A stretch of DNA of 36,432 bases, taken from a virus. The notes under the pieces are model-generated. The model was not told the DNA's origin, searched no databases, and saw only the letters and a list, made by a program, of their open reading frames with translations. The position numbers were made by a program, and so were the translations under genes. Shown here one piece after another: positions 1 to 36,432 of this stretch (position 1 is its first letter; the number at the start of each line of letters is the position of its first letter). The stretch covers positions 1 to 36,432 of IMG/VR virus record IMGVR_UViG_3300009194_000003; one strand, given 5' to 3'.

Positions 1-123
1 GGCAACGCGCAAAGTTCCGCGAATAGATTCACCTGCTTGGCTTGTTGTGCCGCCATCTGCTGTAACGGTGAGGCCGGTTATAGCGCCGCTTGCCGCTACT
101 GTTGTTGCAGTAACAGCCTGTAA
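1..123. repeat. Left copy of 123-bp terminal repeat (circle overlap)
   Basis: These 123 bases are identical to 36310-36432. The overlap lies inside a tail-fibre gene whose frame continues across the join without a break, so the window is best read as a circular or circularly permuted genome of about 36,309 bp written with an overlap. A true short direct terminal repeat of a linear virion genome is possible but less likely, because the repeat sits inside a coding region. Confidence 0.9.
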
Positions 124-675
124 GGTCGCAGTTCCACTTGCAGCCAAGGTCGTTGCCGATACTGCTTGCAATGTTGATGCGCCGGTTGCCGACAGCGTTG
201 TAACCGATGTTGCACCAAGTGTTGAAGCACCCTGCTTAATCGCATCGCTAAATGTAACGGGCGAAGTTCCAAGCGACACAACAACGCTAGAGATTCGGAA
301 GTTACGGCCACCATTGACTGTGCCGGATTGAACATAAACAGAGCGGCCAAGCACAAACTCAGCAGCCGCATTAACATCGCTTGCTCTTGACCATGCACCG
401 GCAGCCGTAATGTAAATGCCGTTATTCTCAGATAGCGTCTGATCCTTTACTAAGATTCGACTAGCTGACGTCAGAACGCCGTCTATCGTCTGTTCGCCAG
501 CAAGGGTAATGTTTGCTGTGGTAGCTAATGCGGCATTAGGAAATGCAGCGCGTGAGCCAGTCAGAGCATCATCAATGATGTCTAAGTTAGCGTTAAGTTT
601 TGTTCCCCAAGTGTCTGAGCTAGCTCCGACCTCGGGTTTTGTTAATCCAAAATTGCTGGTGGTCGTATCAGCCAT
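1..675 (-). CDS. Tail fibre protein, N-terminal part (cut by window edge)
   Basis: ATG at 675 opens a frame that runs off the left edge with no stop and resumes in the same frame at 36309, ending at 35899. The joined protein is 361 residues. The N-terminus ([17 protein letters not shown], then a [15 protein letters not shown] stretch) is the usual virion-attachment start of phage tail fibres. A central [14 protein letters not shown]...RILVKDQT module recurs in altered form in the 1036-aa tailspike (ILVKDQT versus LLVKDQT). Ala/Thr/Ser-rich repeats of the [16 protein letters not shown] type follow, as in fibrous shafts. The gene follows the adaptor and the small acidic ORF and precedes the beta-propeller tail protein. 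Confidence 0.85.
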
Positions 676-787
676 TTACCGGCTCCCAAATGGTTGGCGA
701 TTCGATAAGGTCGGCATAATCTTCCTCGACATAATCCGAATCAAAATAAAGATCGGCAGACTCCCAATCGGCTTCTGTCTCATCCAA
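668..787 (-). CDS. Small acidic protein, 39 aa, TTG start
   Basis: This is a short reading frame between the adaptor and the tail fibre. It begins TTG GAT GAG, preceded at about 7 nt by AGGGG, and its TGA overlaps the ATG of the tail fibre (ATGGCTGA). The product is very acidic ([26 protein letters not shown] then [12 protein letters not shown]; about a third Asp/Glu). It overlaps the 3' end of the adaptor gene by 8 bp. Without it there would be a gap of about 100 bp in an otherwise gapless operon. An alternative frame from the ATG at 784 is basic and ends earlier; I judge it less likely. Function unknown. Confidence 0.5.
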
Positions 788-1382
788 TTGTTATACCCCT
801 AATCTGCGGCGTAGTGCCCTGGAATTGGCTGCGGTCGTTCTCCACAACAATCTCCGACAGCGCAGAGTCAAACAATGTTGCCCATGAGCTAGGATCGTCT
901 TTCAGGTATAGAGCAGCCTGAACCAATGTGCCATAAAGGTATAAATCATAGTGGCGATCTAGCAGCCAGTTAGTCGATACCGACTCGCTAATAGCTGGAA
1001 TCTTGCCAAAGTAAACCATTTCAACCGTGTAGTTTTCTTGTGGAACCGGAATCAGCTCTAAGCGATTGGCGACCACGGAAAAGAATTGCGGCTTACCCTG
1101 AAGCTCACGCGCACGAATGCGGTCAGCTTCTTGTGGTGTGATGTACTGCAATGCAATGACCGGCTGACTGTTGACTTGGATGTTGCGCATCTCAAGAAAG
1201 CCTGTTGGCAAAGTAGAAAACTGCGTGCCAATTGTTGCGGTTACGCGCTGCTCCATCTCACGAGTACGAATCGTGCGATTCATGCGCGACTCGGCCAGAC
1301 GGATAAAAGTGGGGATGACCGAGGTCAAATCTTGTCGGTTTAAGAAGTACGCAACATCCTGTACTAACTGGGTGTACGTCAT
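780..1382 (-). CDS. Head-tail adaptor (neck) protein
   Basis: The 200-aa protein has the look of podovirus adaptor proteins that sit under the portal. It starts MTYTQLVQDVAYFLNR, then IPTFIRLAESRMNRTIRTREME, then a beta-rich middle with LPTGFLEMRNIQV and LELIPVPQENYTVEMVYFGKIP, and ends in helices (YLYGTLVQAALYLKDD). Its place after the capsid and a 108-aa protein, and before the fibres, fits this role. Its start overlaps the upstream stop by 4 bp (ATGA). The assignment rests on family resemblance, not on a catalytic motif. Confidence 0.75.
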   Translation of the reverse strand: MTYTQLVQDVAYFLNRQDLTSVIPTFIRLAESRMNRTIRTREMEQRVTATIGTQFSTLPTGFLEMRNIQVNSQPVIALQYITPQEADRIRARELQGKPQFFSVVANRLELIPVPQENYTVEMVYFGKIPAISESVSTNWLLDRHYDLYLYGTLVQAALYLKDDPSSWATLFDSALSEIVVENDRSQFQGTTPQIRGITIG

Positions 1383-1705
1383 ATCTTATCAACCGTTAGC
1401 AGGTGGCAATAATCACGACTACGAAGCTGAGCCATAATAAACGCATTCGTCTCGTTATGGTCTAAGCCTTTTGCTTTGCATTCGTTTTTCCACTTGTAGT
1501 ATAGCACAAGCGGAATGGTAGCGACCTTCTTGCCTAGCCCGCGCTCTTTGTCATTCATGCCTGCATTTCGCTCAATCTTATTCATATCTAAGATGGATTG
1601 AACGTCTTGCTTCTTCTCGATGATGGCTGTATCAGTAGCGGCATCATAGTGAAATAACGAGGTAATCCCCGTCATAGAATCGTGACTTAGTAGGCGACCA
1701 GCCAT
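1379..1705 (-). CDS. Hypothetical virion-operon protein, 108 aa
   Basis: This protein lies between the major capsid protein and the adaptor, with GGAG upstream of its ATG. It begins MAGRLLSHDSMTGITSLFHYD and has a middle rich in charged residues (IIEKKQDVQSILDMNKIERN) and no membrane segment. Proteins of this size and start often follow the capsid gene in podoviruses with this capsid type, where they are unassigned. Synteny supports a real gene; I do not know its function. Confidence 0.75.
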   Translation of the reverse strand: MAGRLLSHDSMTGITSLFHYDAATDTAIIEKKQDVQSILDMNKIERNAGMNDKERGLGKKVATIPLVLYYKWKNECKAKGLDHNETNAFIMAQLRSRDYCHLLTVDKI

Positions 1706-1725
1706 AGGTAACTCCGGAAAGAAGT

Positions 1726-1747
1726 GAGGGAGGTTTTACCCTCCCTC
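1726..1747 (-). terminator. Hairpin after capsid gene, probable partial terminator
   Basis: A perfect 8-bp stem GAGGGAGG / CCTCCCTC with a 6-base loop lies between the capsid stop and the next start. On the minus strand it is followed by ACTTCTTTCC, a weak U-rich tail. It may be a leaky terminator that lets capsid mRNA outnumber downstream messages, or a 3'-end stabiliser. Confidence 0.5.
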
Positions 1748-1756
1748 GGTCTTACA

Positions 1757-2725
1757 TTAAGGCGTAATGTCGCGAGCAACGCCGTGTGCGCGCTCGTTGT
1801 TGACCTTAACACCCCATTCACAGATGAGCATCATCTTCTCAGCGTCACCCGTCTTAGCCAGCTCAACCTTCTCGAATGGACGGAGGAAGTTGATAGCGGC
1901 CATGGATGGGTCAACGTGGTAAGCAACGTCAACAGGCATGAAGCGGTTAGGCACAACTTCCAGATTGCCGAAGTCCGACACATAAATGTCAGCAGCGCCA
2001 ATGATGGTTGCTTGCTTGTTGCCGTTCACGTTGAAACGTGTGCCAGCGATGCCGGTGAAGGTCGATACTTTCTGCTTGATGAGAGCGCCAACCATCAGCA
2101 TCTTAGCGTCGCCACCTTCAGTCCACACCTGCTGAATCACATCTTTCAGGATGGTTTCAGTGTAAGCACGGTCTGTACCAGTGCCAGCAGCAGCATTTGG
2201 GTAGCCAGAGGTCGTGCCGGACAGTGTTGGCTCAGTAGCGCCAGCGCCGTTGTTGGTGTTGGTCTTCAGGAAAGCGCCGAAACCAGCGGTCTGACGTGCA
2301 GTGGTGCTGTTACCAGCAACAGCAGCTTGGCCGGAGGTTGCAGTGGCTTCAATATCACGCTTCAGTTCAGCAGCGCGCTTAGCCATCTGGTAAGCCATTT
2401 CGGACTTACGACCGGCCTTGTCAACAGCTTCCAGCGTGCCGGAAACAGTAACGGTCTTGCGGCTAATTTGAGTGTAGTTACCGATGCGAGCAGTAGCTGC
2501 TGGCTCCACGGCAACAGCGTCATCACCTTCAATCTGAGCATTGGACGTGCTAGCAGCAGCCAGCGAATCTTCTTGCCATTCAAAGTAAGTCGATTTAGCC
2601 GAGCCTTTACCCACGTTCGACATAAACGGGGTTTCTTCTGGCGAGATGTTGTAAATGACGTTCGCGAGGTCTTCGCGGATACCCTTGGCGTCATAGGTAT
2701 CAAAAGTATTGGTTGGCTGAGCCAT
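1757..2725 (-). CDS. Major capsid protein (SU10-like, HK97 fold)
   Basis: The 322-aa protein begins MAQPTNTFDTYDAKGIREDL, followed by ANVIYNISPEETPFMSNVGK, the typical opening of the SU10-type major head protein family (DUF5309). RKTVTVSGTLEAVDKAGR and YQMAKRAAELKRDIEA form the expected spine-helix region, and TDRAYTETILKDVIQQVWTE follows. It sits directly downstream of the scaffold gene (11 bp apart) and has an AAGGTGA ribosome site. The length is normal for the family. Confidence 0.9.
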   Translation of the reverse strand: MAQPTNTFDTYDAKGIREDLANVIYNISPEETPFMSNVGKGSAKSTYFEWQEDSLAAASTSNAQIEGDDAVAVEPAATARIGNYTQISRKTVTVSGTLEAVDKAGRKSEMAYQMAKRAAELKRDIEATATSGQAAVAGNSTTARQTAGFGAFLKTNTNNGAGATEPTLSGTTSGYPNAAAGTGTDRAYTETILKDVIQQVWTEGGDAKMLMVGALIKQKVSTFTGIAGTRFNVNGNKQATIIGAADIYVSDFGNLEVVPNRFMPVDVAYHVDPSMAAINFLRPFEKVELAKTGDAEKMMLICEWGVKVNNERAHGVARDITP

Positions 2726-2736
2726 GATAGTTCACC

Positions 2737-3648
2737 TTATAAAATGGATTTGAAGTAAGCAGCAGCGTCATTGACGTTGCCGGTTTTCGCCAAGCGTTGT
2801 CTCATTTGCGATTGCTGGCTCGAAACAGTTTTAGGTCTGGACTTCACGACAGGCGAGGCTTGTGGCTTCACTTCCTGACGCTTGGCTACTAAGTCCCGAT
2901 ACTTCATCGCATCACGCATAAGGGCGACTGCACGAGCATCATATAGTTGGGCAAGTTCTTCATCACCGTAACCATACTGCTTTGCGACTTCGCGAATCTT
3001 AGCCTTCTCTGCCTTTGCTACATCTGCGTCAACCCAATCTGGAATTAACGTGGTCAGTAACTCAGACTGCTCGGCAAGATACTTCTGCGTCTGCGCTGCC
3101 TGTTCCTGTTGCTGGATTATGCTTAGTCGCTGCTGTTCTTGAGCAATCGCCTGCTTTTGACTCTGGTACTGGTACACTTGGGCGACCTGCTGCGCGTAAG
3201 CGATTGGGTCTGTGTACTGCAATTCCTGGTCTACTTGCGGCTCTGCCTCTAGCTTGGCGGCCAACTGTCCTAACAACTGAGCGTATTGCGCTCGCTCACT
3301 ACGCACTTGCTCATACTCAGCTTCAGCGGCTTTACGCTGCTCAGCGAGTTGTTGAGTTTTGCGCGTATAGTCTTGGGTTCGCGAATAGCCTTTAAGCAAC
3401 TCATCCTCTGGCACTTCGACTTCTTCGCCGTCAACTTTGACTTTGAATGTCTTGGCTACCGGAGCGGCTTCTTCCTCTCCCTCAACTTCTTCGGATTCTT
3501 CGGCCTCGTCATCTGCCTCATCAGCAGCGACTACCTCATCTTCCGGCTCGGCCTGTGCTTCTTCTGCTACCTGATCTTCATCAGACAGAATCCCCATCAT
3601 GGCATTTACAGCATCGAAACTGCCCGAAGGCGTGGTTTCTACGGTCAT
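2737..3648 (-). CDS. Scaffolding protein
   Basis: The 303-aa protein has a strongly acidic N-terminal third (runs of Glu/Asp/Ala at residues 25-65), then KTFKVKVDGEEVEVPEDELL, then a long Gln-rich coiled-coil region (KTQQLAEQRKAAEAEYEQVR) and a basic C-terminus (KSRPKTVSSQQSQMRQR). This layout, and its position just upstream of the capsid gene, is that of procapsid scaffolds whose basic tail contacts the coat protein. An AGGTGA site precedes the ATG. Confidence 0.88.
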   Translation of the reverse strand: MTVETTPSGSFDAVNAMMGILSDEDQVAEEAQAEPEDEVVAADEADDEAEESEEVEGEEEAAPVAKTFKVKVDGEEVEVPEDELLKGYSRTQDYTRKTQQLAEQRKAAEAEYEQVRSERAQYAQLLGQLAAKLEAEPQVDQELQYTDPIAYAQQVAQVYQYQSQKQAIAQEQQRLSIIQQQEQAAQTQKYLAEQSELLTTLIPDWVDADVAKAEKAKIREVAKQYGYGDEELAQLYDARAVALMRDAMKYRDLVAKRQEVKPQASPVVKSRPKTVSSQQSQMRQRLAKTGNVNDAAAYFKSIL

Positions 3649-3671
3649 AATATCACCTGCTCGTTAGATTG

Positions 3672-3938
3672 TCAGACAATTTTACGCTTGCGCGTCTTGA
3701 TGTCGTTATCGGCTTTAACGCCCCGTTGCTCAACAATGCCTAGCTGCGTTACTACATCCTCAAGCACTATGATTTTCAGATAGGCCGATTCGCGTACAGC
3801 GGCGTCGGATTCGTTACTCGTCAGTAGCTCGCGCAGATACTTGTCCTTCAGGGCTTGCTTTGCCTCAACAAACACCGGATTGACTAGAATCTGTCTCGCT
3901 TCATTGCCGCGTTGGACAGCTTGTTCTAGGTTATCCAT
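3672..3938 (-). CDS. Small helical virion-operon protein, 88 aa
   Basis: The whole product looks alpha-helical (MDNLEQAVQRGNEARQIL; ALKDKYLRELLTSNES; YLKIIVLEDVVTQLG). Proteins of this size and pattern are common just upstream of scaffold genes in podoviruses and are usually unassigned. It follows the 127-aa gene by 7 bp and precedes the scaffold by 23 bp. Function not known. Confidence 0.7.
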   Translation of the reverse strand: MDNLEQAVQRGNEARQILVNPVFVEAKQALKDKYLRELLTSNESDAAVRESAYLKIIVLEDVVTQLGIVEQRGVKADNDIKTRKRKIV

Positions 3939-3945
3939 ATCATCC

Positions 3946-4329
3946 TCACATCAGTAAGAGCAGGGCTTCTTCATCGTCGTTCAGTTGCCATGCGATTAGC
4001 GTCAAGCGTTGCAGCAAGACGCGTAGCTCGATTGCCCACTGTGGTTCGTTCAGGTCTGCAAGCAGGCTTTGAACGTCAGCAATAGCAATCTGAGTTGCTT
4101 CAAGCGCACCGCCAAGGCTTTTCATATCCACCGTTGGCAGTTCGCTGTATTCGTAAACCTTCTGCACTGCGCGCTTAACCTTAACTTTCGTCTTGGCTGG
4201 CAGTGGGAATAGTATATCTTGAATCTCGCCAGCAGCCTTTAGTACGTCCTTGCCGACAGACGCGCTTCCTCGCTCCCGTAGTATCGGGCCGCGTGGTTCT
4301 TCAAGGTTGCAGAGAAGGGCGGCTAGCAT
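3946..4329 (-). CDS. Hypothetical protein, 127 aa
   Basis: Its ATG overlaps the stop of the upstream gene (TAATG), so translation is probably coupled. The sequence has a basic patch (AKTKVKVKRAVQKVYEYSE) and a hydrophobic, Leu-rich C-terminus ending DDEEALLLLM. I recognise no family. It lies in the structural operon between a fibre-like protein and the scaffold. Confidence 0.6.
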   Translation of the reverse strand: MLAALLCNLEEPRGPILRERGSASVGKDVLKAAGEIQDILFPLPAKTKVKVKRAVQKVYEYSELPTVDMKSLGGALEATQIAIADVQSLLADLNEPQWAIELRVLLQRLTLIAWQLNDDEEALLLLM

Positions 4330-4541
4330 TAGCTGCTTGGGTTTCCGGCTTCGTCTAGCAGGACAATATCGGTTCTTACGTCAATCCAATCCGTCCATGC
4401 AGAGGCCAGAGGAATCAGCCCAAGTACAGACGCAACAACGTCTTTGGTGCGATATTGCAGCGTCGTGCGAAGCGTGCGAAAACCGCCTCCATCGGCTGCT
4501 TCTCGAATCTCCACCCACCTGAATTGAATGTGATTAGCCAT
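4329..4541 (-). CDS. Hypothetical protein, 70 aa
   Basis: This small protein (MANHIQFRWVEIREAADGG, then FRTLRTTLQYRTKDVV) has a beta-rich look and no membrane segment. Both ends overlap neighbours (TAATG junctions), so it belongs to a tightly coupled operon after the repeat-bearing fibre-like protein. No family recognised. Confidence 0.65.
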   Translation of the reverse strand: MANHIQFRWVEIREAADGGGFRTLRTTLQYRTKDVVASVLGLIPLASAWTDWIDVRTDIVLLDEAGNPSS

Positions 4542-5836
4542 TATGCGCGCTCCGAAATACTTGCTGCTGCGACTCGGATAATGTTAGCGGCGTTGGCTGT
4601 TGAAGTCTGTGCAGTTAAGGTGATCGTGACTGCTGCCGTAGTGTTAACAGCAACGCCAGCGACGTTTGTTTGTCCGTTAGCTGCGATGCCTGTAACAATA
4701 GATTGAATACCGCCCATCACCTGCCCGCCTGATCCGGCTGCGGTAAACTGCAACATACCCTCAGCGGTTAATCCTCTATTGGTTTGCGCCGCTGTACCAC
4801 CCGCGATGGTAGCTGTCGCAATGGTCGTGCCATTGACCTGTACTGTGAAAACGACGTTAGTCGCCGCCGCCGATTGCGATTGAGTTCCAGCGATAAAAAA
4901 CGAATAAGTCGCACCAGCGACAATGCGGTTTGCAGGAATGGTTAGCGTTAGGAACGGTTGAACTGCTGCGCTGTTAGCAGTTGACGTAAAAAGTCCGACG
5001 CGGTTCGCATTTAGCGGAAGCGGCACGTTGATGGTGACGTTGCCTGTCTGCCCGTTGACCGACTGCACCGGAGCTGCTGCGGCGGCCTCGGCTGGCGTGG
5101 TAAAGAAGGCATCATAGTCAGCCTGTTGAGGCGTGATAGCGCCTTGGCGACCATTAAACGACTGAACCGGCGCAGCAGCAGATGCTTCTGCCGGTGTAGT
5201 GAAAAACGAATCATAGTCGGCTTGCTGCGGCGTAATGTTGCCGGTGCGACCGTTAAAGCTCTGAACGGGAGCGGCGGCGGCTGCTTCAGCGGTTGTTGTA
5301 AAGAACGCGTCGTAATCAGATTGCTGTGGTGTTACTACGCCTTGGCGTCCATTGAAGCTAGTCACGCCTGCGTGCGTGTGATCTTCCAGCGCGTACTCGC
5401 CTGTGGCTGTGCCTACACTGCTTGTTGCTGCGATAGCCGGAGGTGCGGCATTGGCTGGCATACCTGTGCCGTTCGCGCCGTTGTAGACCGTGAACGTACT
5501 GGTCAGCGGGGCTTCGCTGTAAGTGATCGTATAAGTATCAGTCGTGCCAGGTGCGCCCGTGCCGCTAGTGCGTGCAACACTGACAATCGACCGGCCATCA
5601 TCGCCATTCGTAACAGTGTAAGTCTGCGTCGTGCCGCCGGAGAAGGTGATTGTGTAAGTATCTACAAGGCCAGCCGTGCCTGTCTTAGCGATAGACACAA
5701 TGCCGCGACCAAGCACAGTTAACGTGCCTGCCGAGTCTTTTGTATAGAAAACGCCAGCACTATCCAGGAACAGCACATCGCTGTTGGCATCTGGATTCGC
5801 AACGGTTGCCGGTGAACGGCGCACAAACTCTAACAT
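4541..5836 (-). CDS. Fibre-like virion protein with three 33-aa repeats
   Basis: The 431-aa protein has a modular layout. Residues 1-45 form a short attachment region. Residues 46-122 hold two beta repeats of the SIA/SVA...DTYTITxS type. EDHTHAG at 151-157 is a motif common in phage fibres. Then come three 33-residue units starting at residues 160, 193 and 226 (SFNGRxGxxTPQQxDYDxFF...AAAPVQ) and a partial fourth (SVNGQTGNVTI). The C-terminal domain (about residues 275-431) is Ala/Thr/Val-rich and probably a beta-sandwich. A head or tail fibre or decoration role is likely. It lies between virion genes and the scaffold, not with the main tail fibre. Confidence 0.7.
   Translation of the reverse strand: MLEFVRRSPATVANPDANSDVLFLDSAGVFYTKDSAGTLTVLGRGIVSIAKTGTAGLVDTYTITFSGGTTQTYTVTNGDDGRSIVSVARTSGTGAPGTTDTYTITYSEAPLTSTFTVYNGANGTGMPANAAPPAIAATSSVGTATGEYALEDHTHAGVTSFNGRQGVVTPQQSDYDAFFTTTAEAAAAAPVQSFNGRTGNITPQQADYDSFFTTPAEASAAAPVQSFNGRQGAITPQQADYDAFFTTPAEAAAAAPVQSVNGQTGNVTINVPLPLNANRVGLFTSTANSAAVQPFLTLTIPANRIVAGATYSFFIAGTQSQSAAATNVVFTVQVNGTTIATATIAGGTAAQTNRGLTAEGMLQFTAAGSGGQVMGGIQSIVTGIAANGQTNVAGVAVNTTAAVTITLTAQTSTANAANIIRVAAASISERA
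5063..5359 (-). repeat. Three tandem 99-bp coding repeats
   Basis: Three in-frame 99-bp units encode the 33-aa NGRxG/TPQQxDYD modules of the fibre-like protein. The DNA units differ at many third positions while the protein is conserved, which indicates an old duplication kept by selection. Unit number could change by recombination. Confidence 0.8.
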
Positions 5837-5837
5837 G

Positions 5838-6236
5838 TTAAACCCCTACCAAAATGCCTTTCAGCTTGATTCGCGCACCATCACCGATCTTAATGCGCTT
5901 ACGAAATAGAGCCTGTGTGTCAGTACTAACAGTATACACCTCGTTAGGCTGCACATAGATCGGGACTGCGGCTGAGCCACCACCCTCAACGAATGGCGAC
6001 TTATTGAACTCTGTGTTTAGGTAATCAATAACCGCTGTCAATGTTGATCCGGCTGGGCTTCCATCCTCACGCAATACCTGCGTGTGACGGATGAATAGCT
6101 CGCGGAAGTTGTTAGCTCGATAAACAACGGATACTCGGCCTCGGTCTGCCGACGCAACAAGTGATTCAGTAGCAAATAGGCGAGTAGTAGCGCCGAGCAC
6201 GATGTTTTTACTTACTTCGTCGTAGTAGATTCTCAT
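5838..6236 (-). CDS. Hypothetical structural-operon protein, 132 aa
   Basis: It begins MRIYYDEVSKNIVLGATTRL and has alternating beta-type sequence (GRVSVVYRANNFRELFIRHT) ending IKIGDGARIKLKGILVGV. It overlaps the upstream gene by 4 bp. There are no catalytic motifs or membrane spans. Its position after the portal and two other beta-rich proteins suggests a head-decoration or fibre component; this is inference only. Confidence 0.65.
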   Translation of the reverse strand: MRIYYDEVSKNIVLGATTRLFATESLVASADRGRVSVVYRANNFRELFIRHTQVLREDGSPAGSTLTAVIDYLNTEFNKSPFVEGGGSAAVPIYVQPNEVYTVSTDTQALFRKRIKIGDGARIKLKGILVGV

Positions 6237-6751
6237 GCTGGAATCAGCCTGGCAAAGTGGTAGTTAATGTCATAAATCTCAACATCGCCGCCGGTTGCAG
6301 TGATCTTAACGATGCCGCCGTTGTTCTTGAAGTTATTCAGGCTAAAGCCCATACAAGTGAACGTAAATGGATGTACGACGCCTGCGCCTTTTGGAAATAC
6401 CTTCACGTCACGGAAGATTGGCCCCGCAGGATTTCCCGTGTCAATGCCGAACTCAAGATAAGCCGATGTTGACGATGCCTCTGCATTAAATCGAACGGTA
6501 ATTGCGTTGTAGTCGCCGACTGCTGCCGGAGTTAGCTTCTGTGTAGACGCATCGTAAAGCGCTGTTACGCCCTGTGGCAGATAGGTGATGATGTTGTTAC
6601 CAGCGTTGTTAGGCAGCGTAACGGTCGTGCCCTCAACAATCTCAAAAGGGCTTGCAGCACTATATTCAGTGTCCAGATATTGCGCCCAGCCCGTGAGCAC
6701 CGGCGTAACAAGATCAAACGTGCCAGTGAACGGATTGAACTTATAGCTCAT
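6233..6751 (-). CDS. Beta-rich virion protein, 172 aa
   Basis: It begins MSYKFNPFTGTFDLV, a start seen in many phage fibre or decoration proteins, followed by beta-strand-rich sequence (SPFEIVEGTTVTLPNNAG; GGIVKITATGGDVEIYDINY). It overlaps both neighbours by 4 bp. A jelly-roll-like decoration or fibre role is plausible, but no specific family is recognised. Confidence 0.65.
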   Translation of the reverse strand: MSYKFNPFTGTFDLVTPVLTGWAQYLDTEYSAASPFEIVEGTTVTLPNNAGNNIITYLPQGVTALYDASTQKLTPAAVGDYNAITVRFNAEASSTSAYLEFGIDTGNPAGPIFRDVKVFPKGAGVVHPFTFTCMGFSLNNFKNNGGIVKITATGGDVEIYDINYHFARLIPA

Positions 6752-7266
6752 GTGCGCACCACAGACGTAAGATTATCGCCATTGTAGCCAAGTGTAAGTG
6801 TTGCGACGGTTGAGCCGGACTGCTTATAAATAACGCCTGTCAGGTTTGCGCCTGTATAACTTAGGCTGATCTCGTTGTATGCCACTGGGACAAGCGATGA
6901 AAAGGCTGTTACTGCGCCATCAACCGTAACCGGCTCAGCAATGTTAACCGTACCCGCGATAGAGACAGTGCCAGTTACCGTAGATTCGACAGTCAGCGCG
7001 CCAGATGGTGTGACCTTTACGTCGTGAAACTCACCGCCGTGTGATGTACTGAAGCCCTGAATGACGCTATGGGTCACAATGCCGCGATCAGTAGCCAAAA
7101 GAGGCTCATTAAGTAACCGAACATTTGCCAGCGCGTCCCCATCTTCAGGATCAGCAAGCACGACGGTTTCACGAAACAGGCCAGCGCCAGCCGACGTGTC
7201 AACCGCAACACCATCAAGGTAGTCGCTTGAGTTGCCAATCTGAACCTTATCTGGCGTGACTGCCAT
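6748..7266 (-). CDS. Beta-rich virion protein, 172 aa
   Basis: It begins MAVTPDKVQIGNSSDYLDGV. The middle (ALTVESTVTGTVSIAGTVNI) has the short Val/Thr/Gly repeats of beta-helical fibre shafts. It starts one base from the portal stop and ends with a 4-bp overlap. It is probably a virion surface protein made with the portal; function inferred from composition and context. Confidence 0.65.
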   Translation of the reverse strand: MAVTPDKVQIGNSSDYLDGVAVDTSAGAGLFRETVVLADPEDGDALANVRLLNEPLLATDRGIVTHSVIQGFSTSHGGEFHDVKVTPSGALTVESTVTGTVSIAGTVNIAEPVTVDGAVTAFSSLVPVAYNEISLSYTGANLTGVIYKQSGSTVATLTLGYNGDNLTSVVRT

Positions 7267-9464
7267 TATTCAGCCCCTGTGATCGTTTGAACGCCGACGA
7301 TACGGCCCGACTCATCGCGCACAACCTGCTTAGGCGCAGTCACACCCGCTGCAATCTCTTGCTGCCCAGCGGCAACACCGCCGATTAACTGGCCGAGCAT
7401 GGCGATAGCTGAACCCATCTGGTTATCTTGCTGCATAACCTGATCGCCAGTCTCGCGCTGCGTCATAATGGCCTTGATCGCCTCTAGCGCATCCTTAGCG
7501 CGCTGCTGTTCCGCTTTAGTGGCCTGAACTTGGTATTCCAGTTCCAGCTTGGCACGGTCTAGCTCTAGCTTCTGACGCTCCATTTCGAGCTTCATCATGG
7601 CTTGCATCTGGTCGCTTTCGAGCTTCTCGCGCTTAGCCTGCAAGTCCATCTCAGCCTTCATCTGCTGCGATTGTGCCATGGTGTCGGCCTTGTAAGCCTC
7701 AACTTGTGCAAGCATCTCAGTAGCCTTGGCGTTAGGGTCTTCGGCTGGGTCTTGCTGTTCCATTTCGTAATCATTCGGCACGGGCAGCCAGAACTGTGAC
7801 GAATCCTTAAAGCCGGACAACTCAGCGATCTTCGCCATTGTGTTACGAATCTGCCCAAGCGTTACGATGCCGTTGTTCGCGCCAAGTGCTGAATAGGCCT
7901 CAGACTGCTTCTCGTACTGATACTGAAGCATCGCCATGCGCTCTTGGATTGTGCTTGAGCTAATGGACGCGTTAACGACTACATCCATCTCGCCCCAGCT
8001 TGTGGGGTCAATAGGCACGAACTGATCTCGCAGGCGAATGATCTTTGCTTTGTCTTGGTGCGTAGTGATTAGATCAAGCAGAATGCCGTACATGCGCTTT
8101 AAGCCAGAGGCGAAGTTGCGGCAGATCATTTCGATCTGGCCTTGTCCTGCCTGAATGGTAGCGTTTACAGCTTCGCGGGTTGCGTTAGTCAGCATGTCAG
8201 CATTAACACCCATAGACGCGCCGCTAATGCCTGTACGCTGCTCTTTGACCTGGCGCATGTAGTCCAGCACCGGGAATGCGCTTGAGCCGGTGAACTGCTG
8301 AGCCATTGGAATAACGCCATTCGGTGTGCGCATACGAATGATTGCGCCAACCTCGTTGTTCAGCACATCTTCGATGTTGCCATCACCCTCAACAACACCC
8401 ATGCGCGGGAAGATCGTCTGCGCTAAGGAGTCCAGCGTCAGACGCATAACCTGCGAGTTAATGCGCTGAATGTCGCTCAGGCGGTCGAACATGCCCTCAC
8501 TGAAGAATGCGTGCGCGTTAGGCGACATACTGAGCTTAAAGAACGGGCAGTCGTCTACTGGCTCGATCTTGAGAATCTTGTAGCCTGGCCCTGCGGTACA
8601 GACCTTGACCATCTCGGCAATGCCATCGCCGTCCATGTCGTACTTGGTATAAGCCTCGACATAGAGAACGCGGCGCATGTCCTCGTTTACGGATTCGCCA
8701 TTAGTGATCGTGTTGTATGGCTGGCGCTCAATTAGCTCGGCGTTAGTCGTTAGCTCGTTGTCGCCTGTGTATTCGCGCATTTCGTCACGGTCGTAACCCA
8801 TTTCAACCAGTTCGTTTACGGTCAAATGGCAGCGGTGTGCGACGATCTCGGCATCTTCAAAGCAGGTGGCACGACGGTCAATCAGGAATTGCTCAGGCGG
8901 AATCGCTTTAACGCAGAACTCTTGCTCGCGCTCTTTCTTCTTCAGGATAGCGTCATATGTGCCATCCTCGCGCTGACCAACCTTTAGCTCACCATCCTCG
9001 GACGCAAGCAGCATTAGCTCTTCTTCACCAAGTCCAGTGAATTGCTTAATGCTGACTTCCTCTTCCTCAGAGTACACAGCCTTGCCAAAGCCATCGCCGT
9101 GCAGCAGCGCGTCTAGTGCAATGCTGTGGAACTCGTTAAACCAGTCCGAATCTTCCAGAATCCAGTTCACATAGTCCGTAGCCTGCTCAGCCGCTGGCGT
9201 GTCGTTAGGCATGCGCGGCATAAACTCAACCATCTTCTCGCCACCGAAGAATGTGCGCTTAATGCTTGGCAGTACCGTCTGGATAACATCGTGGACATCG
9301 CGGGATACGACCTTGCTGCGGCCATCCTGCTCATCGCCAAACAAGTCACCACGGTAGTAGCGCATAGCACTGGCGCGAGATGGGCTGATCTCTTCGTCAA
9401 TGTAGCTGACCGCATCACTCAGCATTGCGCCTAGTGTGTATTCAAAGTCTTCGGTGATCTTCAT
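7266..9464 (-). CDS. Portal protein
   Basis: The 732-aa protein matches large podovirus portals. It opens MKITEDFEYTLGAMLSDAV, then RYYRGDLFGDEQDGRSKVVSR, VLPSIKRTFFGG and ALLHGDGFGKAVY (wing and stem core), and SNAHAFFSEGMFDRLSDIQR-type sequence leads to the hub. Residues of about 570-680 form a long Met/Gln/Lys-rich coiled coil, consistent with a portal barrel. It follows TerL and the ART-like gene in the packaging order, and its ATG overlaps the previous stop (ATGA). Confidence 0.9.
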   Translation of the reverse strand: MKITEDFEYTLGAMLSDAVSYIDEEISPSRASAMRYYRGDLFGDEQDGRSKVVSRDVHDVIQTVLPSIKRTFFGGEKMVEFMPRMPNDTPAAEQATDYVNWILEDSDWFNEFHSIALDALLHGDGFGKAVYSEEEEVSIKQFTGLGEEELMLLASEDGELKVGQREDGTYDAILKKKEREQEFCVKAIPPEQFLIDRRATCFEDAEIVAHRCHLTVNELVEMGYDRDEMREYTGDNELTTNAELIERQPYNTITNGESVNEDMRRVLYVEAYTKYDMDGDGIAEMVKVCTAGPGYKILKIEPVDDCPFFKLSMSPNAHAFFSEGMFDRLSDIQRINSQVMRLTLDSLAQTIFPRMGVVEGDGNIEDVLNNEVGAIIRMRTPNGVIPMAQQFTGSSAFPVLDYMRQVKEQRTGISGASMGVNADMLTNATREAVNATIQAGQGQIEMICRNFASGLKRMYGILLDLITTHQDKAKIIRLRDQFVPIDPTSWGEMDVVVNASISSSTIQERMAMLQYQYEKQSEAYSALGANNGIVTLGQIRNTMAKIAELSGFKDSSQFWLPVPNDYEMEQQDPAEDPNAKATEMLAQVEAYKADTMAQSQQMKAEMDLQAKREKLESDQMQAMMKLEMERQKLELDRAKLELEYQVQATKAEQQRAKDALEAIKAIMTQRETGDQVMQQDNQMGSAIAMLGQLIGGVAAGQQEIAAGVTAPKQVVRDESGRIVGVQTITGAE

Positions 9465-10231
9465 TCTTGATTACCCAATAGGCCAAGCAATGGATTGATG
9501 TTAAGGAGGCCGCTATTTCCCATTATACCACCTTGTAGGCCTAAACCTGTCGGATCATAGCCATACTCAGCAAGTGAGTTAGCGTCAGTCCAGACGTGCT
9601 TGGCAGGAACTTTCTTTTCTATAATTTCGTATTCTTGACCTTGCTGGCCCTTGATTACGTTATCGCCGTGATATTTTGCGTATTCCTTTGATGGCGTAAT
9701 CCAATCGCCAGCAGTGATTTCACTCTGAATACCCTTTGGAACCGCCCGATAAATAGTAACCTCGGCATCAGGCTTATTCCTTACGCGCCGCGCAACATCG
9801 AGCGATTGACGCTCACCAGGACTATTTGATCCGTAATACTGAAGGCCTTTTGGGGAATACACATCATCTGGATACATGTTGCGCGATAGGTCATTAAGCG
9901 GGGCGCCGTACTCTTTGTCTGGCGCGCTGTGACTTCCTTGGTAACTAGGCTTTGCCACATTCAGAACATCACCAATCAAGCCGCTTGCCTTGCCCTTGGT
10001 CGCTGCACCGATCAATCCAGTAGCGACGCGCCCAACAGGAATAACATCAGATGCCGCACTAACTGCGCTTTTGTAGTCGCCAGAGCGCACGCCTTGCTGA
10101 ATACGATTGAGCGCATCAGCAGTGCCAAGACCAGGGATCATCGCAATCTTATCGCCAAGCAAGCCTCTAGCCTGCCCTAGTAATCCTTGGAACTGCTCTA
10201 AGCCGGTTCGTGGAAGCGTCGTGATTGCCAT
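9461..10231 (-). CDS. ADP-ribosyltransferase-like phage protein
   Basis: The 256-aa protein sits between TerL and portal, with AAGGGA 8 nt before its ATG. Residues 55-90 are Ala/Gly/Val-rich and may be a membrane-active or packing segment. Residues 150-230 resemble the compact ADP-ribosyltransferase-type domain found in phage and mobile-element polyvalent proteins: VTIYRAVP (Arg162), GDWITPSKEYAKYHGD (Ser181), KKVPAKHVW and DANSLAEYGYDP (Glu222). These could form an Arg-Ser-Glu triad. The C-terminus is Gly/Leu-rich. It may be a virion-carried effector, as MuF-linked toxins are, or a structural relic. The fold call is from motif recall and no activity can be inferred with certainty. Confidence 0.6.
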   Translation of the reverse strand: MAITTLPRTGLEQFQGLLGQARGLLGDKIAMIPGLGTADALNRIQQGVRSGDYKSAVSAASDVIPVGRVATGLIGAATKGKASGLIGDVLNVAKPSYQGSHSAPDKEYGAPLNDLSRNMYPDDVYSPKGLQYYGSNSPGERQSLDVARRVRNKPDAEVTIYRAVPKGIQSEITAGDWITPSKEYAKYHGDNVIKGQQGQEYEIIEKKVPAKHVWTDANSLAEYGYDPTGLGLQGGIMGNSGLLNINPLLGLLGNQE

Positions 10232-10258
10232 AGCGTATCCCTTAAAATTGTACGCAAA

Positions 10259-11482
10259 TCATACCATAGAGAGTTTGCGGCGTATTGGCTCACTCTTTTG
10301 CTGAATAGTACACAAAGACATATATCTAAACGAGTCGGCGGCATGACTTGCCCAATCGTGTACAGGCGCAGTACGGAATACGCCACGCTTTTCGTCGTAC
10401 TCGCGTCGGTAGTTAGCCAGGCCATCAAGACCTTCTCGACACTTGTTCTCATCAAACCAGCAGCGAGCCATGAATAACCTAGCGCCGTGAACGCCATCCT
10501 CAAGGGATTGGCGAGGAACGGTGAGAAAGTTAATGCCAAGATCGCGAGCAACATCAATGCGCGCCATGCCGGTAGCAAACTCACGTACAGCAATATCATG
10601 CGGCGCAAAGTGTTGGCCGTAAACGTAGGGTTTAGCCTGTAGCATCCTCACGAAGTGCGGCAAACCTTCGCCAGTCGCCTCATAATAATCAATAACGCGA
10701 ACTTCACGTCCAACCTGCTGCCAGAACCAAATACTCGTTGCGTCAGCTACGCCTAAGTCCCATGCCGTGTGAACAGGGATTAGCGGCTCATAAGGCACAT
10801 TGGCGATGCGCTTTTCGTTACGCGCCACCTGAAGCTCATTAGCGAAGATTGCGCCCAGCACAGAAGCCTCAAAGCTACACTCAAACTCTTGCTGGAATTG
10901 GTCTTGCGTCATTGTCTGCTTGGCATCTTCCAACTCAGCAGGGTCTAGCAGGCCTGACTCACTCGCCTTCAGCTTGAGCTTAAACCAGGATTCGTCGGCA
11001 GATTGCCAGATGTCGTAGAAGTGATTGCGGCCTTTTGGCGTGCCAATGAATACTGCCCAGCCTTTGCGGTCTGTCAGCAGTGGGCGGATGACTTCACCCC
11101 ATACACTGGGTCGCATGTCGCCGTATTCGTCAAGCACAACGCCGTCTAAGTACATTCCGCGCAAAGCATCGGCGTTATCCGCACCAAACAGCCGTATACG
11201 AGCGCCGTTAATCAAATCAATGGATAGCTCCGACTCAGATACTTTCGTTGCAACAGCGCGTCCGTAGCGCTTCAGGTAGTCCCATGCGATCTGCTTAGCC
11301 TGTGAGTAGTACGGAGCAATGTAGGCGTAACGGGCATTTTCTTTCTGCGTGCTTAACGCCTGCGTCAGCAGATCATTGATGCAGCTAACGGTCTTGCCTG
11401 CACGACGATGAGCGACGATCACCGACCAGCGGTTGTCACGCTCGTGCAGCGGCATGAATGCAGCGCGTGGCTCGTAGCTCAA
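10259..11482 (-). CDS. terL: Terminase large subunit
   Basis: The 407-aa packaging motor has Walker A AHRRAGKT at residues 24-31, Walker B YLDGVVLDEYGDM with Asp118-Glu119, a coupling-type motif FIGTPKGRNHF near 145, and RNase H-like nuclease acids at Asp242 (TAWDLGVADATSIWF), Asp376 (VHDWASH) and Asp383 (AADSFRY). The likely start is TTG at 11482, overlapping the TerS stop (TTGA) with an AAG...AGG site upstream. The next internal ATG would cut close to the Walker A motif. Confidence 0.95.
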   Translation of the reverse strand: MSYEPRAAFMPLHERDNRWSVIVAHRRAGKTVSCINDLLTQALSTQKENARYAYIAPYYSQAKQIAWDYLKRYGRAVATKVSESELSIDLINGARIRLFGADNADALRGMYLDGVVLDEYGDMRPSVWGEVIRPLLTDRKGWAVFIGTPKGRNHFYDIWQSADESWFKLKLKASESGLLDPAELEDAKQTMTQDQFQQEFECSFEASVLGAIFANELQVARNEKRIANVPYEPLIPVHTAWDLGVADATSIWFWQQVGREVRVIDYYEATGEGLPHFVRMLQAKPYVYGQHFAPHDIAVREFATGMARIDVARDLGINFLTVPRQSLEDGVHGARLFMARCWFDENKCREGLDGLANYRREYDEKRGVFRTAPVHDWASHAADSFRYMSLCTIQQKSEPIRRKLSMV

Positions 11483-11754
11483 CCTAACTTACCTTTCGGC
11501 ACTGGCCAGCTAATTTCACCCGTCACATGCGCCTCGACTTCTTTCGGAATGATCTTGCCGATTAAGCCCATGAAGGCGACTGGATTGTCTTGTGCTTGGC
11601 GCATCAAGTAATCAGTTCCGCCAACGCCCTCAAGCGAATCCTTGATCATCTGGCGAATGTCTTGGGTAACCTGAGTTGGCACGCCTTTCTTTCGTCCAGC
11701 GTTAGGGCGAGCGCCGCCATGACTTGAAAAACTTGATTTTGTTTCATCGCTCAT
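11479..11754 (-). CDS. terS: Terminase small subunit, short form
   Basis: The 91-aa protein lies directly upstream of TerL. HGGARPNAGRKKGVPTQV (residues 12-29) is the Gly/Arg/Lys-rich DNA-contacting motif found at the start of many small terminases and phage DNA-binding proteins, and VTQDIRQMIKDSLEGVGG gives the following helix. It is shorter than most TerS proteins. Identification rests on position and that motif. Its ATG overlaps the stop of a 29-aa membrane peptide. Confidence 0.75.
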   Translation of the reverse strand: MSDETKSSFSSHGGARPNAGRKKGVPTQVTQDIRQMIKDSLEGVGGTDYLMRQAQDNPVAFMGLIGKIIPKEVEAHVTGEISWPVPKGKLG

Positions 11755-11840
11755 GCTACCACCTGCCAGCCAAGTGAGAAGCAGATGCCTGCGAGGAAGA
11801 TGAGCACGCCATAGACGGCTAAGTGAATGATTGTTTCCAT
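11751..11840 (-). CDS. Single-span membrane peptide, 29 aa
   Basis: ATG at 11840 follows a GAGGGA site and the TGA overlaps the TerS ATG (ATGA). The peptide METIIHLAVYGVLIFLAGIC continues FSLGWQVVA and is nearly all one transmembrane helix. The ribosome site and coupling to TerS favour a real gene. A role in lysis timing or membrane signalling is possible but nothing shows it. Confidence 0.55.
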   Translation of the reverse strand: METIIHLAVYGVLIFLAGICFSLGWQVVA

Positions 11841-11867
11841 GATGAGAATCCCTCAGGTTGTTCTCGG

Positions 11868-12002
11868 TTAGCGGTAGATGATGACTAATCCGTCAATCTC
11901 TTCCAGTGTGTTTGATTCTATCCTATCCAGCAGAAATGGGTACTGTGCAATTATTGGCGCATAGTTTTGTATCTTCTGCGCTACCTTCCTGCTCGTATTC
12001 AA
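11868..12002 (-). other. Second reading frame overlapping the 56-aa gene; possible frameshift product
   Basis: In the +1 frame relative to the 56-aa gene, an open stretch reads KIQNYAPIIAQYPFLLDRIE and SNTLEEIDGLVIIYR, ending at TAA 11868-11870. It has only a poor TTG start at 12002 and no ribosome site. Its C-terminal half looks protein-like and would fill an otherwise empty 82-bp gap. It may be the true C-terminus of the overlapping gene, reached by a frameshift or hidden by a sequence error near the AAAA at about 11965. Confidence 0.25.
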
Positions 12003-12093
12003 GTTCGTGGAGGAACTTAAAGTCTTTGTATTTTTCACTGATAGCTTGCGCCCTTTGTAGAGCCTGAATATCTTCTAGGTTGGTAATTCTCAT
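11923..12093 (-). CDS. Hypothetical small protein, 56 aa, coupled to a leader peptide
   Basis: The protein begins MRITNLEDIQALQRAQAISE, followed by a helical, charged stretch (KYKDFKFLHELEYEQEG). The ATG at 12093 overlaps the TGA of a 14-codon upstream frame (CCATGA). The alternative ATG at 12108 lacks a ribosome site. The C-terminal residues (KLCANNCTVPISAG) look less protein-like than those of the overlapping +1 frame. No family recognised. Confidence 0.45.
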   Translation of the reverse strand: MRITNLEDIQALQRAQAISEKYKDFKFLHELEYEQEGSAEDTKLCANNCTVPISAG

Positions 12094-12134
12094 GGCTCTA
12101 GCAGCCATAGATATATCAGATTATTCATGTCCAT
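12090..12134 (-). CDS. Possible 14-aa leader peptide
   Basis: GAGAGG lies 5 nt before an ATG that opens MDMNNLIYLWLLEP and stops in an ATGA overlap with the 56-aa gene. The strong ribosome site belongs to this short frame and not to the longer one, so the leader may control translation downstream. The peptide is hydrophobic. The evidence is limited to spacing and overlap. Confidence 0.35.
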   Translation of the reverse strand: MDMNNLIYLWLLEP

Positions 12135-12193
12135 CGCAATCCTCTCAAGGTTTTGGCGCTTAATAGCAAACAAGGAAGTATTCCTCTCCTTCC

Positions 12194-13267
12194 TTAGTCA
12201 AGCATTCCTCGAAACACAAGCTCATTAGCAAATTCATATTCAGGGTAGTTGGCTCGTCTTTCTTCTGGCGACATCGTGCGCCTGGATTCAGCAAGTCTCG
12301 CCTCAGACTCTCCCGCAAGTCGCTGATACATCTCGAAAGGGCTATATGCTTTAGTGCGGTTTCTAAGTCCATACTCTTGCGCCTGCTTAGACATTGTCTC
12401 ACGGAGTTTTGCTCCTTGGCTCATTGAGTCGCTGAGAGCAAGGCTTCTAAGAGAAGCCCTAGGAATCATCTCATCAAGACCAGCACCTCGATAATCTGAT
12501 TCCAAAATCTCTGAAGCCTTACTTAATGGTATCCCTTTGTTTGCAGATAAGCGTTCAACTTCCTCACGCCACTTTATAACAGGAAATACAGCCTCAACTG
12601 CTGTTTGATTTTGGAAATCCCTTGGGGAGCCTCCCTGAGCAAAGCCCTCAGTTTCTTGAGCAACGTGCTGTAATTCATGGACTGCTGAACTTGTCTTTGT
12701 TTGGCTTTTTGGGTTGTATACTAGGATTGTCTCACCTGACTTTGTTTTGCCAACAGCGGCGCTGCCAGGAATATCATCCTGAATAGAGCGAGGCACTAAT
12801 CCATATGCTTTGCGAAACTCAGGATGAATCGTTGAAATATCCATTTTGCCAGAGCCGTAAGACAGAACATCTGCGCCACGGTCATCGATCTCCCAACGCA
12901 TCTTGCCATCAGGCCCACGAAACCAGCCTTCTTCACCCCATACCTTTCGTGGGTCGTCTCCAGCAGAAAGCCGTGACTCTGCGCGTTTTAGCGCCTCAAG
13001 GTCAGCGCCTTTAGCTTTAGCTCCCGCGAATATCTGACGTGGAGATACTGATCCAAGGTTAACGCCGGTAAGTTTCTTTACGATAGCTCCACCTGGAATA
13101 AATCCAGCTAATGCGCCTGCTGCCTCACCGTAGTTTCCTTGCTGAGCAGCTAGTCTCGCATCATCTGCTGCGAGTAGACCGGATACATACGGCACAAAAT
13201 CACCTACACGAAGCCCCAATGCTCTTGGCTTGCGTAATTCGTCATATGCAGTATCAAGTAATCCCAT
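12194..13267 (-). CDS. Zinc-peptidase-like (HELQH) phage protein
   Basis: The 357-aa protein starts at the ATG at 13267 behind a perfect AAGGAG. A longer frame exists upstream but runs through a terminator. Residues 26-66 are Ala/Gly-rich (DFVPYVSGLLAADDARLAAQ; GALAGFIPGGAIVKKLTG). A central part has GWFRGPDGKMRWEIDD and ISTIHPEFRKAYG. SAVHELQHVAQETEGFAQGG at 194-213 carries a zincin HExxH (His197, Glu198, His201) with Glu207 as a possible third ligand. This resembles domains attached to large polyvalent proteins of phages and plasmids. It lies first in the late operon, upstream of TerS, and may be a moron or a virion-carried effector. Confidence 0.65.
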   Translation of the reverse strand: MGLLDTAYDELRKPRALGLRVGDFVPYVSGLLAADDARLAAQQGNYGEAAGALAGFIPGGAIVKKLTGVNLGSVSPRQIFAGAKAKGADLEALKRAESRLSAGDDPRKVWGEEGWFRGPDGKMRWEIDDRGADVLSYGSGKMDISTIHPEFRKAYGLVPRSIQDDIPGSAAVGKTKSGETILVYNPKSQTKTSSAVHELQHVAQETEGFAQGGSPRDFQNQTAVEAVFPVIKWREEVERLSANKGIPLSKASEILESDYRGAGLDEMIPRASLRSLALSDSMSQGAKLRETMSKQAQEYGLRNRTKAYSPFEMYQRLAGESEARLAESRRTMSPEERRANYPEYEFANELVFRGMLD

Positions 13268-13300
13268 GTCTAACTCCTTCTGGCTGCTCAATTTTAGCAC

Positions 13301-13327
13301 AAAAAAAATCCCCGCGTGAGCAGGGAA
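13301..13327 (-). terminator. Intrinsic terminator
   Basis: On the minus strand, TCCCTGC TCAC GCGGGGA forms a 7-bp stem (one G-U) with a 4-base loop, followed by eight T. It would end transcripts from the exported-protein gene or from the candidate RNA before they reach the HELQH gene. CCCCGTG at 13363-13357 can pair with the CGCGGGG arm over 7 bp, a possible antiterminator. Confidence 0.8.
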
Positions 13328-13647
13328 ATGGTCAGTGTTGATTCCGACCGAGCGACCACGGGGTGAGCGTGATTGGTTGATGGCGCTGGGGGCGAAAGTC
13401 CCAGTTGTATAGCCAGGCTCGCGCAAGATTCACCATCAAGTCAAAGACACTGAAGCATCCAGATTTCAGGTCTGGTGCTGGCATTGTCGCAATGCCCTTG
13501 CTTGATGAGCCGGTTTGGTTTCGATGCCGGAACACCGTGGGCTGAGTAACGACGGATAACGACATTGACACCGACGATTCCGTTACATCTGCCCTTTGCG
13601 CTGCATCGGCAATTAAGCCTGACTTCGCGCTGCTAGTCCAACCCAGC
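13301..13647 (-). ncRNA. Candidate untranslated regulatory RNA (C4/CI-like region)
   Basis: This gap of almost 390 bp holds no convincing gene. On the minus strand it lies between a TATAAT box and an intrinsic terminator. It contains several hairpins, such as GGCATTG-CGA-CAATGCC at 13479-13495 and CTGGG/CCCAG at 13385-13403. The frame through the terminator reads PAHAGIFFVL, a string I associate with Ash/Icd-type frames that overlap the C4 and CI antisense RNAs of P1- and P4-like elements. A 79-codon frame (13332-13571) exists but has no ribosome site. The RNA call is inference. Confidence 0.4.
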
Positions 13648-13653
13648 GAGGTA

Positions 13654-13683
13654 ATTATAACCTGACTTCCTCTTTCTTATCTA
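13654..13683 (-). promoter_or_regulatory. Probable sigma70 promoter for the 13.3-13.6 kb transcript
   Basis: There is a perfect -10 TATAAT at 13659-13654 with a weak -35 TAGATA at 13683-13678, 18 bp apart. It overlaps the 3' end of the exported-protein gene. Transcription would start near 13647 and run into the terminator at 13301, giving an RNA of about 345 nt. Confidence 0.4.
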
Positions 13684-13942
13684 CCATGAAAAAGCTAGTG
13701 ATTGGATATTCTCTTGTGTCGCCATCCGAATAATAGACCTTTACATTCTTTCCGGTGACTTCCCAGCAATTCGTTAAGCCGACCTTTCCCGTGATGCTCA
13801 TCGTGAATCCGTAATGGCCGTAGATGCACTCATTTTTGTCTGTGGTCAGAACAAGAGTTGCGCCGTTCTCCATGCGTGAGTAGAACGTATCAGCGTTGGA
13901 TGTCACAGTTACGAGTGATAGGGTTAGCAGTAAGTATTTCAT
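13655..13942 (-). CDS. Small exported protein, 95 aa
   Basis: An N-terminal signal peptide (MKYLLLTLSLVTVTSNA, likely cut before DTFYSRM) is followed by about 78 residues with two cysteines (KNECIYGHYG, LTNCWEVTG) that could form a disulphide in the periplasm. It ends the left early operon and its ATG overlaps the upstream stop (ATGA). Possible roles are superinfection exclusion or envelope modification; the sequence itself names no family. Confidence 0.7.
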   Translation of the reverse strand: MKYLLLTLSLVTVTSNADTFYSRMENGATLVLTTDKNECIYGHYGFTMSITGKVGLTNCWEVTGKNVKVYYSDGDTREYPITSFFMVDKKEEVRL

Positions 13943-14097
13943 GTGTGTTGCTCCGTGGTTTTCTTCATTGGCTTGTATTCAATTCCGAGTAGTTCGCACA
14001 TCTTAGGCATTTCTCTGTTTCTGGCTGCGATTGTTCGCGCCCTAGCTTCACGTTTTTGATAGTCAGCCATGATTCGGTGCATTCGATTCCAGCTCAT
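13939..14097 (-). CDS. Small basic protein, 52 aa
   Basis: ATG at 14097 overlaps the DnaB stop and the TGA overlaps the next ATG, so it is coupled on both sides. The sequence is Arg/Lys/Met-rich: MSWNRMHRIMADYQKREARA, then RTIAARNREMPKMCELLGIE. It looks like a short helical nucleic-acid- or helicase-associated peptide. No family is recognised. Confidence 0.65.
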   Translation of the reverse strand: MSWNRMHRIMADYQKREARARTIAARNREMPKMCELLGIEYKPMKKTTEQHT

Positions 14098-15449
14098 AAG
14101 TAATTTCTCCTTTCCGTTTTAGATTGTGCGTTTTGTGTTGATTTTATCTCTGAATAAGTCATCTGCCAGTTAGCAGGTAGGCTTTCCTTGTCGGCGCTTA
14201 GGAAGCGGCAATACTGAAACTGCACAATCAGCGGGATGATTCCTGTTCGCCCATGCCTGAGTTTTGCAATGATTAGCTGTCCAATAGCGGCCTTTTCTGG
14301 CGGAACTTCTGGATCAATCTCACGAAACGGGAATATAACCGCGTCTGCGTCTTGCTCGATTGCGCCTGAGTCTCGCAGGTCGCTCATCTTAGGTCTTGGG
14401 TCTGGCCGCTGTTCAACTGCTCGGTTTAGCTGGGTTAGCGCCATCACCGGCACATTAAGCTCTTTTGCGAGTAATTTTACCTGGCGGCTGATGTCGGTCA
14501 TCTTCTGGTATTGCTCACCTTTGCCGGTCACAAGCCCGATGTGGTCAATAATTATCATATCCAAGCCCGTACGACGCGCTAGGCGCTTCGATTCAGTCCT
14601 AATGCTTGCCATGGTATGTCCTGACCTATCATTGATGTGTAGGCGCGTTCCTATGCCGTATGTAGCGAAGTTTGTAATACGGTGCCCGACGTCGGCGTCA
14701 CCAATGCGGGCAGTCTGCACATCTTCGTAGTTAATTGTCTCGGCCTGTGATGCGAAACGGTGCATTAGCTCGGTCTTGCCCATTTCAAGCGAAAAGTACA
14801 ATACGCACTTGTCTTGCTTTACCGCCGACCATGCCAAGTTAATAGCGAAGTTGGTTTTGCCCATGCCTGGTCGTGCAGCCACCACGATCATTTCACCGCC
14901 GTGCCATCCCTTGGTTGATGCGTCTAGGTCTGGAAAGCCAGAACGAATGCCGGTAATGCTGTCGCCGTATTTAAAAAGTCGCTCAAGCTCGTTGTACCAA
15001 TCTTGGAATAATTCTTTTCCGCTGGCGGTCTTAGACTCCATGCGCTCAGCCTTAGACATTGACGACAGCAAGTCAGCGGCTTGGTCTACTCGATCAGCAA
15101 TGGGTAATTCAGGGTTGTTAATAATTCGGCCTGCGTCATGCCATGCCTGTTGTAACTGGCGAAGGTGTGCATTCTCGGCAACGATACGCGCAAACGATTC
15201 GGCCTTGCCGTAGGGTGCGTTAGCGATCAGGTTGCCAACATAGGCAAAGTCACCGGTCTTGTCGGCCACGGACATAACATCAATCGCGTGTTTATCAGAG
15301 TCTAGTGAGACAATCGCCTCAAACACCTTGCGGTTTTCATTGGTTAGAAAATCCTCTGGCTTAACGATTGCAGCCGCCTCATCAACCTGCTCAGGGTTTA
15401 ACATGAGAACAGCGCACAATGCCGCCTCTGCTTCTCGAATCACGCTCAT
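14094..15449 (-). CDS. dnaB: Replicative DNA helicase, DnaB family
   Basis: The 451-aa protein has an N-terminal DnaB interaction domain (residues 5-100, EAALCAVLMLNPEQVDEA), a linker, and a RecA-type motor. Walker A ARPGMGKT is at 192-199, LYFSLEMGKTELMHR at about 217-231, Walker B LDMIIIDHIGLV near 296-307, then ALTQLNRAVEQR and MSDLRDSGAIEQDADAV. The tail is slightly extended. With the adjacent O-like initiator it makes a phage-encoded initiator and helicase pair, so it need not load host DnaB. Confidence 0.95.
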   Translation of the reverse strand: MSVIREAEAALCAVLMLNPEQVDEAAAIVKPEDFLTNENRKVFEAIVSLDSDKHAIDVMSVADKTGDFAYVGNLIANAPYGKAESFARIVAENAHLRQLQQAWHDAGRIINNPELPIADRVDQAADLLSSMSKAERMESKTASGKELFQDWYNELERLFKYGDSITGIRSGFPDLDASTKGWHGGEMIVVAARPGMGKTNFAINLAWSAVKQDKCVLYFSLEMGKTELMHRFASQAETINYEDVQTARIGDADVGHRITNFATYGIGTRLHINDRSGHTMASIRTESKRLARRTGLDMIIIDHIGLVTGKGEQYQKMTDISRQVKLLAKELNVPVMALTQLNRAVEQRPDPRPKMSDLRDSGAIEQDADAVIFPFREIDPEVPPEKAAIGQLIIAKLRHGRTGIIPLIVQFQYCRFLSADKESLPANWQMTYSEIKSTQNAQSKTERRNYL

Positions 15450-16150
15450 TAGTATTTCCCCTCAATCACGCCAGTAAAACCCTTTGGTGACAAAAGGAAG
15501 TCTAAGTCTGCAAGCCATTCTCTTTGGTTGTGCCCAAGCAGGAACGGTCGATCAAGAACAGATTCAAAAAACACTTCCCACCAAGCAATGTCTTTTGCTT
15601 TTGGGTAGTCCTTTTGCCTTGCTGATAGTTGTGATCTTCGGCTTGCGGTTAAGGTTTTCACGTTAGGCAGTAGATCGCCAAGTATTCGATGGTAGAGGTC
15701 AACAACATCGCTCAGCGATGCTTTCAGTTCTTCCTTTGATCTACTCATTACTTGTTTATTATCAATACTTACTTGTATCGGATTTGGCGTATCCGGCTCG
15801 TCCGTATCCGGCAAAGCCGTAAGCGGCGTGCTTACTGGGTTTGCAGGGTTTTCGCTAATAACATAGTCAACCTCATGAAATCCGCCGTCCTTCTTGGATT
15901 GCGACCTAGTTAAGTAGCCAGCGTCTATTAGCTCTTTAAGTAAAGCGTAGACACCATCACGACCTAATGGCTTGTGACTTGATTTGGTTTCGTTGACCAG
16001 AGCTATTACTGAAACCTTCCAGTGGTCAGGCTTACCAAGTAAGTAGATCAGCAAGCCTCTTGCCGACCAAGACAGTGATTTATCCTCACTGATTCGCTTA
16101 TCTAAAAGATAAAAGTTTGACGTTGGCCTTGGGCCACGAACGATAGGCAT
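15449..16150 (-). CDS. Replication initiator, O-like winged-helix protein
   Basis: The 233-aa protein starts at the ATG at 16150, 6 nt after GGAGG; an upstream TTG is in frame but lies within that site. It begins MPIVRGPRPTSNFYLLDKRI, then SWSARGLLIYLLGKPDHWKV, the winged-helix start common to phage O-like initiators, with GRDGVYALLKELIDAGYLTR as the recognition part. The C-terminal half (WWEVFFESVLDRPFLLG) resembles regions that contact a helicase. It overlaps the DnaB gene by one base. Its leader is highly structured. Confidence 0.85.
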   Translation of the reverse strand: MPIVRGPRPTSNFYLLDKRISEDKSLSWSARGLLIYLLGKPDHWKVSVIALVNETKSSHKPLGRDGVYALLKELIDAGYLTRSQSKKDGGFHEVDYVISENPANPVSTPLTALPDTDEPDTPNPIQVSIDNKQVMSRSKEELKASLSDVVDLYHRILGDLLPNVKTLTASRRSQLSARQKDYPKAKDIAWWEVFFESVLDRPFLLGHNQREWLADLDFLLSPKGFTGVIEGKY

Positions 16151-16241
16151 TAGAACCTCCAAGGGTTCTACTATGTGCCGTCACCTTTTGGTGTTGGCGG
16201 ACAGGTCAACGAGTAAACCTGCACGGCACATAGTAAAACCC
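16151..16241 (-). promoter_or_regulatory. Structured mRNA leader with switch-like ribosome-site hairpin
   Basis: On the minus strand GGGTTTTACTATGTGCCGT (16241-16223) pairs with ACGGCACATAGTAGAACCC (16181-16163) over 19 bp with one G-U. Inside are two hairpins, CAGGT/ACCTG and CACC-AAAA-GGTG, forming a three-way junction. Next to it AGAACC-CTTGGA-GGTTCT folds over the GGAGG of the initiator gene. The segment GAACC is needed by both the outer helix and the ribosome-site hairpin, so the two are mutually exclusive. This is the design of a translational switch. A replication origin or protein operator is an alternative. Confidence 0.6.
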
Positions 16242-16285
16242 ACTCAGTTAGTTACGCCCCCGCCAAGGGACATGGTTAGTTTAAG

Positions 16286-16903
16286 TTACTCAACCACTTG
16301 CATCAAGCGGCCAATCTCATCATCAACAGCCTGTAACAAATCGCGAGTTGCCGCGTCTAACTTGGCGATGTAGTCCTCATCACGCTCTACAATCGCCGTG
16401 AAGCATCGTAAACGCTCATCCAGCACCCTTGGGTCAAACGATACAAAGTGGCAGTGCTTGCGGCCTGTAATCCATAGCTGAAACTGAATCTGTGGGTAAT
16501 GCTCGTCTGGCACGCCATCAATAAAGCAGCGCAGGTGTCGCGCCGTGTTGAATGGGCATTTGATTTCCAGGGTAGCGTCGTCGCCCACTAAGCCGTCAGG
16601 TGATGCGCCAGCCATTAGATCGGCGTGCTGGATGAAGCCGGTTAGCTGTACGAGCTTGCCGGTCATTTCCTCAAAGGCGCTAACAGCGCTAGCCTCTTGC
16701 TCGTTTCCCCATTCGGTAGCAGCGTTGCCAGTGAAGCCTTGCTGCTTGCCGGTCATGCGCTCAGCAATCAATTCTTCAATGTAAGACTGCCGCGTCTTGC
16801 TTGGCTCACTGCCACGGCCTTTACTCATGATGTCCTTGGCTCGGCTGGCCGTAGCCAGTCCTAGCCGCTGGAAGTGCCATCCTTCAGTGCGTTGTTCGAT
16901 CAT
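16286..16903 (-). CDS. YqaJ-type (lambda exonuclease-like) recombination nuclease
   Basis: The 205-aa protein has PD-(D/E)XK nuclease features: RTEGWHFQRLGLATASRAKDI at the N-terminus, NAATEWGNEQEASAVSAFEE, GASPDGLVGDDATLEIKCP with Asp103, Glu113 and Lys115, and HYPQIQFQLWITG near 136-147. Such 5'-3' exonucleases pair with an annealing protein for recombination. Here the ERF gene is directly upstream, overlapping by 4 bp, so the two form a Red-like module. Confidence 0.9.
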   Translation of the reverse strand: MIEQRTEGWHFQRLGLATASRAKDIMSKGRGSEPSKTRQSYIEELIAERMTGKQQGFTGNAATEWGNEQEASAVSAFEEMTGKLVQLTGFIQHADLMAGASPDGLVGDDATLEIKCPFNTARHLRCFIDGVPDEHYPQIQFQLWITGRKHCHFVSFDPRVLDERLRCFTAIVERDEDYIAKLDAATRDLLQAVDDEIGRLMQVVE

Positions 16904-17490
16904 TTGGATAGCTCCGCTTTCTTGGCGTCCTTAGCTTTGGCAACGAGCTTCTTGATGTCGGCTGGAATCTCTGCCCATACTTCGCCAAGGGTTTTCATGT
17001 CCTCGCAGGCTTGAATCTGTGCGACATAGATCATGGCGTCTTCTGTCATAGCCACACTTAAAGTTGCTTCGTGGTTATCATTTTCAGAATCGTTATCACC
17101 CTCAGTAGGAATACAAAATGTTTGCAACGCCGCATATTTATAAGCTGCGCTCATCGCTTTGTTGGTTGCCTTATCAGCACTATCCATCGCCTCGCCAATC
17201 GTTCTGACAACGTGCTTAGAACCATCTTCTGAGCTGACAAAATCGAACTCAACTTCAACGACAACATAGAACAATGATGTTCCTGACTTGGTTGTACGCT
17301 CTGTAACGTCTCGGCTCAAAACCCTTGGCAGGACTACTAGGCCATGCGCAGCCATAGAACTTGATAAAGCGTTGTAAACATCATCAATTCCACGGAAAGC
17401 ATAGTTTTGCTGAAGATTTTTACGGCCTTTAGCAATACCAGTCTTGTTTATATCAGCCATAACTTTGTTGATTACTTGGTAAACATTCAT
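16900..17490 (-). CDS. erf: ERF-family single-strand annealing protein
   Basis: The 196-aa protein starts at the ATG at 17490 behind GAGG. It begins MNVYQVINKVMADINKTGIA, then KNLQQNYAFRGIDDVYNALS and AAHGLVVLPRVLSR. GEAMDSADKATNKAMSAAYK is the ERF signature region. It anneals ssDNA made by the partner exonuclease. The C-terminal quarter is Lys/Glu/Ala-rich. It is the first gene of the left operon and begins 33 bp from the palindromic promoter. Confidence 0.9.
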   Translation of the reverse strand: MNVYQVINKVMADINKTGIAKGRKNLQQNYAFRGIDDVYNALSSSMAAHGLVVLPRVLSRDVTERTTKSGTSLFYVVVEVEFDFVSSEDGSKHVVRTIGEAMDSADKATNKAMSAAYKYAALQTFCIPTEGDNDSENDNHEATLSVAMTEDAMIYVAQIQACEDMKTLGEVWAEIPADIKKLVAKAKDAKKAELSK

Positions 17491-17522
17491 TTTGAAGCCT
17501 CTTGTTTGTGGTGACAGATGCG

Positions 17523-17553
17523 ACTTTACAGGCAGATTCATGTGATGTAAAGT
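17523..17553. promoter_or_regulatory. Palindromic divergent promoter/operator
   Basis: ACTTTACA and TGTAAAGT are perfect inverted repeats 15 bp apart. On either strand they read TTTACA, 17 bp, TAAAGT, so the -35 box for one direction is the complement of the -10 region for the other. It lies between the ERF gene (minus) and the Cro-like gene (plus), and is well placed to start both early operons and to bind the Cro-like protein. Confidence 0.55.
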
Positions 17554-17585
17554 GCATGTTGTCGGCAAGATAAACGGAGGAAGTG

Positions 17586-17777
17586 ATGCGAGTTAAAGAG
17601 GCTGTTGAGCTTCTTGGCGGCTCAAGTGCAGTTGCTAATGAGCTAAAAGTAAACCGTCGGACAGTGACGCAATGGTGCGACCAAAACAAAGTGGGCGACC
17701 GTTCGATCATCGGATTCTTCGCGATGTGCAAGAAGTTCGGCATCAAAATTACAATTTATGAGGTATCGGGAAAATGA
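17586..17777 (+). CDS. Cro-like helix-turn-helix regulator
   Basis: The 63-aa protein has MRVKEAVELLGGSSAVANEL then KVNRRTVTQWCDQNKVGDRS, a Cro/YdaS-type helix-turn-helix at about residues 9-32, and a beta tail (IKITIYEVSGK). The start chosen is the ATG at 17586, 5 nt after GGAGG; the GTG at 17583 is too close to that site. It probably represses the divergent early promoters. No CI partner gene is visible. Confidence 0.8.
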   Translation: MRVKEAVELLGGSSAVANELKVNRRTVTQWCDQNKVGDRSIIGFFAMCKKFGIKITIYEVSGK

Positions 17778-18166
17778 ATCTAATTGGCAATATCCGTCTT
17801 GGACGCGATGTAGAGCTGAAATACACAGCAAGCGGAACTGCTGTCGCCAACCTGGCTGGCGTATACGAATACGGACGCAAAGGTGACGATGGCAAAAAGC
17901 CTAGCCAGTGGGTAGACCTTGCGCTGTTTGGCAAGCAAGCAGAGGCTCTGGCGCAATATCTGCTTAAAGGCGCTGTGCTGCATGTCGTTGTAGACGAAGT
18001 GCATGTAGAGACATACCAAAGCGCAAAGGGGGCTGGAGCTAAGCTAGTCGGCAAGGTTAACGGCATTAGCTTTGCGCCTAGTCAGCCTAGCAAAGAAGCT
18101 GCGCCTAAGCCTCGTCAGGCTGCGCCAGTAGATGATTTTGACGACGGATCGGATCTGCCTTTCTGA
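17774..18166 (+). CDS. ssb: Single-stranded DNA-binding protein
   Basis: The 130-aa protein has an OB fold (MNLIGNIRLGRDVELKYTAS; VDLALFGKQAEALAQYLLKG; VHVETYQS; LVGKVNGISF), a Pro/Lys/Ala linker and the acidic tail DDFDDGSDLPF, which in SSBs recruits repair partners. It overlaps the Cro-like gene by 4 bp and precedes recombination nucleases. Confidence 0.92.
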   Translation: MNLIGNIRLGRDVELKYTASGTAVANLAGVYEYGRKGDDGKKPSQWVDLALFGKQAEALAQYLLKGAVLHVVVDEVHVETYQSAKGAGAKLVGKVNGISFAPSQPSKEAAPKPRQAAPVDDFDDGSDLPF

Positions 18167-18465
18167 TGACTAAGGACGAGCGCGCTCACATGAGCAAGGT
18201 CGCTGCGCTGGGCTGCGTCGTATGTCGCAATCTGGGCTACGGCGAGACTCCTGCTGCATTGCATCACATACGTGCAGGCCAAGGCATGTCGCAGCGCGCA
18301 AGTCACTATCAGGTACTGCCCCTATGTGGCGCACATCACCAGACCGGAGGCTATGGCGTAGCAATACACTGTGGCCAAAAGGAATGGGAAAGCCGATACG
18401 GTACTGAGCTAGAGCTTCTGGAGCAGGTATATGACGAAATTGGCTTTCGTCCTGAACGAGACTAG
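18166..18465 (+). CDS. Ref-like HNH recombination nuclease
   Basis: The 99-aa protein resembles the nuclease domain of phage P1 Ref (RecA-dependent nuclease): HMSKVAALGCVVC, AALHHIRAGQGMSQRASHYQ, VLPLCGAHHQTGG, then an ESRYGTELELLEQ stretch. The paired Cys near 16-20, the HH at about 33-34 and the C-x-x-HH give a likely zinc/HNH site. It lacks the long N-terminal region of P1 Ref. It lies between SSB and NinB. Confidence 0.8.
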   Translation: MTKDERAHMSKVAALGCVVCRNLGYGETPAALHHIRAGQGMSQRASHYQVLPLCGAHHQTGGYGVAIHCGQKEWESRYGTELELLEQVYDEIGFRPERD

Positions 18466-18805
18466 CCGCCGCAATGCTATGACCGCGCTCGTTAATGCGC
18501 CTGATGGCATGGAGGTAATCATTCAGCAGCGCAAACGTACTCTGCCGCAGAATGACAAGCTACATGCGGTCTTGCGCGACATATCGGAGCAGGTTGTCTG
18601 GTATGGCGAGAAGTTAAGCGTGGATGAATGGAAGATCATTCTGTCAGCGTCTTGGAAGAAGCAGAGTGTAAAGCGTGGCATTGATGGCGGCTTTGTCGTG
18701 ATGGGCGTATCGACTAGCGGAATGACTAAGGCGGAGTTGTCAGAGCTAGTTGAACTGGCCTACGCCTTTGGATCAGAGCAAGGAGTAAAGTTTAGTGCGA
18801 ATTGA
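18431..18805 (+). CDS. ninB: NinB-like recombination protein
   Basis: The 124-aa protein has family hallmarks: VIIQQRKRTLPQNDKLHAVL, DISEQVVWYGEKLSVDEWK, IDGGFVVMGVSTSGMTKAEL and ELVELAYAFGSEQGVKF. Lambda NinB (Orf) helps the recombinase load on SSB-coated DNA. It overlaps the Ref-like gene by 35 bp and the methyltransferase by 11 bp, so the start could be the second in-frame ATG, though the N-terminal sequence fits the family. Confidence 0.88.
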   Translation: MTKLAFVLNETSRRNAMTALVNAPDGMEVIIQQRKRTLPQNDKLHAVLRDISEQVVWYGEKLSVDEWKIILSASWKKQSVKRGIDGGFVVMGVSTSGMTKAELSELVELAYAFGSEQGVKFSAN

Positions 18806-19466
18806 AATAGGAAAGGCCACGCTGTACTTAGGTGATTGCCGCGAGATTCTGCCGACGCTGCCAAAGGTTGACGCTGTTATTACTGATCCGCCTTATGGCC
18901 TTGGCGACAAGTGGAAGGGCGGTGGCGGAGGGGCAAAAAGCTCGTGGAAGTTTGAGCAAAGCGAAGCTATGGCTTGGGATATGGAGGTTTCAGACGCTGT
19001 AAACGATCTACCTTGCCTTGCCAATGAAGTTGTTATATGGGGCGGTAATTACTACTCTCTGCCGCCAATGCGTTGCTGGTTCGTGTGGGATAAAAAACAG
19101 CCTGATACATGGACGACTGGGCAGTGCGAACTAGCTTGGACAAATATCAATAAGCCCGTTCGAGCTTTTCGCATGGCTCAGTGTGAGTTAGCTAATGAGG
19201 GTGAAAAATACCATCCAACACAAAAGCCGCTGGCGCTAATGCAGTGGTTCTTAAAATGGATTGAAGGACAAAAAATACTCGACCCATTCATGGGCAGCGG
19301 AACAACCGGAGTAGCCGCCGTGCAAATGGGTCGCTCATTCATCGGAATTGAGCGCGAGCCGAAGTATTTCGACATTGCCTGTCGTCGCATTGAGGACGCG
19401 CAACGCATGAGCGATATGTTTGGGCATGAGCCTCAAGCTAAGCCTGAGCAGGAGTCGCTACTGTGA
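18795..19466 (+). CDS. DNA N6-adenine/N4-cytosine methyltransferase
   Basis: The 223-aa protein starts with GTG at 18795. The catalytic motif DPPYG is at 31-35 and the SAM-binding DPFMGSGTTG at 163-172, the beta-class order. GGGGGAKSSW may be a flexible recognition segment. HPTQKPLALMQWFLKWI precedes motif I as in this class. No restriction enzyme is nearby, so it is probably an orphan phage methylase for avoiding host restriction. Confidence 0.9.
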   Translation: MRIEIGKATLYLGDCREILPTLPKVDAVITDPPYGLGDKWKGGGGGAKSSWKFEQSEAMAWDMEVSDAVNDLPCLANEVVIWGGNYYSLPPMRCWFVWDKKQPDTWTTGQCELAWTNINKPVRAFRMAQCELANEGEKYHPTQKPLALMQWFLKWIEGQKILDPFMGSGTTGVAAVQMGRSFIGIEREPKYFDIACRRIEDAQRMSDMFGHEPQAKPEQESLL

Positions 19467-19813
19467 AACAGTTTATTCTGCCGTACCCAGTCAGCGTTAA
19501 TCAGTGGACGCGAGCATTCCAGAATCGTCAGATTCTCACCGCTAAGGCGCGAGACTATCGCAAGTTGGGGCTGACTATTATCGGAGAGCAAACTCCGCTA
19601 GAAGGACGGTTAGAGCTAGTCCTAGAGCTATTCCCTATCGACAAGCGCAAGCGTGATGCAGACTCGCCGCTTAAAGCGTGTTTGGACCTACTAACGCATG
19701 GGAATGTGTATCACGACGATAGCCAGGTTAAGCGGCTAGTCGTGATTATGAATGAGGCCGGTCACGAAATGCGTGGATTGTGTCGCGTGACGATTACGGA
19801 GATTACGGGATGA
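19463..19813 (+). CDS. rusA: RusA-type Holliday junction resolvase
   Basis: The 116-aa protein has ILPYPVSVNQWTRAFQNR and the catalytic block KRKRDADSPLKACLDLLTHG, followed by NVYHDDSQV. Asp65, Asp67, Asp75 and Asp85/86 are the metal ligand candidates. It starts with GTG in a GTGA overlap with the methyltransferase and completes the recombination set. Confidence 0.9.
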   Translation: MKQFILPYPVSVNQWTRAFQNRQILTAKARDYRKLGLTIIGEQTPLEGRLELVLELFPIDKRKRDADSPLKACLDLLTHGNVYHDDSQVKRLVVIMNEAGHEMRGLCRVTITEITG

Positions 19814-20400
19814 AAGTATTGGTAGCTTGCGAATACAGTGGGCGCGTGCGGGATGCGTTTATTGCGAAAGGCCATGACGCCATGTCGTGCGACCTGCTGC
19901 CAACAGATTCACTTGGGCCGCATTACCAAGGCAGCGTACTGGATATTATCGGCGATGGATGGGATTTGATGATTGCTCATCCTCCTTGCACATATCTGAC
20001 AAACTCGGGCGTGACATGGTTGCACCGCGATCCTAGCCGATGGGAAATGCTTGATGATGGCGCAGCGTTTTTTAAGCTATTGCTTGATGCGCCGATAGCG
20101 AGAATCTGCATTGAAAACCCAATCATGCACAAGTACGCAAAAGAACGCATAGGAGGAGTTAAGCAAAGCCAGGTAATTCAGCCTTGGATGTTTGGACATA
20201 TGGAGCAGAAGGCGACCTGCTTATGGTTAAAAGGCTTGCCGCTATTACAGCCAACAAACAACGTCAAAGAAGCCATGATGCCGCTGCCAAAGAATGAGCG
20301 CGAGCGTCTGCATTACTTACCGCCAAGCAAAGACCGCTGGAAATTACGCAGCACTACTTACCAGGGCATTGCCGATGCAATGGCTGACCAATGGGGCTAA
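19810..20400 (+). CDS. Truncated cytosine-methyltransferase-like protein
   Basis: The 196-aa protein starts at the ATG at 19810 in overlap with the RusA stop. MKVLVACEYSGRVRDAFIAK is like a degenerate C5 motif I. AHPPCTYLTNSG has the Pro-Pro-Cys of motif IV (residues 58-60). ICIENPIMHKYA has ENP, as in motif VI. There is no recognisable target domain or motifs VIII-X, and it is about half the normal length. This short form is common in phages and is often annotated as a methyltransferase; activity is uncertain. Confidence 0.7.
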   Translation: MKVLVACEYSGRVRDAFIAKGHDAMSCDLLPTDSLGPHYQGSVLDIIGDGWDLMIAHPPCTYLTNSGVTWLHRDPSRWEMLDDGAAFFKLLLDAPIARICIENPIMHKYAKERIGGVKQSQVIQPWMFGHMEQKATCLWLKGLPLLQPTNNVKEAMMPLPKNERERLHYLPPSKDRWKLRSTTYQGIADAMADQWG

Positions 20401-20439
20401 CCCACAACATCTAGTGCCTACCAAGGCCCCAACCCACAA

Positions 20440-20518
20440 CGAACGACCGTCTGTCGGAAGTCGCTTGAACGATTCAATCAGATAAACATAATCACCTTAC
20501 CGCAGCGAACGACTGCGG
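20440..20518 (+). promoter_or_regulatory. Probable promoter with repeat and hairpin for the small-gene operon
   Basis: The 134-bp gap before the small genes has TTGAAC (20465-20470), 16 bp, then CATAAT (20487-20492). CGAACGAC occurs at 20440-20447 and again at 20506-20513. CCGCAG-CGAACGA-CTGCGG forms a perfect 6-bp hairpin at 20500-20518. These could be an operator or a transcript 5' hairpin. Confidence 0.4.
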
Positions 20519-20534
20519 ATTTGGAGAGAGAGAG

Positions 20535-20750
20535 ATGATCCACCACGAAACAGCAATCCTCGGCGTTGAATGCGTCTGCGTTGGCGAAGGCTACGAGGCT
20601 GTGCCAGAGAGCAACGACCCCGCTTACTTCGAGCTACATCAAGTCCTCGTGGCTGGCGTAAACATCATTGAGCTACTTGATGGCGACATGATTGAGAAAA
20701 TTGAGACTCAGGTTTTTGATGAGATTAAAGGTGATGCCAATGAATACTAA
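20535..20750 (+). CDS. Hypothetical acidic protein, 71 aa
   Basis: It follows a GAGAGAGAGAG ribosome region. The sequence (MIHHETAILGVECVCVGEGY; NIIELLDGDMIEKIETQVFD) is acidic, with strands then a helix. It opens the cluster of small early genes and its end overlaps the next start. No family recognised. Confidence 0.65.
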   Translation: MIHHETAILGVECVCVGEGYEAVPESNDPAYFELHQVLVAGVNIIELLDGDMIEKIETQVFDEIKGDANEY

Positions 20751-20871
20751 AAACGCGCTGTTAATCCTAATCACCGGCTTCGGCTTCGGCGCGCTGATGG
20801 TAGCGACTGAGTGCCGTCCGATGATGCCGGTGGTAAATTACATGATCTGGGCTGGTGGGGGTGTGGCATGA
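20740..20871 (+). CDS. Small membrane protein, 43 aa
   Basis: ATG at 20740 opens MNTKNALLILITGFGFGALM, then VATECRPMMPVVNYMIWAGG. It has one or two short membrane spans with Gly-rich packing. It overlaps both neighbours (ATGA at the 3' end) with GGTGATG upstream. It is probably an early inner-membrane protein. Confidence 0.55.
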   Translation: MNTKNALLILITGFGFGALMVATECRPMMPVVNYMIWAGGGVA

Positions 20872-21251
20872 GTAAGCATACGCTGGGGCCGTGGAAACTT
20901 TGCCACCACCTTGAGAGTATAGAAAAAGACAAAAGTTGTGGTTGTGGGTATAGGGGCGGTATTTGGTCTGGATGTGGAGAGTTTATTGTCTGCGAAATAG
21001 GCGGATCACTATGCCCAAATACTGGGGAAAAGTATTTTCCTGAAGTAGAAAGGGAGCAGCAAATAAGTGATGCGCATTTGATAGCAGCCGCGCCTGAGTT
21101 GTACGAGCTGCTGCTTGAGATACTTGATAAAGAAAAGTGCGTTATTTACAGCAACGCAATTGGAAAGGTACGCACTGGCAGTGTGTGCTTTCAAGATTGG
21201 GAATTGCGCGCCCGCGCCGCCATCGCCAAAGCAACCGGAGAAAAAACATGA
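20868..21251 (+). CDS. Ead/Ea22-like protein, 127 aa
   Basis: The start at 20868 (ATGA overlap) gives MSKHTLGPWKLCHHLES, the typical N-terminus of this phage family, and DAHLIAAAPELYELLLEILD is its other hallmark. The middle has several Cys (KSCGCGYRGG, GCGEFIVCEIGG) that may bind metal. These early proteins are common in lambdoid-type accessory regions and have no settled function. Confidence 0.75.
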   Translation: MSKHTLGPWKLCHHLESIEKDKSCGCGYRGGIWSGCGEFIVCEIGGSLCPNTGEKYFPEVEREQQISDAHLIAAAPELYELLLEILDKEKCVIYSNAIGKVRTGSVCFQDWELRARAAIAKATGEKT

Positions 21252-21376
21252 AAAAGTGCCGAATAATTGAAGCGGTCGAATACCGCGAAGCAGAGAAGGA
21301 TGCGCTATTTGCCGTGATGTGCCTTTTGATGTTTTTGATTATTGCAATCGCGCTATGGGTGGAGGTTTTGCCATGA
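21248..21376 (+). CDS. Single-span membrane protein, 42 aa
   Basis: MKKCRIIEAVEYREAEKDAL followed by FAVMCLLMFLIIAIALWVEV is a cytoplasmic head plus one strong transmembrane helix. The start and end are both ATGA overlaps. No family is known to me. Confidence 0.6.
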   Translation: MKKCRIIEAVEYREAEKDALFAVMCLLMFLIIAIALWVEVLP

Positions 21377-21456
21377 GTTACAAATCGCGTACATGGCTAT
21401 TGGTACTACTAGGCTGCGGCCTGTTCTGGTGGATTGTTTGGGAGGTGGTGAGATGA
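21373..21456 (+). CDS. Single-span membrane peptide, 27 aa
   Basis: MSYKSRTWLLVLLGCGLFWW continues IVWEVVR: a positive N-terminus and one Trp-rich membrane helix. GGAGG lies 8 nt upstream of the ATG, and both ends overlap neighbours. The ribosome site supports translation. Confidence 0.5.
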   Translation: MSYKSRTWLLVLLGCGLFWWIVWEVVR

Positions 21457-21635
21457 TTTCTGCTGCTTATTTGGTGCTAGTTATTTGCGGTAACACTTGT
21501 GAAGCCGGTCATCTTGCAAGAGCTGTGACACAGATTCCGCAGACGAGCATGGATCAGTGCATTCTACAAGCCAATGCTTTTAACAAAAATCTGAAAGATA
21601 TTCGCGCCTTATGCGTGAAGGGGAGTGATAAATGA
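21453..21635 (+). CDS. Small exported Cys-containing protein, 60 aa
   Basis: Start at 21453 (ATGA). A hydrophobic N-terminus (MISAAYLVLVICG) precedes a short soluble part with three further Cys (NTCEAG, MDQCILQANAF, ALCVKGSDK). The layout suggests a secreted or periplasm-facing protein with disulphides. GGAGG lies 9-13 nt before the ATG. Confidence 0.6.
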   Translation: MISAAYLVLVICGNTCEAGHLARAVTQIPQTSMDQCILQANAFNKNLKDIRALCVKGSDK

Positions 21636-21904
21636 GCAACTACACAAAGAAAATTGAGATTGACGGTTGGTATGTTCGAGCAGAAGTTTGCAGAAATATT
21701 GATGGTGCTGTCATTAATCATGAGATGTATGCATCTTGGCCTTGGCATCCAATGTCTTGGTCTCTTGAAATGCGCCTAAAGCGCGCGCATAAGTGGGCGG
21801 ACAAAATCATCTCGTTGGCTGAAAAGTATGAAGTGCCAGCCGATCCTGAGCTTTCAGCCCTTAGAACAAAGAGCCTTATGCGTGAAATGGGGTTGAAGCC
21901 ATGA
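21632..21904 (+). CDS. Hypothetical protein, 90 aa
   Basis: The soluble protein MSNYTKKIEIDGWYVRAEVC continues with WPWHPMSWSLEMRLKRAHKW and a helical Lys/Glu C-terminus. Both ends are ATGA overlaps. No motif is recognised. Confidence 0.65.
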   Translation: MSNYTKKIEIDGWYVRAEVCRNIDGAVINHEMYASWPWHPMSWSLEMRLKRAHKWADKIISLAEKYEVPADPELSALRTKSLMREMGLKP

Positions 21905-22182
21905 GCGAACAGAAGATGAGGAAAGACTTCGAGGCTTGGGTACGCAGAATTGCGCCAGCCGGAGGCGACATCAACTGGGATGGCCAGCCGATCAAGGTTT
22001 CGTGGGCTACGTGGCAGGCTGCCACCACTGCCGCCCAGCAGCCCGCCGCTGTGGTGGAGCTTACCGGCGAAGAGTTGCATGAGGCGTGGTCGGGCGCAGA
22101 TGGTGTTCCATCTGGATTTGATGAGTATGCACTGCGCGCCGTCATCGCCGCCCATGTCGCCAAGCAAGGGGGTGAGTCATGA
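21901..22182 (+). CDS. Hypothetical protein, 93 aa
   Basis: MSEQKMRKDFEAWVRRIAPA starts a protein with VSWATWQAATTAAQQ and a helical tail (GFDEYALRAVIAAHVAKQGG). The AWxxWQAA pattern and the C-terminal RAVIAAH resemble small phage proteins of accessory regions. Function unknown. Confidence 0.65.
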   Translation: MSEQKMRKDFEAWVRRIAPAGGDINWDGQPIKVSWATWQAATTAAQQPAAVVELTGEELHEAWSGADGVPSGFDEYALRAVIAAHVAKQGGES

Positions 22183-22301
22183 GATTCTACTGGGGCACGA
22201 AAGGCTGGGGCTGGGCGCTGTATGGCATTAACTTTTACAACAGGGCGTTTATCGGGCTGAGTATCCGCCGCCAGCCGGAGGTGGAAAATGCTGACCGATG
22301 A
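22179..22301 (+). CDS. Hypothetical aromatic-rich peptide, 40 aa
   Basis: ATG at 22179 overlaps the previous stop; GGGGGTGAG lies upstream. MRFYWGTKGWGWALYGINFY, then NRAFIGLSIRRQPEVENADR. It is rich in Trp and Tyr and may associate with membranes. The end overlaps the next gene by 14 bp. Confidence 0.5.
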   Translation: MRFYWGTKGWGWALYGINFYNRAFIGLSIRRQPEVENADR

Positions 22302-22497
22302 GCAGATTAAGCAGATCGTCGAGCCGTTAGCCAAGTTTGAAATTGACGGTGCAGTTTTGAGCCACTTCCGCGCTGTTGCCGAAGCTGCAGCCCAAGCCGA
22401 GCGTCACCGCATCTACGCCGCACTCGAAGCAGACCCTGGCGCACTGTGGCGAGATCAGGGCTTTCAGGAATGGAGGCGCAATCGTGAAGTTTCGTAG
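22288..22497 (+). CDS. Hypothetical helical protein, 69 aa
   Basis: CCGGAGGTGGAAA precedes the ATG. MLTDEQIKQIVEPLAKFEID is followed by SHFRAVAEAAAQAERHRIYA. The DEQIxxI...FARAxxAAAxAEER pattern is common in small phage early proteins of unknown role. Confidence 0.65.
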   Translation: MLTDEQIKQIVEPLAKFEIDGAVLSHFRAVAEAAAQAERHRIYAALEADPGALWRDQGFQEWRRNREVS

Positions 22498-22717
22498 CCA
22501 ATCGCCAGCAATATGTCGTGAACGTAAGCCGCGTCCTATGGTCAATTTGCGAAGGATTCCGGCGTGCTTGCGCATGATCGGCGGCGAGGTGATTTTTGTT
22601 TCAGCTCGGCAGCGTGTTCGCCGGTATCAGCCGTACCGGCTATTGATCGGTAGTGCGGGGTGTTGGATACGCGGCACGGATAGGATACGGAAAATTCGGT
22701 ATTCCGACAGACGGTAA
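22484..22717 (+). CDS. Very basic hypothetical protein, 77 aa
   Basis: GTG at 22484 sits 7 nt after GGAGG. The product is Arg-rich (KFRSQSPAICRERKPRPMVN; SARQRVRRYQPYRLLIG; RIRKIRYSDRR). It could bind nucleic acid. It overlaps the previous gene by 14 bp. No family recognised. Confidence 0.5.
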   Translation: MKFRSQSPAICRERKPRPMVNLRRIPACLRMIGGEVIFVSARQRVRRYQPYRLLIGSAGCWIRGTDRIRKIRYSDRR

Positions 22718-22774
22718 TCCGTTGATGTGCTGATTGGGTAGAATCCGAGAACGATAACAAGAGAGGTAGCGATT

Positions 22775-22930
22775 ATGTGGGCAGTATATTGGACACCATT
22801 AGAGTGTACGAGTCTTGAGCGCGTTAAGGTCAAGGCTGCAAGTTTCAGCGAGGCGATGAATAAGGCTGCAAAGCTGATTCCAGAGGAAGCGCGGATTATT
22901 GATTGTGAGCCGGTGGGGGTGATGAAGTGA
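22775..22930 (+). CDS. Hypothetical protein, 51 aa
   Basis: GAGAGG lies 8 nt before the ATG. MWAVYWTPLECTSLERVKVK continues AASFSEAMNKAAKLIPEEAR: a beta-alpha arrangement. It follows the only gap (57 bp) in this gene chain, where TAGAAT at 22737 might be a weak -10. Function unknown. Confidence 0.55.
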   Translation: MWAVYWTPLECTSLERVKVKAASFSEAMNKAAKLIPEEARIIDCEPVGVMK

Positions 22931-23265
22931 GTGATAAAGAATTGTTGAGATTGGCTGCTAAGGCGATTGGTATTGGCCCAGTTTGTACCTATGAAAAAAG
23001 GCGAAACTGTTTGCGAATTGGCAGCAGAGAATCTTATTCAGTATGGAAGCCGCTTAATGATGACGGTGATGCCATGAGATTGGCAGTTAATCTTGGCATT
23101 GATGTAAATCATGGTGGTTCTGGTGTTGTTGCCGAGCGAAGGGCTGTATTTAATTTTCCAGAAGTTGGTGTTTGTGAAGGATTTACCTCATCCGAGCAAG
23201 TCTACACAGCCACCCGCCGCGCCATAGTACGTGCAGCCGCAGAGATCGGACGGTCAATGCCATGA
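22927..23265 (+). CDS. Hypothetical phage protein, 112 aa
   Basis: GTG start in a GTGA overlap. MSDKELLRLAAKAIGI, then SVWKPLNDDGDAMRLAVNLG and a C-terminal TATRRAIVRAAAEIGR helix. The WxPLxDDGDAxRLAV core recurs in many phage early proteins of unknown function. Confidence 0.7.
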   Translation: MSDKELLRLAAKAIGIGPVCTYEKRRNCLRIGSRESYSVWKPLNDDGDAMRLAVNLGIDVNHGGSGVVAERRAVFNFPEVGVCEGFTSSEQVYTATRRAIVRAAAEIGRSMP

Positions 23266-23456
23266 CCGACTTAGACCACAAACGCCGCCAAGCGCGAGCT
23301 AAAGCCGATCAGAACAAATGCCCATGGGTTCTATTCGTAGACCCATGCGACATGGAGCCACAGGTAATACTCGATGCGCCTGAGTTCCTGTTGCCGGACT
23401 GGGCAGATGTGCTTGAGAAGATTTATCCGCGTACAGAACGGAGCGCGACTAATTGA
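23262..23456 (+). CDS. Hypothetical protein, 64 aa
   Basis: MTDLDHKRRQARAKADQNKC, then PWVLFVDPCDMEPQVILDAP. It has a basic N-terminal helix and acidic C-terminal half, with ATGA overlap on the 5' side and a TTGA overlap on the 3' side. No family recognised. Confidence 0.6.
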   Translation: MTDLDHKRRQARAKADQNKCPWVLFVDPCDMEPQVILDAPEFLLPDWADVLEKIYPRTERSATN

Positions 23457-23698
23457 AAGCCATATTTGACACAGCCACTAACCGGTTAATCATTAACGGC
23501 AAACACAACGGCAACCGGCGCATGTGGACTATCGTCTTGCAGGCTACCACGCAGATCAGCACTGAGCGCATGGTATTCAAGACAGATGAGCCATGCCTCG
23601 TGTCTGAGCTTGCAGATGTGATTCAAGATCAACTAAGACCACTACACAATACCGAAGGCGGTTTAATCCGCGTGCGCTGGGAGGCGATGGCGAGATGA
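23453..23698 (+). CDS. Hypothetical beta-rich protein, 81 aa
   Basis: It starts with TTG at 23453 inside the previous stop. The sequence (MKAIFDTATNRLIINGKHNG; RRMWTIVLQATTQISTERMV) is beta-rich, then ELADVIQDQLRPLHN. The end overlaps the next ATG by 4 bp. Function unknown. Confidence 0.6.
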   Translation: MKAIFDTATNRLIINGKHNGNRRMWTIVLQATTQISTERMVFKTDEPCLVSELADVIQDQLRPLHNTEGGLIRVRWEAMAR

Positions 23699-23871
23699 AA
23701 TGGCAAGCAATCGTGGTTTTGTGTTGGGTATTCCTAGAGATTGGCTGGGCGATGGGGATGCATGGCCAGCCTAAAAAACCATACGACGGAACCACAAGTT
23801 TTATTTCATTTTCAATTCTGCTTGCTCTTTTGTGGAGCGGTGGATTTTTTGATGGGGGATCAGGGAAGTGA
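23695..23871 (+). CDS. Two-span membrane protein, 58 aa
   Basis: ATG at 23695 in an ATGA overlap. MKWQAIVVLCWVFLEIGWAM, a short polar loop (MHGQPKKPYDG), then TTSFISFSILLALLWSGGFF. Two transmembrane helices joined by a basic loop give a hairpin topology like small holin- or exclusion-type proteins. Confidence 0.6.
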   Translation: MKWQAIVVLCWVFLEIGWAMGMHGQPKKPYDGTTSFISFSILLALLWSGGFFDGGSGK

Positions 23872-24491
23872 ACAGAAAACAGATTTTAGCAACAAATGGA
23901 GTCGTTATGGTTCCCATATCGACTCACTGTCTGCGCCTTGCACGCGATGAGATTGGCAAGATTGAAGATCAATACAGCGCCTCTTACGCGGCAGAGTTTC
24001 TTGATGACTTGATCGCTGCTGTCAATGCTAATGAGCAGGAGCTATCTGCCCACGAAACAGTTATTGCCAATTATGGCATGTTCAATGGCGACATTCCGAT
24101 GCCAACACCAGAGGAAATAGCCGCTGGCATTGAATCTTACAACCGCGAGAAAAACAGCGAGCGAGGCAAGGCTGCTGAGGTATGGGCTTATGGGAAGAAG
24201 GAAACACAGGACTGTCGCCTAGTCAGCTATGCTGATGATGGATCGACATGCACTCTGAACTTTCGCGGAGAAGAGCTGTATTTTAATCGACTGGCTGAGC
24301 AACAGGTAACACCAGTATCTGTCGCCGAAGCCGCTGCTAAATCGCTGTGCCTCAAGGCTATTCGCCAACAGCAGCAAGCACCGGAGCTGACGGATGATGA
24401 GATACGGGCGATATTCAGAGACTGCCTGACAGGAACTATCTCTGCTGTCCGCGCCGCTATCGCCGCCCATGAAGCCAAGCGAGCCAAGTAA
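23868..24491 (+). CDS. Hypothetical helical protein, 207 aa
   Basis: GTG start in a GTGA overlap. It begins MNRKQILATNGVVMVPISTH and has a helical middle (FLDDLIAAVNANEQELSAHE), a beta part with two Cys (TQDCRLVSYADDGSTCTLNF) and a C-terminal LTDDEIRAIFRDCLTGTISA-type helix. It is the longest gene of the accessory chain and may be a mosaic of small-phage-protein modules. No function is assigned. Confidence 0.6.
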   Translation: MNRKQILATNGVVMVPISTHCLRLARDEIGKIEDQYSASYAAEFLDDLIAAVNANEQELSAHETVIANYGMFNGDIPMPTPEEIAAGIESYNREKNSERGKAAEVWAYGKKETQDCRLVSYADDGSTCTLNFRGEELYFNRLAEQQVTPVSVAEAAAKSLCLKAIRQQQQAPELTDDEIRAIFRDCLTGTISAVRAAIAAHEAKRAK

Positions 24492-24808
24492 TGCGCCCAA
24501 CCCACCTAAAACAACCACTAACCAACGAGATTGAAGCCTTCCTAGCCGCAGGCGGTCAAATCAAGACCGCCACGCGCCGACCTGAGGCTGTGCCGTACCT
24601 TGGCACGGATAAGCAGGCAAACGCCGTCCTGTGCAGCGCTGAGGGCTGTGCATCGCGCCTAGGGATGCGATTGGATAACTTCATTAGCCACGCCAGTGAG
24701 CCAACATTCCCTCAGTGCTATTTGCACCTTGGCGAGCGCAAGTGGTACTGGAAGGAAGTTCACGCATGGCACAGACGCGGCATGACATTTTCGGAGAAGT
24801 TCAAGTGA
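24491..24808 (+). CDS. Hypothetical protein, 105 aa
   Basis: The start overlaps the upstream TAA by one base (TAATG). MRPTHLKQPLTNEIEAFLAA, then TATRRPEAVPYLGTDKQANA, two Cys (VLCSAEGCASRLG) and an aromatic C-terminus (RKWYWKEVHAWHRRGM). No family recognised. Confidence 0.6.
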   Translation: MRPTHLKQPLTNEIEAFLAAGGQIKTATRRPEAVPYLGTDKQANAVLCSAEGCASRLGMRLDNFISHASEPTFPQCYLHLGERKWYWKEVHAWHRRGMTFSEKFK

Positions 24809-25020
24809 ATACTAACGAGTGGCAACCGATTGAGACAGCGCCGAAGGATGGCCGAGAAATATTGGTCTATGGGAAGTGGGTGGGCGAGATAAGCGGTGAT
24901 TATCCAATGAACGCCATTGGTGTTGCTTATTCAGGCTCATTAAGCCTTACGCTTGGCGACGCCTACTCATGCGACTGTATCGCAACTCATTGGATGCCAT
25001 TACCGGAGCCGCCAAAATGA
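24805..25020 (+). CDS. DUF551-like protein, 71 aa
   Basis: The GTG at 24805 gives MNTNEWQPIETAPKDGREIL, the widespread WQPIETAPKDG start of small phage proteins, and THWMPLPEPP ends it as expected. A longer upstream frame is ignored because it lies inside the previous gene. Function unknown. Confidence 0.75.
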   Translation: MNTNEWQPIETAPKDGREILVYGKWVGEISGDYPMNAIGVAYSGSLSLTLGDAYSCDCIATHWMPLPEPPK

Positions 25021-25358
25021 ACACCCGCCGCCGCCTAACCCTAAAACTTGGCAAAGATCCTGGTGTTTGGATTAACCAGCAAGTGACCGCAGGACGCACG
25101 CTAGCAGACGCGGGGCGCGAGATTGGCCTTAACGAGAGCCTAGCTAAGTATTACCGGAGAGACGCTGGCTATGCGCCACTGCGTAAGCCACGATTCGGTC
25201 AGCTATCGCCAGACGGCTCAAGCGTTGCGTCTTGGCTGAAGGCTAACGGATATGATATGAAAGCGCCTGTCGTGATTAACCGGCTAGTCAAAGGCTGGGA
25301 CTGGGAGCGCGCCGTATCAACCCCGCCTAAGTTTCGTGGGCCAAATAAACCAAAATGA
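25017..25358 (+). CDS. DNA-binding-like protein, 113 aa
   Basis: Start at 25017 in an ATGA overlap. MNTRRRLTLKLGKDPGVWIN is followed by TLADAGREIGLNESLAKYYR, a probable helix-turn-helix, then a basic stretch (GYAPLRKPRFGQ) and VINRLVKGWDWERAVSTPP. It could regulate early or late transcription; this is inferred from the fold pattern. Confidence 0.6.
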   Translation: MNTRRRLTLKLGKDPGVWINQQVTAGRTLADAGREIGLNESLAKYYRRDAGYAPLRKPRFGQLSPDGSSVASWLKANGYDMKAPVVINRLVKGWDWERAVSTPPKFRGPNKPK

Positions 25359-25537
25359 CCTGCGAACATTGCACTGATGACCTGCGAACATTCAGGCTAG
25401 GCCGCGCGCATTACGTCTGCATGGAGTGCGGCAAGGATGTGACTATGCACTTAGTTTGCTTACAGATAGCTGGAATAGATATTTCAGCCATCCCCGTTCT
25501 AACACCAGATGACTTTAAACCAAAGGAAGTAAAATGA
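25355..25537 (+). CDS. Small zinc-ribbon-like protein, 60 aa
   Basis: CEHC at residues 3-6 and CMEC at 22-25 are spaced as a zinc ribbon, followed by a helical tail. MTCEHCTDDLRTF occurs after a near-duplicate at the DNA level (ATGACCTGCGAACATT is repeated at 25355 and 25379). Overlaps on both sides. The role may be protein or nucleic-acid contact. Confidence 0.6.
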   Translation: MTCEHCTDDLRTFRLGRAHYVCMECGKDVTMHLVCLQIAGIDISAIPVLTPDDFKPKEVK

Positions 25538-25728
25538 TTTTCCGCACTTACGAAGAACTACTCGCTATTCCGCAACGTCTTGGCAAAGCGTACATGCAGG
25601 CGCGAGAGGCTGCTTTCGATGGCACTGCTGTGGCCACGTACAAGAATCGCCATGAGCAAGAGGCCGCGCGGCTGGGCAAGTCTCACACCGAAGCTGAGCT
25701 GCGCGCCGAAGCAACGCGTATTGGGTAG
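25534..25728 (+). CDS. Hypothetical protein, 64 aa
   Basis: It is the last plus-strand gene. MIFRTYEELLAIPQRLGKAY, then YKNRHEQEAARLGKSHTEAE: helical and charged. A hairpin follows 10 bp after the stop. No family recognised. Confidence 0.6.
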   Translation: MIFRTYEELLAIPQRLGKAYMQAREAAFDGTAVATYKNRHEQEAARLGKSHTEAELRAEATRIG

Positions 25729-25737
25729 CAAAGCGAA

Positions 25738-25765
25738 GGGCTGCCGCCGTGATAGCGAGCAGCCC
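25738..25765. terminator. Hairpin between convergent operons, probable bidirectional terminator
   Basis: GGGCTGC and GCAGCCC form a perfect 7-bp stem, extended inside by CGC/GCG. It lies between the plus-strand early operon and the minus-strand lysis genes. There is no T-run on either side, so it may need a protein factor. Confidence 0.45.
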
Positions 25766-25772
25766 GACTAGC

Positions 25773-25937
25773 TTACGGGCGATTCTTTACAGTCTCGTAA
25801 ATGCCGATAGCACCGACAACGCCAGCACCAACACCTGCTAGCAGGTCAGGCTCGATGGCAATGCCAAAAAGGGAAAGCAGCAAGGCTAAACCGCGCCATG
25901 TGCTGGGTTGCTTTGCGTAGGTCTTAACGATTTCCAT
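25773..25937 (-). CDS. Holin-like membrane protein, 54 aa
   Basis: MEIVKTYAKQPSTWRGLALL continues LSLFGIAIEPDLLAGVGAGV and VGAIGIYETVKNRP. QPSTWRGL plus two hydrophobic helices is the pattern of a common small phage holin family. It is the last lysis gene, with GAGAGG upstream in the end of the larger holin gene. Confidence 0.7.
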   Translation of the reverse strand: MEIVKTYAKQPSTWRGLALLLSLFGIAIEPDLLAGVGAGVVGAIGIYETVKNRP

Positions 25938-25939
25938 TG

Positions 25940-26245
25940 CTACTTACCTCTCTTGAGAAAACTCTGAATGAATGCTGGGCCGTGGTCGCGAGCCGTATCA
26001 ATGATGACTGCGGCTAATTCCTTGCCGATCATCCCGACCACAAAACCAGCACTCGAAAGGTATTGTGCTTCAAGAGAGAACAGATCAGCAACAACAGGCC
26101 CAAAGTGATACGCCATCAGAAAGCCAATGACACCTGTCGTTAAACGCTCAGGCCATGAACCATCTTTTACTCTAAGTGCGCTCACAAAAGCCCCCGAAAA
26201 ACATGCAACAAGGAATGAAAAAAACCCTGGATCGTGGTGCTGCAT
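25940..26245 (-). CDS. Class I-type holin, 101 aa
   Basis: Start at the ATG at 26245 behind AAGGCGG; an in-frame ATG at 26308 would add 21 residues. Three membrane spans are visible: FFSFLVACFSGAFVSAL, TTGVIGFLMAYHFGPVVADL and SAGFVVGMIGKELAAVIID. It has a basic C-terminus (SFLKRGK). It lies in the lysis cassette after the endolysin. The two starts could give a holin and antiholin pair, but the longer form extends back into the upstream frame. Confidence 0.7.
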   Translation of the reverse strand: MQHHDPGFFSFLVACFSGAFVSALRVKDGSWPERLTTGVIGFLMAYHFGPVVADLFSLEAQYLSSAGFVVGMIGKELAAVIIDTARDHGPAFIQSFLKRGK

Positions 26246-26255
26246 GTTATCCGCC

Positions 26256-26408
26256 TTATGTCTGATGTTGCGTTGTCGAATTGTAGCATTCGGCTGTGCG
26301 AATATCATGCGCCCAAAATATCAAAACCAAGCCTGCCACTACTGGGCCGATGCGCCAATACCACACAAGGCGCTTGCGAAGCCCTCGCAGATAATTGCGC
26401 CATGTCAT
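26256..26408 (-). CDS. Lysis-cassette membrane protein, 50 aa
   Basis: ATG at 26408 in an ATGA overlap with the endolysin stop; GGAGAG upstream. A very basic head (MTWRNYLRGLRKRLVWYW) precedes one membrane helix (IGPVVAGLVLIFWA) and a short outside tail with one Cys. It may be an antiholin or a minimal spanin part. Its function is not decided by the sequence. Confidence 0.6.
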   Translation of the reverse strand: MTWRNYLRGLRKRLVWYWRIGPVVAGLVLIFWAHDIRTAECYNSTTQHQT

Positions 26409-26821
26409 GCAACTTTCTCTCCGGCCTGTAACTGAGCCAAGGTCTTGCCGCCCGTGTATTGGAAATGTGCGGTCTCCTTGAATCGCTTCCAATCTCCGGC
26501 CCATTCAAGCCCAGCAGCCTTGCCGATTGCGCCGATACGCGCCCACAGTGCCGCGTCATTCCACACAGCCTTTCCATTCACAATCGGCACAACGTCAATC
26601 GCGCAGCGATGGTTATGCCAAGACTGGCCTGCTTTCGCATTGGTAACGATCTTGCCTTGCAATGTGCGGCCTTGGGCGTATAGCGCGTTTTGCGACTCAG
26701 CATCGCGGTAGGTGCTAGTCACCAACAGATCAATGCCCTGCTTCTTAGCGGCGGCAAGGAACGAGTCCACTTTTGTGCGGACGACTGGCAACAGTTCTTT
26801 TAAGTCGCGTGAGTTAATCAT
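26405..26821 (-). CDS. Endolysin, M15-type L-alanyl-D-glutamate peptidase
   Basis: The 138-aa protein has the zinc peptidase motif SWHNHRCAIDVVP (His69, Asp76; the usual SxHxxGxAxD with Arg in place of Gly) and WKRFKETAHFQY with Glu116 and His119. It would cut peptidoglycan stem peptides, as the T5 endolysin does. There is no signal peptide, so release depends on the holins. GAGG lies before the ATG. Confidence 0.9.
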   Translation of the reverse strand: MINSRDLKELLPVVRTKVDSFLAAAKKQGIDLLVTSTYRDAESQNALYAQGRTLQGKIVTNAKAGQSWHNHRCAIDVVPIVNGKAVWNDAALWARIGAIGKAAGLEWAGDWKRFKETAHFQYTGGKTLAQLQAGEKVA

Positions 26822-26890
26822 AGATTCCTCTTATGCCTGCCACCACAGAATCATGGCGGCAAGCAAATCATGGGTGAATGCTTTGCACGA

Positions 26891-29800
26891 TCATCTGCAC
26901 GACTCAATAAACGCGATCTCTGCCGCACTGGAGTAGCATCCGGTTAGGTGTCCAGCCCCACCGACCAGATCCACTGTCACGTCACCACCTGCTGCGTTTA
27001 CTGTCGTCTGAAAGTTGGTTGCCTGCGATGATGGAATTACCGTGTCAGATGAACCATGGCGCAGGTAAATCGGCGTTTTAGCAAAGCGCGAGGCATTCAA
27101 GTTTGGATCACGGTCTTTCAAGGCCGTCGCAGTACCAGCAAAAGGAATGACGACGATATCGTTTGCTGCGTAAGTTCCAGCAGCCCATGCGTCTTTCCAG
27201 ATGTAAGGCGCATCGAAGTACGCAGCACTTGGCGGAACACTCCGGTTACCAATCCGCTTCCAGTTAGTCGCTGTCAGGCTTGGCGTCTCAGTGTTGCTAC
27301 CCACCAGCGATACATACCAGTCGCCGTGTCCGCGCTGAATGATCGCCGTGAAAGCAGCCAGTGCAAAGCTGGCTGTCAGGTCTGTCACGCCGCTAATGCC
27401 GACAATACAGAATGGGCGTTTGCGCTCATCAGTCAAATGCGTCAGCGAGTTAAGCAAGCCCATCGACTCACCATAAAGGCAGTATTTGTCAAAGTTCCAG
27501 TAGCGAGTAATCCAATCCATGAAGCCGTAGCGGTACTCCATGCCGGTGCGTCCAGCCCAGTTGCTGCTTGTTGGGTTTGCGTAGCCTTTGCCAGTGGATG
27601 CATTGAAAGCGGAGTTATACATCCCTTGAATCAAGCCGATAGCATAGCCTTTCAAGTACAGGCCAAGAAGCGTTGCACTGTTTTGACCGCTGTTAATTGC
27701 AGACTTCACCTCGTTGGGGTGCATCTGAAACACCACCGGCTTATCGGTACTTGGACGGAATCGTGGAAGAACCAAGAACGGCACCTCCGTAGGATTAGAG
27801 AAAGCATTCGCGCTGGACTTTAAAATGTGCTGATCTTTGTTAATGCCAATCACTGCTGGCGTGCCAGTTCCATCTGTGTAGCTTTCATAACCGCCGACAG
27901 TGGCAAACACGCCTGTAAGTCGCGTATTTGCGTTAGCAAAGGTAAACTCAAGCGCATTCAAGTAACCAGCGGATGATCCAAAAGTTGGAATGGAGCCAGT
28001 GTAAATATGTGTATCAGGATCAACGCGAGCAAACAGCTTGTTAGTTGAATCCTGAAATGCTCCTAGCGTAATGCCACTACCAGCACCAGTCAGAATACTT
28101 GTCTGCATAGACTGAGTAATCGTGCCAAGGCCATCGCACGCCACAGTGAACCAAACAGTCGTTCCGTCTACTACGTCAGGGAATCCGGCTTGGTTAAGGA
28201 ATACTGAAAAGCCATAGTTTGTGCTGATATTACCAGCCCTTACATTTACCCCTGCAATGCCTGCATGTGATGTGTTCACAGAATCGCGCAACTTGAATGT
28301 CGTATTGTTTGAGCCTGCGCCGATTACAAAGGTAAGCGTGAACTGCCAAGGCTTGGTATTATCAAGATCAAAGGGCAGCGCAAGCGTAGCTGAGCCGGTA
28401 ACACCATCAACGGCAGCAGTTAAGCCTCCCGAACCATGGACAGCCACGCCCTGCGCTGTCGTCAGGTCAGCAAGTGCAAGCGATGTTTTGCGGTATGTGC
28501 GTTTTCCGTTTGGCGCTCCAACAGCATCTAGGCGCTGGATGTTGAGCGATTGATTAACTTCAAGCGAAAGGAAACGTGCCAGCGTCTCACCGCTGAACTG
28601 GCTGTCGTCTACCTCGACGCCGGTGATGGTAAAAGCGAGTTGATAATCTCGCGCGCTTGCCGTGGCGGTAAAGCTCACATCATCCAATGCAGTAGTCGCT
28701 GCGTTAAAGAAATAACTACCAGGGCCACCAGAGGCGGCATAGGACAGCGCAGCGGTATTAGCCGCACAGACAAAGCCTACCCAATCCCCGACTTCTAGCG
28801 TCACGTCGCCAAACGGATCAGATACCGTATTGTTGCCTAGCACTAGGGTAGGCGTTGTGCGGGCAACATCGTCAAATCGGTTTGGGGCTTGAACAGGACG
28901 CGCAGCAACGATAGTTAGCGATGCACCGCGCAAGCTAGCAATGTTCACATCCAGCGTTGACACGCGGCCTCGGCGCGTCACTCGCTGCAATAAATACGTC
29001 CCGTTATTGAACTCGGTAGTGCCGCCTGCGCCAACTGTGTAATTGTAGGGGTCGTTAAAGGTCAGCTTAGTCAGCGGCGTCACCTGGCCGGTTAAAGCGC
29101 CAACGCTGGCAGGACGGCCCAAGAACGTAACAGCAGTTGTACCTAGCGTGATTGAGCTTTGCTGATTCGCAAACGACCAGCCGGTGTATAACGTGCCGCC
29201 AGTAATTTGCGTGCAGCTTCCTGATAGTGTCGGATCTGTGTTTGCTAGAACGTGGCGCGTCAGCACGAATGGGCTAAGCGTCGTCAGCGTATACCAGCCA
29301 TTTTCAAATTGATTTGTCTGGTCTTTTACTAGCAAGTTCTGGCCAACAGCCAATGTCACACCGTCTTGCGCGCCTAACGCACCAGCGCCAGTCAGCGTAC
29401 CAGCGCCGTTGTTGTAGGTCGCTGTGATGTTGGCAGTGCTGGCTGCTGCGGCAGTGAAACCACGGTTAGTCTGAAATGCCACGTTAGCGGCAGCAAAAGA
29501 AGCAAAGCCGCTGGCTTGATCGCGGGCTGCTTCGGCTGCGGCTTGTGCGGCCTCGGCGTTTGTTTCAGCTAGTTCGGCGTTTACTTCAGCAAGCTCGGCG
29601 TTAGTCTCGGCGAGTTGTGCTGCGATGCTTGCAGCAGTCGCTATGTTAGCTTGCTCAGTAGCGATTACAGCCTGATCTGCACCGGTAACAATATATGCTG
29701 AGTCTCTTGCGGCCTCGGCAGCTATTCTTGCTTCTAATGCATTTGCTGCATCAACACTGGCGGCGGCCTCATACTCAATGGTCGTCGCCTCTGAGTTAGC

Positions 29801-30001
29801 AGCGGCGGCAGCGCTTGATGCGGCGCTTGCAGCACTAGCACCAGATTCATTAGCAAATCCTTGCGCTTGAGAAACACTACTATTGATTGAATCAATAGCT
29901 GGCTCAACAAGATCATACTGATCGGTAATTGTGCGAAAGTTTTCGTCTAGCTCAGCATTAGTTAGCCTTGAGCCTTTCACAAGTCGATAGGTGATAGTCA
30001 T
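26891..30001 (-). CDS. Tailspike with C-terminal alpha/beta-hydrolase
   Basis: The 1036-aa protein begins MTITYRLVKGSRLTNAELDE, a tail-fibre attachment start. Residues 40-170 are an Ala/Glu coiled coil, residues 180-300 share the ITATYN...LLVKDQTNQFENGWY module with the tail fibre, and long beta-rich parts follow. From about 750 on the sequence is that of an alpha/beta-hydrolase: nucleophile elbow YGESMG (Ser846), RHGSSDTVIP (Asp986) and GGAGHLTG (His1018). This suggests a spike that removes ester groups, such as O-acetyls, from capsule or O-antigen. Secreted polymer hydrolases share this fold; the substrate is not known. Confidence 0.82.
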   Translation of the reverse strand: MTITYRLVKGSRLTNAELDENFRTITDQYDLVEPAIDSINSSVSQAQGFANESGASAASAASSAAAAANSEATTIEYEAAASVDAANALEARIAAEAARDSAYIVTGADQAVIATEQANIATAASIAAQLAETNAELAEVNAELAETNAEAAQAAAEAARDQASGFASFAAANVAFQTNRGFTAAAASTANITATYNNGAGTLTGAGALGAQDGVTLAVGQNLLVKDQTNQFENGWYTLTTLSPFVLTRHVLANTDPTLSGSCTQITGGTLYTGWSFANQQSSITLGTTAVTFLGRPASVGALTGQVTPLTKLTFNDPYNYTVGAGGTTEFNNGTYLLQRVTRRGRVSTLDVNIASLRGASLTIVAARPVQAPNRFDDVARTTPTLVLGNNTVSDPFGDVTLEVGDWVGFVCAANTAALSYAASGGPGSYFFNAATTALDDVSFTATASARDYQLAFTITGVEVDDSQFSGETLARFLSLEVNQSLNIQRLDAVGAPNGKRTYRKTSLALADLTTAQGVAVHGSGGLTAAVDGVTGSATLALPFDLDNTKPWQFTLTFVIGAGSNNTTFKLRDSVNTSHAGIAGVNVRAGNISTNYGFSVFLNQAGFPDVVDGTTVWFTVACDGLGTITQSMQTSILTGAGSGITLGAFQDSTNKLFARVDPDTHIYTGSIPTFGSSAGYLNALEFTFANANTRLTGVFATVGGYESYTDGTGTPAVIGINKDQHILKSSANAFSNPTEVPFLVLPRFRPSTDKPVVFQMHPNEVKSAINSGQNSATLLGLYLKGYAIGLIQGMYNSAFNASTGKGYANPTSSNWAGRTGMEYRYGFMDWITRYWNFDKYCLYGESMGLLNSLTHLTDERKRPFCIVGISGVTDLTASFALAAFTAIIQRGHGDWYVSLVGSNTETPSLTATNWKRIGNRSVPPSAAYFDAPYIWKDAWAAGTYAANDIVVIPFAGTATALKDRDPNLNASRFAKTPIYLRHGSSDTVIPSSQATNFQTTVNAAGGDVTVDLVGGAGHLTGCYSSAAEIAFIESCR

Positions 30002-30120
30002 TTTCTATCCTTCCGCTGCTTTTGCATATTATACGCGATTGCAGCCGCTTGTTTCTGCGGCTTGCCTTCTTTGATTAACTTTTCGATCTTGCCAGCAATG
30101 TAATCTTCTTTGCGAATCAT
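29998..30120 (-). CDS. Small helical phage protein, 40 aa
   Basis: MIRKEDYIAGKIEKLIKEGK, then PQKQAAAIAYNMQKQRKDRK. ATGA overlaps at both ends place it between the ejection protein and the tailspike. Similar short basic proteins with GKxQKQAxAIA lie among virion genes of other podoviruses, with no role assigned. Confidence 0.7.
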   Translation of the reverse strand: MIRKEDYIAGKIEKLIKEGKPQKQAAAIAYNMQKQRKDRK

Positions 30121-31973
30121 TGTGAGCCTCCTAGTAACCCGCCCGTTGTGGCTGCGCCTGCGGAATAAGACCCAGCGCGAATACCTGCTTGGCGGCGTAA
30201 CTGCTCATCCAATAGTCCAAGCCTACGCAGCGTTTCCATGTTGGCCATCGCGTCAGGATTCAAAATCATTGATCCAAGCTCGTTTGCTGTCTTACTTCCG
30301 CCTGTGCGGTAAAGATCAGTCATTGCCTGAAGACCGCGATTAAGTCCTGTGCTGACAACACCCTGACGCATAACCTGCTCTGGAATGGATTCACCTTCTT
30401 GCAGCAAAGCATCGGCGGCTTGCCGAGGTGCAGTTTGAGCGCCGCCTGTCATGCGCGTAGCAAAGTCAGCTTCTTGCGCCTGACGCTGCGCAAAGTAAGG
30501 AATGGATGACGGGCCTTCTACTTGCGAGAGCTGCTGCATCACTGCTTGACGGTTAGGCGTATCTAGTAATCGGCGGAAAACCTCTGCATTTTGCCCAAGA
30601 TCGCCAGCCTTGCGTTGCAATTCAGCATTGGCTGCTGCGCGGAATGCCTGACGCTCTGACTCGCTTGCGCCTTGCATAAAATCAGCAACAAACTCTGGGC
30701 CACGCTTAATTGCATCAGCGCCCAACTCAGCCGCTTCTTTATCTCGTGCAGCACTACTGTAAATGCCACGCGCCACTCTATATGACTCTGGTGCTTGCGA
30801 ATCAACCTCACGCACAAAGTCACCTCGAAGCTGATCAATCAGACTTAATTGCTGTCGACCAATGCTTGAGGCTGGATCACGCTTTGCGCCATACACAACT
30901 TCATCAAGACCCTGCTTAATGTAATTGGCTTGTTGCAAGCTAAGCGGCTGCCCTGGCGTAAAGTCAGGTAGATTCACCTTACCCTTGGACTCTAGCTTAG
31001 CAATGCTCTGAGCGCGCTTGTAGGCCATCTGGAAAGGCTCTAGCGTCATCAAGTCATCAATGAGTGGCGATTTAATTGGCTTGGCCTCTGCAAATGCCTG
31101 ATCGTAATATGGCGCAGCCATTTTCTTTTGCGCAACAGCAGATTTTTCTAGCTGATTTGCTGTTGGCGCAACGCCTCGCGTGATCTCTTGCTGTGCGCGG
31201 TTAAGAATCTCTGGGCCGCGTGCCGCTTTTCGCTCAGCGGTTAGCGTGGCAAAGTTTCCGGCAGTTGTTGGCGACTTCCGCACCACAGCGCCCGCAAGGT
31301 TCTCTAGTGGAGTCGCTAACTCAGCTAATGTTCTCCCTTGAACCGGCGATACAGAACTAGGATCAATGCCAGCCGCTTTGAATGTGCCAAGTAAACGAGC
31401 TTGAGCATCAAGGTCACTGGGAAGGTTCTTAATGCGTCGCTGAGATACGGCCTGACCGCCACGGCCAATGCCTGCGCCCACAGGCGAAAGGATCGCGCCT
31501 AATGCTGCGCCACTCGCTGCTCCCGATCCGCGCTGACCTTCCACTGATTCACCAGCACCAGTAGCTCCACCATAAGCAGCGCCAGTAGCAACCGCGCCCA
31601 ATCCACGCGCAGCCTTTGCAGCCACGCCAACGCCACGAAGGATATTAGCCGCGCCAGCACCCGGGATTAGTGCTGTTGGCAATGCTCCTGCGATATTGGC
31701 GACAGTAGACGCTACTGGGTTTGCTTTTCTGTAAGCCTCTTGCCCAGCGCGAACAGCCTCAACAGGCTCACCAGTGATCTTGCTGCGTAGCTCATCACCA
31801 AAGCCAAAGGTCAGGCCGGATAGTAGCTCACTACCAACACCATAAGGCGCTGGCTTTGTTTTAGTGGCAATCTTTGACGCCCTATTTCTGCTGATAGCAA
31901 GACCTATTTCCTCGTCACTCATGCTATCAGGAAACTCTACGATGCCTTCGCCTGGAATATCAATTAGGGGCAT
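30117..31973 (-). CDS. Internal virion (ejection) protein, 618 aa
   Basis: It begins MPLIDIPGEGIVEFPDSMSD, then EEIGLAISRN, a start found in large podovirus internal proteins. Residues 45-160 are Gly/Ala-rich and amphipathic (LPTALIPGAGAANILRGVGV; GAAYGGATGAGES), fit for membrane insertion. The rest is helical (EILNRAQQEITRGVAPTANQ; QAFRAAANAELQRKAGDL). It is the largest of four adjacent ejection-type genes. No lytic transglycosylase motif is visible. Confidence 0.75.
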   Translation of the reverse strand: MPLIDIPGEGIVEFPDSMSDEEIGLAISRNRASKIATKTKPAPYGVGSELLSGLTFGFGDELRSKITGEPVEAVRAGQEAYRKANPVASTVANIAGALPTALIPGAGAANILRGVGVAAKAARGLGAVATGAAYGGATGAGESVEGQRGSGAASGAALGAILSPVGAGIGRGGQAVSQRRIKNLPSDLDAQARLLGTFKAAGIDPSSVSPVQGRTLAELATPLENLAGAVVRKSPTTAGNFATLTAERKAARGPEILNRAQQEITRGVAPTANQLEKSAVAQKKMAAPYYDQAFAEAKPIKSPLIDDLMTLEPFQMAYKRAQSIAKLESKGKVNLPDFTPGQPLSLQQANYIKQGLDEVVYGAKRDPASSIGRQQLSLIDQLRGDFVREVDSQAPESYRVARGIYSSAARDKEAAELGADAIKRGPEFVADFMQGASESERQAFRAAANAELQRKAGDLGQNAEVFRRLLDTPNRQAVMQQLSQVEGPSSIPYFAQRQAQEADFATRMTGGAQTAPRQAADALLQEGESIPEQVMRQGVVSTGLNRGLQAMTDLYRTGGSKTANELGSMILNPDAMANMETLRRLGLLDEQLRRQAGIRAGSYSAGAATTGGLLGGSQ

Positions 31974-33016
31974 TATTCAATTCTCCCTGTTGCCGGATTG
32001 TACCGACGAACTTTTGGCTTTGGCGTCTGTTGCTCATACTCTGGTCGACCATACGAGCCAGATCGAATACCTGTCGCTTTCCTGGCGTTAGACTCCACTC
32101 TGGCAAGCGCAGCCTGCTTTGCTCTGCCTAATATCTCTGCTCTCTGTTCTGGTGTTTTATCAGCAGACGCTTGCAAGTCCAAAAGAATCTTTCGCTCACC
32201 CTCTGTTGGGTTTCCGCCGAAAATAGCCTTCATCGAAGACAGCGCCTGATTTTGGATTAAATTATCCAGTTTAATTGTTGCATCAGCCCGTTTATTTCCA
32301 CCAACTTGGCTTTCGATAATTGCTCGCGGCTTGGCTGTTAAGCCTGAATACGCGTCTGGGTTTATCTTTAATGCTTCATCAATAGTGCGCGCAGCAGCGC
32401 GCGAAGCACTAAGAACATCTTCTGTCTCAGTCAACTCCTTAAACTCAGTTGCTGAAAGCCCCTTGCCTTTATTAGCCGAGCCAGAAGCAGGGCCGCCACG
32501 AGCAGCAGGGGCGGCCTTAACCGGAACACCAGGAATCTGAACAGCCATCTCCTTATTAGGATCCCACATCATGCCAACAGGAACCCTAGGCGCAGCAGGC
32601 GCACGGCCAGGCTTTACTGAATCGGGAGAATACTTAACCGGCTTAAACTCTTGTTCGCCATTACGATAGGTTAGTAATACACCTGTCTCGCCTTGGTCGT
32701 TAACAACGCCTTCCGTTCGAGAGAATACCTCGCGCGCCTTTGGCTGGCCTAATCCTGCTAACTCGGCATACTGCTGCGCCTTTTCAGGATCGCCGCGTTG
32801 CGCCCAGTATTCAGCAAGCTGGGCATAAGAAGCGTTTGATGGGGCTTCACGCTGCGCTTTAATTCCAGACAGACGCGCCATAGTCTCAGGCACGAAAGCC
32901 TGCCCTAAAGCCTCTAAGAAGCCAATGTTGGACGGCTGCGATTGGGATGGCTGATAGTTAGCCAATGCGCTGTTTTCGTACCCTAATGGTTGGATTCGCT
33001 CATTAAGCAATCCCAT
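31973..33016 (-). CDS. Internal virion (ejection) protein, 347 aa
   Basis: It begins MGLLNERIQPLGYENSALAN and has a helical N-terminal part (YAQLAEYWAQRGDPEKAQQY), a Pro/Ala-rich centre, and a C-terminal domain LTETEDVLSASRAAARTIDE followed by NLIQNQALSSMKAIFGG, NPTEGERKILLDLQ and GIRSGSYGRP. That last domain recurs in podovirus injected proteins. It overlaps the 618-aa gene by one base. Confidence 0.75.
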   Translation of the reverse strand: MGLLNERIQPLGYENSALANYQPSQSQPSNIGFLEALGQAFVPETMARLSGIKAQREAPSNASYAQLAEYWAQRGDPEKAQQYAELAGLGQPKAREVFSRTEGVVNDQGETGVLLTYRNGEQEFKPVKYSPDSVKPGRAPAAPRVPVGMMWDPNKEMAVQIPGVPVKAAPAARGGPASGSANKGKGLSATEFKELTETEDVLSASRAAARTIDEALKINPDAYSGLTAKPRAIIESQVGGNKRADATIKLDNLIQNQALSSMKAIFGGNPTEGERKILLDLQASADKTPEQRAEILGRAKQAALARVESNARKATGIRSGSYGRPEYEQQTPKPKVRRYNPATGRIE

Positions 33017-33019
33017 ATT

Positions 33020-33427
33020 TCACCCCAATAATCCAGTGTATCGACGCTGATAACGCCCGCCCATCTGTTGAACCTGCGAAAGCATTGGAGAGCCTTGAGC
33101 TGTCATTTGCTCAGTCTTAGCTAATACGCCTTTTGCAGCAGCTAAGTCAGCATCGCCGCTATTATTCTCCGAAGGCTGTGCATATCCAAGCAAGCTAGGC
33201 GCGCTTTGTTGTGCGGTTTCCGCCGCTGGTGTGGCAGGCGGATTAAACTTCATGTATCCGCCGACAGGCTCTTGCGTCGCTGTTTCTAGCGGCTGCATTT
33301 GCTGATTATAGCCTCCAGCAAAATTAGACAAAGGTCGGCTAAAATCCAAGGAGCTTCGGTTATATCCGCCAGAAAACTGCAATGGTTGCGGTCTAATCCC
33401 CTGCAAAAACGAAAATTGGTTATTCAT
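33020..33427 (-). CDS. Small virion-associated protein, 135 aa
   Basis: Low-complexity, Gln/Pro/Gly/Asn-rich (MNNQFSFLQGIRPQPLQFSG; FAGGYNQQMQPLETATQEPV) with a helical C-terminal part (ADLAAAKGVLAKTEQMTAQG). It overlaps the 266-aa gene by one base. It is probably an accessory to the ejection proteins. No family recognised. Confidence 0.65.
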   Translation of the reverse strand: MNNQFSFLQGIRPQPLQFSGGYNRSSLDFSRPLSNFAGGYNQQMQPLETATQEPVGGYMKFNPPATPAAETAQQSAPSLLGYAQPSENNSGDADLAAAKGVLAKTEQMTAQGSPMLSQVQQMGGRYQRRYTGLLG

Positions 33428-34227
33428 TAGCCTGCACTTCCACTAAATCCGAAGTTTGCATTTCGTGTCGTGCTAGTGCCGCTTGTTTTGCCGCCCTGCG
33501 GAAGCCCAGAAAGCAATCCGGTTAAGAAGTCCATGCGCTGCATTTGCAAGTTCTGCGGCTCATAGAATTGCTCTTTAGCAGAATCAAGCTGCGCCTGCTC
33601 AAGTTGTTGCTGCATTCCTCCAGCTTGACCCATCGCATCAATAGCGCCATAGCCAGCGCCTTGTAGCGCCTGAGCAAGCTGCTGCTGCTGCTGAACATCT
33701 TGCTGAGCAGCACCCAATGCTGTATTGAAGCCCTGAAAGCGTAGGTTTGACGCAAGATCGCCAGACTGACGAGCATACGCCTCATTAGTTAACGCATCGT
33801 TAACAGCTTGGCGAGAGCCTCCAAAGGCCTTTGCTGCAATAGCCTTGCTTGCATCAACCTGCCCACTAATTTGACGCTGGCGCTCAAGGTCGGCCATTGA
33901 TCGGTCAATGACTTCACTTGTGAATGGATTCTGATAGGCAGAGATTCTGTCAGCCGCCGTCCCAATGACGCCAAGGATGTTAAACCCTCGCTGCGCCAAG
34001 CCCTGACCCTGCTGACCTAGTGCGCCAACCTGACTAAATGCTTGCTGCTGAAATGGCGAGAATCCAGCCACCCGTTGGCCTTGATATTGCTGTATTGGTG
34101 AGTTAGCAAAACTCATACCTTGCGCAAGCACATTAGTGCGCAGAGGCATTAGCTCCTTATCAATCTGCTGCGTTGACGAGCTTTTAGTCTTACTTTTGCC
34201 GCCACCTAAAGAAAACCCGAATCCCAT
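33427..34227 (-). CDS. Ejection/DNA-transfer protein, 266 aa
   Basis: It begins MGFGFSLGGGKSKTKSSSTQ and has YQNPFTSEVIDRSMADLERQ and AIAAKAFGGSRQAVNDALTN, motifs common to podovirus injection proteins in the position of P22 gp7. The second half is Gln-rich and coiled (QDVQQQQQLAQALQGAGYG). The C-terminus is Gly/Ser/Thr-rich. Confidence 0.75.
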   Translation of the reverse strand: MGFGFSLGGGKSKTKSSSTQQIDKELMPLRTNVLAQGMSFANSPIQQYQGQRVAGFSPFQQQAFSQVGALGQQGQGLAQRGFNILGVIGTAADRISAYQNPFTSEVIDRSMADLERQRQISGQVDASKAIAAKAFGGSRQAVNDALTNEAYARQSGDLASNLRFQGFNTALGAAQQDVQQQQQLAQALQGAGYGAIDAMGQAGGMQQQLEQAQLDSAKEQFYEPQNLQMQRMDFLTGLLSGLPQGGKTSGTSTTRNANFGFSGSAG

Positions 34228-34237
34228 ATGCCACCCC

Positions 34238-34432
34238 TCAAATTGCGACGGCGCTCAATACGCCAGCATTGTCTACTGTCAAAGCGTACCGACTCCCGTT
34301 AGGACTGGTCAGGATGACCCTATTTTGCCCTATTTCAAGATCACGGTCACGCTTGTAATTCATGTTGTCCGCCATCTCAACTTGACGGCTAATCTCGGTA
34401 ATCGTTCGATCATCACTGCGCGGGAGCTTCAT
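34238..34432 (-). CDS. Small virion-operon protein, 64 aa
   Basis: MKLPRSDDRTITEISRQVEM, then RDRDLEIGQNRVILTSPNGS and RYALTVDNAGVLSAVAI. The C-terminal beta part (ILTSPNGSRYALTVDNAG) is typical of short proteins encoded after podovirus tail-hub or nozzle genes. It overlaps the nozzle gene by 4 bp. Confidence 0.7.
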   Translation of the reverse strand: MKLPRSDDRTITEISRQVEMADNMNYKRDRDLEIGQNRVILTSPNGSRYALTVDNAGVLSAVAI

Positions 34433-35895
34433 CGTGTGCCACCTGCTGCAAGATCAATGCGCGGAATTCCAAAGCGCCAATCATCACTAACCGCAGCATC
34501 AACACGCATCACCATCTGTCGCCCCGTAAATCGAATATCAGTCGGCGCATTTAGCGAATAAGGGCCGAAACTATACTCTGCGCCATTAGGGTAGAAGCGG
34601 GTGCGGAAAGACGCTGTAACATCGCCCTGCGTGCGCTCATCTGGGTACAAATGGCGAGCCATGTACACCTGGTCGCCATCGCCCATTTCAAACGGACCAG
34701 TCTCGGCAAATGGCTTGATGCCATCGTACTGATAGCCGATCTCGTGGCGATAGATTAGGCCATCCGGCGAAAGCATTAGTGGGTTGCCGTAAACACCGTT
34801 GTCATCACCGCAAGTGCGATTTAACAGGCCGGTCGTCCAATGGTTTTCACGGTAATTCCATGCGACGTAGCGGTCACACTCATTACTGCTAGACGATGGG
34901 TAATGCCACCAGACTTCGTTAAACGCTGTGTTGTTCCATGCGGCAACCTTGCGAATCTGCGCTATGTTAATGTCACTGAAAACATAATCCTGAACATCAG
35001 ACGGCAGCGGCTTAACAAAGCCATCATAGATATAGAACGAGCCTAAACCCATCCAGCACGCAAAGGCATCAGTAGCCACCGATGCTTGAGGGCCAGCAGC
35101 ACCACAACCCGAGCCAACACGTTCAAATCCATAAACAAACGGTGCGCCTTGGTATGTCGCTGTGTGAGCATCTGCCGTCGTCAGGATAAGTAACTGACCA
35201 CGAACACGCAGGCCATTAAGGATTGCGCCATTGGTTGCTAGCTCAAAATCACCTGCCTGGTTAGTAGCAGCAGGAGTCCATGTTGTGAAGTCCTCTTGGT
35301 CGCTCCACTGAACTAAGCGGCTATTTCCAGCAGCACCCAAAGCGAAAACAAAGCGCTCTTCAGTAACGCTTACTGCTTGATTGTCTGTTGGCGCACCTGA
35401 CATTACGACAGCCGTTGCCGTTACACCATCCCAATAATACAAGTCACCATCGGTATTAGCGCACGCAACTAAGAACGAGCCATAGTTGTCTAACGTCCAG
35501 TTTGTAGGTGGCTGAAGGCTTCCAGTGGATGGCGTAGAGATACCGTATGCGCCTGCGCTGTATGGGCCGAATCCGTAGCCATATGCGTTGCCAGCATCTG
35601 CACGACCGACCGTGTATCCCGCAGGCGTAATATCTTGAACCGTTGCATCAGGCTTGATGGCATATAGGTGCGAGTGCGTACCAATGCCAGCGCGTGAATC
35701 AGCGCCTTCTCGGTAGGTATGGACGTCACTAGGACGGCCAGACAATACGGTAGCATCAAAGCGCTGCCAGCCCTTTACTGGCCCCATATAGCCCGACTGC
35801 CAGCGCACAAGGTTAGCTAAATGCCAGCGACCTTGAGACTGGTAGTCAGTACCATTTGAGTAAATGCCTGGCGGTATGTTTAGCTTTGCTAACAT
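34429..35895 (-). CDS. Tail nozzle / head-completion beta-propeller protein
   Basis: The 488-aa protein begins MLAKLNIPPGIYSNGTDYQS, then RWHLANLVRWQSGYMGPVKG, and has repeated beta-blade pieces (GSFLVACANTDGDLYYWDGV; RLVQWSDQEDFTTWTPAATN; WMGLGSFYIYDGFVKPLP). This is the pattern of podovirus stabilisation or nozzle proteins in the position of P22 gp10. Its place between fibre and ejection genes agrees. Confidence 0.82.
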   Translation of the reverse strand: MLAKLNIPPGIYSNGTDYQSQGRWHLANLVRWQSGYMGPVKGWQRFDATVLSGRPSDVHTYREGADSRAGIGTHSHLYAIKPDATVQDITPAGYTVGRADAGNAYGYGFGPYSAGAYGISTPSTGSLQPPTNWTLDNYGSFLVACANTDGDLYYWDGVTATAVVMSGAPTDNQAVSVTEERFVFALGAAGNSRLVQWSDQEDFTTWTPAATNQAGDFELATNGAILNGLRVRGQLLILTTADAHTATYQGAPFVYGFERVGSGCGAAGPQASVATDAFACWMGLGSFYIYDGFVKPLPSDVQDYVFSDINIAQIRKVAAWNNTAFNEVWWHYPSSSSNECDRYVAWNYRENHWTTGLLNRTCGDDNGVYGNPLMLSPDGLIYRHEIGYQYDGIKPFAETGPFEMGDGDQVYMARHLYPDERTQGDVTASFRTRFYPNGAEYSFGPYSLNAPTDIRFTGRQMVMRVDAAVSDDWRFGIPRIDLAAGGTR

Positions 35896-35898
35896 AGG

Positions 35899-36432
35899 CT
35901 ATACCCATGCTCTAATAACTAAGCGCCAATCAGCATTGGTTACTGCGACATCAGCACCAGTTGCAAGGTTAATCAGTGAGAATGTTGTGGATGTGTTGCC
36001 GAATCGGTAAATGATGTTTGTATCATCACTTGCAATAGCAACGCCACGAGATGCGCCAAGAGCTTGCAAGTTAATATAGATCGGAACCACTTGTCCTGAC
36101 GTGTAGCCATTGCTTGTGTTGATACACACCAACTCAGCAGTAATCAGCCTTGGAATCTGGCCTAGACCATGCGCTACTGTTGCGCCAGCCGCTGCTGTAA
36201 TGGTGATCTGTCCTGAGTCAAAAAAGCGCTGAAGCCTGCCTTGCTCACGCAGCTTCTTGGATGTAATCGCCTCAAGGTCATCAGTTCCGGCAGTCACTGT
36301 TGCGGCGTCGGCAACGCGCAAAGTTCCGCGAATAGATTCACCTGCTTGGCTTGTTGTGCCGCCATCTGCTGTAACGGTGAGGCCGGTTATAGCGCCGCTT
36401 GCCGCTACTGTTGTTGCAGTAACAGCCTGTAA
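35899..36432 (-). CDS. Tail fibre protein, C-terminal part (continues from left edge)
   Basis: This is the end of the 361-aa fibre whose N-terminus is at 1-675; the last 123 bases repeat that copy. After the shaft, TITAAAGATVAHGLGQIPRL followed by ITAELVCINTSNGYTSGQVV forms a beta-rich tip domain seen at the ends of short phage fibres. The stop is 3 bp before the nozzle start. A TTG at 36321 is in frame but is internal, not the true start. Confidence 0.85.
   Translation of the reverse strand, partial: LQAVTATTVAASGAITGLTVTADGGTTSQAGESIRGTLRVADAATVTAGTDDLEAITSKKLREQGRLQRFFDSGQITITAAAGATVAHGLGQIPRLITAELVCINTSNGYTSGQVVPIYINLQALGASRGVAIASDDTNIIYRFGNTSTTFSLINLATGADVAVTNADWRLVIRAWV
36310..36432. 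repeat. Right copy of 123-bp terminal repeat
   Basis: Identical to 1-123 base for base. It marks the overlap at which the circular genome was opened. Confidence 0.9.

Follow-up and report, generated by a model that had tools for sequence, protein, structure and literature searches.

A podovirus tail-fibre gene predicted to end in a classical serine alpha/beta-hydrolase domain

We analysed a stretch of viral DNA of 36,432 nucleotides (IMG/VR record IMGVR_UViG_3300009194_000003, hereafter the window), from a virus known solely from environmental sequence. One of its genes encodes a protein that probably acts as a host-recognition fibre, in which an N-terminal dock and a stem would carry a serine alpha/beta-hydrolase tip that hydrolyses an ester of a host surface polymer (probability about 0.68). 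The gene, its catalytic residues, the fold family, the fibre setting and the exchange among relatives were read from sequence and structure prediction, and the features are collected in Table 1.

Table 1. Features of the fibre gene and its neighbour (window positions; residues are those of the fibre protein).
Feature	Position	Strand	Basis
40-aa ORF directly upstream that overlaps the start of the spike gene; also present in L006	29998..30120	-	PHROG 2423, function unknown
Tail fibre/spike gene with predicted C-terminal alpha/beta-hydrolase, 1036 aa	26891..30001	-	ORF and motif positions
Residues 1-40, conserved N-terminus and probable anchor to the virion	29882..30001	-	82.5% identity to L006; 11 codons left in L005
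Residues 41-180, Ala-rich, probably coiled-coil stem	29462..29881	-	Weak phrog_13980 tail-fibre match
Residues 181-295, small domain	29117..29461	-	phrog_30390, 2647, 27782, 17264
Residues 296-735, middle part	27797..29116	-	No convincing family or PDB sequence match
Residues 736-1036 (735-1036 in the text), predicted alpha/beta-hydrolase domain	26894..27796	-	Pfam, AF2, structure matches, hhalign
Residues 761-764, HPNE at the place of the relatives' HG(G) oxyanion motif	27710..27721	-	Alignment
Residues 843-848, YGESMG nucleophile elbow, Ser846	27458..27475	-	Motif, alignment
Residues 891-953, insertion modelled with low confidence between Ser846 and Asp986, possible cap	27143..27331	-	Spacing, AF2
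Residues 982-990, HGSSDTVIP, acid Asp986	27032..27058	-	Motif, alignment
Residues 1015-1021, GAGHLTG, His1018	26939..26959	-	Motif, alignment

The sequence-only reading had placed a 1036-aa ORF at 26891-30001 without giving a strand. This ORF is real; it lies on the minus strand and fits the window coordinates exactly, and the plus-strand reading of the same stretch is riddled with stops. An exact direct terminal repeat of 123 bases (1-123 and 36310-36432) indicates that the record probably represents a complete genome (about 36.3 kb), with the spike gene uncut. Judging by its ends, the genome is probably circular or circularly permuted, and a second fibre gene, encoding about 361 aa after removal of the repeat, extends on the minus strand from position 675 past the ends to 35899. 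The portal, adaptor and major capsid protein matched Pfam SU10 models far above the cut-off, and the portal was 30-41% identical to those of environmental and LUZ24-like podoviruses among the 25 of 305 matching records listed. By these matches the phage is classed as a podovirus with SU10/LUZ24-like head genes. The spike gene sits between virion/ejection-type genes and an M15 endolysin.

Elsewhere in the window, a 256-aa protein is encoded between portal and terminase (9461-10231); its residues 94-228 matched PHROG 2579 (ParB C-terminal domain, E 2.4e-34), and no Pfam match was found for it. Near the terminase, a 410-aa protein (12194-13426) harbours an LPD23 domain, named for large polyvalent proteins (65.8 bits, cut-off 27), and an N6/N4-type DNA methylase (PF01555, 79 bits) is encoded at 18795-19466. 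Scans with Rfam and for tRNAs gave no matches, and a promoter/terminator scan gave nothing beyond what was seen in shuffles.

Five close relatives (L002 to L006) match at 80-88% in the neighbouring gene, and two of them, L005 and L006, reach the spike locus. At the same place in L006 we found a shorter gene of 393 aa, of which the first 40 aa are 82.5% identical to the spike and the remainder is unrelated; the gene following it has a tail-protein match. In L005 the flanking genes are alike on both sides and the spike is missing. What is left of it (L005:8886-8927) is a remnant of 13 codons, 11 of which align with the spike start, followed by a stop, and a phage lysozyme ORF comes immediately afterwards. 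L005 also lacks the 40-aa ORF upstream of the spike, and from its sequence this locus looks like the loss of the whole fibre cassette. The lysis enzyme differs as well, an M15-type peptidase in the window (26405-26821) versus a phage lysozyme (PF00959) in L005 (8918-9370).

Since the N-terminus was kept and the rest swapped in L006, a stub was left in L005, and fibre domains lie upstream of the hydrolase, we regard the protein as a receptor-binding protein with an exchangeable tip. The comparison with L006 and L005 revealed the features by which such proteins are recognised, namely a conserved N-terminal anchor, a C-terminus exchanged among relatives and a place in the tail region. From knowledge of such proteins, we infer that it would form a homotrimer and be located on the virion.

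Judged by its sequence, the N-terminal part is a tail-fibre stem. Residues 40-198 weakly matched the tail-fibre family phrog_13980 (E 2.3e-4). According to PHROGs, the small domain that follows also occurs in further tail-fibre proteins, in head-decoration proteins and in unnamed phage proteins, and it shows a weak likeness to the other fibre of this phage group (30% identity, E 0.015). Residues 296-735 gave no convincing match in Pfam, PHROGs or PDB sequences; specifically, no pectin-lyase-like beta-helix was detected there with Pfam or PDB sequences, and no beta-propeller with Pfam. The protein had been called a tailspike in the sequence-only reading. The receptor-binding fibre or spike setting stands, but no beta-helix was found, and tail fibre with an enzymatic tip is the better description. 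The GC content of the hydrolase domain (0.51-0.58) resembles that of the other genes, so that there is no sign of recent import; the first 40 codons have a GC content of 0.40.

The catalytic motifs YGESMG, HGSSDTVIP and GAGHLTG, with Ser846, Asp986 and His1018 as the proposed triad, were all found at the residues claimed. Their order in the fibre tip, a GxSxG nucleophile elbow followed by the acid and then by the histidine, is that of the superfamily, and the three residues are invariant in 18/18 aligned sequences. Shuffling the C-terminal 302 residues 100,000 times produced the ordered set (GxSxG, 80-200 residues, HGxxD, 20-45 residues, GH) once, and among 50,000 shuffled versions of the full-length protein it appeared 5 times. 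A less strict S/D/H pattern was common (9,040 of 100,000 shuffles), and the motifs alone are therefore weaker evidence than the profile matches. A degenerate DNA pattern of YGESMG was matched by 7 viral contigs, all of which encode other proteins, and inspection or BLAST revealed no alpha/beta-hydrolase among them. YGESMG by itself is not diagnostic.

The alpha/beta-hydrolase proposed for the C-terminus was borne out by family profiles, by profile alignment and by a model of residues 735-1036. The Pfam model PF02230 (Abhydrolase_2) matched with 24.1 bits in the whole protein and 28.6 bits in the domain (gathering cut-off 23), the best stretch spanning just profile positions 149-200 of 217. The dienelactone hydrolase, Hydrolase_4 and Peptidase_S9 models all scored under their own cut-offs, and the weak NCBIfam matches were esterase models far under the cut-off. 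No match to an SGNH/GDSL family was present in the Pfam, PHROGs and NCBIfam lists for either the protein or the domain, in agreement with the claim that the enzyme is not of the SGNH type. With the single phage sequence, phmmer returned two gut acetyl-xylan/carbohydrate esterases (6xyc/6tkx, E 5e-4), the sole PDB sequences with E < 0.01.

To obtain bacterial hydrolases, we used residues 972-1024 as bait (a two-row alignment) against GTDB contigs; 22 of 60 stretches were confirmed, all of them short matches. A GxSxG was found in 20 of the 22, and after L058, L061 and L066 were dropped as partial or outlying, 17 hydrolases formed a profile from which the phage sequence was excluded. The single phage sequence aligned to this profile in hhalign with a probability of 98.4% (E 8.8e-15, 222 columns). 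When the bait segment was removed (residues 735-979), the match still reached 86.7% (E 4.4e-6) and ran through the nucleophile elbow. As negative controls, the middle part of this fibre and the fibre that stands in its place in L006 reached 0.1% and 0.2%, respectively.

The structure prediction that the sequence-only reading had proposed as a check gave a hydrolase fold with structural matches at Z of about 20. With an 18-row alignment, AF2 modelled the domain with a pTM of 0.72 and a mean pLDDT of 67; pLDDT exceeded 80 in most ten-residue blocks over the last 65 residues and was below 50 at residues 795-819 and in most of 891-953. A single-sequence model of residues 735-1036, made with no hydrolase alignment, reached a pLDDT of 35. 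A model built on an alignment of known hydrolases is not independent evidence of the predicted fold, and because the alignment steers the model, the profile test is the stronger evidence. The best PDB structure match was the C-terminal esterase LC-Est1 (3wyd; Z 20.0, rmsd 2.2, 181 aligned), alongside S9-type hydrolases (Z 18-20), Lip_vut4 (6nkf; Z 19.0) and 6tkx/6xyc (Z 18.5/18.3); the Foldseek and VIA lists contained mainly S9 and esterase entries, and families beyond those listed may match as well. LC-Est1, Lip_vut4 and 6tkx/6xyc share the fold but are non-phage proteins by their PDB titles, with 16-18% identity and no fibre. On profile and model evidence, we assign residues 735-1036 to the alpha/beta-hydrolases and not to the SGNH family.

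Among predicted viral structures (BFVD), the best match was an esterase of Arthrobacter phage Seahorse (694 aa, A0A3G3M533, TMq 0.63), which indicates that long phage proteins with an alpha/beta-hydrolase fold exist. The esterase/lipase of Siphoviridae sp. ctBLh2 (557 aa, A0A8S5S3A2) also matches this fold. Both are long phage proteins, but identity is just 16% and 11%, respectively.

By sequence, no relative of the hydrolase domain as part of another phage fibre was found in INPHARED or IMG/VR. In tblastn searches of INPHARED, neither the whole protein (E 1e-5) nor the domain (E 1) gave a match, and the last 229 aa at E 10 returned 22 records, the best at E 2 and none convincing. Two of these (L044 and L045) hold free-standing hydrolase ORFs; the other 20 belong to one T5-like group (E 4-10), many annotated as receptor-binding proteins. 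No relative of the domain emerged when IMG/VR was scanned with the domain, the full-length protein or either of two alignments, a single-domain query of GTDB contigs returned none, and plasmids gave 2 weak local matches. Genomes were matched in 3 of 8 cases at E 0.01 (8 of 22 covered) and in 3 of 398 at 1e-5. The whole protein matched 2 of 300 genomes at 1e-5, in one case through the fibre domain (211-307); none of the genome matches spans the full hydrolase domain. When standalone hydrolases were used as queries against INPHARED, L062 and L049 matched solely unannotated faecal contigs (2 and 5 records, respectively), and L066 matched 64 records, 52 of them from Mycobacterium phages. The one L066 match that we examined, Redno2 gp92, adjoins the repressor and lies outside the tail region.

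The phage domain departs from the aligned hydrolases at two places. At the oxyanion strand, 17/17 relatives have HG versus HPNE in the phage protein, which therefore lacks the relatives' glycine. Moreover, Ser846 and Asp986 are 140 residues apart, whereas the spacing is 48-97 (median 84) in the 20 hydrolases, of 22 fetched, in which a GxSxG was found; a large share of the extra length lies where AF2 confidence is low. Two PHROG tail-fibre families matched at residues 885-920 (E 0.06 and 0.17), no more than a hint, and a reading of residues 862-930 as a binding module found no usable match in PDB sequences or phage records. That the insertion (about 881-953) is a tail-fibre binding module grafted into the enzyme as a lid is an unlikely reading; if it were true, recognition and catalysis would share one site.

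Without the relatives' glycine, catalysis could be changed or lost. The hydrolase might then be dead or nearly so and act as a lectin-like binder that holds an acylated sugar without cleaving it, the more so if the low-confidence insertion (891-953) covered the pocket. The HG/HGG motif after strand 3 is, however, not universal in the superfamily, and the oxyanion donors are main-chain groups, for which glycine is not required. All three catalytic residues and both elbow glycines were kept despite divergence elsewhere, which would be unexpected if catalysis had been lost, and we consider such a binder unlikely.

The nature of the bond that is cleaved needs a similar weighing, as the same list of structural matches holds peptidases, lipases and sugar esterases and the fold thus does not give the substrate. 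An S9-type peptidase or amidase that cleaves a protein or a peptide polymer at the cell surface would agree with the many S9 peptidases among the best structural matches and with the weak match of residues 926-1018 to a prolyl oligopeptidase family protein. Against this, Peptidase_S9 (PF00326) reached 20.0 bits versus a gathering score of 22.6, whereas Abhydrolase_2, an esterase family, passed its cut-off. Furthermore, S9-like sequences weigh on both the alignment and the model because of how these were built, and a PDB profile search with the hydrolase alignment accordingly returned mostly S9 enzymes, as expected from its make-up. Upstream of the domain, no Pfam match hinted at a beta-propeller, and a peptidase appears improbable. 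Lipases and a PETase-type hydrolase among the structural matches, together with virion lipases predicted earlier (PMC5380687, as cited there), could point to a lipid (acyl chains of LPS or membrane phospholipid) or a polyester instead of a sugar ester. Nothing further points to a lipid substrate, and the two PDB sequences with E < 0.01 are carbohydrate esterases; this substrate class seems very improbable to us.

On the sequence and model evidence, the tip most likely hydrolyses an ester on a surface polymer of the host. We infer this activity, its substrate, the place in the virion and the effect on host range as follows. Residues 1-40, which were conserved across the swap, would dock the fibre to the virion, and the Ala-rich stem and the small domains, supported in part by profiles, would project from it. 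The tip, formed by the last 300 residues, would be a serine alpha/beta-hydrolase with the predicted triad Ser846-Asp986-His1018. On contact with a cell it would bind the surface polymer and hydrolyse an ester, most likely an acyl (acetyl) ester of capsule or O-chain, through an acyl-enzyme at Ser846. Removal of the ester would let the virion approach the membrane and would favour hosts that bear the modified polymer.

Such an activity has parallels in SGNH-type deacetylase fibres. As reported in PMC13123978, two SGNH fibres of Klebsiella prophages were active on p-nitrophenyl acetate, and gp63.1 of coliphage G7C is cited there as a deacetylase. These are likewise receptor-binding fibres with a terminal esterase domain, for which removal of acetyl groups with the chain left uncut has been proposed (PMC13123978), as we propose here. 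Unlike them, the phage domain has the GxSxG-D-H arrangement of a classical alpha/beta-hydrolase. Virion-associated lipases were predicted, and not validated, in Cellulophaga and Pseudomonas phages (Pires et al. 2016, cited in PMC5380687); there too, an ester hydrolase is said to belong to the virion. In Gordonia cluster DV phages, an esterase/lipase/hydrolase (gene 4 of DoobyDoo) lies in a variable region (PMC11955846). It resembles our case as an exchangeable ester hydrolase inside a structural gene region but is not described there as a fibre tip, and the hosts are Gram-positive.

The enzyme class had been called less usual, which is a fair description. DepoScope screened INPHARED proteins with folds that included the alpha/beta-hydrolase, and the 984 hits of its training set comprised beta-helix, propeller, toroid and TIM barrel only; in its benchmark, 4 of 26 false negatives were assigned to the alpha/beta-hydrolase fold (PMC11326577). 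In one report, even the SGNH domain is termed an alpha/beta-hydrolase fold (PMC11823257), which blurs counts taken from the literature. Within the literature on phage fibres or spikes with hydrolases, esterases and lipases, covered mostly below the depth of the full text, we found no experimentally shown tail fibre with a classical alpha/beta-hydrolase. Esterase fibres are already known, mostly of the SGNH type; the predicted classical alpha/beta-hydrolase tip appears to be what is new here.

Enzymatic receptor-binding proteins help to set which hosts a phage enters, and most of those described are beta-helix depolymerases or SGNH esterases. With a classical alpha/beta-hydrolase fibre tip, the set that phages exchange would gain another enzyme class, which a current depolymerase finder is prone to overlook. 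The tip lies at a locus where close relatives bear another tip or none, which points to tip exchange, and it may trim the surface coat of the host before infection.
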